This document shows, piece by piece, positions 1 to 35,095 of a stretch of 35,095 nucleotides of DNA; position 1 is the stretch's first letter; each line of letters starts with the position of its first letter. The notes beneath the pieces are model-generated. The model was not told the origin of the DNA. It was given only the letters and a program-made list of their open reading frames with translations, and did not search any database. The translations under genes and the position numbers were made by a program. Origin of the DNA: a virus; IMG/VR virus record IMGVR_UViG_3300018083_000078, positions 1 to 35,095 of that record. The stretch is one strand, 5' to 3'.

Positions 1-194
1 ATGCGATGCTCCTCTGGTAGATCCCGTTGTCCCCCGAACCCAAGCCGTTGACCAGCAGCCATGAGCTTCCGGTCGTGTTCATCTTCGACACGAGGCGCAT
101 CGGTCTGATCGCGGTAAGCCACCTCTCCGGCTAGCATCTTGCGACGTAGCCTCGGGAGTAAGTGACGGATCTCGTTGACGTATGGCTGCTTCAT
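1..194 (-). CDS. Hypothetical protein, C-terminus beyond left edge
   Basis: An open frame begins with ATG at 194 and runs leftward off the window without a stop (64 codons visible). The start overlaps the stop of the upstream gene in an ATGA arrangement, and an AAAGGAAAG purine run precedes it, so it is the next cistron of the leftward operon. The visible part is charged and probably helical, beginning MKQPYVNEIRHLLPRL and rich in Arg, Asp and Glu. I recognise no family. The total length is unknown because the window cuts the gene. Confidence 0.6.
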   Translation of the reverse strand, partial: MKQPYVNEIRHLLPRLRRKMLAGEVAYRDQTDAPRVEDEHDRKLMAAGQRLGFGGQRDLPEEHR

Positions 195-397
195 GACTTC
201 TTTCCTTTCTTCTTGGAGGTCTTCTTCTTGGGCTGCTGATCGAGTTCGGCACGCAACTTGGCGCGCTCACGCATTGAAGCTCCGGGCCTTCGGTTGATGA
301 GCTTGAGCTGCTCCTTCGGAGTGCGCTTAGCCCTCTCAGCATCTCGATCGACCGCGTCCTGGCGCCTTTCCTCACGGCTTCTCTTCGAGTGTCTCAT
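191..397 (-). CDS. Small highly basic protein, 68 aa
   Basis: This 68-residue protein is dominated by Arg, Lys, Glu and Gln, with a Lys-rich tail ending KKKTSKKKGKKS. An AAGGGGG ribosome site lies just before ATG 397, and the stop overlaps the next start as ATGA. No domain is recognisable. The composition fits a small nucleic-acid-binding or ribosome-associated phage protein, but that is inference from charge alone. It sits in a run of small early genes of similar size. Confidence 0.6.
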   Translation of the reverse strand: MRHSKRSREERRQDAVDRDAERAKRTPKEQLKLINRRPGASMRERAKLRAELDQQPKKKTSKKKGKKS

Positions 398-400
398 GAC

Positions 401-616
401 TTACCCCCTTTCCCATATGACAGCAGTGCGTAGGCATTCAGCAATCGTGCCAGCCTCTGCGTGGAACAAACAGACCGCTGAGGTCAAGATCCGAGGTAAC
501 TCTCCCTCTGTGGCGGCCTCAAATAACCACAACACCTCTGTGCCTAGATCGGCCTTTTTTGCAGCAGGATCCAACACGAGTGGTTGGTCTCCTTCGTACG
601 GAATACGTATCTCCAT
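401..616 (-). CDS. Hypothetical small protein, 71 aa
   Basis: This is a 71-residue mixed alpha/beta-looking protein beginning MEIRIPYEGDQPLVLDP. It has a central stretch, TEVLWLFEAATEGELP, and a C-terminal helix with two cysteines. An AAGGAGT ribosome site precedes ATG 616. It lies 3 bp from the next gene and directly abuts the upstream gene, so it is probably co-transcribed. I do not recognise a family. The ORF is credible because of its ribosome site, spacing and lack of competing frames. Confidence 0.55.
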   Translation of the reverse strand: MEIRIPYEGDQPLVLDPAAKKADLGTEVLWLFEAATEGELPRILTSAVCLFHAEAGTIAECLRTAVIWERG

Positions 617-871
617 CTATTCCACTCCTTCCATGGTAGCCACCTTAGCGGCCTCGTCGCGTTTCTTGGCCTCAGCTCGAGCGATCTGCCTATCCATATC
701 CCTCTTGACCGCTCGATCGTAGCGCCTAGTTGACTTCCCGATGTTTGGTGCTAATAGGTGCGTGTTCTTTCCCTCGAAGTGTCCTTTGTTCCGGAACTCC
801 TTGGCATCGTGGACCTTGATCCACTCCTTGCACACGGTGCAGTAGATATTGGTGTGTTTGGGCTCTGCCAT
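617..871 (-). CDS. Small protein with single CxxC, possible zinc finger, 84 aa
   Basis: The N-terminus holds a Cys-x2-Cys pair (YCTVC, about residues 10-14), followed by histidines at about 21, 31 and 38. This is compatible with a small zinc-binding fold of CCHH or CCH type. The C-terminal half is a charged helix rich in Arg, Lys, Asp and Glu. GAAAGGGGGTGAGAG precedes ATG 871, which is a strong ribosome site. It may bind nucleic acid or a host protein, but the motif alone does not settle a function. Confidence 0.6.
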   Translation of the reverse strand: MAEPKHTNIYCTVCKEWIKVHDAKEFRNKGHFEGKNTHLLAPNIGKSTRRYDRAVKRDMDRQIARAEAKKRDEAAKVATMEGVE

Positions 872-884
872 CTCTCACCCCCTT

Positions 885-1088
885 TCAGTTGATGAGCCTA
901 GTGATAATCCCGTCCTTGACTTCTACGCGGGCGTACCACGTATGGTGCTTAAACGACGGCCCCTCTACTGTAGTAGGACCGTTCTTCGGGGCAGGAAAAA
1001 CGCCTGGGCTCACTACCTCGATCCTGATGTTCTTTGCGATGGCCTCACGAAGCGCCTTCTTGGTGTCGAACCCTGGTTCCGTGTACAT
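885..1088 (-). CDS. Hypothetical small protein, 67 aa
   Basis: This 67-residue protein has an N-terminal helix (TKKALREAIAKN) followed by alternating beta-like segments (IRIEVVSP, WYARVEVKDGIITRL). A perfect TAGGAGG site precedes ATG 1088, so the start is secure. Family unknown. It is part of the leftward small-gene operon with 13 bp to the downstream gene. The small alpha+beta architecture is common among phage early host-takeover proteins, but nothing specific identifies it as one. Confidence 0.6.
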   Translation of the reverse strand: MYTEPGFDTKKALREAIAKNIRIEVVSPGVFPAPKNGPTTVEGPSFKHHTWYARVEVKDGIITRLIN

Positions 1089-1096
1089 CTTGCCTC

Positions 1097-1297
1097 CTAG
1101 GCGTTGTCGAGCCGTCGAAGTGTCTCTTCGAGAGTCTTGAGGTTCTCCTCCTCAGCTCCGACGCCCATAGCCCCCATCTTAAGCGCTCGATGGATGGTGT
1201 TCCGTATCACATAGGTTGCTGTCCCGTAAGGATCATCGGGAAAGTTCTCCTCGAGTGCCGGAATGAGAATCTCATCGTTCAGGGTGGCTCCTGCCAT
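1097..1297 (-). CDS. Hypothetical small protein, 66 aa
   Basis: This 66-residue, largely helical protein has an acidic centre and a C-terminal LKTLEETLRRL amphipathic helix that could dimerise. GAAAGGGGATGAACG precedes ATG 1297. Its upstream leader contains a long inverted repeat (1324-1398) that could fold in the mRNA, so its translation might be structurally regulated; that is inference. No family is recognised. Confidence 0.55.
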   Translation of the reverse strand: MAGATLNDEILIPALEENFPDDPYGTATYVIRNTIHRALKMGAMGVGAEEENLKTLEETLRRLDNA

Positions 1298-1323
1298 CGT
1301 TCATCCCCTTTCAGTTAGAAGGA

Positions 1324-1398
1324 GCAAGGGGAGTGGGCTCTCACTGCCGATGAGTGTTGTAGCCGCCCTGAGCGCTGCTTTTATCCACTGCCCCTTGC
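1324..1398. other. Long-stem RNA structure candidate in a 172-bp intergenic gap
   Basis: Arms GCAAGGGGAGTGG (1324-1336) and CCACTGCCCCTTGC (1385-1398) are complementary over 13 bp with a single bulged G, enclosing about 48 nt. Inside, CACT/AGTG and GTAGC/GCTGC can form two further short hairpins, giving a three-way-junction shape of about 75 nt. It lies upstream of the leftward gene ending at 1097. It is not a tRNA, because no T-arm consensus is present. It could be a leader element, a small RNA or a transcription-pausing hairpin. Confidence 0.4.
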
Positions 1399-1469
1399 AT
1401 GATGGGCCCTACGCCTTCGTCGCACGTCGTCGCGCGACACACACATCGTAACGTGGGGATACTTCCATG

Positions 1470-1673
1470 TCAACTTGGGAGATCTTCGTAGCAGTGAGCC
1501 TGGTCGTCGCGGCAGATTTGATCGTCACAGTAGTGGGTAGGGCAGAGTTCAAGCTTGATGCCCAGCTCACGGTGGTCGTAGGCAGTTAAGACATGCGATA
1601 ACTGCTCGTAGATATCGGTCAGGTCCTCTTGCAGAATCGCAGAAGCGAGCGCATCGAGGTGGTCAGTCGGCAT
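1470..1673 (-). CDS. Hypothetical acidic Cys/His-containing protein, 67 aa
   Basis: The N-terminal half is a predicted helix (LDALASAILQEDLTDIYEQLSHVL). The C-terminal half is rich in Cys, His and Asp (CPTHYCDDQICRDDQAHCYED), with four Cys and two His in about 20 residues, which suggests a small metal-binding knuckle. AAAGGAGG precedes ATG 1673. It is probably in one transcript with the upstream 110-aa gene, 12 bp away. No family is recognised. Confidence 0.55.
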   Translation of the reverse strand: MPTDHLDALASAILQEDLTDIYEQLSHVLTAYDHRELGIKLELCPTHYCDDQICRDDQAHCYEDLPS

Positions 1674-1685
1674 TTGGTGCCTCCT

Positions 1686-2018
1686 TTACAGCCAGTGGGA
1701 TGCGTGGTACCAATCGTCGGCACCATCGAGGTCTTGATCGTTCAGCGAATCGTCCTCTGTACAGCCAAGCGCAAGGAACTTATCACCATCCTCCTCGAAG
1801 TACTTCCAATAATGGATAGCACCTTCGTTGTCGATGTCAGCAACAGCCTCCATGAACTTCTTGAGGTCGAATCCTTCAAAGACCACATCATCAGGTCCAG
1901 CCATCTGGAAGTACTCATCAGGTAAGCGGAACACTTCTACCTTGCCTTTGTACCCCTGTTGCCATGCGTAGGCTTGGTAGACCCCCAAGTACGCATTCCG
2001 TTCTTCTGTGGTAATCAT
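1686..2018 (-). CDS. Hypothetical acidic protein, possible antirestriction-like fold, 110 aa
   Basis: This acidic 110-residue protein begins MITTEERNAYLGVYQAYAWQQGY and has aromatic-rich patches (IHYWKYFEEDGDKFLALG). A perfect AGGAGGT site precedes ATG 2018. Acidic, aromatic small proteins of early operons include DNA mimics and antirestriction factors, and the opening segment is faintly like ArdA-type proteins. The similarity is too weak for a call. It is 1 bp from the upstream gene. Confidence 0.55.
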   Translation of the reverse strand: MITTEERNAYLGVYQAYAWQQGYKGKVEVFRLPDEYFQMAGPDDVVFEGFDLKKFMEAVADIDNEGAIHYWKYFEEDGDKFLALGCTEDDSLNDQDLDGADDWYHASHWL

Positions 2019-2019
2019 G

Positions 2020-2277
2020 TTACCTCCTGTAGCCCCAAATGAACTTGAGGTAGAGATTCCTACGCCCTGCTTTGTAAGGACGGAGCTTGATGAAGAACTG
2101 ACCCCGCCCTACAGAATTGGGATAAGGATTCTTCCAGAAGGTGAAAGGTCCTAACTTCTTGATTCGTGGGCTACCTGTGTCTAGGTTGTTCCACCTTGCC
2201 AACGAGAGCTTGACTCCTCGGAAGCTGATGAGCTGCATCTTGCCTGGAGAACCTTCCCATTGAGGCCTAATACTCAT
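2020..2277 (-). CDS. Hypothetical basic beta-rich protein, 85 aa
   Basis: I choose ATG 2277 (MSIRPQWEGSPGKMQL) because GAGAGGTGGGACG lies directly upstream. The longer upstream frame has no ribosome site and overlaps the neighbouring gene. The protein is basic and rich in Gly, Phe, Tyr and Trp, with alternating hydrophobic residues (FFIKLRPY, NLYLKFIWGY), suggesting a small beta fold. Its start overlaps the end of the upstream gene by 11 bp, so translational coupling is likely. Family unknown. Confidence 0.5.
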   Translation of the reverse strand: MSIRPQWEGSPGKMQLISFRGVKLSLARWNNLDTGSPRIKKLGPFTFWKNPYPNSVGRGQFFIKLRPYKAGRRNLYLKFIWGYRR

Positions 2278-2536
2278 CGTCCCACCTCTCACCTGCATAG
2301 TCGGGATCGAAGTCTGACGGTGCAAGCACGGGGTACTTCCGATTGTGCTCCTCCTCCGTTTCGAGCCTCTTCGCCCAATGGTAGTCACACCTCGGGATGG
2401 ACGTTCCCGTTCCAGACAGGCTCATGCGATACTCCACAGAGCCTTCGCACCTTCCATCGTGCCGTTGAAGACACTCAGGCTGGGGATCAGGTTCATCCCT
2501 CCACGACTGATCGTCGGTAGAATTGAAGTCGGACAT
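2267..2536 (-). CDS. Hypothetical acidic protein with Cys/His, 89 aa
   Basis: I choose ATG 2536 (MSDFNSTDDQSW), which overlaps the TAA of the upstream gene by one base, with GGAG 6 nt before it. The protein is acidic and contains three cysteines and several histidines (CLQRHDGRCEG, RCDYHWAKRL), which may coordinate a metal. It ends in an acidic aromatic tail. The coupling to its neighbours indicates a polycistronic message. No family recognised. Confidence 0.5.
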   Translation of the reverse strand: MSDFNSTDDQSWRDEPDPQPECLQRHDGRCEGSVEYRMSLSGTGTSIPRCDYHWAKRLETEEEHNRKYPVLAPSDFDPDYAGERWDDEY

Positions 2537-2811
2537 TACAGGCTCCAATCTTGAACGTGGAGGGTGATCGGTTCGAGCAGTTCTTCCATCGTCACCTCCC
2601 TTTCTGACCCTGCATCAAGCCATGCCTGCAGGATTTCAGCCACACACAGAGTGATGGCCTCTGAGATGGCCCCTACGTGATCCCGCGGGATATGCCTTGG
2701 GATAATAGTGGCCTCATCTTGAACTTCCCTTACCGGTGGATACTCGAGAGCAATATTCTTCCCAGCCCATCGAGCATGGTAGAGCATGTTGGCTTGTCGA
2801 TTAGCATCCAT
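2536..2811 (-). CDS. Hypothetical helical protein, 91 aa
   Basis: An AGAAGGAGG ribosome site precedes ATG 2811. The protein has a basic N-terminus (MDANRQANMLYHARWAGKN) and a long hydrophobic helix in the middle (AISEAITLCVAEILQAWL), followed by a short acidic segment. It is predicted to be soluble and largely helical. It sits in the leftward operon 11 bp after the zinc-ribbon gene. I see no catalytic motif and assign no function. Confidence 0.55.
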   Translation of the reverse strand: MDANRQANMLYHARWAGKNIALEYPPVREVQDEATIIPRHIPRDHVGAISEAITLCVAEILQAWLDAGSEREVTMEELLEPITLHVQDWSL

Positions 2812-2822
2812 GGGGCCTCCTT

Positions 2823-2990
2823 CTACTTGCAGTGGATACAGCGAGTGGTCCTGCGAATTGAGCCAGTCCTCGTCCTCCTGTCGTAGGTGACGGTACCTTC
2901 AGTAGTGCCGCATTGGTCGCAGCGGGTGTTGAGCATGAGCTCATGTACCAATCGCCGCCCTGTTTTCTTCTTGAGCTTGACCCTAGCCAC
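2823..2990 (-). CDS. Zinc-ribbon protein with two CxxC motifs, 55 aa
   Basis: This short gene is read from GTG 2990, which overlaps the stop of the upstream 39-aa gene. The protein starts MARVKLKKKTGRRLVHEL and carries CDQC at residues 24-27 and CIHC at residues 51-54, separated by a basic strand-rich linker. This is the layout of a four-cysteine zinc ribbon as found in small nucleic-acid-binding or transcription-related proteins. The Lys/Arg-rich N-terminus supports nucleic-acid binding. No strong ribosome site is seen, so it may depend on translational coupling. The CxxC pair makes it very likely real despite its size. Confidence 0.65.
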   Translation of the reverse strand: MARVKLKKKTGRRLVHELMLNTRCDQCGTTEGTVTYDRRTRTGSIRRTTRCIHCK

Positions 2991-3102
2991 CGGCCTTCTT
3001 CGCTTTCTTCTTCTCAGCGATGCGGTAGGCCGTATTCATCTTGCGGATCCACTTCTTTGAGATCCCTTTGGGCCTGTTGGTCTTACGTTGATGCTTGGGC
3101 AT
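2983..3102 (-). CDS. Tiny highly basic protein, 39 aa
   Basis: A strong GGAGGGAAGCAG site precedes ATG 3102. The 39-residue product has about 40 percent Lys/Arg, for example PKHQRKTNRPKGISKKW and EKKKAKKAGG. The start lies inside the end of the upstream gene (20-bp overlap), and its own stop overlaps the GTG of the zinc-ribbon gene, so the three are coupled. It resembles the very small basic proteins of phage early operons. The role is unknown; nucleic-acid binding is a guess from charge. Confidence 0.6.
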   Translation of the reverse strand: MPKHQRKTNRPKGISKKWIRKMNTAYRIAEKKKAKKAGG

Positions 3103-3334
3103 CTGCTTCCCTCCTGAGTCGGTTCTGCTTCATCCATTCAGGCTCGTTCTTGGCGATGCGGTCGCCGTTGAGGAGATGAGCCTTACCATCATCCTGACGG
3201 AAATCAAACCACACGCCCTCCTCCTCTGACCACTGCTTGGGGTTCTCGATGACGCCCCAGGTGCAGGTGTAATGTGAGAAGACTCGGTCTCCCTCCTTCA
3301 CCACATGACCATCGGCGGTAGTGATTTCGAGCAT
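3083..3334 (-). CDS. Small beta-rich protein, 83 aa
   Basis: AAGGAGTAGAAG precedes ATG 3334. The product is mostly beta-like: LEITTADGHVVKEGDRVFSHY, then a Trp-rich segment and WFDFRQDDGKAHLLNGDRI. This resembles a small SH3/KOW-like barrel. A basic helix closes the protein (WMKQNRLRREADAQ). Small barrels of this type often bind RNA or protein, but I cannot name a family. It is the second gene of the leftward operon. Confidence 0.6.
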   Translation of the reverse strand: MLEITTADGHVVKEGDRVFSHYTCTWGVIENPKQWSEEEGVWFDFRQDDGKAHLLNGDRIAKNEPEWMKQNRLRREADAQAST

Positions 3335-3337
3335 CTT

Positions 3338-3613
3338 CTACTCCTTTGTAGCTTCGATGGCGGCATCGATGATCTGGGCCTTGTTCGGTGCAAGGTTCAT
3401 CCCCAGCCATACAGCGTCGGGGTTGGTGAACATGCGGTCACCCCTGATTGGTGAGCGACCCTTGATGCGGTTGCCCTTGTTGAGCCCCTGTCCTTTCGGA
3501 TAGCGACCCTTAGCCTTCACAGGGTTCAACACCGTAACCACATAATTCTCACGCTTCTTACGGGATTTCTTCCGCTTCTTGGGTTTCATCCCCAGGAATT
3601 GAGATTCTACCAT
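3338..3613 (-). CDS. Basic protein, first gene of the leftward operon, 91 aa
   Basis: I place the start at ATG 3613 (MVESQFLGMKPKKRKK), because GGGAGGTGAGGAAGTT lies directly before it; an in-frame upstream GTG at 3655 has no ribosome site. The N-terminal third is extremely basic (KKRKKSRKKREN). The rest contains KGRYPKGQGLNKGNRIKG and an acidic C-terminal helix. As the first leftward gene after the divergent control region it should be expressed early. A nucleic-acid-binding role is likely but unproven. Confidence 0.55.
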   Translation of the reverse strand: MVESQFLGMKPKKRKKSRKKRENYVVTVLNPVKAKGRYPKGQGLNKGNRIKGRSPIRGDRMFTNPDAVWLGMNLAPNKAQIIDAAIEATKE

Positions 3614-3835
3614 AACTTCCTCACCTCCCTTCGTCAAATCGTGACACACGAACACATTATGAACGCCTGGGAGCTTTAGTACAACCTCCTTGGACGACTT
3701 CTGTTGACTCTTAGTTGAGGTCTATATGGCTACCGTAGTAATAGCTGCTACAGCTAACGGGGCCATGGGGTAGGTACAACGTTCTCATTGTCCGCTGGGA
3801 GGTGTATAGTATGTGGTAACCTATTGGAGGTAATC
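3614..3835. promoter_or_regulatory. Divergent control region between leftward and rightward operons
   Basis: This 222-bp gap separates outward-reading genes. It holds a 15-bp palindrome, TAGCTGCTACAGCTA (3742-3756, 6-bp arms, 3-bp centre), a likely operator. A candidate rightward promoter is TTCTCA (3782-3787), 17 bp, TATAGT (3805-3810). A micro-ORF ATG-TGG-TAA at 3811, with GGGAGG before it, precedes the terminase ribosome site. I could not pick a convincing leftward promoter by eye. Confidence 0.45.
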
Positions 3836-4372
3836 TTGGCGGTTCCACGTCCGAATCCCAAAGAAAAGAAGAACCTGCCAGCTGTGGCTGAGGCAAATGG
3901 CACGGATACCCGGACGGCAATGCAGAAACTGGATCCCATCCAGAAGCGCCTCGTCCTGTGGGTAGCAAAAAAGAAGTCTCATACGGAGTTTGCGCGGAAG
4001 AATGCGAAGGCCCTTGTGCCCAAGCACGACGGTTCCAAGCAAGATCTCATGAAGAAGGCCCGTGCCAGAGTCAGAGCAGTGATGGTCACGCAAGACTTCC
4101 GTGATGCCCTCTGGGAATGGTCTCTTATGGGGGTAGATTTGGCCATGCCGGACATAACAGCGGGCATCATCGGCAAGGCATCAGCTGGCCGCGTAGATGC
4201 GGCGCGCTTGGCCATGGAGATAACAGGGCGCCATGCGCCTAACTCTGAGGTGCAACCTGCTGCCATTCAGATAGTCCTACAAAATGTGCCTAGGCCTGCT
4301 GTATCCGAAGAGATAGTTGACGGGGATGCCGAGGAGATAGTGGATGGAGAGCTTGACGAGGAGGCTCTTTAG
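3836..4372 (+). CDS. terS: Probable terminase small subunit, 178 aa
   Basis: The start is TTG 3836, with TTGGAGG ending 6 nt upstream; the first residues are MAVPRPNPKEKKNLPAV. The N-terminal half contains helices around DPIQKRLVLWVAKKKSHTEFARKNA (residues about 33-60), consistent with an HTH DNA-binding domain. A helical centre follows, with GKASAGRVDAARLAMEITGR (about 126-145), a pattern typical of small terminases. The C-terminus is acidic with the repeat EEIVDG. Small terminases bind packaging sites as oligomeric rings and recruit the ATPase. The large terminase lies about 3.5 kb downstream with fibre genes and a leftward gene between. No database comparison was made, so the call rests on helix pattern and position. 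Confidence 0.6.
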   Translation: MAVPRPNPKEKKNLPAVAEANGTDTRTAMQKLDPIQKRLVLWVAKKKSHTEFARKNAKALVPKHDGSKQDLMKKARARVRAVMVTQDFRDALWEWSLMGVDLAMPDITAGIIGKASAGRVDAARLAMEITGRHAPNSEVQPAAIQIVLQNVPRPAVSEEIVDGDAEEIVDGELDEEAL

Positions 4373-4535
4373 CTACATGGCCGCGCCGTTATATATATCC
4401 ATGGAAGCCAGCCCAGTGGCCGGTGAGGTGCGCAGTGACGGTAGCCAGCTAAATGGCCGCGTTGAGAAACAGAACGACGGTAGTCAGCTAAATGGCCGGT
4501 TCCCGAGCCCCCCCATCACTCTCCATATGGCCGCG
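4371..4535. repeat. Direct repeats around AGCTAAATGGCCG next to the small terminase
   Basis: Two near-identical 23-bp copies at 4437-4459 and 4476-4498 (one mismatch, 39-bp period) share the core CAGCTAAATGGCCG. A variant, AGCTACATGGCCGCG, begins at 4371 overlapping the terS stop, and a shorter ATATGGCCGCG occurs near 4525. The 39-bp period keeps the codon phase, but no plausible gene reads through it. Repeats just 3' of a small terminase gene are good candidates for a packaging (pac) site. A transcriptional role is also possible. Confidence 0.5.
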
Positions 4536-4553
4536 CCCTCCGCGCCGCACAAA

Positions 4554-4571
4554 TGCCCCCTTTCGGGGGCA
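4554..4571. terminator. Hairpin TGCCCCC-TTTC-GGGGGCA, possible terminator of terS
   Basis: This is a perfect 7-bp GC stem with a four-base loop, about 180 bp after terS. No T-run follows on the plus strand, so it may be a weak or factor-dependent terminator, or simply an RNA-stabilising hairpin. It marks the left border of the CGTNACG-rich block. Confidence 0.4.
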
Positions 4572-4791
4572 CTCGCATCGCGTTACGTGACGTGTGGCAC
4601 GATGACGAACCATACAAACATGGCGACCGTGACGACCCACGTCACCGGCACGAGTAACGATGCGCTACGCATTGACGCTGCCGAACACGTGACGCATGAC
4701 GAGGCGGCGTGCGGCGTGACGAGTGAGGTTATCGTAACGCTTCTGACCGATGATGATTCGCATGATGCTCCGATCGTAGTGATGGGATGGT

Positions 4792-4822
4792 GTGATGGGG
4801 GCTGTTTAACACTCCCCATCAC
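4792..4822 (-). terminator. Hairpin 38 bp downstream of the leftward gene
   Basis: GTGATGGGG (4792-4800) and CCCCATCAC (4814-4822) form a perfect 9-bp stem around a 13-nt loop. It lies just beyond the stop of the leftward gene at 4860 and probably terminates or stabilises its transcript. No clear T-run follows, so intrinsic termination is uncertain. Confidence 0.45.
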
Positions 4823-4859
4823 GTTGCGCCAGTGTCAGCGGCGTGTGAGCGTATCGCCG

Positions 4860-5165
4860 TTACGCGATAGGCGGCTCGGCAGGCGTGTCGCCCGTGACGT
4901 TCGGCGTATCGGCCTTCTTCGCCTTCCGCTTGCGCGATGCGGCGAGATATGCCTTAGCGTCGAACGTAACGCCCTTCTGCTTCGCCTTCCATGCTGCCGT
5001 AACGAACGCGATCTGAGCATCGTTGAGATACCAGCTCGTACCCATTACGTCACGCGGGAAGTAACGCCGGAGCAACGGACGAACGAACGTCTTGCCCACC
5101 TTCTCACGATTGGCCGATCCTGCCAGCTTCTCAGCAAGCGCGTTCGGCGTCATGATGTTGGCCAT
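4860..5165 (-). CDS. Small basic protein, putative DNA-binding, lone leftward gene, 101 aa
   Basis: I choose ATG 5165 (MANIMTPNALAEKLAG), because GGAGGGAGGTGATTTCACT lies upstream. The N-terminal part (TPNALAEKLAGSANREKVGKTFVRPLLRR) resembles small phage and actinobacterial DNA-binding modules in which an xALAxxL helix precedes a winged or Lsr2-like element. WYLNDAQIAFVTAAW follows, then a basic tail, SRKRKAKKAD, and a Pro/Thr-rich end. It stands alone, antisense to its neighbours, with its own leader and downstream hairpin, like a moron cassette. The whole cassette is saturated with CGTNACG, so the protein may bind that motif; this is inference. Its base pattern differs visibly from neighbouring genes. 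Confidence 0.6.
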   Translation of the reverse strand: MANIMTPNALAEKLAGSANREKVGKTFVRPLLRRYFPRDVMGTSWYLNDAQIAFVTAAWKAKQKGVTFDAKAYLAASRKRKAKKADTPNVTGDTPAEPPIA

Positions 5166-5391
5166 AGTGAAATCACCTCCCTCCCTGCGCGGTTGCGCGG
5201 CCGTGACGTGACGAGACAACTCTCCCTCGGCGACGTGACGTGTCGCGTCATGATGAGTAGGGGTTGCCCGTGTCAACGTCATACCCATAGACTATATGAC
5301 GTGACGTTACGTTACAAGGGTCAGCGTTACGTAATTCCCGCAAATAGCGACATTCGCTGTTATGCCGATGGGACGCATACTACGCATGATG

Positions 5392-5475
5392 TTGTCACGT
5401 TACGCAACGCATCACACCGTCGTCACGCTAGACAACGCATCACGCTGTTGTCACGTCACGCAACGCACCCCCCAC
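5392..5475. repeat. Three tandem 28-bp repeats (iteron-like)
   Basis: Units start at 5392, 5420 and 5448, each beginning TTGTCACG or TCGTCACG and carrying CAACGCATCAC or CAACGCACC. Units 1 and 2 differ at a handful of positions; unit 3 decays into a C-rich run at its end. Each unit contains a CGTNACG. Contiguous 28-bp spacing without spacers fits an iteron or operator array and not CRISPR. The array ends about 125 bp before the fibre gene's GTG; the AT-rich leader in between may hold its promoter, although I could not fix one. Confidence 0.65.
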
Positions 5476-5601
5476 CCCCCCATCGGGCGCACGTGTGTTG
5501 TCAAAATAGAATTCGCCCTAGACCTAGACTTTTCTCTCTAAAATTCTCTCCTACGTATCCGCGTATCGTGTTCTGTAGTACTACCTTAAGGGAGGATTCA
5601 A

Positions 5602-6954
5602 GTGCCTAAGACGATTAGGTCGACGGCGATTACCGAGTCGGCGTTGATTCTAGAAGCGCGAGCAGGACAGACTGCTGCACTGCTTCAGGCTTTGATCTCA
5701 GGTAGCCTGATTGATGTAGTAGATGCTAATGGCGCTGTTATTGGTGGGGGAGGGGGAGTTAACAGCATCCTCTACTCTAGTCGTGCCGCCAATACCATCC
5801 TGGGAGCTGCAGATCGAGCGAAGGTGATCTCTGCTACTGCTACCTTCACCCAGACCCTAACGGCTGCTGCTACTCTCACTGCCGGCTGGTGGTGTATCCT
5901 CCAGAACAACACTACTGACGGCATAACAATCCTCACTGTGGACCCCAATGGTGCTGAGACAGTTGATGGGTTGGCCACAATGGTGATGTACTCAGGAGAG
6001 GTAAGACTACTCATCTGCGACGGCACCAACTTCTTCTCCATCATGTACCAGGGCGGGTATGCCAAGTTCATCGCCACAGGGAACTTCATCGGTCCTGCTG
6101 GTTGCAAGAGAGTCGACTACGACCTCATCGCCCCTGGCGGGGTTGGTGGAGCTGGTACTGGTGCTGCTGCTGGTAATGCACGGCCGGGGGGTTCAGGTGG
6201 GGGTGGTGGAGCCAGATCTCAAGGCTTCTTGCCAGCTTCTGCTTTCACTCCCGGTGCTACCCATGCTGTAACCCTATCAACCTCAACTACCACGTTCATG
6301 AGTGCTCAGGCTTATAAGGGGGGAGCAGGTCAGCCTGGTGATCCCGCCAACGACTTCTCCGGAGGTTCTGGGGGCGGTATTGGAGAATTCGGCTATCCAG
6401 GTGATGTAGTTGCAATCCCCGGCGGGGGCCACAGACTACCAGACACTGCGGGTATCAGTGGGAACTGGCCAATGTCTGGTATGGGCGGAGCTGGTGGAGA
6501 TGCTGACCCCGCCACCAGCCACGGCATAGGAGCAGATTGGGGCGGAGGTTCTGGCGGCCCCAACAAGAAAGCTCCTTCGGGAACTGGCGCTCCAGGCGGA
6601 ACTAGCTGTCGTGGGGGAGGCGGAGGCGCAGCAGGCGGTGGTGTGAGTGTTGGCAATGCCGCCTTCAATGGAGGGGTAGGCGGAAACTCAGGCTTCTTCA
6701 CTGAGACTGGCGGTAACGGGGGTGGCGCTGGTGGAGCTAACACAGGTGCACCTGGTGTTGCTGGTGCTGACTGGACCTCTTCTCAGTCTGGTAAGGGCGG
6801 AGGAGGCGGCGGCGGTAATACTGCTGGTACCGGTGGTGCTGGGGGCAATGGCGGTATCCCAGGAGGTGGAGGTGGGGGCGGAGGCGGAGGAACCCCAACA
6901 GGAGGCGCAGGCGGAACTGGCGGTCGAGGCGAAGGTCGCATCACGTACTCGTAG
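5602..6954 (+). CDS. Glycine-rich tail fibre / receptor-binding adhesin, 450 aa
   Basis: GTG 5602 follows AAGGGAGGA. Residues 1-46 (MPKTIRSTAITESALILEA...) form a short module that recurs at the start of the 7332-7883 gene. Residues about 55-165 look like a beta fibre domain (GWWCILQNNTTDGITIL, SGEVRLLICDGTNFFSIMY). From about 165 to the end the chain is extremely Gly-rich with GGxGG runs, like phage glycine-rich adhesin domains that form polyglycine-II sandwiches at fibre tips. The final residues, GRGEGRITYS, would close the fold. It probably contacts the host receptor. Its place before the large terminase is unusual. The C-terminal region is repetitive at the DNA level, so length variation is likely. 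Confidence 0.75.
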   Translation: MPKTIRSTAITESALILEARAGQTAALLQALISGSLIDVVDANGAVIGGGGGVNSILYSSRAANTILGAADRAKVISATATFTQTLTAAATLTAGWWCILQNNTTDGITILTVDPNGAETVDGLATMVMYSGEVRLLICDGTNFFSIMYQGGYAKFIATGNFIGPAGCKRVDYDLIAPGGVGGAGTGAAAGNARPGGSGGGGGARSQGFLPASAFTPGATHAVTLSTSTTTFMSAQAYKGGAGQPGDPANDFSGGSGGGIGEFGYPGDVVAIPGGGHRLPDTAGISGNWPMSGMGGAGGDADPATSHGIGADWGGGSGGPNKKAPSGTGAPGGTSCRGGGGGAAGGGVSVGNAAFNGGVGGNSGFFTETGGNGGGAGGANTGAPGVAGADWTSSQSGKGGGGGGGNTAGTGGAGGNGGIPGGGGGGGGGGTPTGGAGGTGGRGEGRITYS

Positions 6955-6960
6955 TCAATT

Positions 6961-6973
6961 GCCCCGAAGGGGC
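6961..6973 (+). terminator. Small hairpin GCCCC-GAA-GGGGC after the fibre gene
   Basis: This is a perfect 5-bp GC stem with a three-base loop, 7 nt after the fibre stop and just before the next gene's ribosome site. No T-run follows. It is more likely an mRNA-stability or attenuation element than a full terminator. Confidence 0.3.
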
Positions 6974-6990
6974 TAAGTGAAGGAGATGAC

Positions 6991-7332
6991 ATGGCAGTTG
7001 CGAACGACGACCTAGTAGCCCAGGGATCAGATCGACCCTGTGGTTATGCGAGGTATGCCACCCAGCTGACCTCAGCGATTAACCTCGAGACCGCCCCTAC
7101 CAACGGCGCTGCACTAGGCACTGTGGGTATCAAGGGTAAGCCTCGTAGGCTCATCATGCAGTGTGAGGCGCAGGACGTGAGGTGGACTGATGACCCACTT
7201 GTAGACCCCACAGCTGCTATTGGGATGCTGCTGAAGGTAGGGGTCATGCAAGAGTATGACGGTGACATCTCGAGGCTCCGATTCTTCCAGGCAGCGGCTA
7301 CTGCAATCCTCAACATCAGCTACTACAACTGA
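6991..7332 (+). CDS. Small virion-associated protein, putative capsid/tail accessory, 113 aa
   Basis: GGAGATGAC precedes ATG 6991. The product begins MAVANDDLVAQGSDRPCGYARY and contains IMQCEAQDVRWTDDPLVDPTAAIGMLLKVG, ending RFFQAAATAILNISYYN. This layout (VRW-x-D, PTA-x-G-x2-L, rF, nisYY) matches small beta proteins often found with phage head or fibre genes. From memory of that pattern I consider it a virion accessory protein. Its stop overlaps the next ATG (TGATG), so the two are coupled. Confidence 0.55.
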   Translation: MAVANDDLVAQGSDRPCGYARYATQLTSAINLETAPTNGAALGTVGIKGKPRRLIMQCEAQDVRWTDDPLVDPTAAIGMLLKVGVMQEYDGDISRLRFFQAAATAILNISYYN

Positions 7333-7883
7333 TGCCCCCTCCTCCTATGCCTAAGACATTCAAAGCTGCGGCAGTAACCGAAGCAGCGATCGTCTTGGAG
7401 GCCTTGCCTGGCCAGACAGGACCTCTGCTTCAAGTTCGTCTGAGCAATGGTACTCTAGTGAATGTGGTCCTTGCTGCAGGCACAGTTGCCCCCGGGCTCT
7501 TCGGTGGGCCTATCACTATCCCTTATGCCTTCGACGCTGACCAGCTGAATCCAGCGGTTGGTCCAGCTGATGGCGGCATCCACTTCAACCAGGCAGTTCA
7601 GCTTAATGCCACTATCCTCAGCCTAGCATGGCTAGCTGGGGATAATGCTGACTGGTCTTCGGTTACTAACACGATGGCTGACAGTACTAGCACGATCAAG
7701 GGCAAGCTGAGGGTCGTCAAGGTCAGTAATCCATCCATCTGGATCCTCTACAATGTTCTGTCTATCAGTGTCCAAGCAGGCTGGACTAATGTCGGAGTTT
7801 CCGCTGTAGGAGGGTCAGGGTCTATGGCTGACGGCGATTCGGTCGTAGTTCTCTTCGGCATGAATGGGGACAAGGGGGCCTAG
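7332..7883 (+). CDS. Fibre-module protein sharing domains with two other fibres, 183 aa
   Basis: ATG 7332 overlaps the upstream stop; an in-frame ATG at 7347 (MPKTFKAAA) is an alternative and aligns with the first residue of the 5602 protein. After the N-terminal module (residues about 6-50, LEALPGQTGPLLQ), the rest resembles a domain of the 19468 fibre: both have an N-x-AT core, then DSTSxIKxxLxxxKV, then VxxVGGxGS and a gDxV...GDxG ending. It is therefore a compact fibre or adaptor built from shared parts. It may anchor or cap the Gly-rich adhesin. Function inferred from domain sharing. Confidence 0.6.
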   Translation: MPPPPMPKTFKAAAVTEAAIVLEALPGQTGPLLQVRLSNGTLVNVVLAAGTVAPGLFGGPITIPYAFDADQLNPAVGPADGGIHFNQAVQLNATILSLAWLAGDNADWSSVTNTMADSTSTIKGKLRVVKVSNPSIWILYNVLSISVQAGWTNVGVSAVGGSGSMADGDSVVVLFGMNGDKGA

Positions 7884-9367
7884 TGCCGGTCAAGGCTTAC
7901 AAGATCAGTCGTGGTACAAAGCGAGTCGAACTCGACTATAACCCGATGGCTAAACAAGGCCAAGCGCATCAGCTGGTGGCGAAGTATCGCGGCTTCTGCG
8001 GGGGATGGGGTAACGGGAAGACTAGCTTTGGCTGCGCTGAGACGTTCACTCGCCTGCATGAGTATCCAGGGACCCGAGCAATTGTAGCCCGTAAGACACG
8101 TCCTGAGTTGAAGTCTACTACCTGGGACATGCTGGTCAACGGGGATCCTGGTACTCCAGGCGCGTGGACGGGAATACCGAAGGAGACTATCGCCTCGATC
8201 AATAAGGCGGATATGATAATCACCTTCCGCAATAAGTCGGTCATCTATGGGCTCCCACTAGACGACCCAGCTAAGATCGAGAACTATAACCTTGGCTTCT
8301 TCTGGGTAGATCAGGCTGAAGAGATCGAGGAGGACATCTTCCTTAAGTTCCACGGTCGTTTGCGTCAGCGCATCGGACCTCGAGAGGGAGTACTAACATT
8401 TAACCCCAACGGGCACAACTGGCTGTGGCATCGCTTCATCAACCCCGCTCGACCGCTGAGGTGGAACAAGTTCTACAAGTGCATCGAAGCAACTACCTTC
8501 GATAACGTCAACCTACCTGACGATTATCTTGAGCAATTCGAGGGCCTGCCTGAGGCATGGATCCAGCGTTATATCCATGGCTCACATGAAGTCTTCGTCG
8601 GTCAGATCTTTACTGACTGGAACCCCGAGATCCATGTCATTCAGCCTTTCAGGCTACCTATGCACTGGGAACGCTGGTTCTGTATGGACCCAGGCATCCG
8701 GCATGAAGCTGCTGCTTCCTGGATGGCCCGAGATCCGTTGGATAACTGGTACTACTATCGCGAGCATCTGGAGCCCAATCAGGACGTTGCGTGGTGGTCG
8801 AAGAAGATCATCGCTATGGAGGCAGAGGATGACTTCGGCGGACCTCACGAGTCGATCCATAGGCGATTGATTGGACCTGAGTCTCAGCAGCGTTCGCAAA
8901 CGGATGGCAAGACTGTCCTGGACATCTTCAACGAGAATGGGATCTATCCTGAGGTTGCTGACCGTTCACCGGCAGCGCGCATCTCGAGGATTACAGAGTT
9001 GCTGCGCCCGAAGGGCGGCCATCGAAACCCGTTTACTGGAGCTACGCCTGGCCCGCGTTTGTATGTCTTTGATACCTGCGACAAGATGAAGAGGTACCTC
9101 CCACAGTATAGATGGGTGCCCGTGCGAGTAAGCTATACGGAGGAGGACTCGCCCGAGCGCCCGAGGAAGAAGGACGACCACAACATCGACAACTGTGGTC
9201 ACATCGTAGTAGCTGCTGATAGACAGGTGAAGGAGGACGATGGTAGGAGGCCGTACGAGAACTCAGAGCAGCGTGTGAAGCGTGAGCTTGATGAGGCTGC
9301 TTACATGGAGGCGGAGCAACAGAAGAGGGGTCGGCATTATCATCCAGAGCTAGGGAGGGTGGCATGA
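7883..9367 (+). CDS. terL: Terminase large subunit, 494 aa
   Basis: The packaging motor ATPase and nuclease. Walker A is GGWGNGKT at residues 40-47; Walker B is FFWVDQAEE with D143 and E146; a coupling motif LTFNPNG lies at 171-177. The nuclease part begins with MDPG (D269) and ends with a DDHNID cluster near 431-436, the expected metal-binding acids. The length is normal for the family. Start GTG 7883 overlaps the previous TAG, with GGGGG upstream. The stop overlaps the amidase start (ATGA). It works with the small terminase and the portal to fill the capsid. Confidence 0.9.
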   Translation: MPVKAYKISRGTKRVELDYNPMAKQGQAHQLVAKYRGFCGGWGNGKTSFGCAETFTRLHEYPGTRAIVARKTRPELKSTTWDMLVNGDPGTPGAWTGIPKETIASINKADMIITFRNKSVIYGLPLDDPAKIENYNLGFFWVDQAEEIEEDIFLKFHGRLRQRIGPREGVLTFNPNGHNWLWHRFINPARPLRWNKFYKCIEATTFDNVNLPDDYLEQFEGLPEAWIQRYIHGSHEVFVGQIFTDWNPEIHVIQPFRLPMHWERWFCMDPGIRHEAAASWMARDPLDNWYYYREHLEPNQDVAWWSKKIIAMEAEDDFGGPHESIHRRLIGPESQQRSQTDGKTVLDIFNENGIYPEVADRSPAARISRITELLRPKGGHRNPFTGATPGPRLYVFDTCDKMKRYLPQYRWVPVRVSYTEEDSPERPRKKDDHNIDNCGHIVVAADRQVKEDDGRRPYENSEQRVKRELDEAAYMEAEQQKRGRHYHPELGRVA

Positions 9368-9984
9368 AGATCATCGCAAATAGGAAGAGTATTGAGGTGG
9401 ACCTCAACATCTCTCCTATCGTTGGGCCTGAGTCTCAGGGCGTTGCAGCGAAGAAGGACATCGTAGTCCTACATGAGACGGTATCGCCGGACTACGTTGG
9501 GTTTGCGGATATCATCCAAACTGCTGGCTATCTAGCAGCCCACGGCCTAGGAATCCATGCTGTGATTGACTTGGAGGGATACCTGGGCTGGGCGCTGAAT
9601 CGCAGGCATGACATATTCTATCACACGGACTCGAGTGGTAATATTGGCAACGGTCATATCAATACTCGAGCTATCGGGATTGAGTTAGTGAGCCGTGTGA
9701 TGCTGGATGAGAAAACACAGGCGCTTAGGTGGAAGGCTTGGCTGGGTCGGCAAAAGGAGATCAATAAGCTGGGTCAGCTACTGGCATTCATTTCTAGCGC
9801 TGATGACATTCCGCTGACCTACAGCAATGGCAAGGTACCAGGTATCACGACGCATTGGCAGGTCACGAAGACTTTCGGTGTTCAGGGTGGGCATGTTGAT
9901 TGCTGGCCGTTCGATAAGGGTGGCTACTTCCCGATGGGTGTGATACTGAAGAGGGCACAGTTCTATCAATCGCTTGGATACTGA
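9364..9984 (+). CDS. N-acetylmuramoyl-L-alanine amidase (endolysin), 206 aa
   Basis: A zinc amidase of the Amidase_2/PGRP type that cuts the bond between muramic acid and the peptide stem. VVLHET gives the first zinc ligand (H37). AIGIELVS (about 103-110) is the conserved core strand. THWQV (H164) and GGHVDCWP (H177, C180) supply the remaining ligands and the lid. No signal peptide or separate wall-binding domain is seen, so release through a holin is expected. ATG 9364 overlaps the terL stop. It sits among head genes, far from the second lytic enzyme at 29340; it could be virion-associated, but a lysis role is more likely. Confidence 0.85.
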   Translation: MKIIANRKSIEVDLNISPIVGPESQGVAAKKDIVVLHETVSPDYVGFADIIQTAGYLAAHGLGIHAVIDLEGYLGWALNRRHDIFYHTDSSGNIGNGHINTRAIGIELVSRVMLDEKTQALRWKAWLGRQKEINKLGQLLAFISSADDIPLTYSNGKVPGITTHWQVTKTFGVQGGHVDCWPFDKGGYFPMGVILKRAQFYQSLGY

Positions 9985-9993
9985 GGAGGCCTC

Positions 9994-10383
9994 ATGCACA
10001 AAGTGGAACTAATGACTCAGACGCCTACGACTTGCCTCGTGTGCGCCCGGGGGAATACCCCGAACGATCCGCATTCCATCGATGAGTTCTGGGCTATCGA
10101 TCTAGAGCGTGACGTGAACTGGGGTGACTCAACGTACCTCTGTCGGTACTGCGTTGATGAGATAGCAGCGATGGGGGGGTTTGTTACCGAGGGCCAGCTA
10201 GCTGAGATGACGGATATGGCTGATGGCCTGCGTCGAGAGAGGCACGAACTGCAGGCAGAGTTCGATGACTACCGTCGTCGGGCTAGGGTGATGCTTGCAG
10301 GCAAGAAGGCGGAGACAGCACTTCGTCAGGATGCAGAAGACAAGCCGAAGCCTAAATCGGCTAAGAAGAAGAAGGCAGCATGA
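9994..10383 (+). CDS. Zinc-ribbon plus coiled-coil protein, 129 aa
   Basis: AGGAGGCCTC precedes ATG 9994. The protein has CLVC (residues about 14-17) and CRYC (about 47-50), a likely zinc ribbon. A charged coiled coil follows (residues about 70-105), and the Lys-rich tail ends KSAKKKKAA. It overlaps the next gene by ATGA. It lies between the amidase and a membrane protein, just before the portal, and the function is unknown. A nucleic-acid-binding packaging accessory is a possible but unsupported idea. Confidence 0.6.
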   Translation: MHKVELMTQTPTTCLVCARGNTPNDPHSIDEFWAIDLERDVNWGDSTYLCRYCVDEIAAMGGFVTEGQLAEMTDMADGLRRERHELQAEFDDYRRRARVMLAGKKAETALRQDAEDKPKPKSAKKKKAA

Positions 10384-10739
10384 TCGAGATTGCCTTCATA
10401 GTTTCAGTCGCACTGAACGTGTGTCTTTCCCTAGTTGTCCTCAAGATATCCCTATCGGGGTTCTCATCGTTGACTCAGTCGCATGAACGCACGACGACTT
10501 ACACCGAGAGCCTCATAGATCGCCTCATGGCTAACGACTATGACGTGTATCAGAATCGTCAGTTGATAGACTCGATTGCTAATCAGCCTACTCCGCTTCC
10601 GCGTGATCCAGCAGATGACTTCGAACGGGTGGACGGCCCAGACCGAGGGGGCTTTGGTAGCAGGCTTGGGCTTGTGCGTGCGGAACAGGTGATGGAGGAG
10701 GACCTAGAAGCTGACATGGCAACGAGAGGTGACGCATGA
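10380..10739 (+). CDS. Single-TM membrane protein, 119 aa
   Basis: The N-terminus (IEIAFIVSVALNVCLSLVVLKISL, residues about 2-25) is a clear transmembrane helix without a strong cleavage site. A soluble, helical and acidic part follows. It overlaps both neighbours by ATGA. Its position after the amidase suggests a lysis accessory such as a spanin-like or pinholin-like partner, or a membrane-linked head protein, but no diagnostic motif is present. The C-terminal half (LVRAEQVMEEDLEAD) could form a coiled coil. Confidence 0.5.
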   Translation: MIEIAFIVSVALNVCLSLVVLKISLSGFSSLTQSHERTTTYTESLIDRLMANDYDVYQNRQLIDSIANQPTPLPRDPADDFERVDGPDRGGFGSRLGLVRAEQVMEEDLEADMATRGDA

Positions 10740-12862
10740 CCATGAGACTAGACGAAGTAAGGAGCGATGACGACCTCGTTGCTGTGTGCGAGGCGATGAG
10801 GATAGGGCGACTCAAGAACCGTGCGGCTTTCGAGACGCAGTGGTGGAACAACCTCGCTCTTGTGGCAGGGGACCACTACGCCGTGTTTGAGCCTACTAGA
10901 GGGGAGTTTATCACTCCTATCAAGGAAAGCGATCACGAGGTCCGTCTTGTTCTGAATCAGGCCCGCGTGGTTGCGAGGACGGAGTTGGCGAAGATGACTA
11001 AGTCTCGCCCGACAATGGAGATCCTTCCTAACTCTAGCGACGATGGAGATATCGCTGCTACCCGCGTAGGCAAGTTCGCCCTCGACGCCGCAGAGTGGAA
11101 GTTCAAACTGCGTAAGCGTCGCAAGACAGCCCTGTGGTGGATGATTATCACAGGTATCGGGTGCATGTACGTTGGCTATGACCCGACGGACGACAAGGAT
11201 GGGTTGATGACTTTCTACATCGACCCGACCACCGGTGAGCCGTGCTTCGATCCAGTCAGGCTTGCTCAGCTCAAGGAGGATGAGGCGAATGGCTACGCTG
11301 AGATCAAGAAGGAGAGCTGGCCATTGGGTGATCTTGAGTATCGGGTCTACTCACCGTTTCAGTTGCTGCCTGACGACACCGTCCTTGAATGGGAGGACCT
11401 CCATGACATCATCGTCACTGACGTTGTAGACCTCGGTAAGGCGAAGAAGTCGTGGGGGCGTAAGGCAGACAAGCTCACTTCTGACATGGGTGCGCCTGGA
11501 GGCATAGGAGTTAGATTCATGAGGCGCCTTGGGCTTCAGGGATCTGTCATCACCGACCCCGACAAGCAAACAGTCAACGTCCATACCTTCTGGCTTGAGC
11601 CTGGGCAATACGACACCAAGTACCTCAAGGATGGAGTGATGCTGCGTTGGGCGAATAACGGTTCTACTGTCCTTGAAGTAGCTCGCAAGTTCCCATTCGT
11701 AGATGGTAGGTTGCCGTTCGCCTTCTTCACCCATGTGCCCAATGCCTTGTCGATCTGGCCAGATTGCATCATCACCGACATTCGGCCGATCAATCTTGAG
11801 CTTGATAAGACGATCAGTCAGCTCCTCGAGAACCGTGACTTCATGCTGAACCCGATGTGGCGGATAGCGGATCAGGCGAAGGTCCGCCCATTTAAGTCTC
11901 AGCCTGGGGGTCAGATCAACTATACCTACGTTCGTGATGTTCCGCCGCCCGAACCGATCCCTGGTACTCCTATGCCTACTCAGATCGAGAATCTTGTAGT
12001 GGGCTTGAGGGATCAGATTCTTGACATCTCAGGTATGGGCGAGGTGTCACGTGGTCGAGTGCCGTCTGGAGTCCGTGCAGGCAATATGCTAGCTTTCCTA
12101 CAGGAGGAGGACGAGAGCAAGATCGCTCCTGGTATCGAGAACTTCGAAGACGGTATCGCTATGGAGGCGTCGTTGACACTCTGTAGGCTTGGTCAGTTCT
12201 ACCACTCCGAACGTATGCTCCGCGCATACAAGCCAGGCGGTCAGGCGGATATCCGGAAGTTCAAGGGTTCTGACCTGAAGAATAACACCGATGTAGTCGT
12301 ACAAGCAGGCTCTGCTCTGCCTAAGCTTAAGGCAGCGAAGCAGGAGTACGCAATGCAGCTTGCGCAGATGGGTATCGAAACAGATCCGAAGAAGCTTCGT
12401 GATATGCTTGACCTCGGTGAGGGCGAGCCTGACGAAGTGGATATGGCATTCGCGCAGGCCGATCGTGAGAACGAAATCATGATGGGGCTTGGGATGAAGC
12501 CGCCCACCGCTGATCCTAGGCCTCAGCTTGCTCCGACCAGTGAAGATCCTACTGCTGGTCAGCCGTCGAGTGAAGCCTCGATGGCAGTCCCCGTCAAGAA
12601 GTGGCACAACCACGAAGCTCACCTCAAACGTCACTACCGGTTCATGTCTACAGCTGACTTCGAGCGTATGCAGAAGACTCATCCAGACATCGTCCGCCTC
12701 TTCGACGAACATACGACTGCGCACGAGGAAGCTTTGAAAGAGATCCAAATGCAGCAGATGCAGATGGCTGAGGCAATACGAGGGGGTCAGAATAGTGTTG
12801 CCCCCGGTCAAGGCCAGATGCCAATGGACAGAGCTGGAAATGCTGCCCAGCGCACCGCGTAG
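10736..12862 (+). CDS. Portal protein, 708 aa
   Basis: This forms the dodecameric DNA gate at the capsid vertex. Evidence is its size, its position after terL and before scaffold and capsid, and internal features: an N-terminal helical domain with RVVARTELAKMTKSRPTMEILP; a clip/stem region with SPFQLLPDDTVLEWEDL; and NALSIWPDCIITDIRPINLELDKTISQ followed by helical GMGEVSRGRVPSGVRAGNML, a pattern of P22/Gp4-like portals. The C-terminus is Gln/Met-rich (QMQQMQMAEA) and may form the barrel. The start at ATG 10736 overlaps the upstream stop, with GAGAGGTGACGC before it. A long portal fits a podovirus. Confidence 0.85.
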   Translation: MTMRLDEVRSDDDLVAVCEAMRIGRLKNRAAFETQWWNNLALVAGDHYAVFEPTRGEFITPIKESDHEVRLVLNQARVVARTELAKMTKSRPTMEILPNSSDDGDIAATRVGKFALDAAEWKFKLRKRRKTALWWMIITGIGCMYVGYDPTDDKDGLMTFYIDPTTGEPCFDPVRLAQLKEDEANGYAEIKKESWPLGDLEYRVYSPFQLLPDDTVLEWEDLHDIIVTDVVDLGKAKKSWGRKADKLTSDMGAPGGIGVRFMRRLGLQGSVITDPDKQTVNVHTFWLEPGQYDTKYLKDGVMLRWANNGSTVLEVARKFPFVDGRLPFAFFTHVPNALSIWPDCIITDIRPINLELDKTISQLLENRDFMLNPMWRIADQAKVRPFKSQPGGQINYTYVRDVPPPEPIPGTPMPTQIENLVVGLRDQILDISGMGEVSRGRVPSGVRAGNMLAFLQEEDESKIAPGIENFEDGIAMEASLTLCRLGQFYHSERMLRAYKPGGQADIRKFKGSDLKNNTDVVVQAGSALPKLKAAKQEYAMQLAQMGIETDPKKLRDMLDLGEGEPDEVDMAFAQADRENEIMMGLGMKPPTADPRPQLAPTSEDPTAGQPSSEASMAVPVKKWHNHEAHLKRHYRFMSTADFERMQKTHPDIVRLFDEHTTAHEEALKEIQMQQMQMAEAIRGGQNSVAPGQGQMPMDRAGNAAQRTA

Positions 12863-12885
12863 TGACTCTAGGGCAAAGGAGTATC

Positions 12886-12975
12886 ATGCCTAAGGGTTAC
12901 CCGAAAGGCAAGAAGTGCACTACCCCCATGAAGACCAAGATCCGCTCAAGCATGAAGGGAGGCAAGAAGAAATGA
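12886..12975 (+). CDS. Tiny Lys/Gly-rich peptide between portal and head genes, 29 aa
   Basis: AAAGGAGTATC precedes ATG 12886, and the stop overlaps the next ATG as ATGA. The 29-residue product is about 40 percent Lys/Arg (MPKGYPKGKKCTTPMK...SMKGGKKK). The perfect ribosome site and coupling argue that it is translated. It could be a DNA-condensing minor head peptide or purely a translational coupler. No family is known to me. Confidence 0.55.
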   Translation: MPKGYPKGKKCTTPMKTKIRSSMKGGKKK

Positions 12976-13499
12976 CCGACACTGTTGTGACCGTCGATAA
13001 GGGGGCACTTGCTGACTCCACCGTCGATGAGGTCCTTTCCGCCGTCGAGGACGTCGATGACCCCGAGTACCTCGAAGCGCTAGAGCAGGCTGAGGTCAAC
13101 GGCAAGAACCGTTCAACTCTCGTCGAGGGACTTCAGAAGCGTCGTCAGGCTCTCCTGGACGATGAGGTCGAAGCCGACGCTCTGCCAGAGGAGGCCACAT
13201 ACGACCCTGCACCAGTGGACGAAGCACTGCCAATCATCCGCAGTGGTTCGTGGGCCCGTATCAAGGGCACAGCAAGAGGAGTGCCTGATAACGCGCGCGG
13301 GCGAGATGTTGCTGTGATGGGAGCACCCATTCGCAAGGGTGGTAACGATACCATCAGTGCTACTAACTACGAGTACCAGCTGCCCGGCGACGTATTCGTG
13401 GTGAGGCTCGACGACACCGGTGAACTCTTCGAGTGCACCAGAGCTGCCTTCGCAGCGTTCGACTCAGATCGTGGCGCTTTGCATGGGCTGATGGTCTAG
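12972..13499 (+). CDS. Hypothetical head-region protein, 175 aa
   Basis: I choose ATG 12972 (MTDTVVTVDKGALADS), which overlaps the tiny gene's stop and has GGAGGCAAGAA before it. The N-terminal half is acidic and helical. The C-terminal half is beta-like, with GSWARIKGTARGVPDNARGRDVAVMGAPI and YQLPGDVFVVRLDDTGELFECTRAAF. Position between portal and scaffold suggests a virion or assembly protein, but none is recognised. It abuts the next gene at 13500. Confidence 0.6.
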   Translation: MTDTVVTVDKGALADSTVDEVLSAVEDVDDPEYLEALEQAEVNGKNRSTLVEGLQKRRQALLDDEVEADALPEEATYDPAPVDEALPIIRSGSWARIKGTARGVPDNARGRDVAVMGAPIRKGGNDTISATNYEYQLPGDVFVVRLDDTGELFECTRAAFAAFDSDRGALHGLMV

Positions 13500-13817
13500 A
13501 TGCCTCTCCATTTCGGTTCCTTCGAAGAAATGCTCGAGCTCTTGGGCGAGAAGGTCGTCCAGACCGAGAAGGGTGGATACATCCGCGTGGAAGATCTCAA
13601 GGCCCTCGACGAAGAGTTGGGTAAGGCTCGCGCTGCCCAGCGTGAGAAAGATGCCATGCCCAAACCAACAGGGTTTGCTGCAGCTAATGAAGCAGCGAAG
13701 AACGATCCCGAGTTCAAGAAGCTCTTCGATCCGCCTGCAACTAGGGCACCCGCGGTCGACCGCGAAACCAACGTAGCCCCAGAGGAGAAACCCGATGAGT
13801 CTGCTGCAGCTGCATAA
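13500..13817 (+). CDS. Hypothetical head-region protein, 105 aa
   Basis: ATG 13500 directly follows the previous stop, so translation is probably coupled. The product has MPLHFGSFEEMLELLGEKVVQTEKGGYIRVEDLKAL, then a charged helix, and a Pro/Glu/Ala-rich tail. It overlaps the scaffold start by 23 bp. The profile fits a small scaffold-associated or assembly protein. Function unknown. Confidence 0.55.
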   Translation: MPLHFGSFEEMLELLGEKVVQTEKGGYIRVEDLKALDEELGKARAAQREKDAMPKPTGFAAANEAAKNDPEFKKLFDPPATRAPAVDRETNVAPEEKPDESAAAA

Positions 13818-14697
13818 TCTGTTCCACTACGAAGCACCTGAAGATGGTGGCGGAACTCCGTCGCCAGTGCCGGGTACCGAGACCGAGGTCACCCCAGCAG
13901 TAGAGCCAGGTACGCCCGCGGGGGCGGAAAGCACCGATACTGGCGAAGCTCCAGGGCCAGTCCCGTATTCCCGTTTCAAGGAGGTAAACGATACTCGAAG
14001 AACTCTCGAGCAGAGGTTGGCACCATTCGCTGAGCTCGAGCAGCTCGGGTATTCGCCGGAAGACCTCCGCCGGCTAGCTGAGTGGGAAACTGAGTACGCT
14101 CAAGACCCTGCGGGGTGGGCTCTCAGAAATGCTCTGGAGCAGGAGAACAACTCTGCTGAAGTCAAAGCTGCGATTGAAGCTGCGATTGCAGTTAAGGACG
14201 GTGGGAGCGCGGAACAGCCTCCTGCTTCGGCGACTAGTAAGCCTGCCGATGAGAGCACAGATGAGGTCCCTTCTTGGGCGAAGCCGATCGTCGAGCGTCA
14301 CATGGCTGAAGAGCGTGAGCGTGAAACCTCTGCTCGAGCTGAAGTGTTCGACGGTATTACCACAGCGTGGAAAGAGCTTGATGAGAAGGACGGGGTGAAG
14401 ACACCGAGTGACGCAGCGCTGGCCACTTGGATCTACGCTGCCGCCGCTTCATACGATCAACCTGTGGACATCCTCCGTGCGGCCCGTGAGAACTGGCTTG
14501 CGGAGAGGCAGGCGATCCTTCAAGAGGCTGTCACGCCAGCAAGAGAAGGGGATACAATCCCTCGTCCGGTACCCGGCAGTGGTGATGGGGCAGCAGTTGT
14601 TCGTGTCCCTGAGAGGCCGCGTACCCTCGATCAAGCACGGAAACTCGCGGAGGAAGCTGAAGGCCGCGGGACTCTTGTGCCCGACTGGACCGTGTAG
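13795..14697 (+). CDS. Probable scaffolding protein, 300 aa
   Basis: Located immediately upstream of capsid genes, as scaffolds are. Residues about 14-55 are a Pro/Thr/Glu-rich disordered segment. The middle is a long charged helix (FKEVNDTRRTLEQRLAPFAELEQLG and EWETEYAQDP). A second disordered linker follows, then more helices with WAKPIVERHMAEERERE. The C-terminus is moderately basic and ends RGTLVPDWTV. The low-complexity, helix-rich and acidic profile is typical of scaffolds that guide procapsid assembly and leave afterwards. GGAGAAACCCG precedes ATG 13795. Confidence 0.65.
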   Translation: MSLLQLHNLFHYEAPEDGGGTPSPVPGTETEVTPAVEPGTPAGAESTDTGEAPGPVPYSRFKEVNDTRRTLEQRLAPFAELEQLGYSPEDLRRLAEWETEYAQDPAGWALRNALEQENNSAEVKAAIEAAIAVKDGGSAEQPPASATSKPADESTDEVPSWAKPIVERHMAEERERETSARAEVFDGITTAWKELDEKDGVKTPSDAALATWIYAAAASYDQPVDILRAARENWLAERQAILQEAVTPAREGDTIPRPVPGSGDGAAVVRVPERPRTLDQARKLAEEAEGRGTLVPDWTV

Positions 14698-14711
14698 AAG
14701 GTGAGGTGAAG

Positions 14712-15053
14712 ATGCCTGTCACCGTAACTGTCAAGTCTCGTGACTTCACCGCGAAGAAGCGGGTTGTTGCAGATCTGACGTTCAGTGGTACGTACACCAC
14801 AGGTGGCGAAGTGACAACCAACGGCTTCCTGCGTGATCTAGGTCTCTCCTCGATGGACATTGCTCATATCGAGAGTGGAGCTCCTGTCGCCCAAGCAGCC
14901 CTGGGAACCATCGCCAAGTACGAGTACTCAACCGACAAGATCACCCTGTGGGAGAGTGGAGCTGCAGTCGACACTCCTTTCAAGGAACTCACGTCGGGTC
15001 AATCAATCGCCAACCTCGTCCTTCGCGGGGCGTTCATCGGCAACAGTAGGTAG
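14712..15053 (+). CDS. Putative head decoration protein, 113 aa
   Basis: I use ATG 14712 (MPVTVTVKSRDFTAKKRVV), with AAGGTGAGG upstream; GTG 14706 is an in-frame alternative. The product is beta-rich: VVADLTFSGTYTTGGEV, IAKYEYSTDKITLWES, SIANLVLRGAFIGNSR. It lies between scaffold and major capsid, the usual place of a decoration or cement protein that binds capsid subunits. The family is not certain. Confidence 0.6.
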   Translation: MPVTVTVKSRDFTAKKRVVADLTFSGTYTTGGEVTTNGFLRDLGLSSMDIAHIESGAPVAQAALGTIAKYEYSTDKITLWESGAAVDTPFKELTSGQSIANLVLRGAFIGNSR

Positions 15054-15064
15054 GAAGGAGCAAC

Positions 15065-16378
15065 ATGGCACAGTCTACGACCACCGCTGATGCAGCCCTG
15101 CAGAACTACTACCTGCCAGTGCTGCGAGAGCAGATCAACCAGCGAGCCCTCCTGCTCTTCGGGTACAGCCCGTCCGAGCTGGAAGCTGGTATGGGTCATG
15201 CCAATGCGGCTAACGGAGAAACCATCAACTATGGTGGGATCATCCGCGACGCGGAGAAGTTCGAGTACGCCGGTCGTGCATGGTTCTTCGCTGCCCACAC
15301 GGCACGGAACGAGTCTGGTACCGCTACGTCTGAAGGCGGATTCATTCCACTGGCTGGACAGCAGGGGTACGCTAGCTTCACTGACACGGTGAAGCACTTC
15401 TACAAGCAGATCGAAATCTCGGGCTTCGCGATGGAGGTTTCCGAGCGGTCTGTTGGCGCGTACCTCAAGCTCCTCCAGGGTGAGACCGAGGGAGCGATCA
15501 ACGACGCTCGGTACTCCCTCAACCGCGAGGGCTACGGCGACAAGACGGGGACGCTCACAGCGATCACAGCGGACGGCGCTAACACGTTCACTGTGGCATC
15601 TGTGCAGTATCTGAGGGTGGGACAGCGGATCGATCTCATCAACATCACCAACGACACCGTCCTTGCTTCGAACCGGACGATCACCGCCATCAACCAGACT
15701 ACGAAGGTCATCACCTACAACGGTGCTGATGTGGCAACGGTTGCCGGTACCCACGTTCCGTGCATCACGGGTAACTGGAAGAAGGAGATCAACGGTCTCA
15801 CCAACATCATCAACGATGGTACTACTGCTGCCTATGCAACGCTGCACGGCGTGAACCGCACGACTGCCGGCAACGAGTACTGGCAGGGGAAGATCTACGA
15901 CGGCCTCGGGGTGACGTTCGATGAGGACCAAGGTTGTCAGATCCTCGATGATGTAGCAACCGAGGGTTACGAGACGGAGATCATCATCACGACTCGTGGT
16001 GTTCGCCGTCGGTACGTCAACACCCTCAAGGCACAGAAGCGCTTCAACGACAGCATGAGCGGTGTGCTGCACGGAGGCTTCAAGACCATCGACTTCAACG
16101 GCATGCCGCTGGTGATAGACGATCAGTGCCCCAAGGGCAACATGTGGTTCCTCCGGCCCAGCGACTTCGCGTGGTTCTGGCTCGGAGCGAATGACTTCCG
16201 TTGGCTCAACCGCGACGGTAAGGTGCTCCGCATGGTGCTTGGTTCTGGCGTTAACGGTGAAGACCAGGACCAGTGGAGAGCGACCACGTACCGCTTCCAC
16301 GACCTCGCCTGTACGCGCACTAAGACACAGGCGAGACTGTTCAACCTTGCTGACGACGCAGCGAAGGTCATGTCGTAA
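15065..16378 (+). CDS. Major capsid protein, 437 aa
   Basis: AGGAAGGAGCAAC precedes ATG 15065. The protein starts MAQSTTTADAALQNYYLPVL and has an E-loop-like start (residues about 35-100 with FEYAGRAWFFAAHTARNESG), then a central TVKHFYKQIEISGFAMEVSERS. An inserted beta region follows (residues about 160-230, TLTAITADGANTFTVASV, VGQRIDLI). The C-terminal P-domain-like part contains FDEDQGCQILDDVATEGYETEIIITTRGVRRRYVN and MWFLRPSDFAWFWLGAND. This is the HK97-fold layout, with an I-domain-like insert as in P22-type coats. Position after scaffold and decoration genes agrees. A strong hairpin follows. Confidence 0.85.
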   Translation: MAQSTTTADAALQNYYLPVLREQINQRALLLFGYSPSELEAGMGHANAANGETINYGGIIRDAEKFEYAGRAWFFAAHTARNESGTATSEGGFIPLAGQQGYASFTDTVKHFYKQIEISGFAMEVSERSVGAYLKLLQGETEGAINDARYSLNREGYGDKTGTLTAITADGANTFTVASVQYLRVGQRIDLINITNDTVLASNRTITAINQTTKVITYNGADVATVAGTHVPCITGNWKKEINGLTNIINDGTTAAYATLHGVNRTTAGNEYWQGKIYDGLGVTFDEDQGCQILDDVATEGYETEIIITTRGVRRRYVNTLKAQKRFNDSMSGVLHGGFKTIDFNGMPLVIDDQCPKGNMWFLRPSDFAWFWLGANDFRWLNRDGKVLRMVLGSGVNGEDQDQWRATTYRFHDLACTRTKTQARLFNLADDAAKVMS

Positions 16379-16390
16379 GCAACTACTCGT

Positions 16391-16427
16391 GGGGCCCCAG
16401 TCTTACTTCGTCGGAGACTGGGGCCCC
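16391..16427 (+). terminator. Strong hairpin after the major capsid gene
   Basis: GGGGCCCCAGTCT (16391-16403) pairs perfectly with AGACTGGGGCCCC (16415-16427), a 13-bp stem with an 11-nt loop containing CTTCG. It sits 12 bp after the capsid stop. No T-run follows, so it could be a partial terminator or an mRNA 3' stabiliser that raises capsid message levels. Confidence 0.6.
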
Positions 16428-16453
16428 TCCGTCCCATTCAAGGAGGACCTTTC

Positions 16454-16732
16454 ATGCCCATCGAGATGACCATCGAAGAAGTTGGAGATAAGGTTGTTGC
16501 TTCGGTCACCGGAGCGAATCCGAATGAGGAGCTATACATCGAGCTCCGATCAACCCCAGTTCCACCAAACGAGTCTACCGACCCAGGAACTGTAGTAGCT
16601 GCTCTCCATAGGAGGGTTGCTGGTGACGGTACAACGCGATTCACGGCTCCTGCAGACGACTTTCTACTCCCCGATCGACCACGAGTGATCGTCGCCATCG
16701 GTCCAATCGCAGACGAGACGTTCTCGTCATAG
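16454..16732 (+). CDS. Small beta-rich protein after the capsid gene, 92 aa
   Basis: AAGGAGG precedes ATG 16454. The 92 residues are mostly beta: IEMTIEEVGDKVVASVTG, EELYIELRS, TVVAALHRRVAGDGTTRFTAP, RPRVIVAIGPI. An Ig-like or small barrel decoration or head-completion protein is plausible. It lies between two hairpins, so its expression may be tied to capsid output. No family is assigned. Confidence 0.5.
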   Translation: MPIEMTIEEVGDKVVASVTGANPNEELYIELRSTPVPPNESTDPGTVVAALHRRVAGDGTTRFTAPADDFLLPDRPRVIVAIGPIADETFSS

Positions 16733-16739
16733 GTATATA

Positions 16740-16773
16740 GGCCATGCCGATCCTGACCGGGGTCGGCTTGGCC
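16740..16773 (+). terminator. Hairpin between capsid and tail genes
   Basis: Arms GGCCATGCCGATCC (16740-16753) and GGGTCGGCTTGGCC (16760-16773) pair over 14 positions with one T-T mismatch and one G-T pair, leaving a 6-nt loop. The TTATAAT that follows could act as a weak T-rich tract. Confidence 0.5.
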
Positions 16774-16780
16774 TTATAAT
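16753..16780 (+). promoter_or_regulatory. Candidate promoter for the tail module
   Basis: A perfect TATAAT lies at 16775-16780, with CTGACC (16753-16758, four of six matches to TTGACA) 16 bp upstream. It begins inside the preceding hairpin and is 18 bp from the next ATG (16799), which has GGGAGG before it. It could start a separate tail-gene transcript. The -35 match is weak. Confidence 0.45.
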
Positions 16781-16798
16781 CGAGGCTGGGAGGAACTG

Positions 16799-17257
16799 AT
16801 GGAGGTTCATGCTGTAAAGACATGGTTCGATCGCAGGCAAGGGGTAGTTATCGTTGAGGACGACGTACAGAATGTTGTACGCGACTTGAAGGCTGTCGAT
16901 GATCGAATAGTCGTCTACCATAACCCTCAGACGGGGCACTTCGACATCATCGAACGCTGCCTCGACCACACCGAACGCCTCGTCTTCTCTGTGGCACAGC
17001 TTGACCAACGTGCAGTTGATCGCCTGCGTGGTGCGGATCACTGGCATGGTAGGTCAGATAATGCCCACGTCCTTGGCGATGATGAGGACTTCGTCGCCCA
17101 GGTTGATGCTCACAATGAGGAGATGGAGGCGCTTCGTTCAGCTGCTGCTGCTGATCAGATTGCCTACGCGGGTGAAGCACTTGCATGGGCTCTTGATATC
17201 TGCAGCGACCGTTCTTCTGTGGGCGGTTCTATCCTCGTTCCTAAGAGCATCCAATGA
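16799..17257 (+). CDS. Hypothetical tail/connector-region protein, 152 aa
   Basis: GGGAGGAACTG precedes ATG 16799. The N-terminal part is beta-rich (VVIVEDDVQNVVRDLKAVDDRIVVYHNPQTGHFDIIERC), followed by ERLVFSVAQLDQRAVDRLRGADHWH and an acidic helix with HNEEMEALRSAAAADQIAYAGEALAWAL. It overlaps the next gene by ATGA. The position before the adaptor gene suggests a head-tail joining accessory; the family is not recognised. Confidence 0.6.
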   Translation: MEVHAVKTWFDRRQGVVIVEDDVQNVVRDLKAVDDRIVVYHNPQTGHFDIIERCLDHTERLVFSVAQLDQRAVDRLRGADHWHGRSDNAHVLGDDEDFVAQVDAHNEEMEALRSAAAADQIAYAGEALAWALDICSDRSSVGGSILVPKSIQ

Positions 17258-17922
17258 CACAGCTAACTCGAGATGTCTTCGTCGCTGAGTTGCAAAGTCG
17301 GGGTCATGGCCGGTTTACTACTGCCAGTTTGAACCGGTACCTTGACTGGGCGCTACAGGACGTCTATCGCATGGGCAAGTTTGAGGCAGTGAAAGATACT
17401 CAGGCTAATGGAGTTTTGGTGCTTGGTGATGCTACGGTGAGTTTTACCGTTATTGCCACTGCTGCAGTCAACCTCCATGCGATCAATGCAGTCTACATCA
17501 AGGATGCTTCAGGCAACCTTTCTCCCCTTGAGCCTGCTAGACGTGAGGCTTTCTGGGGCGATATCTTCCCCAACTTCCTTGCCCCAGATGCCACAAGGTT
17601 GAAGGGTCAGCCGACTCAGTACTACGTCTACGGCGAAGATCTCTATCTTTGGCCCATCTGCGATGGTGCTTATACATGGTACGTGCACTATACGGGTAGA
17701 GCTGATAGCTTTGCTTCCGGTGCTGCTACTTCTGGACTACCTGAGCGCATGGATAGTGCTGTACTTGCTGCAGCAGAGATCCAGTGTTGTCGGCGGGCTC
17801 GCGATCTGACAGCGCTTGCCTTGGCTGAGGCTACTCTGAACGATCTTATCAATCATGAGCTTGCCAACGAACATCGTCAGTTCAACGAGGAGTATGCCCG
17901 TATCGGTAGGTACGAGCACTGA
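17254..17922 (+). CDS. Head-to-tail adaptor / tail tube-like protein, 222 aa
   Basis: The first part is helical (MTQLTRDVFVAELQSRGHGRFTTASLNRYLDWALQDVYRMG), then a beta core (GDATVSFTVIATAAVNLHAINAVYI, YYVYGEDLYLWPICDGAYTWYVHYTG), and helices at the end (LERM...AAAEIQCCRRA). This helix-beta-helix arrangement, ending in helices that hold the ring, matches adaptor proteins of P22 gp4 or T7 gp11 type. ATG 17254 overlaps the previous stop. It probably joins the portal to the nozzle-like protein encoded next. Confidence 0.65.
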   Translation: MTQLTRDVFVAELQSRGHGRFTTASLNRYLDWALQDVYRMGKFEAVKDTQANGVLVLGDATVSFTVIATAAVNLHAINAVYIKDASGNLSPLEPARREAFWGDIFPNFLAPDATRLKGQPTQYYVYGEDLYLWPICDGAYTWYVHYTGRADSFASGAATSGLPERMDSAVLAAAEIQCCRRARDLTALALAEATLNDLINHELANEHRQFNEEYARIGRYEH

Positions 17923-17923
17923 C

Positions 17924-19471
17924 ATGGCTAGTCTTCGTACATACAAGGAACTTGTCAAGGTAGTCCCCGCTCCGGTTAAGGGAGTCAATATGATATCTGC
18001 AGTGGACAAACTGCAGGTTGATGAGGCTCTTGATATCCGGGGCTACGAGTTCCAGGAGTACGGAGTACTCGGTTTGCCGTGGGGTAGTACTGAGATTGGT
18101 ACTCCTAACGCAGGCGCTATCATCTGTGCTCATGTCTTCCAGAAGGAGGGCAGTACTACTCAGCTTATAATTCAGGGTGATGATGGTACTCTCAGGTACT
18201 CAAGCAACTTCATCACAGCAACTCACGTTTCCCCATCTACCTGGACTACGATTGCTACGGGACTGTCTACGACAGCGCGCTTCAGCTTCGTCACTTACCT
18301 CGATGCAGTGTATATGTGCAATGGGGTAGATGACTATAGGAAGTGGGACGGCGCAGCTCAGACACTCTATAGCACTGTACCAAAGTTCAAGTATCTTGCT
18401 GTGTGGAAAGATGCCATCTGGGGAGCAGGAGTAACTGCTAACCCGCATCGGCTATACCGTAGCGACTTCGGTGATGGGGCAGTCTGGGGAGCTTTGAACT
18501 TCGTAGATATTGAGAAGGGCGACGGCCTAGGGATCTCTGCGTTAGCTCCTGAGATCAATGAACTAGTAGTCTTCAAGTATCTCAATACCCACGCGATGTA
18601 TGACCCCATCGAGTTCCTTAATCGCCTAGTCGATCCTGACAAGGGGAGCGTTAGCCACTGGGCAACAGTAACTCACAACGGTCGCCTCTACTTCCTATCA
18701 GGTATGGGAGTCTGCTTGTATACTGGGGACGGCCCCTCTCAGATAGTGTCGGAGAGAATTCAGCCGGTATTTGATGATCTCCGTACTGCCACCGACCCTA
18801 CCAAGTTCATCCGTGTATGGGGATCTGAAGCCAATACCTGTGCTGTCAGTTTCGAAGACCACATTGACTTCCGAATTCCAATGTACCGAGATGACCTCGG
18901 CAACGATACAGCTTCGTGGTGGCAACTCTACCCTGACTACCCTGAACGTCCGTGGTTGAGGAGCGGTCCTGACGGCCTATTCGCGGTATCAGTTCGTGAG
19001 AAGAACGCCCCACAGGAGTACTACGAACTCAACGCGGGTACCCTATTTAGGCGCTACTCCGAGATCGGGGTCACCGTGAACGGACGATGGTGGACGTCAT
19101 GGCAAGACTTCGATGCGCCCATCGATGAGAAGTACCTACATACTGTGGTACTACTTGCTCGAGGACTATTCAACCTTGGGATCTTCAAGGACTTCGACTA
19201 CTCAAACAGTGCTCTACCTGAAGTGGGCTCAGGGGTTGTGGGCACTGGACTTGGTGTTGGTACTGATGGCACTCAGATGGCTGATGTGACTGTCTATACT
19301 GACGCCTATGGGAAGGCCTTCCAGCTGAATCTTCAGCATGTAACTACTGGCGGGGACTTCGTTCAGCGAATCTCGAGTGGTCAGAATACTCCAGTAACAG
19401 TTCATCGATACGGTGGCTCGGTCTCTCGTATAGTCTTGCGCGCTAGGCTGTTGGGAGAAGGCTATAGATGA
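17924..19471 (+). CDS. Tail nozzle / stabilisation-like protein, 515 aa
   Basis: I choose ATG 17924 (MASLRTYKELVKVVPAPVKG), 1 bp after the adaptor stop; an earlier in-frame start lacks support. The sequence has propeller-like repeats (ARFSFVTYLDAVYMCNGVDDYRKWDG, FKYLAVWKDAIWGAG, NGRLYFLSGMGVCLYTGD), typical of P22 gp10 or T7 gp12-like nozzles. The C-terminus is beta-rich and ends with VSRIVLRARLLGEGYR. Together with the adaptor it would form the short tail. No tape measure or tube gene follows, which supports the podovirus call. Confidence 0.65.
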   Translation: MASLRTYKELVKVVPAPVKGVNMISAVDKLQVDEALDIRGYEFQEYGVLGLPWGSTEIGTPNAGAIICAHVFQKEGSTTQLIIQGDDGTLRYSSNFITATHVSPSTWTTIATGLSTTARFSFVTYLDAVYMCNGVDDYRKWDGAAQTLYSTVPKFKYLAVWKDAIWGAGVTANPHRLYRSDFGDGAVWGALNFVDIEKGDGLGISALAPEINELVVFKYLNTHAMYDPIEFLNRLVDPDKGSVSHWATVTHNGRLYFLSGMGVCLYTGDGPSQIVSERIQPVFDDLRTATDPTKFIRVWGSEANTCAVSFEDHIDFRIPMYRDDLGNDTASWWQLYPDYPERPWLRSGPDGLFAVSVREKNAPQEYYELNAGTLFRRYSEIGVTVNGRWWTSWQDFDAPIDEKYLHTVVLLARGLFNLGIFKDFDYSNSALPEVGSGVVGTGLGVGTDGTQMADVTVYTDAYGKAFQLNLQHVTTGGDFVQRISSGQNTPVTVHRYGGSVSRIVLRARLLGEGYR

Positions 19472-20874
19472 GTGCTCGGGGCTCAGAGATAGCATTTCCG
19501 TTCCACATCAGTCCTAGAACTACGGACCCAGTTAAGCTTCAGAAGAACCTCGATACGCTTGCTCGGCTATTCATGTATGGTCAGTTTGATGGGGACGTCC
19601 CTATCTGGTCGGAAGCGCGTAAGAGGTATGTTCCTGGACCTGTCTCAGGGACTGGGTCGTCTACTTGGGTGAACTACGAGATTCGTCTAGGCGAAGACAA
19701 TATCCCTATAACCGTAGGTAAGACATGGACCTTTGGTATTCCTATTGACCTTAACGGGCTGCACCTCGTGAGCGCCCAGGCCTTCGTGACCACTGTAGAT
19801 AGTACTACCCTGATTGAGTTCGGGTTGGTGAATACGGACAACGGTATGGCGAACATGCTAGCCACCAACATCACTATCGAACCTTCAGAGAAAGACTCAT
19901 TCAGGGCGGGAGTCACTTGTGTTCCTTCTGTGGTAGAAACAGCGGGTGATGTGGACATAGTCACTACTGGTGACCAGCTTCAGATCACTCCAATAGCTGC
20001 TGGTACTGAGGCACTTGGAGCGGGGATTATTTTATCCTTTGACTCAGTGCCCGGTGGTACTGGAGCTATTGGACCTACTGGTAATGCGGGAGAAAATGGT
20101 ATAGATGCTGCTCCATTCTATTACCAGTTCAATACTGCCACGTCTGGTAATCCTGGCTCAGGCAAGCTCCTTGTCAACAACGCGACAATAGCGAGCGCCA
20201 CCGTACTCTTCATCTCTGAGACAGATGACTTAGGTAATGTCATCGATGCTCTCCTTGCCACTCTAGATGACTCTACTTCAGCTATTAAGGCTCACATCAT
20301 CATTCGGAAGGTTGCTTCTACTACCTTCGCTGTATTCGAGATTACTGGGGTACTTACAGACCTTGGTGCCTATGATACTTTTCCTGTGACCTACGTAGTA
20401 GGCGCTGGATCATTCTCGAACAACGACCCTGTTACTCTTACCTATACCCTCGTTGGTGATGAGGGTCCTGCAGGTCCGAGTGATCTTGAGTATGATTACG
20501 TTGAGAGAACAACGACTCTCTCAGTCACACCAACCTCTGATGCCACAGCAGCAGACTTCATTGTAGGTAATGCTGTTGCCTATGATGGCTCTACCCGAGT
20601 TCGGATCGAATTCTGCGCACCCTACATAAGTTCAAGCTCAGGTCAAGCTGTTGTCTGTAACCTTTACGATGGCTCTACAGACCTCGGTCGAGTAATGGAG
20701 GGGTTTGGCGTGGTTGATTCGCCTGGAAAGGCTGTTGTCTACATCACACCCACAGCTGCTACTCACACGTATAAGTGGCGAGCTTGGAAAACGGGCGGGA
20801 CTGCGTCAATAGGGGCCGGTGGTAGCGGAGCTGGTGCTTACTTCCCTGCTTTTATGAGGATATCCAAAGCATGA
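19468..20874 (+). CDS. Collagen-like tail fibre, 468 aa
   Basis: ATG 19468 overlaps the nozzle stop. Residues 1-60 (SEIAFPFHISPRTTDPVKLQKNLDTLARLFMYG) probably attach to the tail. A beta domain follows. At about 193-212 there is a short Gly-x-y stretch (GTGAIGPTGNAGENG). Next comes a domain with DSTSAIKAHIIIRKVAS and NNDPVTLTYTLVGDEGPAG, paralogous to the 7332 protein. The C-terminal domain (from about residue 345) ends in a Gly-rich stretch, a likely receptor-binding head. The modular build is that of a phage fibre. Confidence 0.75.
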   Translation: MSARGSEIAFPFHISPRTTDPVKLQKNLDTLARLFMYGQFDGDVPIWSEARKRYVPGPVSGTGSSTWVNYEIRLGEDNIPITVGKTWTFGIPIDLNGLHLVSAQAFVTTVDSTTLIEFGLVNTDNGMANMLATNITIEPSEKDSFRAGVTCVPSVVETAGDVDIVTTGDQLQITPIAAGTEALGAGIILSFDSVPGGTGAIGPTGNAGENGIDAAPFYYQFNTATSGNPGSGKLLVNNATIASATVLFISETDDLGNVIDALLATLDDSTSAIKAHIIIRKVASTTFAVFEITGVLTDLGAYDTFPVTYVVGAGSFSNNDPVTLTYTLVGDEGPAGPSDLEYDYVERTTTLSVTPTSDATAADFIVGNAVAYDGSTRVRIEFCAPYISSSSGQAVVCNLYDGSTDLGRVMEGFGVVDSPGKAVVYITPTAATHTYKWRAWKTGGTASIGAGGSGAGAYFPAFMRISKA

Positions 20875-21236
20875 GTACTGTTACTACTAGCGTTCGGATC
20901 AACCAGGATAAGCTAGATGCTGCTCTTCCGGCAGGCTATTCTTGGTTGGGAGCTAAACTAGAGATTGTTGGGCCTAAGGCTATTTTCTCAGATGTCCCCC
21001 TAGTTGAGCTTCAGGCTGCTATTGCTTCAGCAGCTGGGGCTTTTGTAGATAGGGCTGCTATCAGGAATACCTTGATTAACAGGGTTACAGCAGGCCTCAA
21101 TCGCAACACCACGTTCATTAGTATCGCCAACCCGACCCAGATTCAAAAAGATGCCCACCTGATCGACCTTACGAGAACCTGTAGCGCGATGGCCCGTCTG
21201 ATTGCGGAACTTATAGATACTACGGCGGGAACCTAA
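20871..21236 (+). CDS. Fibre-associated small protein, 121 aa
   Basis: ATG 20871 overlaps the fibre stop, and its own stop overlaps the next ATG. The product contains VRINQDKLDAALPAGYSWLGAKLEIVG and helical segments with PLVELQAAIASAAGAFVDRAAIR and SAMARLIAELIDTTAGT. It may be a fibre chaperone, a linker or a minor structural protein, judged only from position and coupling. Family unknown. Confidence 0.5.
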   Translation: MSTVTTSVRINQDKLDAALPAGYSWLGAKLEIVGPKAIFSDVPLVELQAAIASAAGAFVDRAAIRNTLINRVTAGLNRNTTFISIANPTQIQKDAHLIDLTRTCSAMARLIAELIDTTAGT

Positions 21237-21958
21237 TGACTTTCGTCCAAACATGCCTAAGCGGAGGTGATGGGGGGGCTGGCGGTGGTATTTATAGCAT
21301 TGGGGGTAGTGCCGTCGTAACTCTAGGCAATACGTTGATTTTCGCCATCGGTCGTGATGATTCTCAAGGTGCTCTTGACGGCCTAAACCAAGGTTACCTA
21401 CCTCCTAACCCCACGGATAACCTCGGCAATACCTGGACTAAGTTCGGCGTATTTGCCAACAACGGTAGTGCTGCTACTGTTGCCATCGAGATTTTCTACT
21501 CCATCGTCACAAATCCTGGCACCATCACCAGCATGAATTGGCGTATCCACTTCGGCTTTGGTGGTCAGGTGAGCGGCATACTTACTGAGTGGGAGCCTCA
21601 AGACCTCCTTCCATATGGGGGTTATGTTCGTAATGATACTGACGGTAATCCCCCGGACTTCATCGATGATACTCTGTCTGTCGATACTCATGGTTTACCA
21701 GTAAGTCTTCGTCATTGCTTCATTACTTGGCGGGAGTACGTGTCGGGTATCACTCTTCCTACTGGTTGGACTTTGGCTCATAGTCACATCGACGCGGGCA
21801 TCTCGTCTATCTGGCATCTATACCGAGAGGATGGTCTAGACGATGTCCCTGTTACTACTCAGGACGATCAGCTCCCTGGGGTGATTGCTGTCATCCCCGG
21901 TCAGACCATTGAGCTTCCTCCAAACATCACCCAAATCTATCGTTGGCTAAAGAAGTAG
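21236..21958 (+). CDS. Adhesin-like tail protein, 240 aa
   Basis: ATG 21236 overlaps the previous stop by one base. The protein has a Gly-rich opening (SGGDGGAGGGIYSIGGSAVVTLGNTLIFAIG), then DNLGNTWTKFGVF and AVEIFYSIVTNPGTITSMNWRIHF, the repeat pattern of jelly-roll domains in phage and bacterial surface adhesins. The C-terminus contains YREDGLDDVPVTTQDDQLPG. It probably belongs to the host-recognition set with the preceding fibre. Inferred from pattern and context. Confidence 0.55.
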   Translation: MTFVQTCLSGGDGGAGGGIYSIGGSAVVTLGNTLIFAIGRDDSQGALDGLNQGYLPPNPTDNLGNTWTKFGVFANNGSAATVAIEIFYSIVTNPGTITSMNWRIHFGFGGQVSGILTEWEPQDLLPYGGYVRNDTDGNPPDFIDDTLSVDTHGLPVSLRHCFITWREYVSGITLPTGWTLAHSHIDAGISSIWHLYREDGLDDVPVTTQDDQLPGVIAVIPGQTIELPPNITQIYRWLKK

Positions 21959-21969
21959 AAGGAGGTCTC

Positions 21970-22668
21970 ATGTACGCTGGACTAGATTCTGCAATTGGTG
22001 ACCCCACCCAAGAAGTGGCAATCAAGATCAAGCCGCTTTCGATGCCTAGTGGAGAAAGTGCTAGTTCTGCAACCCCAGCCACGGGTGGACCTATGACTGC
22101 CCCCAAGCCTGATCCGAAGCATCCCAAGTTGAAGCGCAATCCACAGCTTGTGTCTACGCCAAGCACGGTTCAGATGGATGACATCTATGCTGCTCAGCTT
22201 GCACAGGCACGGGCATCGACGACTCAGCAGTATCTCGGGGCTCTTCGAGATATCGGGTTTACCGACGAGCATGGGCAGTTCATGCCTGGTCTTATCGAGA
22301 CCGAGGCAGCTCGTCGTCGTGCTACGTTGATGCACAATGAGCAGATGGCTGTTCAGGGCGTCAATGATTCGGCCGTCAGGGGTGGGGCATTCTTCTCTGG
22401 GCGACGTGCGGAGAACCTAGCGAACGCGCAAGACCCTTATGAGCGTGACCTTTCATCGCTAGCAACTGACGTTCCTAGGCAAATCACGGATCGTTATAAT
22501 GATGTGGGCAATCTCCTGAGCGGGTATGCGCTAACCCAGGACAAACTCCTTGCAGAGTTGGCTGCGCGTCAAGCCACTGCAGCTCAGAGTAACCCAAGTG
22601 GGCCAATTCGTACCCCTGTGAAGCGTAAGGTGCGGACGAAGCCTGCTCTAATGCCAAGAGGAGTGTAG
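21970..22668 (+). CDS. Putative internal / DNA-ejection protein, 232 aa
   Basis: I use ATG 21970 (MYAGLDSAIGDP), with AAGGAGGTCTC before it; the upstream in-frame start is unsupported. The chain is Ala/Gln/Arg-rich and mainly helical, with MDDIYAAQLAQARASTTQQYLGALRDIG and QMAVQGVNDSAVRGGAFFSGRRAENLANAQDPYERDL. The end is basic (RTPVKRKVRTKPALMPRGV). Three helical genes follow the fibre module, as ejection proteins do in podoviruses. The specific role is not known. Confidence 0.5.
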   Translation: MYAGLDSAIGDPTQEVAIKIKPLSMPSGESASSATPATGGPMTAPKPDPKHPKLKRNPQLVSTPSTVQMDDIYAAQLAQARASTTQQYLGALRDIGFTDEHGQFMPGLIETEAARRRATLMHNEQMAVQGVNDSAVRGGAFFSGRRAENLANAQDPYERDLSSLATDVPRQITDRYNDVGNLLSGYALTQDKLLAELAARQATAAQSNPSGPIRTPVKRKVRTKPALMPRGV

Positions 22669-22670
22669 TC

Positions 22671-23936
22671 ATGCCGAATGCCCTAGACGAAGCACAACTC
22701 GAAGTTGGGCAGGAGATCGCAGGTCAAGTCGCTCCAATCCAGAACCTCGTCGATCAGTACTCATCCCAGTCACCCCTTGCTGTGGGTCAGATCAACCAGT
22801 TGTTCGGAGCCCCCAAGACCGGCCTCACCCACCAAGTCAAGGCAGTTGCATCGGACCTCAAGAAGAACTGGGGTAGTCTTAACGCGGCTCAGAATCAAGT
22901 TTTCCACGCAGCATCAGCAAAGCTCACTCAGATGAGGCAACAGCGAGCTGCAGAAGCTCAGACGTTGGCGCAGCAACTTGGTGCACCGGTCCCCATCTCA
23001 ATGTTCACCGACCCCGTGGATGCAGAGATCTCTCGGTCTACGAGTGAGTTCGGTGGTGGTATATTGAACGCTGCAGGTCTTGCGAGCGCAGGAGTACAGC
23101 AAGCTCAAGCTTTCTCGGGTCAAGTATTCCCGATGCTCCAAGCGCGCCAGGTCCAGGAGACCAAGCAGTTCTTCCGTGAGAAGATTGATGCTGCCAAGCA
23201 GCAGATCGCTGGCATCGAGGGTCAGAGAGCGGGCCTTGTCTCAGCTCGTCAGCGTGACCTACTTGTACAGGATCGTCAGTACCAGTTGCAGAAGTTGCAG
23301 GCTGATAGAGACTGGTATATGAGCAAGCAGCAGCTTGAACTTCGTAAGCAGGAGATTGCCCAGCAGGCTGCTAAGGACCCGAACGACCCGAAGAACATTG
23401 CTAAGGCTGACTACACAATGAGGCAAGATAATGCCCTCAAGGTACTCGAAGTCCTCATGGAGCCGGGTAGTCATGACGTGAAGCAACTCGTCGGGAAGGA
23501 CGCTGACGGCAACCCGAAGTATGAGACCGTCACAGTTCAGGGGGTCCCAGAAGATAACCCGAACCGCCTGATCGAGAAGATCCTTGCATCGCCGGGCGTC
23601 AACAAGACTCTCAAGAACAAGCAGTTCGTTACATGGCTCACACATCAGATCCGAACGAAGGGTACTTCCCTTGGTAAGACATGGGGCAAAGAGGGTTGGG
23701 TCTATGGTCAGATGCCAGGCTCAAAGGACTCCATTGACTCAGGTGCTCGTACTCTCAAGCAGTGGCAGAACCTTCCACTCAATAGTCTGCAGCCTATCGC
23801 TCAGAACCTCTTCGGGTTCAAGGGGAACTATCCACCCGACGTAGTAGGTGAGAAGGCACGTCAGCAGTGGCTTGCTAACTGGGTCTGGAAGCAGCAGGAG
23901 TTCGCTCTCGCTACCTCTATCACTACCTTGAACTGA
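22671..23936 (+). CDS. Gln-rich coiled-coil putative ejection protein, 421 aa
   Basis: AGAGGAGTGTAGTC precedes ATG 22671. The first 230 residues are helical and Gln/Ala-rich (AQNQVFHAASAKLTQMRQQRAAEAQTLAQQLG). A long coiled coil follows at about 160-245 (FFREKIDAAKQQIAGIEGQR, DRQYQLQKLQADRDWYMSKQ). The remainder is a compact domain with WLTHQIRTKGTSLGKTWGK. Such proteins are packaged inside the head and form the channel across the envelope on infection. Its stop overlaps the next ATG (TGATGG). Call based on composition and order. Confidence 0.55.
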   Translation: MPNALDEAQLEVGQEIAGQVAPIQNLVDQYSSQSPLAVGQINQLFGAPKTGLTHQVKAVASDLKKNWGSLNAAQNQVFHAASAKLTQMRQQRAAEAQTLAQQLGAPVPISMFTDPVDAEISRSTSEFGGGILNAAGLASAGVQQAQAFSGQVFPMLQARQVQETKQFFREKIDAAKQQIAGIEGQRAGLVSARQRDLLVQDRQYQLQKLQADRDWYMSKQQLELRKQEIAQQAAKDPNDPKNIAKADYTMRQDNALKVLEVLMEPGSHDVKQLVGKDADGNPKYETVTVQGVPEDNPNRLIEKILASPGVNKTLKNKQFVTWLTHQIRTKGTSLGKTWGKEGWVYGQMPGSKDSIDSGARTLKQWQNLPLNSLQPIAQNLFGFKGNYPPDVVGEKARQQWLANWVWKQQEFALATSITTLN

Positions 23937-26900
23937 TGGCAAGACCACGTTTCGCACCCACCGGTCAAAGGGCCACTACTGAGCGGCCTAACTTCAACCA
24001 GCCACTTGCTCCCCTATCACCGTTGCCTAGGTTGTCAGCGACCCCTCAAGGCACGCCCAGCGGGCGGCCTGACTTCCACACGCCTTCGTTTGCTCCTAGT
24101 GGACCTTCACCCTTTACTCCACAAGAGCAAGCTAATTTGGATGTCCTAGGTAAGATAGGTGCTCTTAAGCCTTATGACATCATCACAAACCATAAGCTAA
24201 CGCCACAACAGAAAGAAGTGGCGTTGGAGATCGCTCAGCGCTACCAGCGTCCGAGTACCACAATGAACGTCATTGGCCGCGTTCTCAACTTCTTCACCAA
24301 CGTTTCAGCAGGGGTTGCCACTGCGGGGATAGATAAGGTTCAACAAACCAGAGATAACTTCAGTGACGGTGTTGGTGCCCGGGATCTCATTGAAGCATTG
24401 CCTGGCCCGCTTATCTTTGGTATGGCAACCAATGCCTTCAAAGATGTTCCTTTGGCTGTATATCATAATAAGACCTACGAAGATGTACTGAAGGAGAGCT
24501 ACGACCCCCAGTCTTTCATGTATCGCCACTCTATGCCGATCGGCTTGGCTATGGATATCGCCTTCGATCCAACGACCTATCTTACTCTTGGGTCAACCGC
24601 TGGGAGTAAGGCGATTGCTCGTGGTCTTCTAGTTGCCTCTTACAGCAGTAGCTTTGCTGAAGCTAATGATGCCATCAAGGTCGGACACTACGTTCATGCA
24701 AGTGGTCAGATCGAGAAGGTGGCTGCTAACGAGAATGTGTGGGACCTAGCAGGTAAGATCCATATGCTCCAAGGCCGTCCGTTCATGCCTGGTGATGCAA
24801 TGGAGATGCTCAAGCAATCGGACCTCAGCAAGGTTGCGATCACAGAGGCAATAGACGCAGGGCTAAAACCCTCACTACGAGCGCGACAGAAAGCTACGTT
24901 CCGCGCTCTTGCCCCTCGTGGCGGGTTCGGAGTTAGACTCGCAGGCCAGCAACTAATTCCCGCTAAGGCTACCGATACCCTTGCTGCTAAGACGCGCGAG
25001 GCATTCGATGCTATACCCGGGGTTACTGCTAAGCCATCCACCTTTACCTCAGCCACTACTCCCGCAATCGGACCATACCAGTTCAAGACGTTGGCTGACT
25101 TCAACGTCATACCAGCTGAAAAGTTTGGTAAGCTAAGTGAAGATGTACTCCGCACTATGCTTACAGATACAACCCGCCAAATCCCACGTGATGCTGCTTT
25201 CCTCATGGGCCAGCAACTTCACGAAGCACGCGACCTCTTCAAGATCGATAGTGCTACTGGTGCAACAATTGCTGACGCAGGTGTGATTGCTAGGGCTACC
25301 GGGGTAATGAGGAAGATATTCGTTGAGGACAGTCCGTATGTACCATACGAGTATCGTAAGAACCTCCTTCGTGAAGACTACAAGGCAGGTGGACTTAGTA
25401 ATCCGTACAACAAGAGGCTTGCTGAGGCAAAGAGAGTATCTCTTGCAACTCGAGATGCTATCATTCAGCAGGCAAAGGACATGGGCTGGCCTGAGAGTGA
25501 AGTAAAAGCCCTCGATAAGCGGTGGCAGGACCTCGTTAATAAGAATGAGGACCCCCTCGATGTAGTCTCTAAGTTCCAGATTCACGTCGGGGCTCGGATC
25601 TATAGCCAGCAACAGATGGATGCCATCTTCGCTAACCCTATGTTTGCAGCTGTAGTGTCTGAACATACAGGCCCCCTCCAGGATGCAGCTGATGAAGCCG
25701 ATCGCTTGACTGAGGCATGGCAACGTGGTGCTGACAACCTCAAGAGTGCTAAGGCCCGTAAGAATAAGTCTCTTATCACTCGTAGGCAGAATGAACTAAG
25801 TCGACTAACCACAGAGAGGCGTGCGGCTAACGTTGAGTATAATCGGCTCCGTGACCTGCAAAAGTCTGAACTGGGCGGACGAGTACTTGCTGATACTCAA
25901 GCCCTTGGTCGCCGACTAGGTCAGGATACCGTCATCGAAACCTGGCGGGGTAAGAAGTACGCCGTACCTAAGATGGTATCTGATTCCGTCCGGGAAATGA
26001 GGAACCCCCACGTACTCGACAAGAAGCTCGAGCGAGCTTTGAAAACCATGAACTGGGCGCAGAGTAAATGGAAGATATTGGCTACCACAGTCAATGCCTC
26101 ATTCCACGTGATGAACCTGGTGGGGGCGATGTGGAACAACATGCTAGGCGGCACTAACAACCTCTTCGACCACGTTCAGGGATACGCCTCTGTGGTTAAT
26201 GCTAGAGCTGAAGCCTCAGGTAAAGCAGCATGGGCAGGCAAAGACTATAGGAGATTCAGTCCTCGTCAACTTAACGTGAGGCGTCTTTCCCTTCATGCTG
26301 GTGAGCCTCAGAAAGATACCCACCTTCAAGAGTATGTGCTACGCTCTGGGGCTGGCGGGGGTCAGATCCACTATGATATCCATGGTGAGGGTCAAGCAGG
26401 CAAGTTGCTCACTAAGGATATCAGTGGCATCACCGTTCCGGGTACCGGCGGTAAGAAGGTGCTCACTAGCAGCAGCAAGAGTCGTAAGATACTCACTGCA
26501 TCTAGGCGTGGGTATGCTGGCGCTGCTGTTGGTGCTGCAATTCTTCCTAATGAGTGGGTACCCGACGATGTACAAGATACTCTGAACCCCATGCTGGGCG
26601 CAGCTCTATTGCTGCCCGAGGGAGTTCGTCTTGGTCGTAGGGTTGGTAGTGATGTGGAGGATACTGTCCGTACAGCGCCGTTCATTGCGGTCGAAAAAGA
26701 CCAATCAGTGAGGCAGCTTATGGATGCTTTCAGTGTTAGCCCTCCAACCCAGTGGGGTAAGTATATGGGGCAGGAAGTACTCGACCTCGATCAGGTTCAG
26801 CGTGAAGCAGTATACGCTGTTGGTGCGCGCAATGCTATCCACTACCAGTTTGACTACGCTGACCTTAGTGACTTCGAGCGCTATGCTGCTAAGACCGTGT

Positions 26901-27847
26901 TCCCATTCTGGGTCTTCTACAAGAACAACCTCATCTTGCAGGCAAGAGAGGTAGTGAACAAGCCCCGCTACGTCAACACCTTCCTCGACATCTCAAACTA
27001 CATGAACTCCTTGAGTGATAACGAGGGTAACCCATACTTCAAGGAGATGCTGCCCGAATACTTCGACAAGCTCAATATGTTCAAAGTTCCAGTACCCAAC
27101 TTCATCAGGGATCAACTAGGTATCCAGCATGACCAGGAGGTCTACTTAAATCCCAAGCTCCCCTTCGCCTCGCTCAATCTATTCCCTCCTCTGTGGCAGG
27201 CATTCAGTGGAGATGAATCTGTAACACCGACGCCTAATAAGTGGGCTCAAGTACTAGCACCAGTGTTCGGTGCTGTTGGTCCTATGGCTGGTGGTGGACC
27301 CATCAAGCCGCTTCTTGAATACGAGGTGGGATATAACCTCGGTCTTGCTCGACCGATCGACTTCCAGCGAGCTCAGTCCAACGACTACCGCCAATCATCG
27401 ACCCCTGCACCAGGCTATCTTACAATGTTGCCTGGCCCCATGAGGGATTGGTTCGGAGTCTATAAGGATCCGAAGACTGGTCAGTACATGATGCACGCTT
27501 CGATCAAGTATGTTGCTGACCAGATCGCCTCACCCTTCATAGCCTCGACAGGGGATGCTTTGGCAACATTCTCAGGTCCGGGTGAAGCTACCGATCAGCA
27601 GAAGGCTAACACCGTCGCTTGGCTTACTGGCATCCGTCTATCACCAGTAGACCCAGTCAAACTACAACGAGGGTGGCTTTACCGCATGGAGAACTTCTTG
27701 GAGGCTCAGAAGTCTGATTCTAAGGCTCGAGGAATTGAGTTTCCACAGGATGACGATCATCTTCTAAGACAGATCCGCGCCCAGCTTCGTGTTGTTGAGC
27801 GAGCCTACGATGCTCAGCAAACAGACCTATATGGCCCTAAACCATAG
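23936..27847 (+). CDS. Large internal virion protein, putative ejection protein, 1303 aa
   Basis: The largest gene in the window. Residues 1-65 are Pro-rich and disordered. Next is a helical region with a hydrophobic stretch (VLNFFTNVSAGVATAG) near residue 115. A coiled coil with many Arg/Lys spans about 587-645 (RRQNELSRLTTERRAANVEY). A hydrophobic patch (AGAAVGAAILP) lies near 860. An aromatic motif, FPFWVFYKNNLILQARE, lies near 987-1003, followed by helices. It lacks tape-measure repeats and any fold I recognise as catalytic. Size, place after the other helical virion genes and membrane-prone patches suggest a T7 gp16-like or P22 gp16-like ejection protein. Start ATG 23936 overlaps the previous stop. 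Confidence 0.6.
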   Translation: MARPRFAPTGQRATTERPNFNQPLAPLSPLPRLSATPQGTPSGRPDFHTPSFAPSGPSPFTPQEQANLDVLGKIGALKPYDIITNHKLTPQQKEVALEIAQRYQRPSTTMNVIGRVLNFFTNVSAGVATAGIDKVQQTRDNFSDGVGARDLIEALPGPLIFGMATNAFKDVPLAVYHNKTYEDVLKESYDPQSFMYRHSMPIGLAMDIAFDPTTYLTLGSTAGSKAIARGLLVASYSSSFAEANDAIKVGHYVHASGQIEKVAANENVWDLAGKIHMLQGRPFMPGDAMEMLKQSDLSKVAITEAIDAGLKPSLRARQKATFRALAPRGGFGVRLAGQQLIPAKATDTLAAKTREAFDAIPGVTAKPSTFTSATTPAIGPYQFKTLADFNVIPAEKFGKLSEDVLRTMLTDTTRQIPRDAAFLMGQQLHEARDLFKIDSATGATIADAGVIARATGVMRKIFVEDSPYVPYEYRKNLLREDYKAGGLSNPYNKRLAEAKRVSLATRDAIIQQAKDMGWPESEVKALDKRWQDLVNKNEDPLDVVSKFQIHVGARIYSQQQMDAIFANPMFAAVVSEHTGPLQDAADEADRLTEAWQRGADNLKSAKARKNKSLITRRQNELSRLTTERRAANVEYNRLRDLQKSELGGRVLADTQALGRRLGQDTVIETWRGKKYAVPKMVSDSVREMRNPHVLDKKLERALKTMNWAQSKWKILATTVNASFHVMNLVGAMWNNMLGGTNNLFDHVQGYASVVNARAEASGKAAWAGKDYRRFSPRQLNVRRLSLHAGEPQKDTHLQEYVLRSGAGGGQIHYDIHGEGQAGKLLTKDISGITVPGTGGKKVLTSSSKSRKILTASRRGYAGAAVGAAILPNEWVPDDVQDTLNPMLGAALLLPEGVRLGRRVGSDVEDTVRTAPFIAVEKDQSVRQLMDAFSVSPPTQWGKYMGQEVLDLDQVQREAVYAVGARNAIHYQFDYADLSDFERYAAKTVFPFWVFYKNNLILQAREVVNKPRYVNTFLDISNYMNSLSDNEGNPYFKEMLPEYFDKLNMFKVPVPNFIRDQLGIQHDQEVYLNPKLPFASLNLFPPLWQAFSGDESVTPTPNKWAQVLAPVFGAVGPMAGGGPIKPLLEYEVGYNLGLARPIDFQRAQSNDYRQSSTPAPGYLTMLPGPMRDWFGVYKDPKTGQYMMHASIKYVADQIASPFIASTGDALATFSGPGEATDQQKANTVAWLTGIRLSPVDPVKLQRGWLYRMENFLEAQKSDSKARGIEFPQDDDHLLRQIRAQLRVVERAYDAQQTDLYGPKP

Positions 27848-27856
27848 GAGGCCCTT

Positions 27857-28447
27857 GTGAATGAAGTACTAGTAGCTGCTCTGATCGCCTTATCTGCCAT
27901 CTGTGCTAGCACGATTGCCCCATGGATCATGGGTCGCCAGCAGAACCGGAATGCTGAAGAGATGGAGAAGCGAGCTGTTGCTAGAGAGAAGCGAGCTGAT
28001 GCCCGTCAGGACAAAGTAGCTCAGCAGGCAGCAAGGGCAGCTAAGTTGTTGAAGGATGACTCCGAAGAACTTGCTGCTCGTACGGATGAGGTAGCTCGTG
28101 TTGCTGAAGAGGCCAACCGAATTACCACAGCTAAGTTAGGTGAGATCAAGCAAGTAGCTGACCTAACCCACACCCTGGTCAACAGCAATATGGACGAGGA
28201 GAAGAAGAAGACCCTCGATGGTTTGATCCGAGAGCATGCGTTTCAGGTGGAACTCATAGATCTCCGTACTACCCTCGGGCAAAAGCCAACTGATGTTGCT
28301 ATATCAGCAAGGGCTTCAACTGAACAGGCTATCGAGGACCTAACTCATGAACTTGAGCAACGGGCTTTGAAGCTTAGTTCAGTCCAAGAGGCAACGGATG
28401 CAGTAGACGCTTCGGCTAAAGTTGATAATCAGGAGCTACCCTCATGA
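27857..28447 (+). CDS. Membrane-anchored coiled-coil protein, possible spanin-like, 196 aa
   Basis: GTG 27857 follows AGGAGGCCCTT. Residues about 4-24 (VLVAALIALSAICASTIAPWI) form one transmembrane helix, N-terminal out or signal-anchor. The rest is a long, highly charged coiled coil (NAEEMEKRAVAREKRADARQDKVAQQAARAAKLLKDD). This layout is seen in Rz/spanin-like and holin-associated phage proteins. It precedes a two-TM holin candidate, so a lysis cassette is likely. It overlaps the next ATG (28444). Confidence 0.55.
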   Translation: MNEVLVAALIALSAICASTIAPWIMGRQQNRNAEEMEKRAVAREKRADARQDKVAQQAARAAKLLKDDSEELAARTDEVARVAEEANRITTAKLGEIKQVADLTHTLVNSNMDEEKKKTLDGLIREHAFQVELIDLRTTLGQKPTDVAISARASTEQAIEDLTHELEQRALKLSSVQEATDAVDASAKVDNQELPS

Positions 28448-28650
28448 TGATCCGGGTAGTACTTGCATTCCCGAACGACACACGAAAAGAGGTGCTGCTA
28501 GCTGGGATACCTAGCAAGGGCGACCAGATAATGTTGGCCAATGGGGTAGACTCTACTAAACTCATTGTCCAGCTTGTACTCTGGATGGAGGGCCCGACCG
28601 CCGAACATGAACCCTCTGTGGTGTTGTTCGTCCGTCCACGAGACGCCTAG
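28444..28650 (+). CDS. Hypothetical small protein, 68 aa
   Basis: ATG 28444 overlaps the upstream stop. The product is beta-rich (MMIRVVLAFPNDTRKEVLLAG, STKLIVQLVLWMEGP, SVVLFVRPRDA) and probably soluble. It lies between the coiled-coil membrane protein and the holin candidate. Function unknown. Confidence 0.5.
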   Translation: MMIRVVLAFPNDTRKEVLLAGIPSKGDQIMLANGVDSTKLIVQLVLWMEGPTAEHEPSVVLFVRPRDA

Positions 28651-28662
28651 GAAAGGACTTAC

Positions 28663-28842
28663 GTGAACCTAGTATTCCTCGTCATAGCAATTATCCTATT
28701 CTTCCTCGCTGCCGTGGGTCAGACAGTTCTCAGCCAACCGCCACATGACCTCGTTGCTTGGGGCCTCATGTCGCTAGCCCTCGCGTTGCTACTTGGGGGG
28801 GTTGGCTGGGCCAGCGGTCGTCCAATTATCAGAAAGGAGTAG
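28663..28842 (+). CDS. Holin candidate, two transmembrane helices, 59 aa
   Basis: GTG 28663 follows GAAAGGACTTAC. The 59 residues contain two strongly hydrophobic helices: VFLVIAIILFFLAAVG (about 4-19) and LVAWGLMSLALALLLGGVGW (about 30-49), joined by a short polar turn (QPPHD). It ends in the basic tail RPIIRKE. Small size, two TMs and a charged C-terminus are the hallmarks of a class II holin, which permeabilises the inner membrane. Context next to other membrane genes agrees. Confidence 0.6.
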   Translation: MNLVFLVIAIILFFLAAVGQTVLSQPPHDLVAWGLMSLALALLLGGVGWASGRPIIRKE

Positions 28843-28855
28843 AAGGAGGAAGTAG

Positions 28856-29134
28856 TTGCCTAAGTGGTTCTACCCATCATCGCTCGATAGAATCGAGCTC
28901 AAGCTCGACAAACTCACGAGGAGGTTGGAGAAGATGGCTGCAAATGAACAGCAGTTCGACGAGGCCCTGACGGCTTTCGTCACTACGTTGGATGAGTCTC
29001 TCACCGCGATCAAGGCGAAGCTCGACTCGCTCGGTGTCTCGGTGGACTTTACCGACGAACTCGCAACGCTCGATGTGGCGAAGACAGCGCTGACTGACTT
29101 CGTCGCTGCAAATGCTCCACCCCCTGCACCATAA
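28856..29134 (+). CDS. Small coiled-coil protein, last gene of the rightward arm, 92 aa
   Basis: TTG 28856 follows AAGGAGGAAGTAG, so a TTG start is likely. The product MPKWFYPSSLDRIELKLDKLTRRLEKM has a leucine heptad pattern (residues about 9-65) and ends in a Pro/Ala-rich tail (AANAPPPAP). It could be a minor virion protein or a holin-associated factor. It is followed directly by tandem hairpins, so it ends the rightward transcript. Confidence 0.55.
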   Translation: MPKWFYPSSLDRIELKLDKLTRRLEKMAANEQQFDEALTAFVTTLDESLTAIKAKLDSLGVSVDFTDELATLDVAKTALTDFVAANAPPPAP

Positions 29135-29141
29135 CCAAGAC

Positions 29142-29172
29142 CTCAGCGGCGACGCCCCCTCCCGCTGCTGAG
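29142..29172 (+). terminator. First hairpin of the tandem terminator
   Basis: CTCAGCGGC (29142-29150) pairs with GCTGCTGAG (29164-29172) with one mismatch, around a 13-nt loop, 8 bp after the last rightward stop. A second hairpin follows 27 bp downstream. Confidence 0.55.
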
Positions 29173-29198
29173 TAGGTCAGCTCTTCGCGACCGTAGAG

Positions 29199-29230
29199 AA
29201 GCCCCCTGTTGGCCTCCTCAGGGGGCTTTT
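29199..29230 (+). terminator. Rho-independent-type terminator of the rightward arm
   Basis: AAGCCCCCT (29199-29207) and AGGGGGCTT (29220-29228) form a perfect stem with a 12-nt loop, followed by TTCT. It has the classic GC stem and T-rich end. On the minus strand the stem also forms, so it may stop leftward transcripts too. Confidence 0.75.
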
Positions 29231-29240
29231 CTATAGAGTC

Positions 29241-29334
29241 ATGGGCGGGAGGTCGGCTGTGAGCGCTTCCTCCTAGCATCCCTACTAGTAGCTACCGATT
29301 TTTACCCCCGGGCAGCTGAGGCCCTCCCGCCCAT
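29241..29334. repeat. 12-bp perfect inverted repeat at the convergence point
   Basis: ATGGGCGGGAGG (29241-29252) recurs as CCTCCCGCCCAT (29323-29334), enclosing 70 bp that contain the palindrome CTACTAGTAG and GATTTTTACCCCCGGG. The 205-bp gap 29135-29339 has no gene. The repeat can form a long stem-loop in either strand and ends 6 bp from the lysozyme stop, so it may end the leftward transcript. An origin or recombination site is also possible. Confidence 0.6.
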
Positions 29335-29339
29335 CTTGT

Positions 29340-29762
29340 TCAGCAGGGACCGCCCCAAGGACCCCACCCGTACTGAAGTACGAGCTGGCGGTACAACCAT
29401 ACTGAATAGTGGACATCGTAGATCTTCGACCAAGTTATCCAGTGGCCTGTTCTACGGTGAAAGTCCGTGTTCATCTCCCAGCTCGGGCGGTTCAATTGGG
29501 CCGGGCCGTGATCGTTCGTCCGACTGACGGCGTAGGGATTCAATCCCGACTCGCGATACGAGCACCGAACGGCTGTACGACCCACAGAACCGGTTCCGAA
29601 GTATCGGTGGATCTCCTTCACCACCGACGCTTTCTCCTGTGGTGTCGCGCATCCCCAGCATGTCTGGTGGGGCCTTGCCGAAGTAGATGACGCCGATAGG
29701 GATACTGGGGTGAGAAAACATAGGGATACCATGCAACTCACCGTGGTAAGTATAACCTTCAC
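29340..29762 (-). CDS. Secreted lysozyme / lytic transglycosylase-like, 140 aa
   Basis: GTG 29762 follows GGAGG with 4 nt between, just after the VRR-NUC stop. Residues 1-24 (MKVILTTVSCMVSLCFLTPVS) are a signal peptide. The catalytic region has CSYRESGLNPYAVSRTNDHG (E71 as the acid), then PAQLN; this is the SLT/goose-lysozyme-like pattern that cuts the glycan backbone. The C-terminus is Trp/Tyr-rich with YGWGPW, and the cysteines at 35, 38, 67 and 140 could form disulphides. A leader may let it exit by Sec without a holin. It is separate from the amidase in the late arm. Confidence 0.75.
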   Translation of the reverse strand: MKVILTTVSCMVSLCFLTPVSLSASSTSARPHQTCWGCATPQEKASVVKEIHRYFGTGSVGRTAVRCSYRESGLNPYAVSRTNDHGPAQLNRPSWEMNTDFHRRTGHWITWSKIYDVHYSVWLYRQLVLQYGWGPWGGPC

Positions 29763-30068
29763 TCATCCTCCGTTCCTCTCTATTCGCTTGAGGATCTCCT
29801 CGGTCTCAGAGACAGAAGTAACTACTTCACCGATACCTCCAGCGCCTTCAATCTGACTGAGAACTACACGCTGCACAGGTGAAGCCTTCTCACCAGGCAG
29901 TTTCACCTCAAGCCCAATGAAGTACCCCTGAAAACAAACCAACAGATCCGGAATGCCCACCTCTTGGAAAGGACTATCGCCTCCGTGAATCTTGAAGGGT
30001 CGAGCGCCACGATCTTTGAGGTGGGCACTTATCTTCCGGACTAGTTTGCCCTCAGGTTGTTTCGCCAT
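29763..30068 (-). CDS. VRR-NUC domain nuclease, 101 aa
   Basis: This small PD-(D/E)xK enzyme shows E6, GIPDLL with D41, GLEVK with E54 and K56, and Q66, the standard VRR-NUC set. Members act as structure-specific nucleases, for example Holliday-junction resolvases or DNA repair endonucleases. Its stop is followed at once by the lysozyme start. Upstream of ATG 30068, TGGTATGAT may be an extended -10 and no clear ribosome site is seen. A role in resolving recombination or packaging intermediates is likely with the Sak4 neighbours. Confidence 0.8.
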   Translation of the reverse strand: MAKQPEGKLVRKISAHLKDRGARPFKIHGGDSPFQEVGIPDLLVCFQGYFIGLEVKLPGEKASPVQRVVLSQIEGAGGIGEVVTSVSETEEILKRIERNGG

Positions 30069-30074
30069 GCGTAG

Positions 30075-30083
30075 ATCATACCA
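30075..30083 (-). promoter_or_regulatory. Candidate extended -10 before VRR-NUC
   Basis: On the minus strand TGG-TATGAT lies 6 nt before ATG 30068. There is no good -35, only AACACA 17 bp upstream. A start site so near the ATG would give a leaderless message, which would agree with the missing ribosome site. Weak evidence. Confidence 0.3.
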
Positions 30084-30101
30084 CAGGAGACGGCCATTGT
30101 G

Positions 30102-30308
30102 TTAACGGCGGTCCTTAGTTGCCTCTACGTCAGCGAACTCCTGATTGCCGTCGAGTTTCGCGAAGCCGAGGTTGATACGCATGATGGCATCCTCGAGGCT
30201 GTGTGCAGCGATTGCGAACTCACGACTCGCCGTGTTGCTTGGGTGACGAAACGACGCTCGATCCTGACACTCCTCGAGAACAGGCTTGAGTTGCTTGACG
30301 AGGGTCAT
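30102..30308 (-). CDS. Small helical protein, 68 aa
   Basis: ATG 30308 overlaps the upstream stop (ATGA). The product is helical: MTLVKQLKPVLEECQDRAS, then SREFAIAAHSLEDAIMRINLGF and a charged tail. The pattern xLExAxM after a Ser-Arg segment is reminiscent of small helical phage proteins of the Acb2/DUF7681 type that soak up cyclic nucleotides, but this is a tentative memory-based comparison. It could equally be an SSB-associated accessory. Confidence 0.55.
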   Translation of the reverse strand: MTLVKQLKPVLEECQDRASFRHPSNTASREFAIAAHSLEDAIMRINLGFAKLDGNQEFADVEATKDRR

Positions 30309-30904
30309 AGGTCATCATCCTCGTCATCCTTGACCTTCTTCGCCTTTGGCTTGGGCTTCTTCTTCTTAGGCTTCTTGACAGGCTCTTCATCCTCGTCTTC
30401 GTCTTCAACGTCGGCGAGGTCATCTTCCTCCTGATCTTCATCCTCCTCATCGGAGTCGACTTCGAGGTCCTTCAGAGGCATGACGTCTGAAACGACTGAG
30501 CGGAGCTTACCCTCGTACTCGTCGTCCTCAACAGTCCCGCCGATCTTAGACCCGATGTACTGCTGTGGGTTGAAGTTGATCGCCTTGCCTGCCACGTTCT
30601 GCTTACCGTTCGTACAGGCATGGATCATGTTGCGGAGGTTGAACAACGCCTCCGGCTTCAGCGATGTGGTGAAGTAGAACGTACTGCCGGCGTGCTTCTT
30701 CTTACCCTGCGCGTCGGTGACGACTTGGAGTTTCCAGCTGAAGTAGTACGCATCACCAGCCTTGTTCTTCCGACGCTCTACATCAGCGACCTTTAGCACG
30801 TAGTCGGCCTCGGGAATATGCTTACCCGACCTCTTGCCGATTTCCTTCTCGACTCCGCCGAAATCCACCTTGTACGACTTGCCTCCTGCCTTATCTGACT
30901 TCAC
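30305..30904 (-). CDS. ssDNA-binding-like protein with acidic tail (DUF669-like), 199 aa
   Basis: Residues about 1-145 (YKVDFGGVEKEIGKRSGKHIPEADYVLKVADVERRKNKAGDAYYFSWKL) fit the DUF669-type OB-fold seen beside Sak4 ATPases. KYIGS-like and DEYEGKLRSVVSDVMPL follow. The C-terminus from about 150 is a run of Asp/Glu (DSDEEDEDQEEDDL), then a Lys/Pro block, then DDEDDDL. Acidic tails are usual in SSBs, where they recruit partners. Start ATG 30904 overlaps the Sak4 stop. It probably coats ssDNA for recombination and replication. Confidence 0.65.
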   Translation of the reverse strand: MKSDKAGGKSYKVDFGGVEKEIGKRSGKHIPEADYVLKVADVERRKNKAGDAYYFSWKLQVVTDAQGKKKHAGSTFYFTTSLKPEALFNLRNMIHACTNGKQNVAGKAINFNPQQYIGSKIGGTVEDDEYEGKLRSVVSDVMPLKDLEVDSDEEDEDQEEDDLADVEDEDEDEEPVKKPKKKKPKPKAKKVKDDEDDDL

Positions 30905-31716
30905 TTCGTCTTGCCTCCTTGACCGTAGATATCACCCAAGATCTTCTCGATGTTGGGATGGTCGATGTACGGAACCATGAGCCCGTACCTATCCTTCGTA
31001 AGGTAGCGCTCGCTCGCGCCTAGCTGTAGGCGAGTGCGAATAACTCGTGGTCTCTTCTTCTGTCCCTCCTTCCTGGGGCCATATACTGTCGTTGAGCTCA
31101 GGTATCCAATCATACCAACCGCTGCTTCCAGCGTCTTGGCGATACCCGGCGAACACTCTGGTGAGGAGAAGATCTCGATATCCTCATCCTCGTCATCTCC
31201 TGTAGCCTTCTTACGCTCGAGGGCTGTGAAGATCACGTTCATAGGAAGGTTACGGAAATTGATGATCTGTGTCTTCATCAATTCATTTACCTTACCGTAA
31301 ATTTGCCGCGACGCCATGTCCGGATCCCTACTCGCGTCCCTTGATCGCTCGTCACCGAGCACGAACTTCATGCACAGGTTCTGTAGCGAAGTAACTCCAT
31401 CTAGCGCGACGGTAAGAAAGTCATGATCGCCAGACTCGAGGAACCAGTAGATGTCGTTGATCTCCTGCCAATAGTGGACGTAGAAGGTCTGTGGGTCAAT
31501 GTCATTACGGACTGAGTCAGTGCCCTCATCGTTCACGTCTATCAGCAGAACACGCGGAGCAGTAGCAGCGAGTCTAGTCTTGCCTACCCCTGACCTCCCA
31601 TAGATGCAAGCTCTGTATCGCTTCGGCCGTTTGGAGGCCGGCATGATCTGCTTCTTGATCTTGAGGTTATGCTTGGATAGATCAGCAGGCTTGTTACTCG
31701 ATTTCTTCAGTGCCAT
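30901..31716 (-). CDS. Sak4-like RecA-fold ATPase, 271 aa
   Basis: Walker A is GRSGVGKT at residues 40-47; LLIDVNDEGT (about 57-66) matches the acid strand; Walker B is LTVALDG (D106). NVIFTALERKK follows as the sensor-like strand, typical of AAA_24/Sak4 proteins, which drive single-strand annealing with an SSB. The overlap with the SSB-like gene (ATGA) and with the Cas4-like gene (31694-31716) shows a tight operon. ATG 31716 is used; no ATP-binding residue looks missing. Confidence 0.8.
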   Translation of the reverse strand: MALKKSSNKPADLSKHNLKIKKQIMPASKRPKRYRACIYGRSGVGKTRLAATAPRVLLIDVNDEGTDSVRNDIDPQTFYVHYWQEINDIYWFLESGDHDFLTVALDGVTSLQNLCMKFVLGDERSRDASRDPDMASRQIYGKVNELMKTQIINFRNLPMNVIFTALERKKATGDDEDEDIEIFSSPECSPGIAKTLEAAVGMIGYLSSTTVYGPRKEGQKKRPRVIRTRLQLGASERYLTKDRYGLMVPYIDHPNIEKILGDIYGQGGKTK

Positions 31717-32806
31717 ACCGCTCAGCCTCCATCTTGTAGTTGTGCTTGATAAGAGGCTCTACGTCTAGCCCCTGGAAGTCAGCAACGCACAAGTCGTGGT
31801 AGTCACAGTTCCACTTACAGTTGTAGAGGTAAGTGCGAATGGGGTCACCCCGACGTTCTATCTCACGACACGCGAGAATAAACTCGTGGAACCCAAACTT
31901 CATGCGTGGACCTTCTAGAGGAATGCGTTCGCGCCGGAACCAGAGGACGTCACGGTTCTTCAACTCCTCCAGTTTGTCGCGGTAGCGGTTCTTGACGAAG
32001 CGTTTCCACTCATCGCCATGAGCCCGCTTGATCGCAGCAAGATAGACAGCGTAGGTAGTATCACAACGAGCCAACGACACTGAGCCCGCAGGGCCATACT
32101 TCGTATTGCTCTTGAGGATCGTCGGTTCTGTAGGCACTTTGGTACGGCCGTAGTCGTAGATGAACCCGCCTAGATCGAAGCCCAGCTTCTTCAGGCCCCA
32201 GCCGTAGATGATGTTCTGAGGGCTCATCATTCGCTCGTCGGGGTTTGGGATAGACTTCACCCACTTCCCGTCACGTACCCACAGGTTACCGTATTCGAGG
32301 TCTTCTACCATCAGGTCGATCTTACCCTTCAAGCTACCCTTGAGTCCGAACTTCTTGAGCGGCACAGTGATGATGAACTCGATAGCTGGCTTACCATCCG
32401 GTAGCGTGGCTATCTTGAACCGTTCGTCCTCGTCTTTGTAGTAGCGTAGGTAGCCCGAGAACATATTGGCACACTCGGTAGGGAGATCACCAAGACGTTC
32501 TTTCTCCTCGTCGAATAGCTTGTTGAATTCTGCCGTCAGCTTCTTGTGCCTCTTCTCCCATCCCCCCTTCTTGATGCCTGCAACCTGTAGCCAATGTGCC
32601 TCCTGCAGTTCGTGCATCCATGAGCCCCGTCTCAACCCTACGCCAGGCTTAGTAGCAACAAGCTCACCATCCTTGATACCCATCTCCAGGCGGGGGTAAT
32701 CGTATCGGTAGTAGTACTGTTGCCTACACCGAAGGAACGACTTCACCCGAGACTGATTAAAGGCCTTAGTCGGGGGCAACACGACTTGCTGAGATGAATC
32801 TCTCAA
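31694..32806 (-). CDS. Cas4/RecB-like PD-(D/E)xK nuclease with Fe-S cysteines, 370 aa
   Basis: TTG 32806 has GGAGG 6 nt upstream, so I use that start. C27 (SFLRCRQQYYYRY) together with C330, C334 and C340 (YNCKWNCDYHDLC) gives the four-cysteine cluster of Cas4 and AddB nucleases. H65 lies in GSWMHELQEAHW; GKIDL holds D164; DGK at 179-181 may be the motif III acid-Lys; QNIIYGWGL (Q198) is the QxxxY motif. This predicts 5'- or 3'-resecting exonuclease activity on recombination ends. Motif III is less canonical than usual. Its start lies within the HTH gene's end. Confidence 0.75.
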   Translation of the reverse strand: MRDSSQQVVLPPTKAFNQSRVKSFLRCRQQYYYRYDYPRLEMGIKDGELVATKPGVGLRRGSWMHELQEAHWLQVAGIKKGGWEKRHKKLTAEFNKLFDEEKERLGDLPTECANMFSGYLRYYKDEDERFKIATLPDGKPAIEFIITVPLKKFGLKGSLKGKIDLMVEDLEYGNLWVRDGKWVKSIPNPDERMMSPQNIIYGWGLKKLGFDLGGFIYDYGRTKVPTEPTILKSNTKYGPAGSVSLARCDTTYAVYLAAIKRAHGDEWKRFVKNRYRDKLEELKNRDVLWFRRERIPLEGPRMKFGFHEFILACREIERRGDPIRTYLYNCKWNCDYHDLCVADFQGLDVEPLIKHNYKMEAERYGTEEIE

Positions 32807-32966
32807 GTTCCGCCTCCTCCACTCTCCAACTGTGGTTATTCATCTTGACCCCTGCCATCGTTCCATCTCGACAGTACTTAGCTACTGTCCTCGGCTTGAC
32901 TCCCAGTCGCTCTGCCACCTCCCTGGGCTTCAAGAGTCTAGTTCCACGATTCTTCATACGTGACAT
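32766..32966 (-). CDS. Excisionase/MerR-like HTH protein, 66 aa
   Basis: The sequence KPREVAERLGVKPRTVAKYCRDG followed by SWRVEEAELERFI is the HTH_17 pattern of small excisionase or DNA-binding proteins. Start ATG 32966 (MSRMKNRG) has GGTGGTG upstream; ATG 32957 is an alternative. It overlaps the nuclease gene by 41 bp. No integrase is seen, so it is more likely a regulator or replication accessory than an excisionase. Confidence 0.7.
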   Translation of the reverse strand: MSRMKNRGTRLLKPREVAERLGVKPRTVAKYCRDGTMAGVKMNNHSWRVEEAELERFISASRVAPD

Positions 32967-32993
32967 TATACATCACCACCCTTAGTACTCAAA
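32966..32993 (-). promoter_or_regulatory. Candidate promoter before the HTH gene
   Basis: On the minus strand TTGAGT, 16 bp, TATAAT (32971-32966) lies across the end of the polymerase gene. The -10 overlaps the annotated ATG, so a transcript from it would need the ATG at 32957 or the next gene as its first start. It could drive the HTH and nuclease genes. Weak evidence. Confidence 0.3.
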
Positions 32994-35095
32994 GCCCTCA
33001 GACCAATGTTGGCTAACTTCAATGTCGCAGACAATGGGAACTGATAGCTCGGTGAGGAAGGTCTCCTTGAGCGGTAGGTTCTCAAGGGTGTGCTTGATTA
33101 CTGGTGACCACTTATCGGTCTTATCCTCGGCACATTCGAAGAAGATTCCATCGTGGAGGGTTCCGACCATGAAGCACTCGTTAGGATCCAACACTTTCTG
33201 GAGTTGGACCATTCCAAAGAGCATGAGGTCTGAGGCGGTGCCTTGGACAGGAGAGTTGATAGCCTGCCGAATTGCTTCTCGTTGAACCCCGCTGTCAGGA
33301 GAATGAATATCTGGTAGATGACGCACTCGTCCGAGCGGGCTTTGCACCCATCCGCGTGACCGTACAAGACGCTCTTGACGGTCGTACCAACGCTGTAGAT
33401 CAGGAAACATTGAGAAGTATTGTTCTCTGGCAAGTTCTGCCTCCGCCATAGTGAATGAGACCCCATAGTTCTCGAAAGCATAAGCTTGGAACTTCTTGGG
33501 GTACATGCCGTACAAGAACCCAAAGTTCACTGGCTTAGCCTTCTTCCTCTCCTCACGACCCACATCTTCAGCAGCCTTCCCAGTCAGCGCCATCGCTGTA
33601 ACCATGTGCAAGTCCTCACCCAACTGGAAGGCCCTCATCATCCTTCGTTCTTGGGCACAATGGGCGGCGATGCGTAATTCCACCTGACTGTAGTCTGCTG
33701 AGATGAGTTTGCGCCCAGGAGGAGCGCCAAAGATCGTGCGGATGAAAGGATCTCTGGGGACCTGTTGGAGATCACCGCTAAGTCTTCCCGTGACGGTATT
33801 GTAAAGTTTATACGTAGTATGAATTCTACTTCTTGCATCAAGCCTCCCAACCCATGGTATAAGACAAGTATTCATCCACTTCAACTGCAGTGTACGGTAT
33901 CTCATGAGCGCCTGAATCTGTGGCACTTCATGGTAGTGAAGAAGTACTGCTTCCTTAGTCGACGGATTACCCGTAGCTGTCATCTCCATAGGACTGAGCC
34001 CGAGTCCGCCTCGTTTCTTTGACGAGAAGAGCCAACGTCCAAGTTGCTGGGTAGAATTCGGGTTGCCGGTAAATCCGTTCTTGCCCTTACCCAGCACCTT
34101 CAACTGCTTGTCGATCATACCCTGGAGCTCGTCGATACGATCGTAGGCCCTCTCCTTATTGACGTACCACCCCGCGTACTCCACCTGTTGGATCATGTTT
34201 GAGGCCGGCATCATGAGGTGCTGGAACAGGCGCTTAACTCTCGGTTGCTTCTGAAGCTCAGGTATCAGCTTCTCCCGTAGCTGCCATGTATATCCGGTAT
34301 CAGTGCCGTTGTACCTCATCATGTTCCGCAAGTCTGCACGCATGATGACTTCGGGCTTAAGGTCTAGTCCTCCCTTATAGACGTCTGCTCCAAGGAGTGT
34401 CTGCGATAAGAAGCCCAAGTTCTTAGGACGGTTCTCATCGAGGAGGTGAGCCGCAAGCATAATGTCAAAGGTATGTTCGACAAAGACTCCGGCTCCAGCA
34501 AGCTGCACGTTGTCGTGCTTGCCATTCTGCGCAACCAGTTTAACCCCCGGCCGCTCAAGGACGGGTTTGACATAGGTTCGAAGTAGGCGTTTCCACCCTT
34601 TTCGGAAATCCGAATCAGGGTGAAGGAGTGGGATGACGAAGCACGTTTCTCCGTCAGCACTAATTCCAAGACATAGGATACCCCATCCTCCTTTGAGTCC
34701 AGATTCTGAGCCATACGTGTGTTCAGTCCATGGGACATCTCTGTTCTCCACATCGTAGGAAAGGACAGGTTGCTTCGCAAGGTAGGCGCAGACCGCACGC
34801 AGACTTGACTCTGTGGTCACAGCTCGGGTCTTAACTTCAACTACTGCAAGTGAGCCATCTAGTAGCCGATAGAAGCGCTTGATATCCTCACTGAAGGTCG
34901 ATAGCTGGCCTGGGTTACGGAGCACATAGGCTGGATGAACGGTAGCCATGACGTGCATCTCGTTGGTGATGCCTACACTCTGCTGCTTGTTGGTGAGAGG
35001 AAGAGGAACACCACGCTTCGCCGTGATACCGCTCACCCCATAAACAGCCCCAAGGGCCACGTTGCCTAATAGACGAACTCCGTCGGGCCTAACCG
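32982..35095 (-). CDS. UDG-like domain fused to family A DNA polymerase, N-terminus beyond right edge
   Basis: The frame stays open to the right edge, so GTG 35060 is not the true start; residue numbers here count from it. The first part (LLGNVALGAVYGVSGIT, then HPAYVLR at 42-48) is the C-terminal half of a family 4 uracil-DNA glycosylase-like domain. The exonuclease has SYDVEN (D103, E105), HDN in NGKHDNV (D183) and YNGTD (D254). The polymerase has motif A DYSQVELR (456-463), motif B RKKAKPVNFGFLYG (505-518) with Phe at the sugar-selecting position, and motif C LHDGIFFE (635-642). Motif C has HDG instead of the usual HDE. It is the replicative polymerase; the SPO1 polymerase is a known parallel for the fusion. 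Other replication genes lie next to it. Confidence 0.9.
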   Translation of the reverse strand, partial: VRPDGVRLLGNVALGAVYGVSGITAKRGVPLPLTNKQQSVGITNEMHVMATVHPAYVLRNPGQLSTFSEDIKRFYRLLDGSLAVVEVKTRAVTTESSLRAVCAYLAKQPVLSYDVENRDVPWTEHTYGSESGLKGGWGILCLGISADGETCFVIPLLHPDSDFRKGWKRLLRTYVKPVLERPGVKLVAQNGKHDNVQLAGAGVFVEHTFDIMLAAHLLDENRPKNLGFLSQTLLGADVYKGGLDLKPEVIMRADLRNMMRYNGTDTGYTWQLREKLIPELQKQPRVKRLFQHLMMPASNMIQQVEYAGWYVNKERAYDRIDELQGMIDKQLKVLGKGKNGFTGNPNSTQQLGRWLFSSKKRGGLGLSPMEMTATGNPSTKEAVLLHYHEVPQIQALMRYRTLQLKWMNTCLIPWVGRLDARSRIHTTYKLYNTVTGRLSGDLQQVPRDPFIRTIFGAPPGRKLISADYSQVELRIAAHCAQERRMMRAFQLGEDLHMVTAMALTGKAAEDVGREERKKAKPVNFGFLYGMYPKKFQAYAFENYGVSFTMAEAELAREQYFSMFPDLQRWYDRQERLVRSRGWVQSPLGRVRHLPDIHSPDSGVQREAIRQAINSPVQGTASDLMLFGMVQLQKVLDPNECFMVGTLHDGIFFECAEDKTDKWSPVIKHTLENLPLKETFLTELSVPIVCDIEVSQHWSEGFEY

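Follow-up and report, generated by a model that had tools for sequence, protein, structure and literature searches.

The window analysed here is an entire IMG/VR record, a contig of 35,095 bp from a soil phage, in which an array of the palindromic heptamer CGTNACG sits between a rightward TerS-like gene and the structural operon that contains terL (Table 1). A leftward gene for a 101-aa basic protein lies within the array. The gene to the right of the array encodes a glycine-rich protein that has no match in Pfam or PHROGs, and none by tblastn in the three nearest relatives. The window also contains portal, family A DNA polymerase, PD-(D/E)XK exonuclease and Sak4-like genes, and its capsid protein (15065-16378) shares 24-32% identity with the capsid proteins of Arthrobacter phages Jasmine and Adat, Microbacterium phage Shocker and Cellulosimicrobium phage DS1. 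The name TerS is used tentatively, because it is based on a weak match of a homolog to Sf6_terminase (E = 0.16). The contig ends share no direct repeat, a kind of feature that metagenome assemblies collapse. Known RNA families have no match anywhere in the window, and promoter and terminator scans gave no signal above shuffles.

Table 1. Coordinates of the array, its neighbours in the window, and comparable small elements in relatives.
Feature	Position	Strand	Evidence or context
TerS-like gene, directly left of array	3788..4372	+	27 homologs among the ORFs, each to the left of whichever leftward gene is nearest TerL
Two copies of CTAAATGGCC	4449..4500	+	downstream of TerS-like stop
CGTNACG array, 20 sites	4581..5460	none	local dinucleotide shuffles and control windows
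CGTNACG starts, left part	4581, 4586, 4628, 4688, 4715, 4733		block 4581-4739, left of 101-aa gene
CGTNACG starts, middle part	4858, 4893, 4965, 4998, 5048		block 4858-5054, in or at 101-aa gene
CGTNACG starts, right part	5202, 5207, 5234, 5300, 5305, 5325, 5398, 5421, 5454		block 5202-5460, right of 101-aa gene
Putative 29-aa single-TM peptide MRSASLLVPVTWVVTVAMFVWFVIVPHVT	4583..4672	-	inside left part of array
101-aa basic protein gene (A-type small HTH, candidate array reader)	4860..5165	-	family of 43 ORFs
450-aa glycine-rich protein, right of array	5602-6954	+	ORF
terL, terminase large subunit	7883..9367	+	Terminase_3 8e-9; phrog_2 4e-27
CTATATGGCC-like elements in relatives	L018 3997-4078; L045 5638-6125; L037 4860-5318		
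Tiny hydrophobic ORFs in relatives	L010 7117-7233; L013 3129-3206		also in L028, L032, L035, L043, L044, L027

By exact count, CGTNACG occurs 25 times in the window, and 20 of these sites fall within 4581-5460, as a sequence-only reading of the same DNA had reported. Dinucleotide shuffles of the whole window (n = 100) contain 7.1 copies on average and 12 at most, and 2,000 dinucleotide-preserving shuffles of 4561-5480 give 1.19 ± 1.08 copies, with a maximum of 7. The composition-matched expectation is therefore about 1.2, and the earlier estimate of about 0.2 was too low. No class of gapped palindromes of the form XYZnZ'Y'X' exceeds seven copies in the shuffles of 4561-5480. The other 34 kb hold five sites (1447, 10108, 31948, 32269 and 33789), approximately the chance number; the earlier reading listed four and overlooked the one at 1447. 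The log10 P of the array is -32.6, the strongest of all loci tested; since such values assume a Poisson background, the control windows are the better guide to them, and here 0 of 56 are as extreme.

The sites extend across non-coding DNA and the leftward gene, with six to the left of the gene, five in or at it and nine to its right. They are denser outside the coding sequence, yet some lie inside it. Three pairs overlap at a distance of 5 bp (4581/4586, 5202/5207 and 5300/5305), and both of these aspects of the layout agree with the earlier description. The centre base is free among the 20 sites (G9, T5, A3, C3), the spacing is irregular, and helical phasing is absent. The preferred gap from CpG to CpG is 3 bp in the window, versus 2 bp in phages whose word is CGAACG.

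The 101-aa protein has no match in Pfam or PHROG. Its AF2 model (pLDDT 80) has four helices, and a fold search with this model places MerR-type proteins (CvkR, CarH, RacA and GlnR) at the top, with a best E of 0.46, which is not significant. The matches include complexes of RacA with DNA, at a TM of 0.60-0.65 by target and E > 1. No terminase subunit is among the best matches, which are regulators or RacA and all lack significance. One homolog (L013:2685-2972) matches MerR_1 with an E of 5e-4 and 20.5 bits, below the cut-off of 21.6. An iterated HMM from five starting proteins defines an A-type family of 43 ORFs, often with two copies per phage. One of the 43 is a generic HTH_17 gene of the window itself (ORF 32769-32972, gene 32766-32966 on the minus strand; 43.9 bits), which adjoins the DNA polymerase gene and has no array. 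A second set of leftward basic genes, the B-type, comprises nine loci plus L094 and L089. The A and B profiles give a pairwise E of 0.0012 and a low HH probability, the pattern K-x-x-R-x-x-x-R is common to both, and the two types are probably but not certainly homologous.

Within the A-type proteins the conserved helix reads K-x-[VL]-R-x-x-L-R. The window copy is one residue longer, so that its presumed recognition helix is KTFVRPLLR versus KR-VRSFLR. Its closest homolog, at 49% identity, is the product of the L018 gene, which sits in an array of 24 copies of CGAACG. In L013, L022, L028, L045 and others, the second HTH copy, nearer to TerS, is usually without a strong array of its own, and the array therefore goes with the HTH copy nearest TerL.

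Single-sequence scans found no close relatives of the 101-aa and TerS-like proteins, and relatives were then collected with TerL profiles (60 and 80 contigs, in overlapping sets). No isolated phage with the small gene was found by tblastn, and no prophage or host was found in GTDB genomes by TerL profile. In 33 contigs a small leftward basic gene lies on the 5' side of terL, and wherever the TerS-like gene is in view, the small gene comes directly after it. In all of the closer relatives with a TerS-like gene and enough flank, the leftward gene follows immediately 3', and B-type genes occupy the same place. For each contig, we compared the word with the highest enrichment near the leftward gene with those of approximately 50 control windows of equal size. 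For 26 of the 33 loci no control window is as extreme as that of the leftward gene, and 20 loci reach log10 P <= -8, although one of these (L073) does so by poly-C only and is not counted as an array. The other seven have no array stronger than all control windows. In members without a clear array (L035, L037, L068, L047 and others), the array is not obligatory, or is degenerate.

The array recurs at a fixed place, with a word that changes between phages. CGAACG/CGTTCG arrays are present in L018, L028, L022, L034, L045, L063, L013, L027 and L010 (the last also with CGTACG and CGATCG), and CGTSAC/CGTNACG arrays in the B-type loci L046, L048, L061, L056, L052, L054 and others. L089 has 20 copies of CGCGCG, L094 has CGTACG plus CGAACG, L042 has CGTATC, and L030, L043, L032 and L044 have CACRCG/ACACAC. 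Nearly all of these words hold one or two CpG, and the non-palindromic ones occur in both orientations. L032 and L044, at 74% identity, share 8 of their 17 and 15 sites with density kept, and such turnover is expected where the number of sites outweighs their arrangement. Strong word clusters in L146 and L147 were rejected as arrays, since the small gene is absent there and the cluster of L147 is a coding repeat; AAGAAG matches, probably lysine-rich coding DNA, were also set aside.

By TerL the window groups with the CGAACG-kind phages, but it shares its word with the distant B-type phages. The earlier reading took absence of the array from close relatives as a possible refutation. None of the three nearest relatives has a CGTNACG cluster, but in two of them an array with another word occupies this place, and the contig of the third stops short of it. 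Absence of the exact motif from the nearest relatives is therefore misleading as a refutation, since more distant phages carry a CGTNACG/CGTSAC array. More generally, a motif that is missing in close relatives can still be a conserved feature with a changed word. There is good support for a role at the DNA level, as proposed earlier: the array runs through coding as well as non-coding DNA, recurs at the same place, and uses both orientations where the relatives' words are not palindromic. The array is a family-wide feature, and we found no prior description of such arrays beside phage terminase genes in the searchable literature, a scope that excludes most subscription papers.

Several known systems share parts of this architecture. 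Phage P1 starts packaging at pac, a cluster of hexamers (seven TGATCA/G elements) inside the coding sequence of its packaging gene pacA, under Dam control. Like pac, the array described here repeats a short word several times in or next to terminase genes, but the gene enclosing the array is not a known terminase subunit, its word changes between phages, and CGTNACG does not contain the GATC on which adenine methylation would act. The SRL and SRR arrays of T7 consist of direct, regularly spaced heptamers beside the terminal repeats, and contain no gene. Here too short words are clustered, in T7 near the ends of a podovirus genome, whereas in our phages the spacing is irregular, both orientations occur and a gene lies inside. 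In the Streptomyces TraB/TRS system, clt repeats are clusters of short words that differ by element and address a DNA-moving ATPase; the wHTH domain of TraB is part of the ATPase itself, while the candidate reader in the phages is a separate small protein.

By analogy, the nearest documented architecture appears to be the SpdA2/sps system of the Streptomyces plasmid pIJ101, in which a small protein was shown by gel shift to bind palindromes in its own coding sequence, and related plasmids carry slightly altered palindromes (PMC4170104). In both cases short palindromes lie within the gene of a small DNA-binding protein, although for the phages binding is predicted from the architecture. The plasmid system usually has two or three copies of 12 bp, and the phage arrays 15-27 copies of 6-7 bp; it is also a plasmid stability gene and does not lie beside terminase genes, unlike the phage array. 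Gene order is similar in the cultured phages Jasmine, Adat and Shocker, in which a leftward gene (Lsr2-like in Jasmine and Adat) precedes the rightward terL operon and lies in the terminal direct repeat. Jasmine is a podovirus whose 1,330-bp terminal repeat holds the Lsr2-like gene (PMC5513430). The repeats of Jasmine and Shocker contain no motif array and have different genes, and they differ in both respects from the window.

We infer that the array is read by the local small HTH protein, a reading that we hold to be somewhat more probable than its alternatives combined. The encoded protein is a natural candidate, because it is always present, is basic, and has a predicted fold (pLDDT 80) that resembles MerR-type DNA-binding domains, with no significant E. 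The proteins encoded in the arrays share the K-x-x-R-x-x-x-R helix. Within this helix, the residue after R is aromatic in CGAACG phages and L, R or K in CGTNACG phages, a pattern that is suggestive only, as the cases are too few. The extra helix residue and changed word of the window fit a reader with shifted contacts, in what is a single case.

Under this proposal the array would act in cis as a binding site in many copies, and its ligand would be the small winged-HTH-like protein that it encodes. Numerous molecules of the protein would occupy the short sites, which lie close together, and cover the DNA from the TerS-like gene to the terminase and structural operon. The resulting nucleoprotein block would most likely label the concatemer of the phage itself, as a terminase address for packaging or for the formation of ends. 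The word would drift or switch between phages, with the place, the gene and the high density of sites being kept. Packaging is favored because of the constant place between TerS and TerL, and because the leftward gene of the cultured cousins lies in the terminal repeat. This output is the weakest step, resting as it does on synteny with those repeats, and the explanation as a whole, a local-protein binding array used for packaging or end marking, is put forward tentatively. Several results speak against it: seven of the 33 loci lack an array that exceeds all control windows, the terminal repeats of Jasmine and Shocker contain none, the window's contig shows no terminal repeat, and the top fold matches do not include terminase subunits. 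Slightly more tentative still is the broader idea of a self-address system in this phage clade. Each phage would combine a small HTH protein with a dense array of the 6-7 bp word belonging to that protein, maintained at the terminase junction across distant phages, and by switching words each lineage would single out its own genome alone for packaging or end processing. Clustering of contig ends at the arrays, considered as a sign of genome ends, is weak once the size of the contigs is allowed for. L061 had seemed to end at the array, but its assembly is circular, joined through a 123-bp overlap of a kind that can arise as a k-mer artefact, and it was rejected as an example of a genome ending there.

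The strongest rival keeps the same protein and gives it another task. As an autoregulator or local nucleoid-type silencer, it would sit on the array and shut down its own leftward promoter, the gene of the tiny TM peptide and possibly the divergent late promoter, with packaging not involved. The array has its center at the gene and extends over both the 5' region of the gene and the divergent gap before the rightward operon, its left part covers tiny hydrophobic ORFs, the fold neighbors are MerR-type regulators, and the gene at the corresponding place in Jasmine encodes an Lsr2-like silencer homolog (PMC5513430). We hold this strong rival to be a little less probable than the packaging explanation. 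Against it, 15-27 sites running through a coding sequence exceed the need of a promoter operator, no sigma-70-like promoter was found in 4300-5700, and the constant place beside the terminase genes is left unexplained. Alternatively, the array might be a centromere-like cluster for segregation, anchoring or origin function, with a RacA- or SpdA-like reader and the tiny TM peptide perhaps as a membrane anchor. The RacA-DNA complexes among the fold matches (at E > 1), the tiny TM ORFs of the cassette, and SpdA2, which binds palindromes in its own gene and influences segregational stability (PMC4170104), are consistent with such a role. Against it, none of 15 records searched (many of 46-48 kb) encodes a ParA-type ATPase (PF13614, the one partition family covered; positive in 14 of 14 control genomes) or a tyrosine integrase (PF00589, the one integrase family covered). 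As both families are absent, there is no sign of a plasmid or lysogenic stage, and we consider this role improbable.

The remaining alternatives leave the small gene out. If TerS, a host factor or a restriction/modification enzyme were the reader, the small gene would be a bystander. Word similarity follows TerL distance and HTH distance alike in Mantel tests; however, the partial correlation with TerL distance (r 0.24-0.26, p <= 0.005) is better than that with HTH distance given TerL (r 0.08-0.12 within the A-type, not significant), and L030 and L032 have near-identical DNA-binding domains and partly different words. These results argue for another reader. Its probability is nonetheless rather low, as the array has the small gene at its center and leaves the TerS-like gene uncovered, and as the same 15 records have no C5 or N4/N6 methyltransferase (PF00145 and PF01555, the two families covered). 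Among the roles listed in the sequence-only reading, the binding array of the local protein and the packaging site thus remain the best candidates, while partition and methylation are weakened by the absence of ParA and of these methyltransferase domains. Finally, the array could lack any DNA-level function and be the product of drifting short repeats or of a local bias in mutation or composition, such as a CpG-rich patch. CpG is indeed raised in most arrays, but CpG-rich composition does not explain the 20 sites, because local shuffles that keep it give 1.2 sites and never more than seven. Enrichment at the same place with different words in 26 of 33 loci, and the irregular spacing and both orientations, which do not fit slippage, also speak against this explanation, which we consider very improbable.

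If the encoded proteins read the arrays, the clade would be a natural series of matched protein and word pairs. The window and L018, with proteins that are 49% identical and words that differ, are one example, which could teach how a small HTH protein changes its word. Should packaging also be directed by the arrays, they would reveal how a phage keeps its packaging signal private, and the genome ends of uncultured phages could be placed from sequence alone.

Further small elements accompany the array. At its right edge in L013 (3630-3710), L028 (5110-5170), L030 (1020-1080), L032 (5710-5770) and others, poly-C is followed by a conserved GAGCGAAGCGAG element, which precedes the rightward operon; the window shows poly-C runs only, near 5468-5482. 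In approximately ten phages the small HTH gene has beside it a tiny leftward ORF whose product, with one or two hydrophobic segments, could be a toxin, a membrane anchor or a peptide for superinfection exclusion. Immediately past the TerS-like gene, many A-type relatives have one to four plus-strand copies of CTATATGGCC-like elements, which form a separate conserved element and possibly the TerS site.
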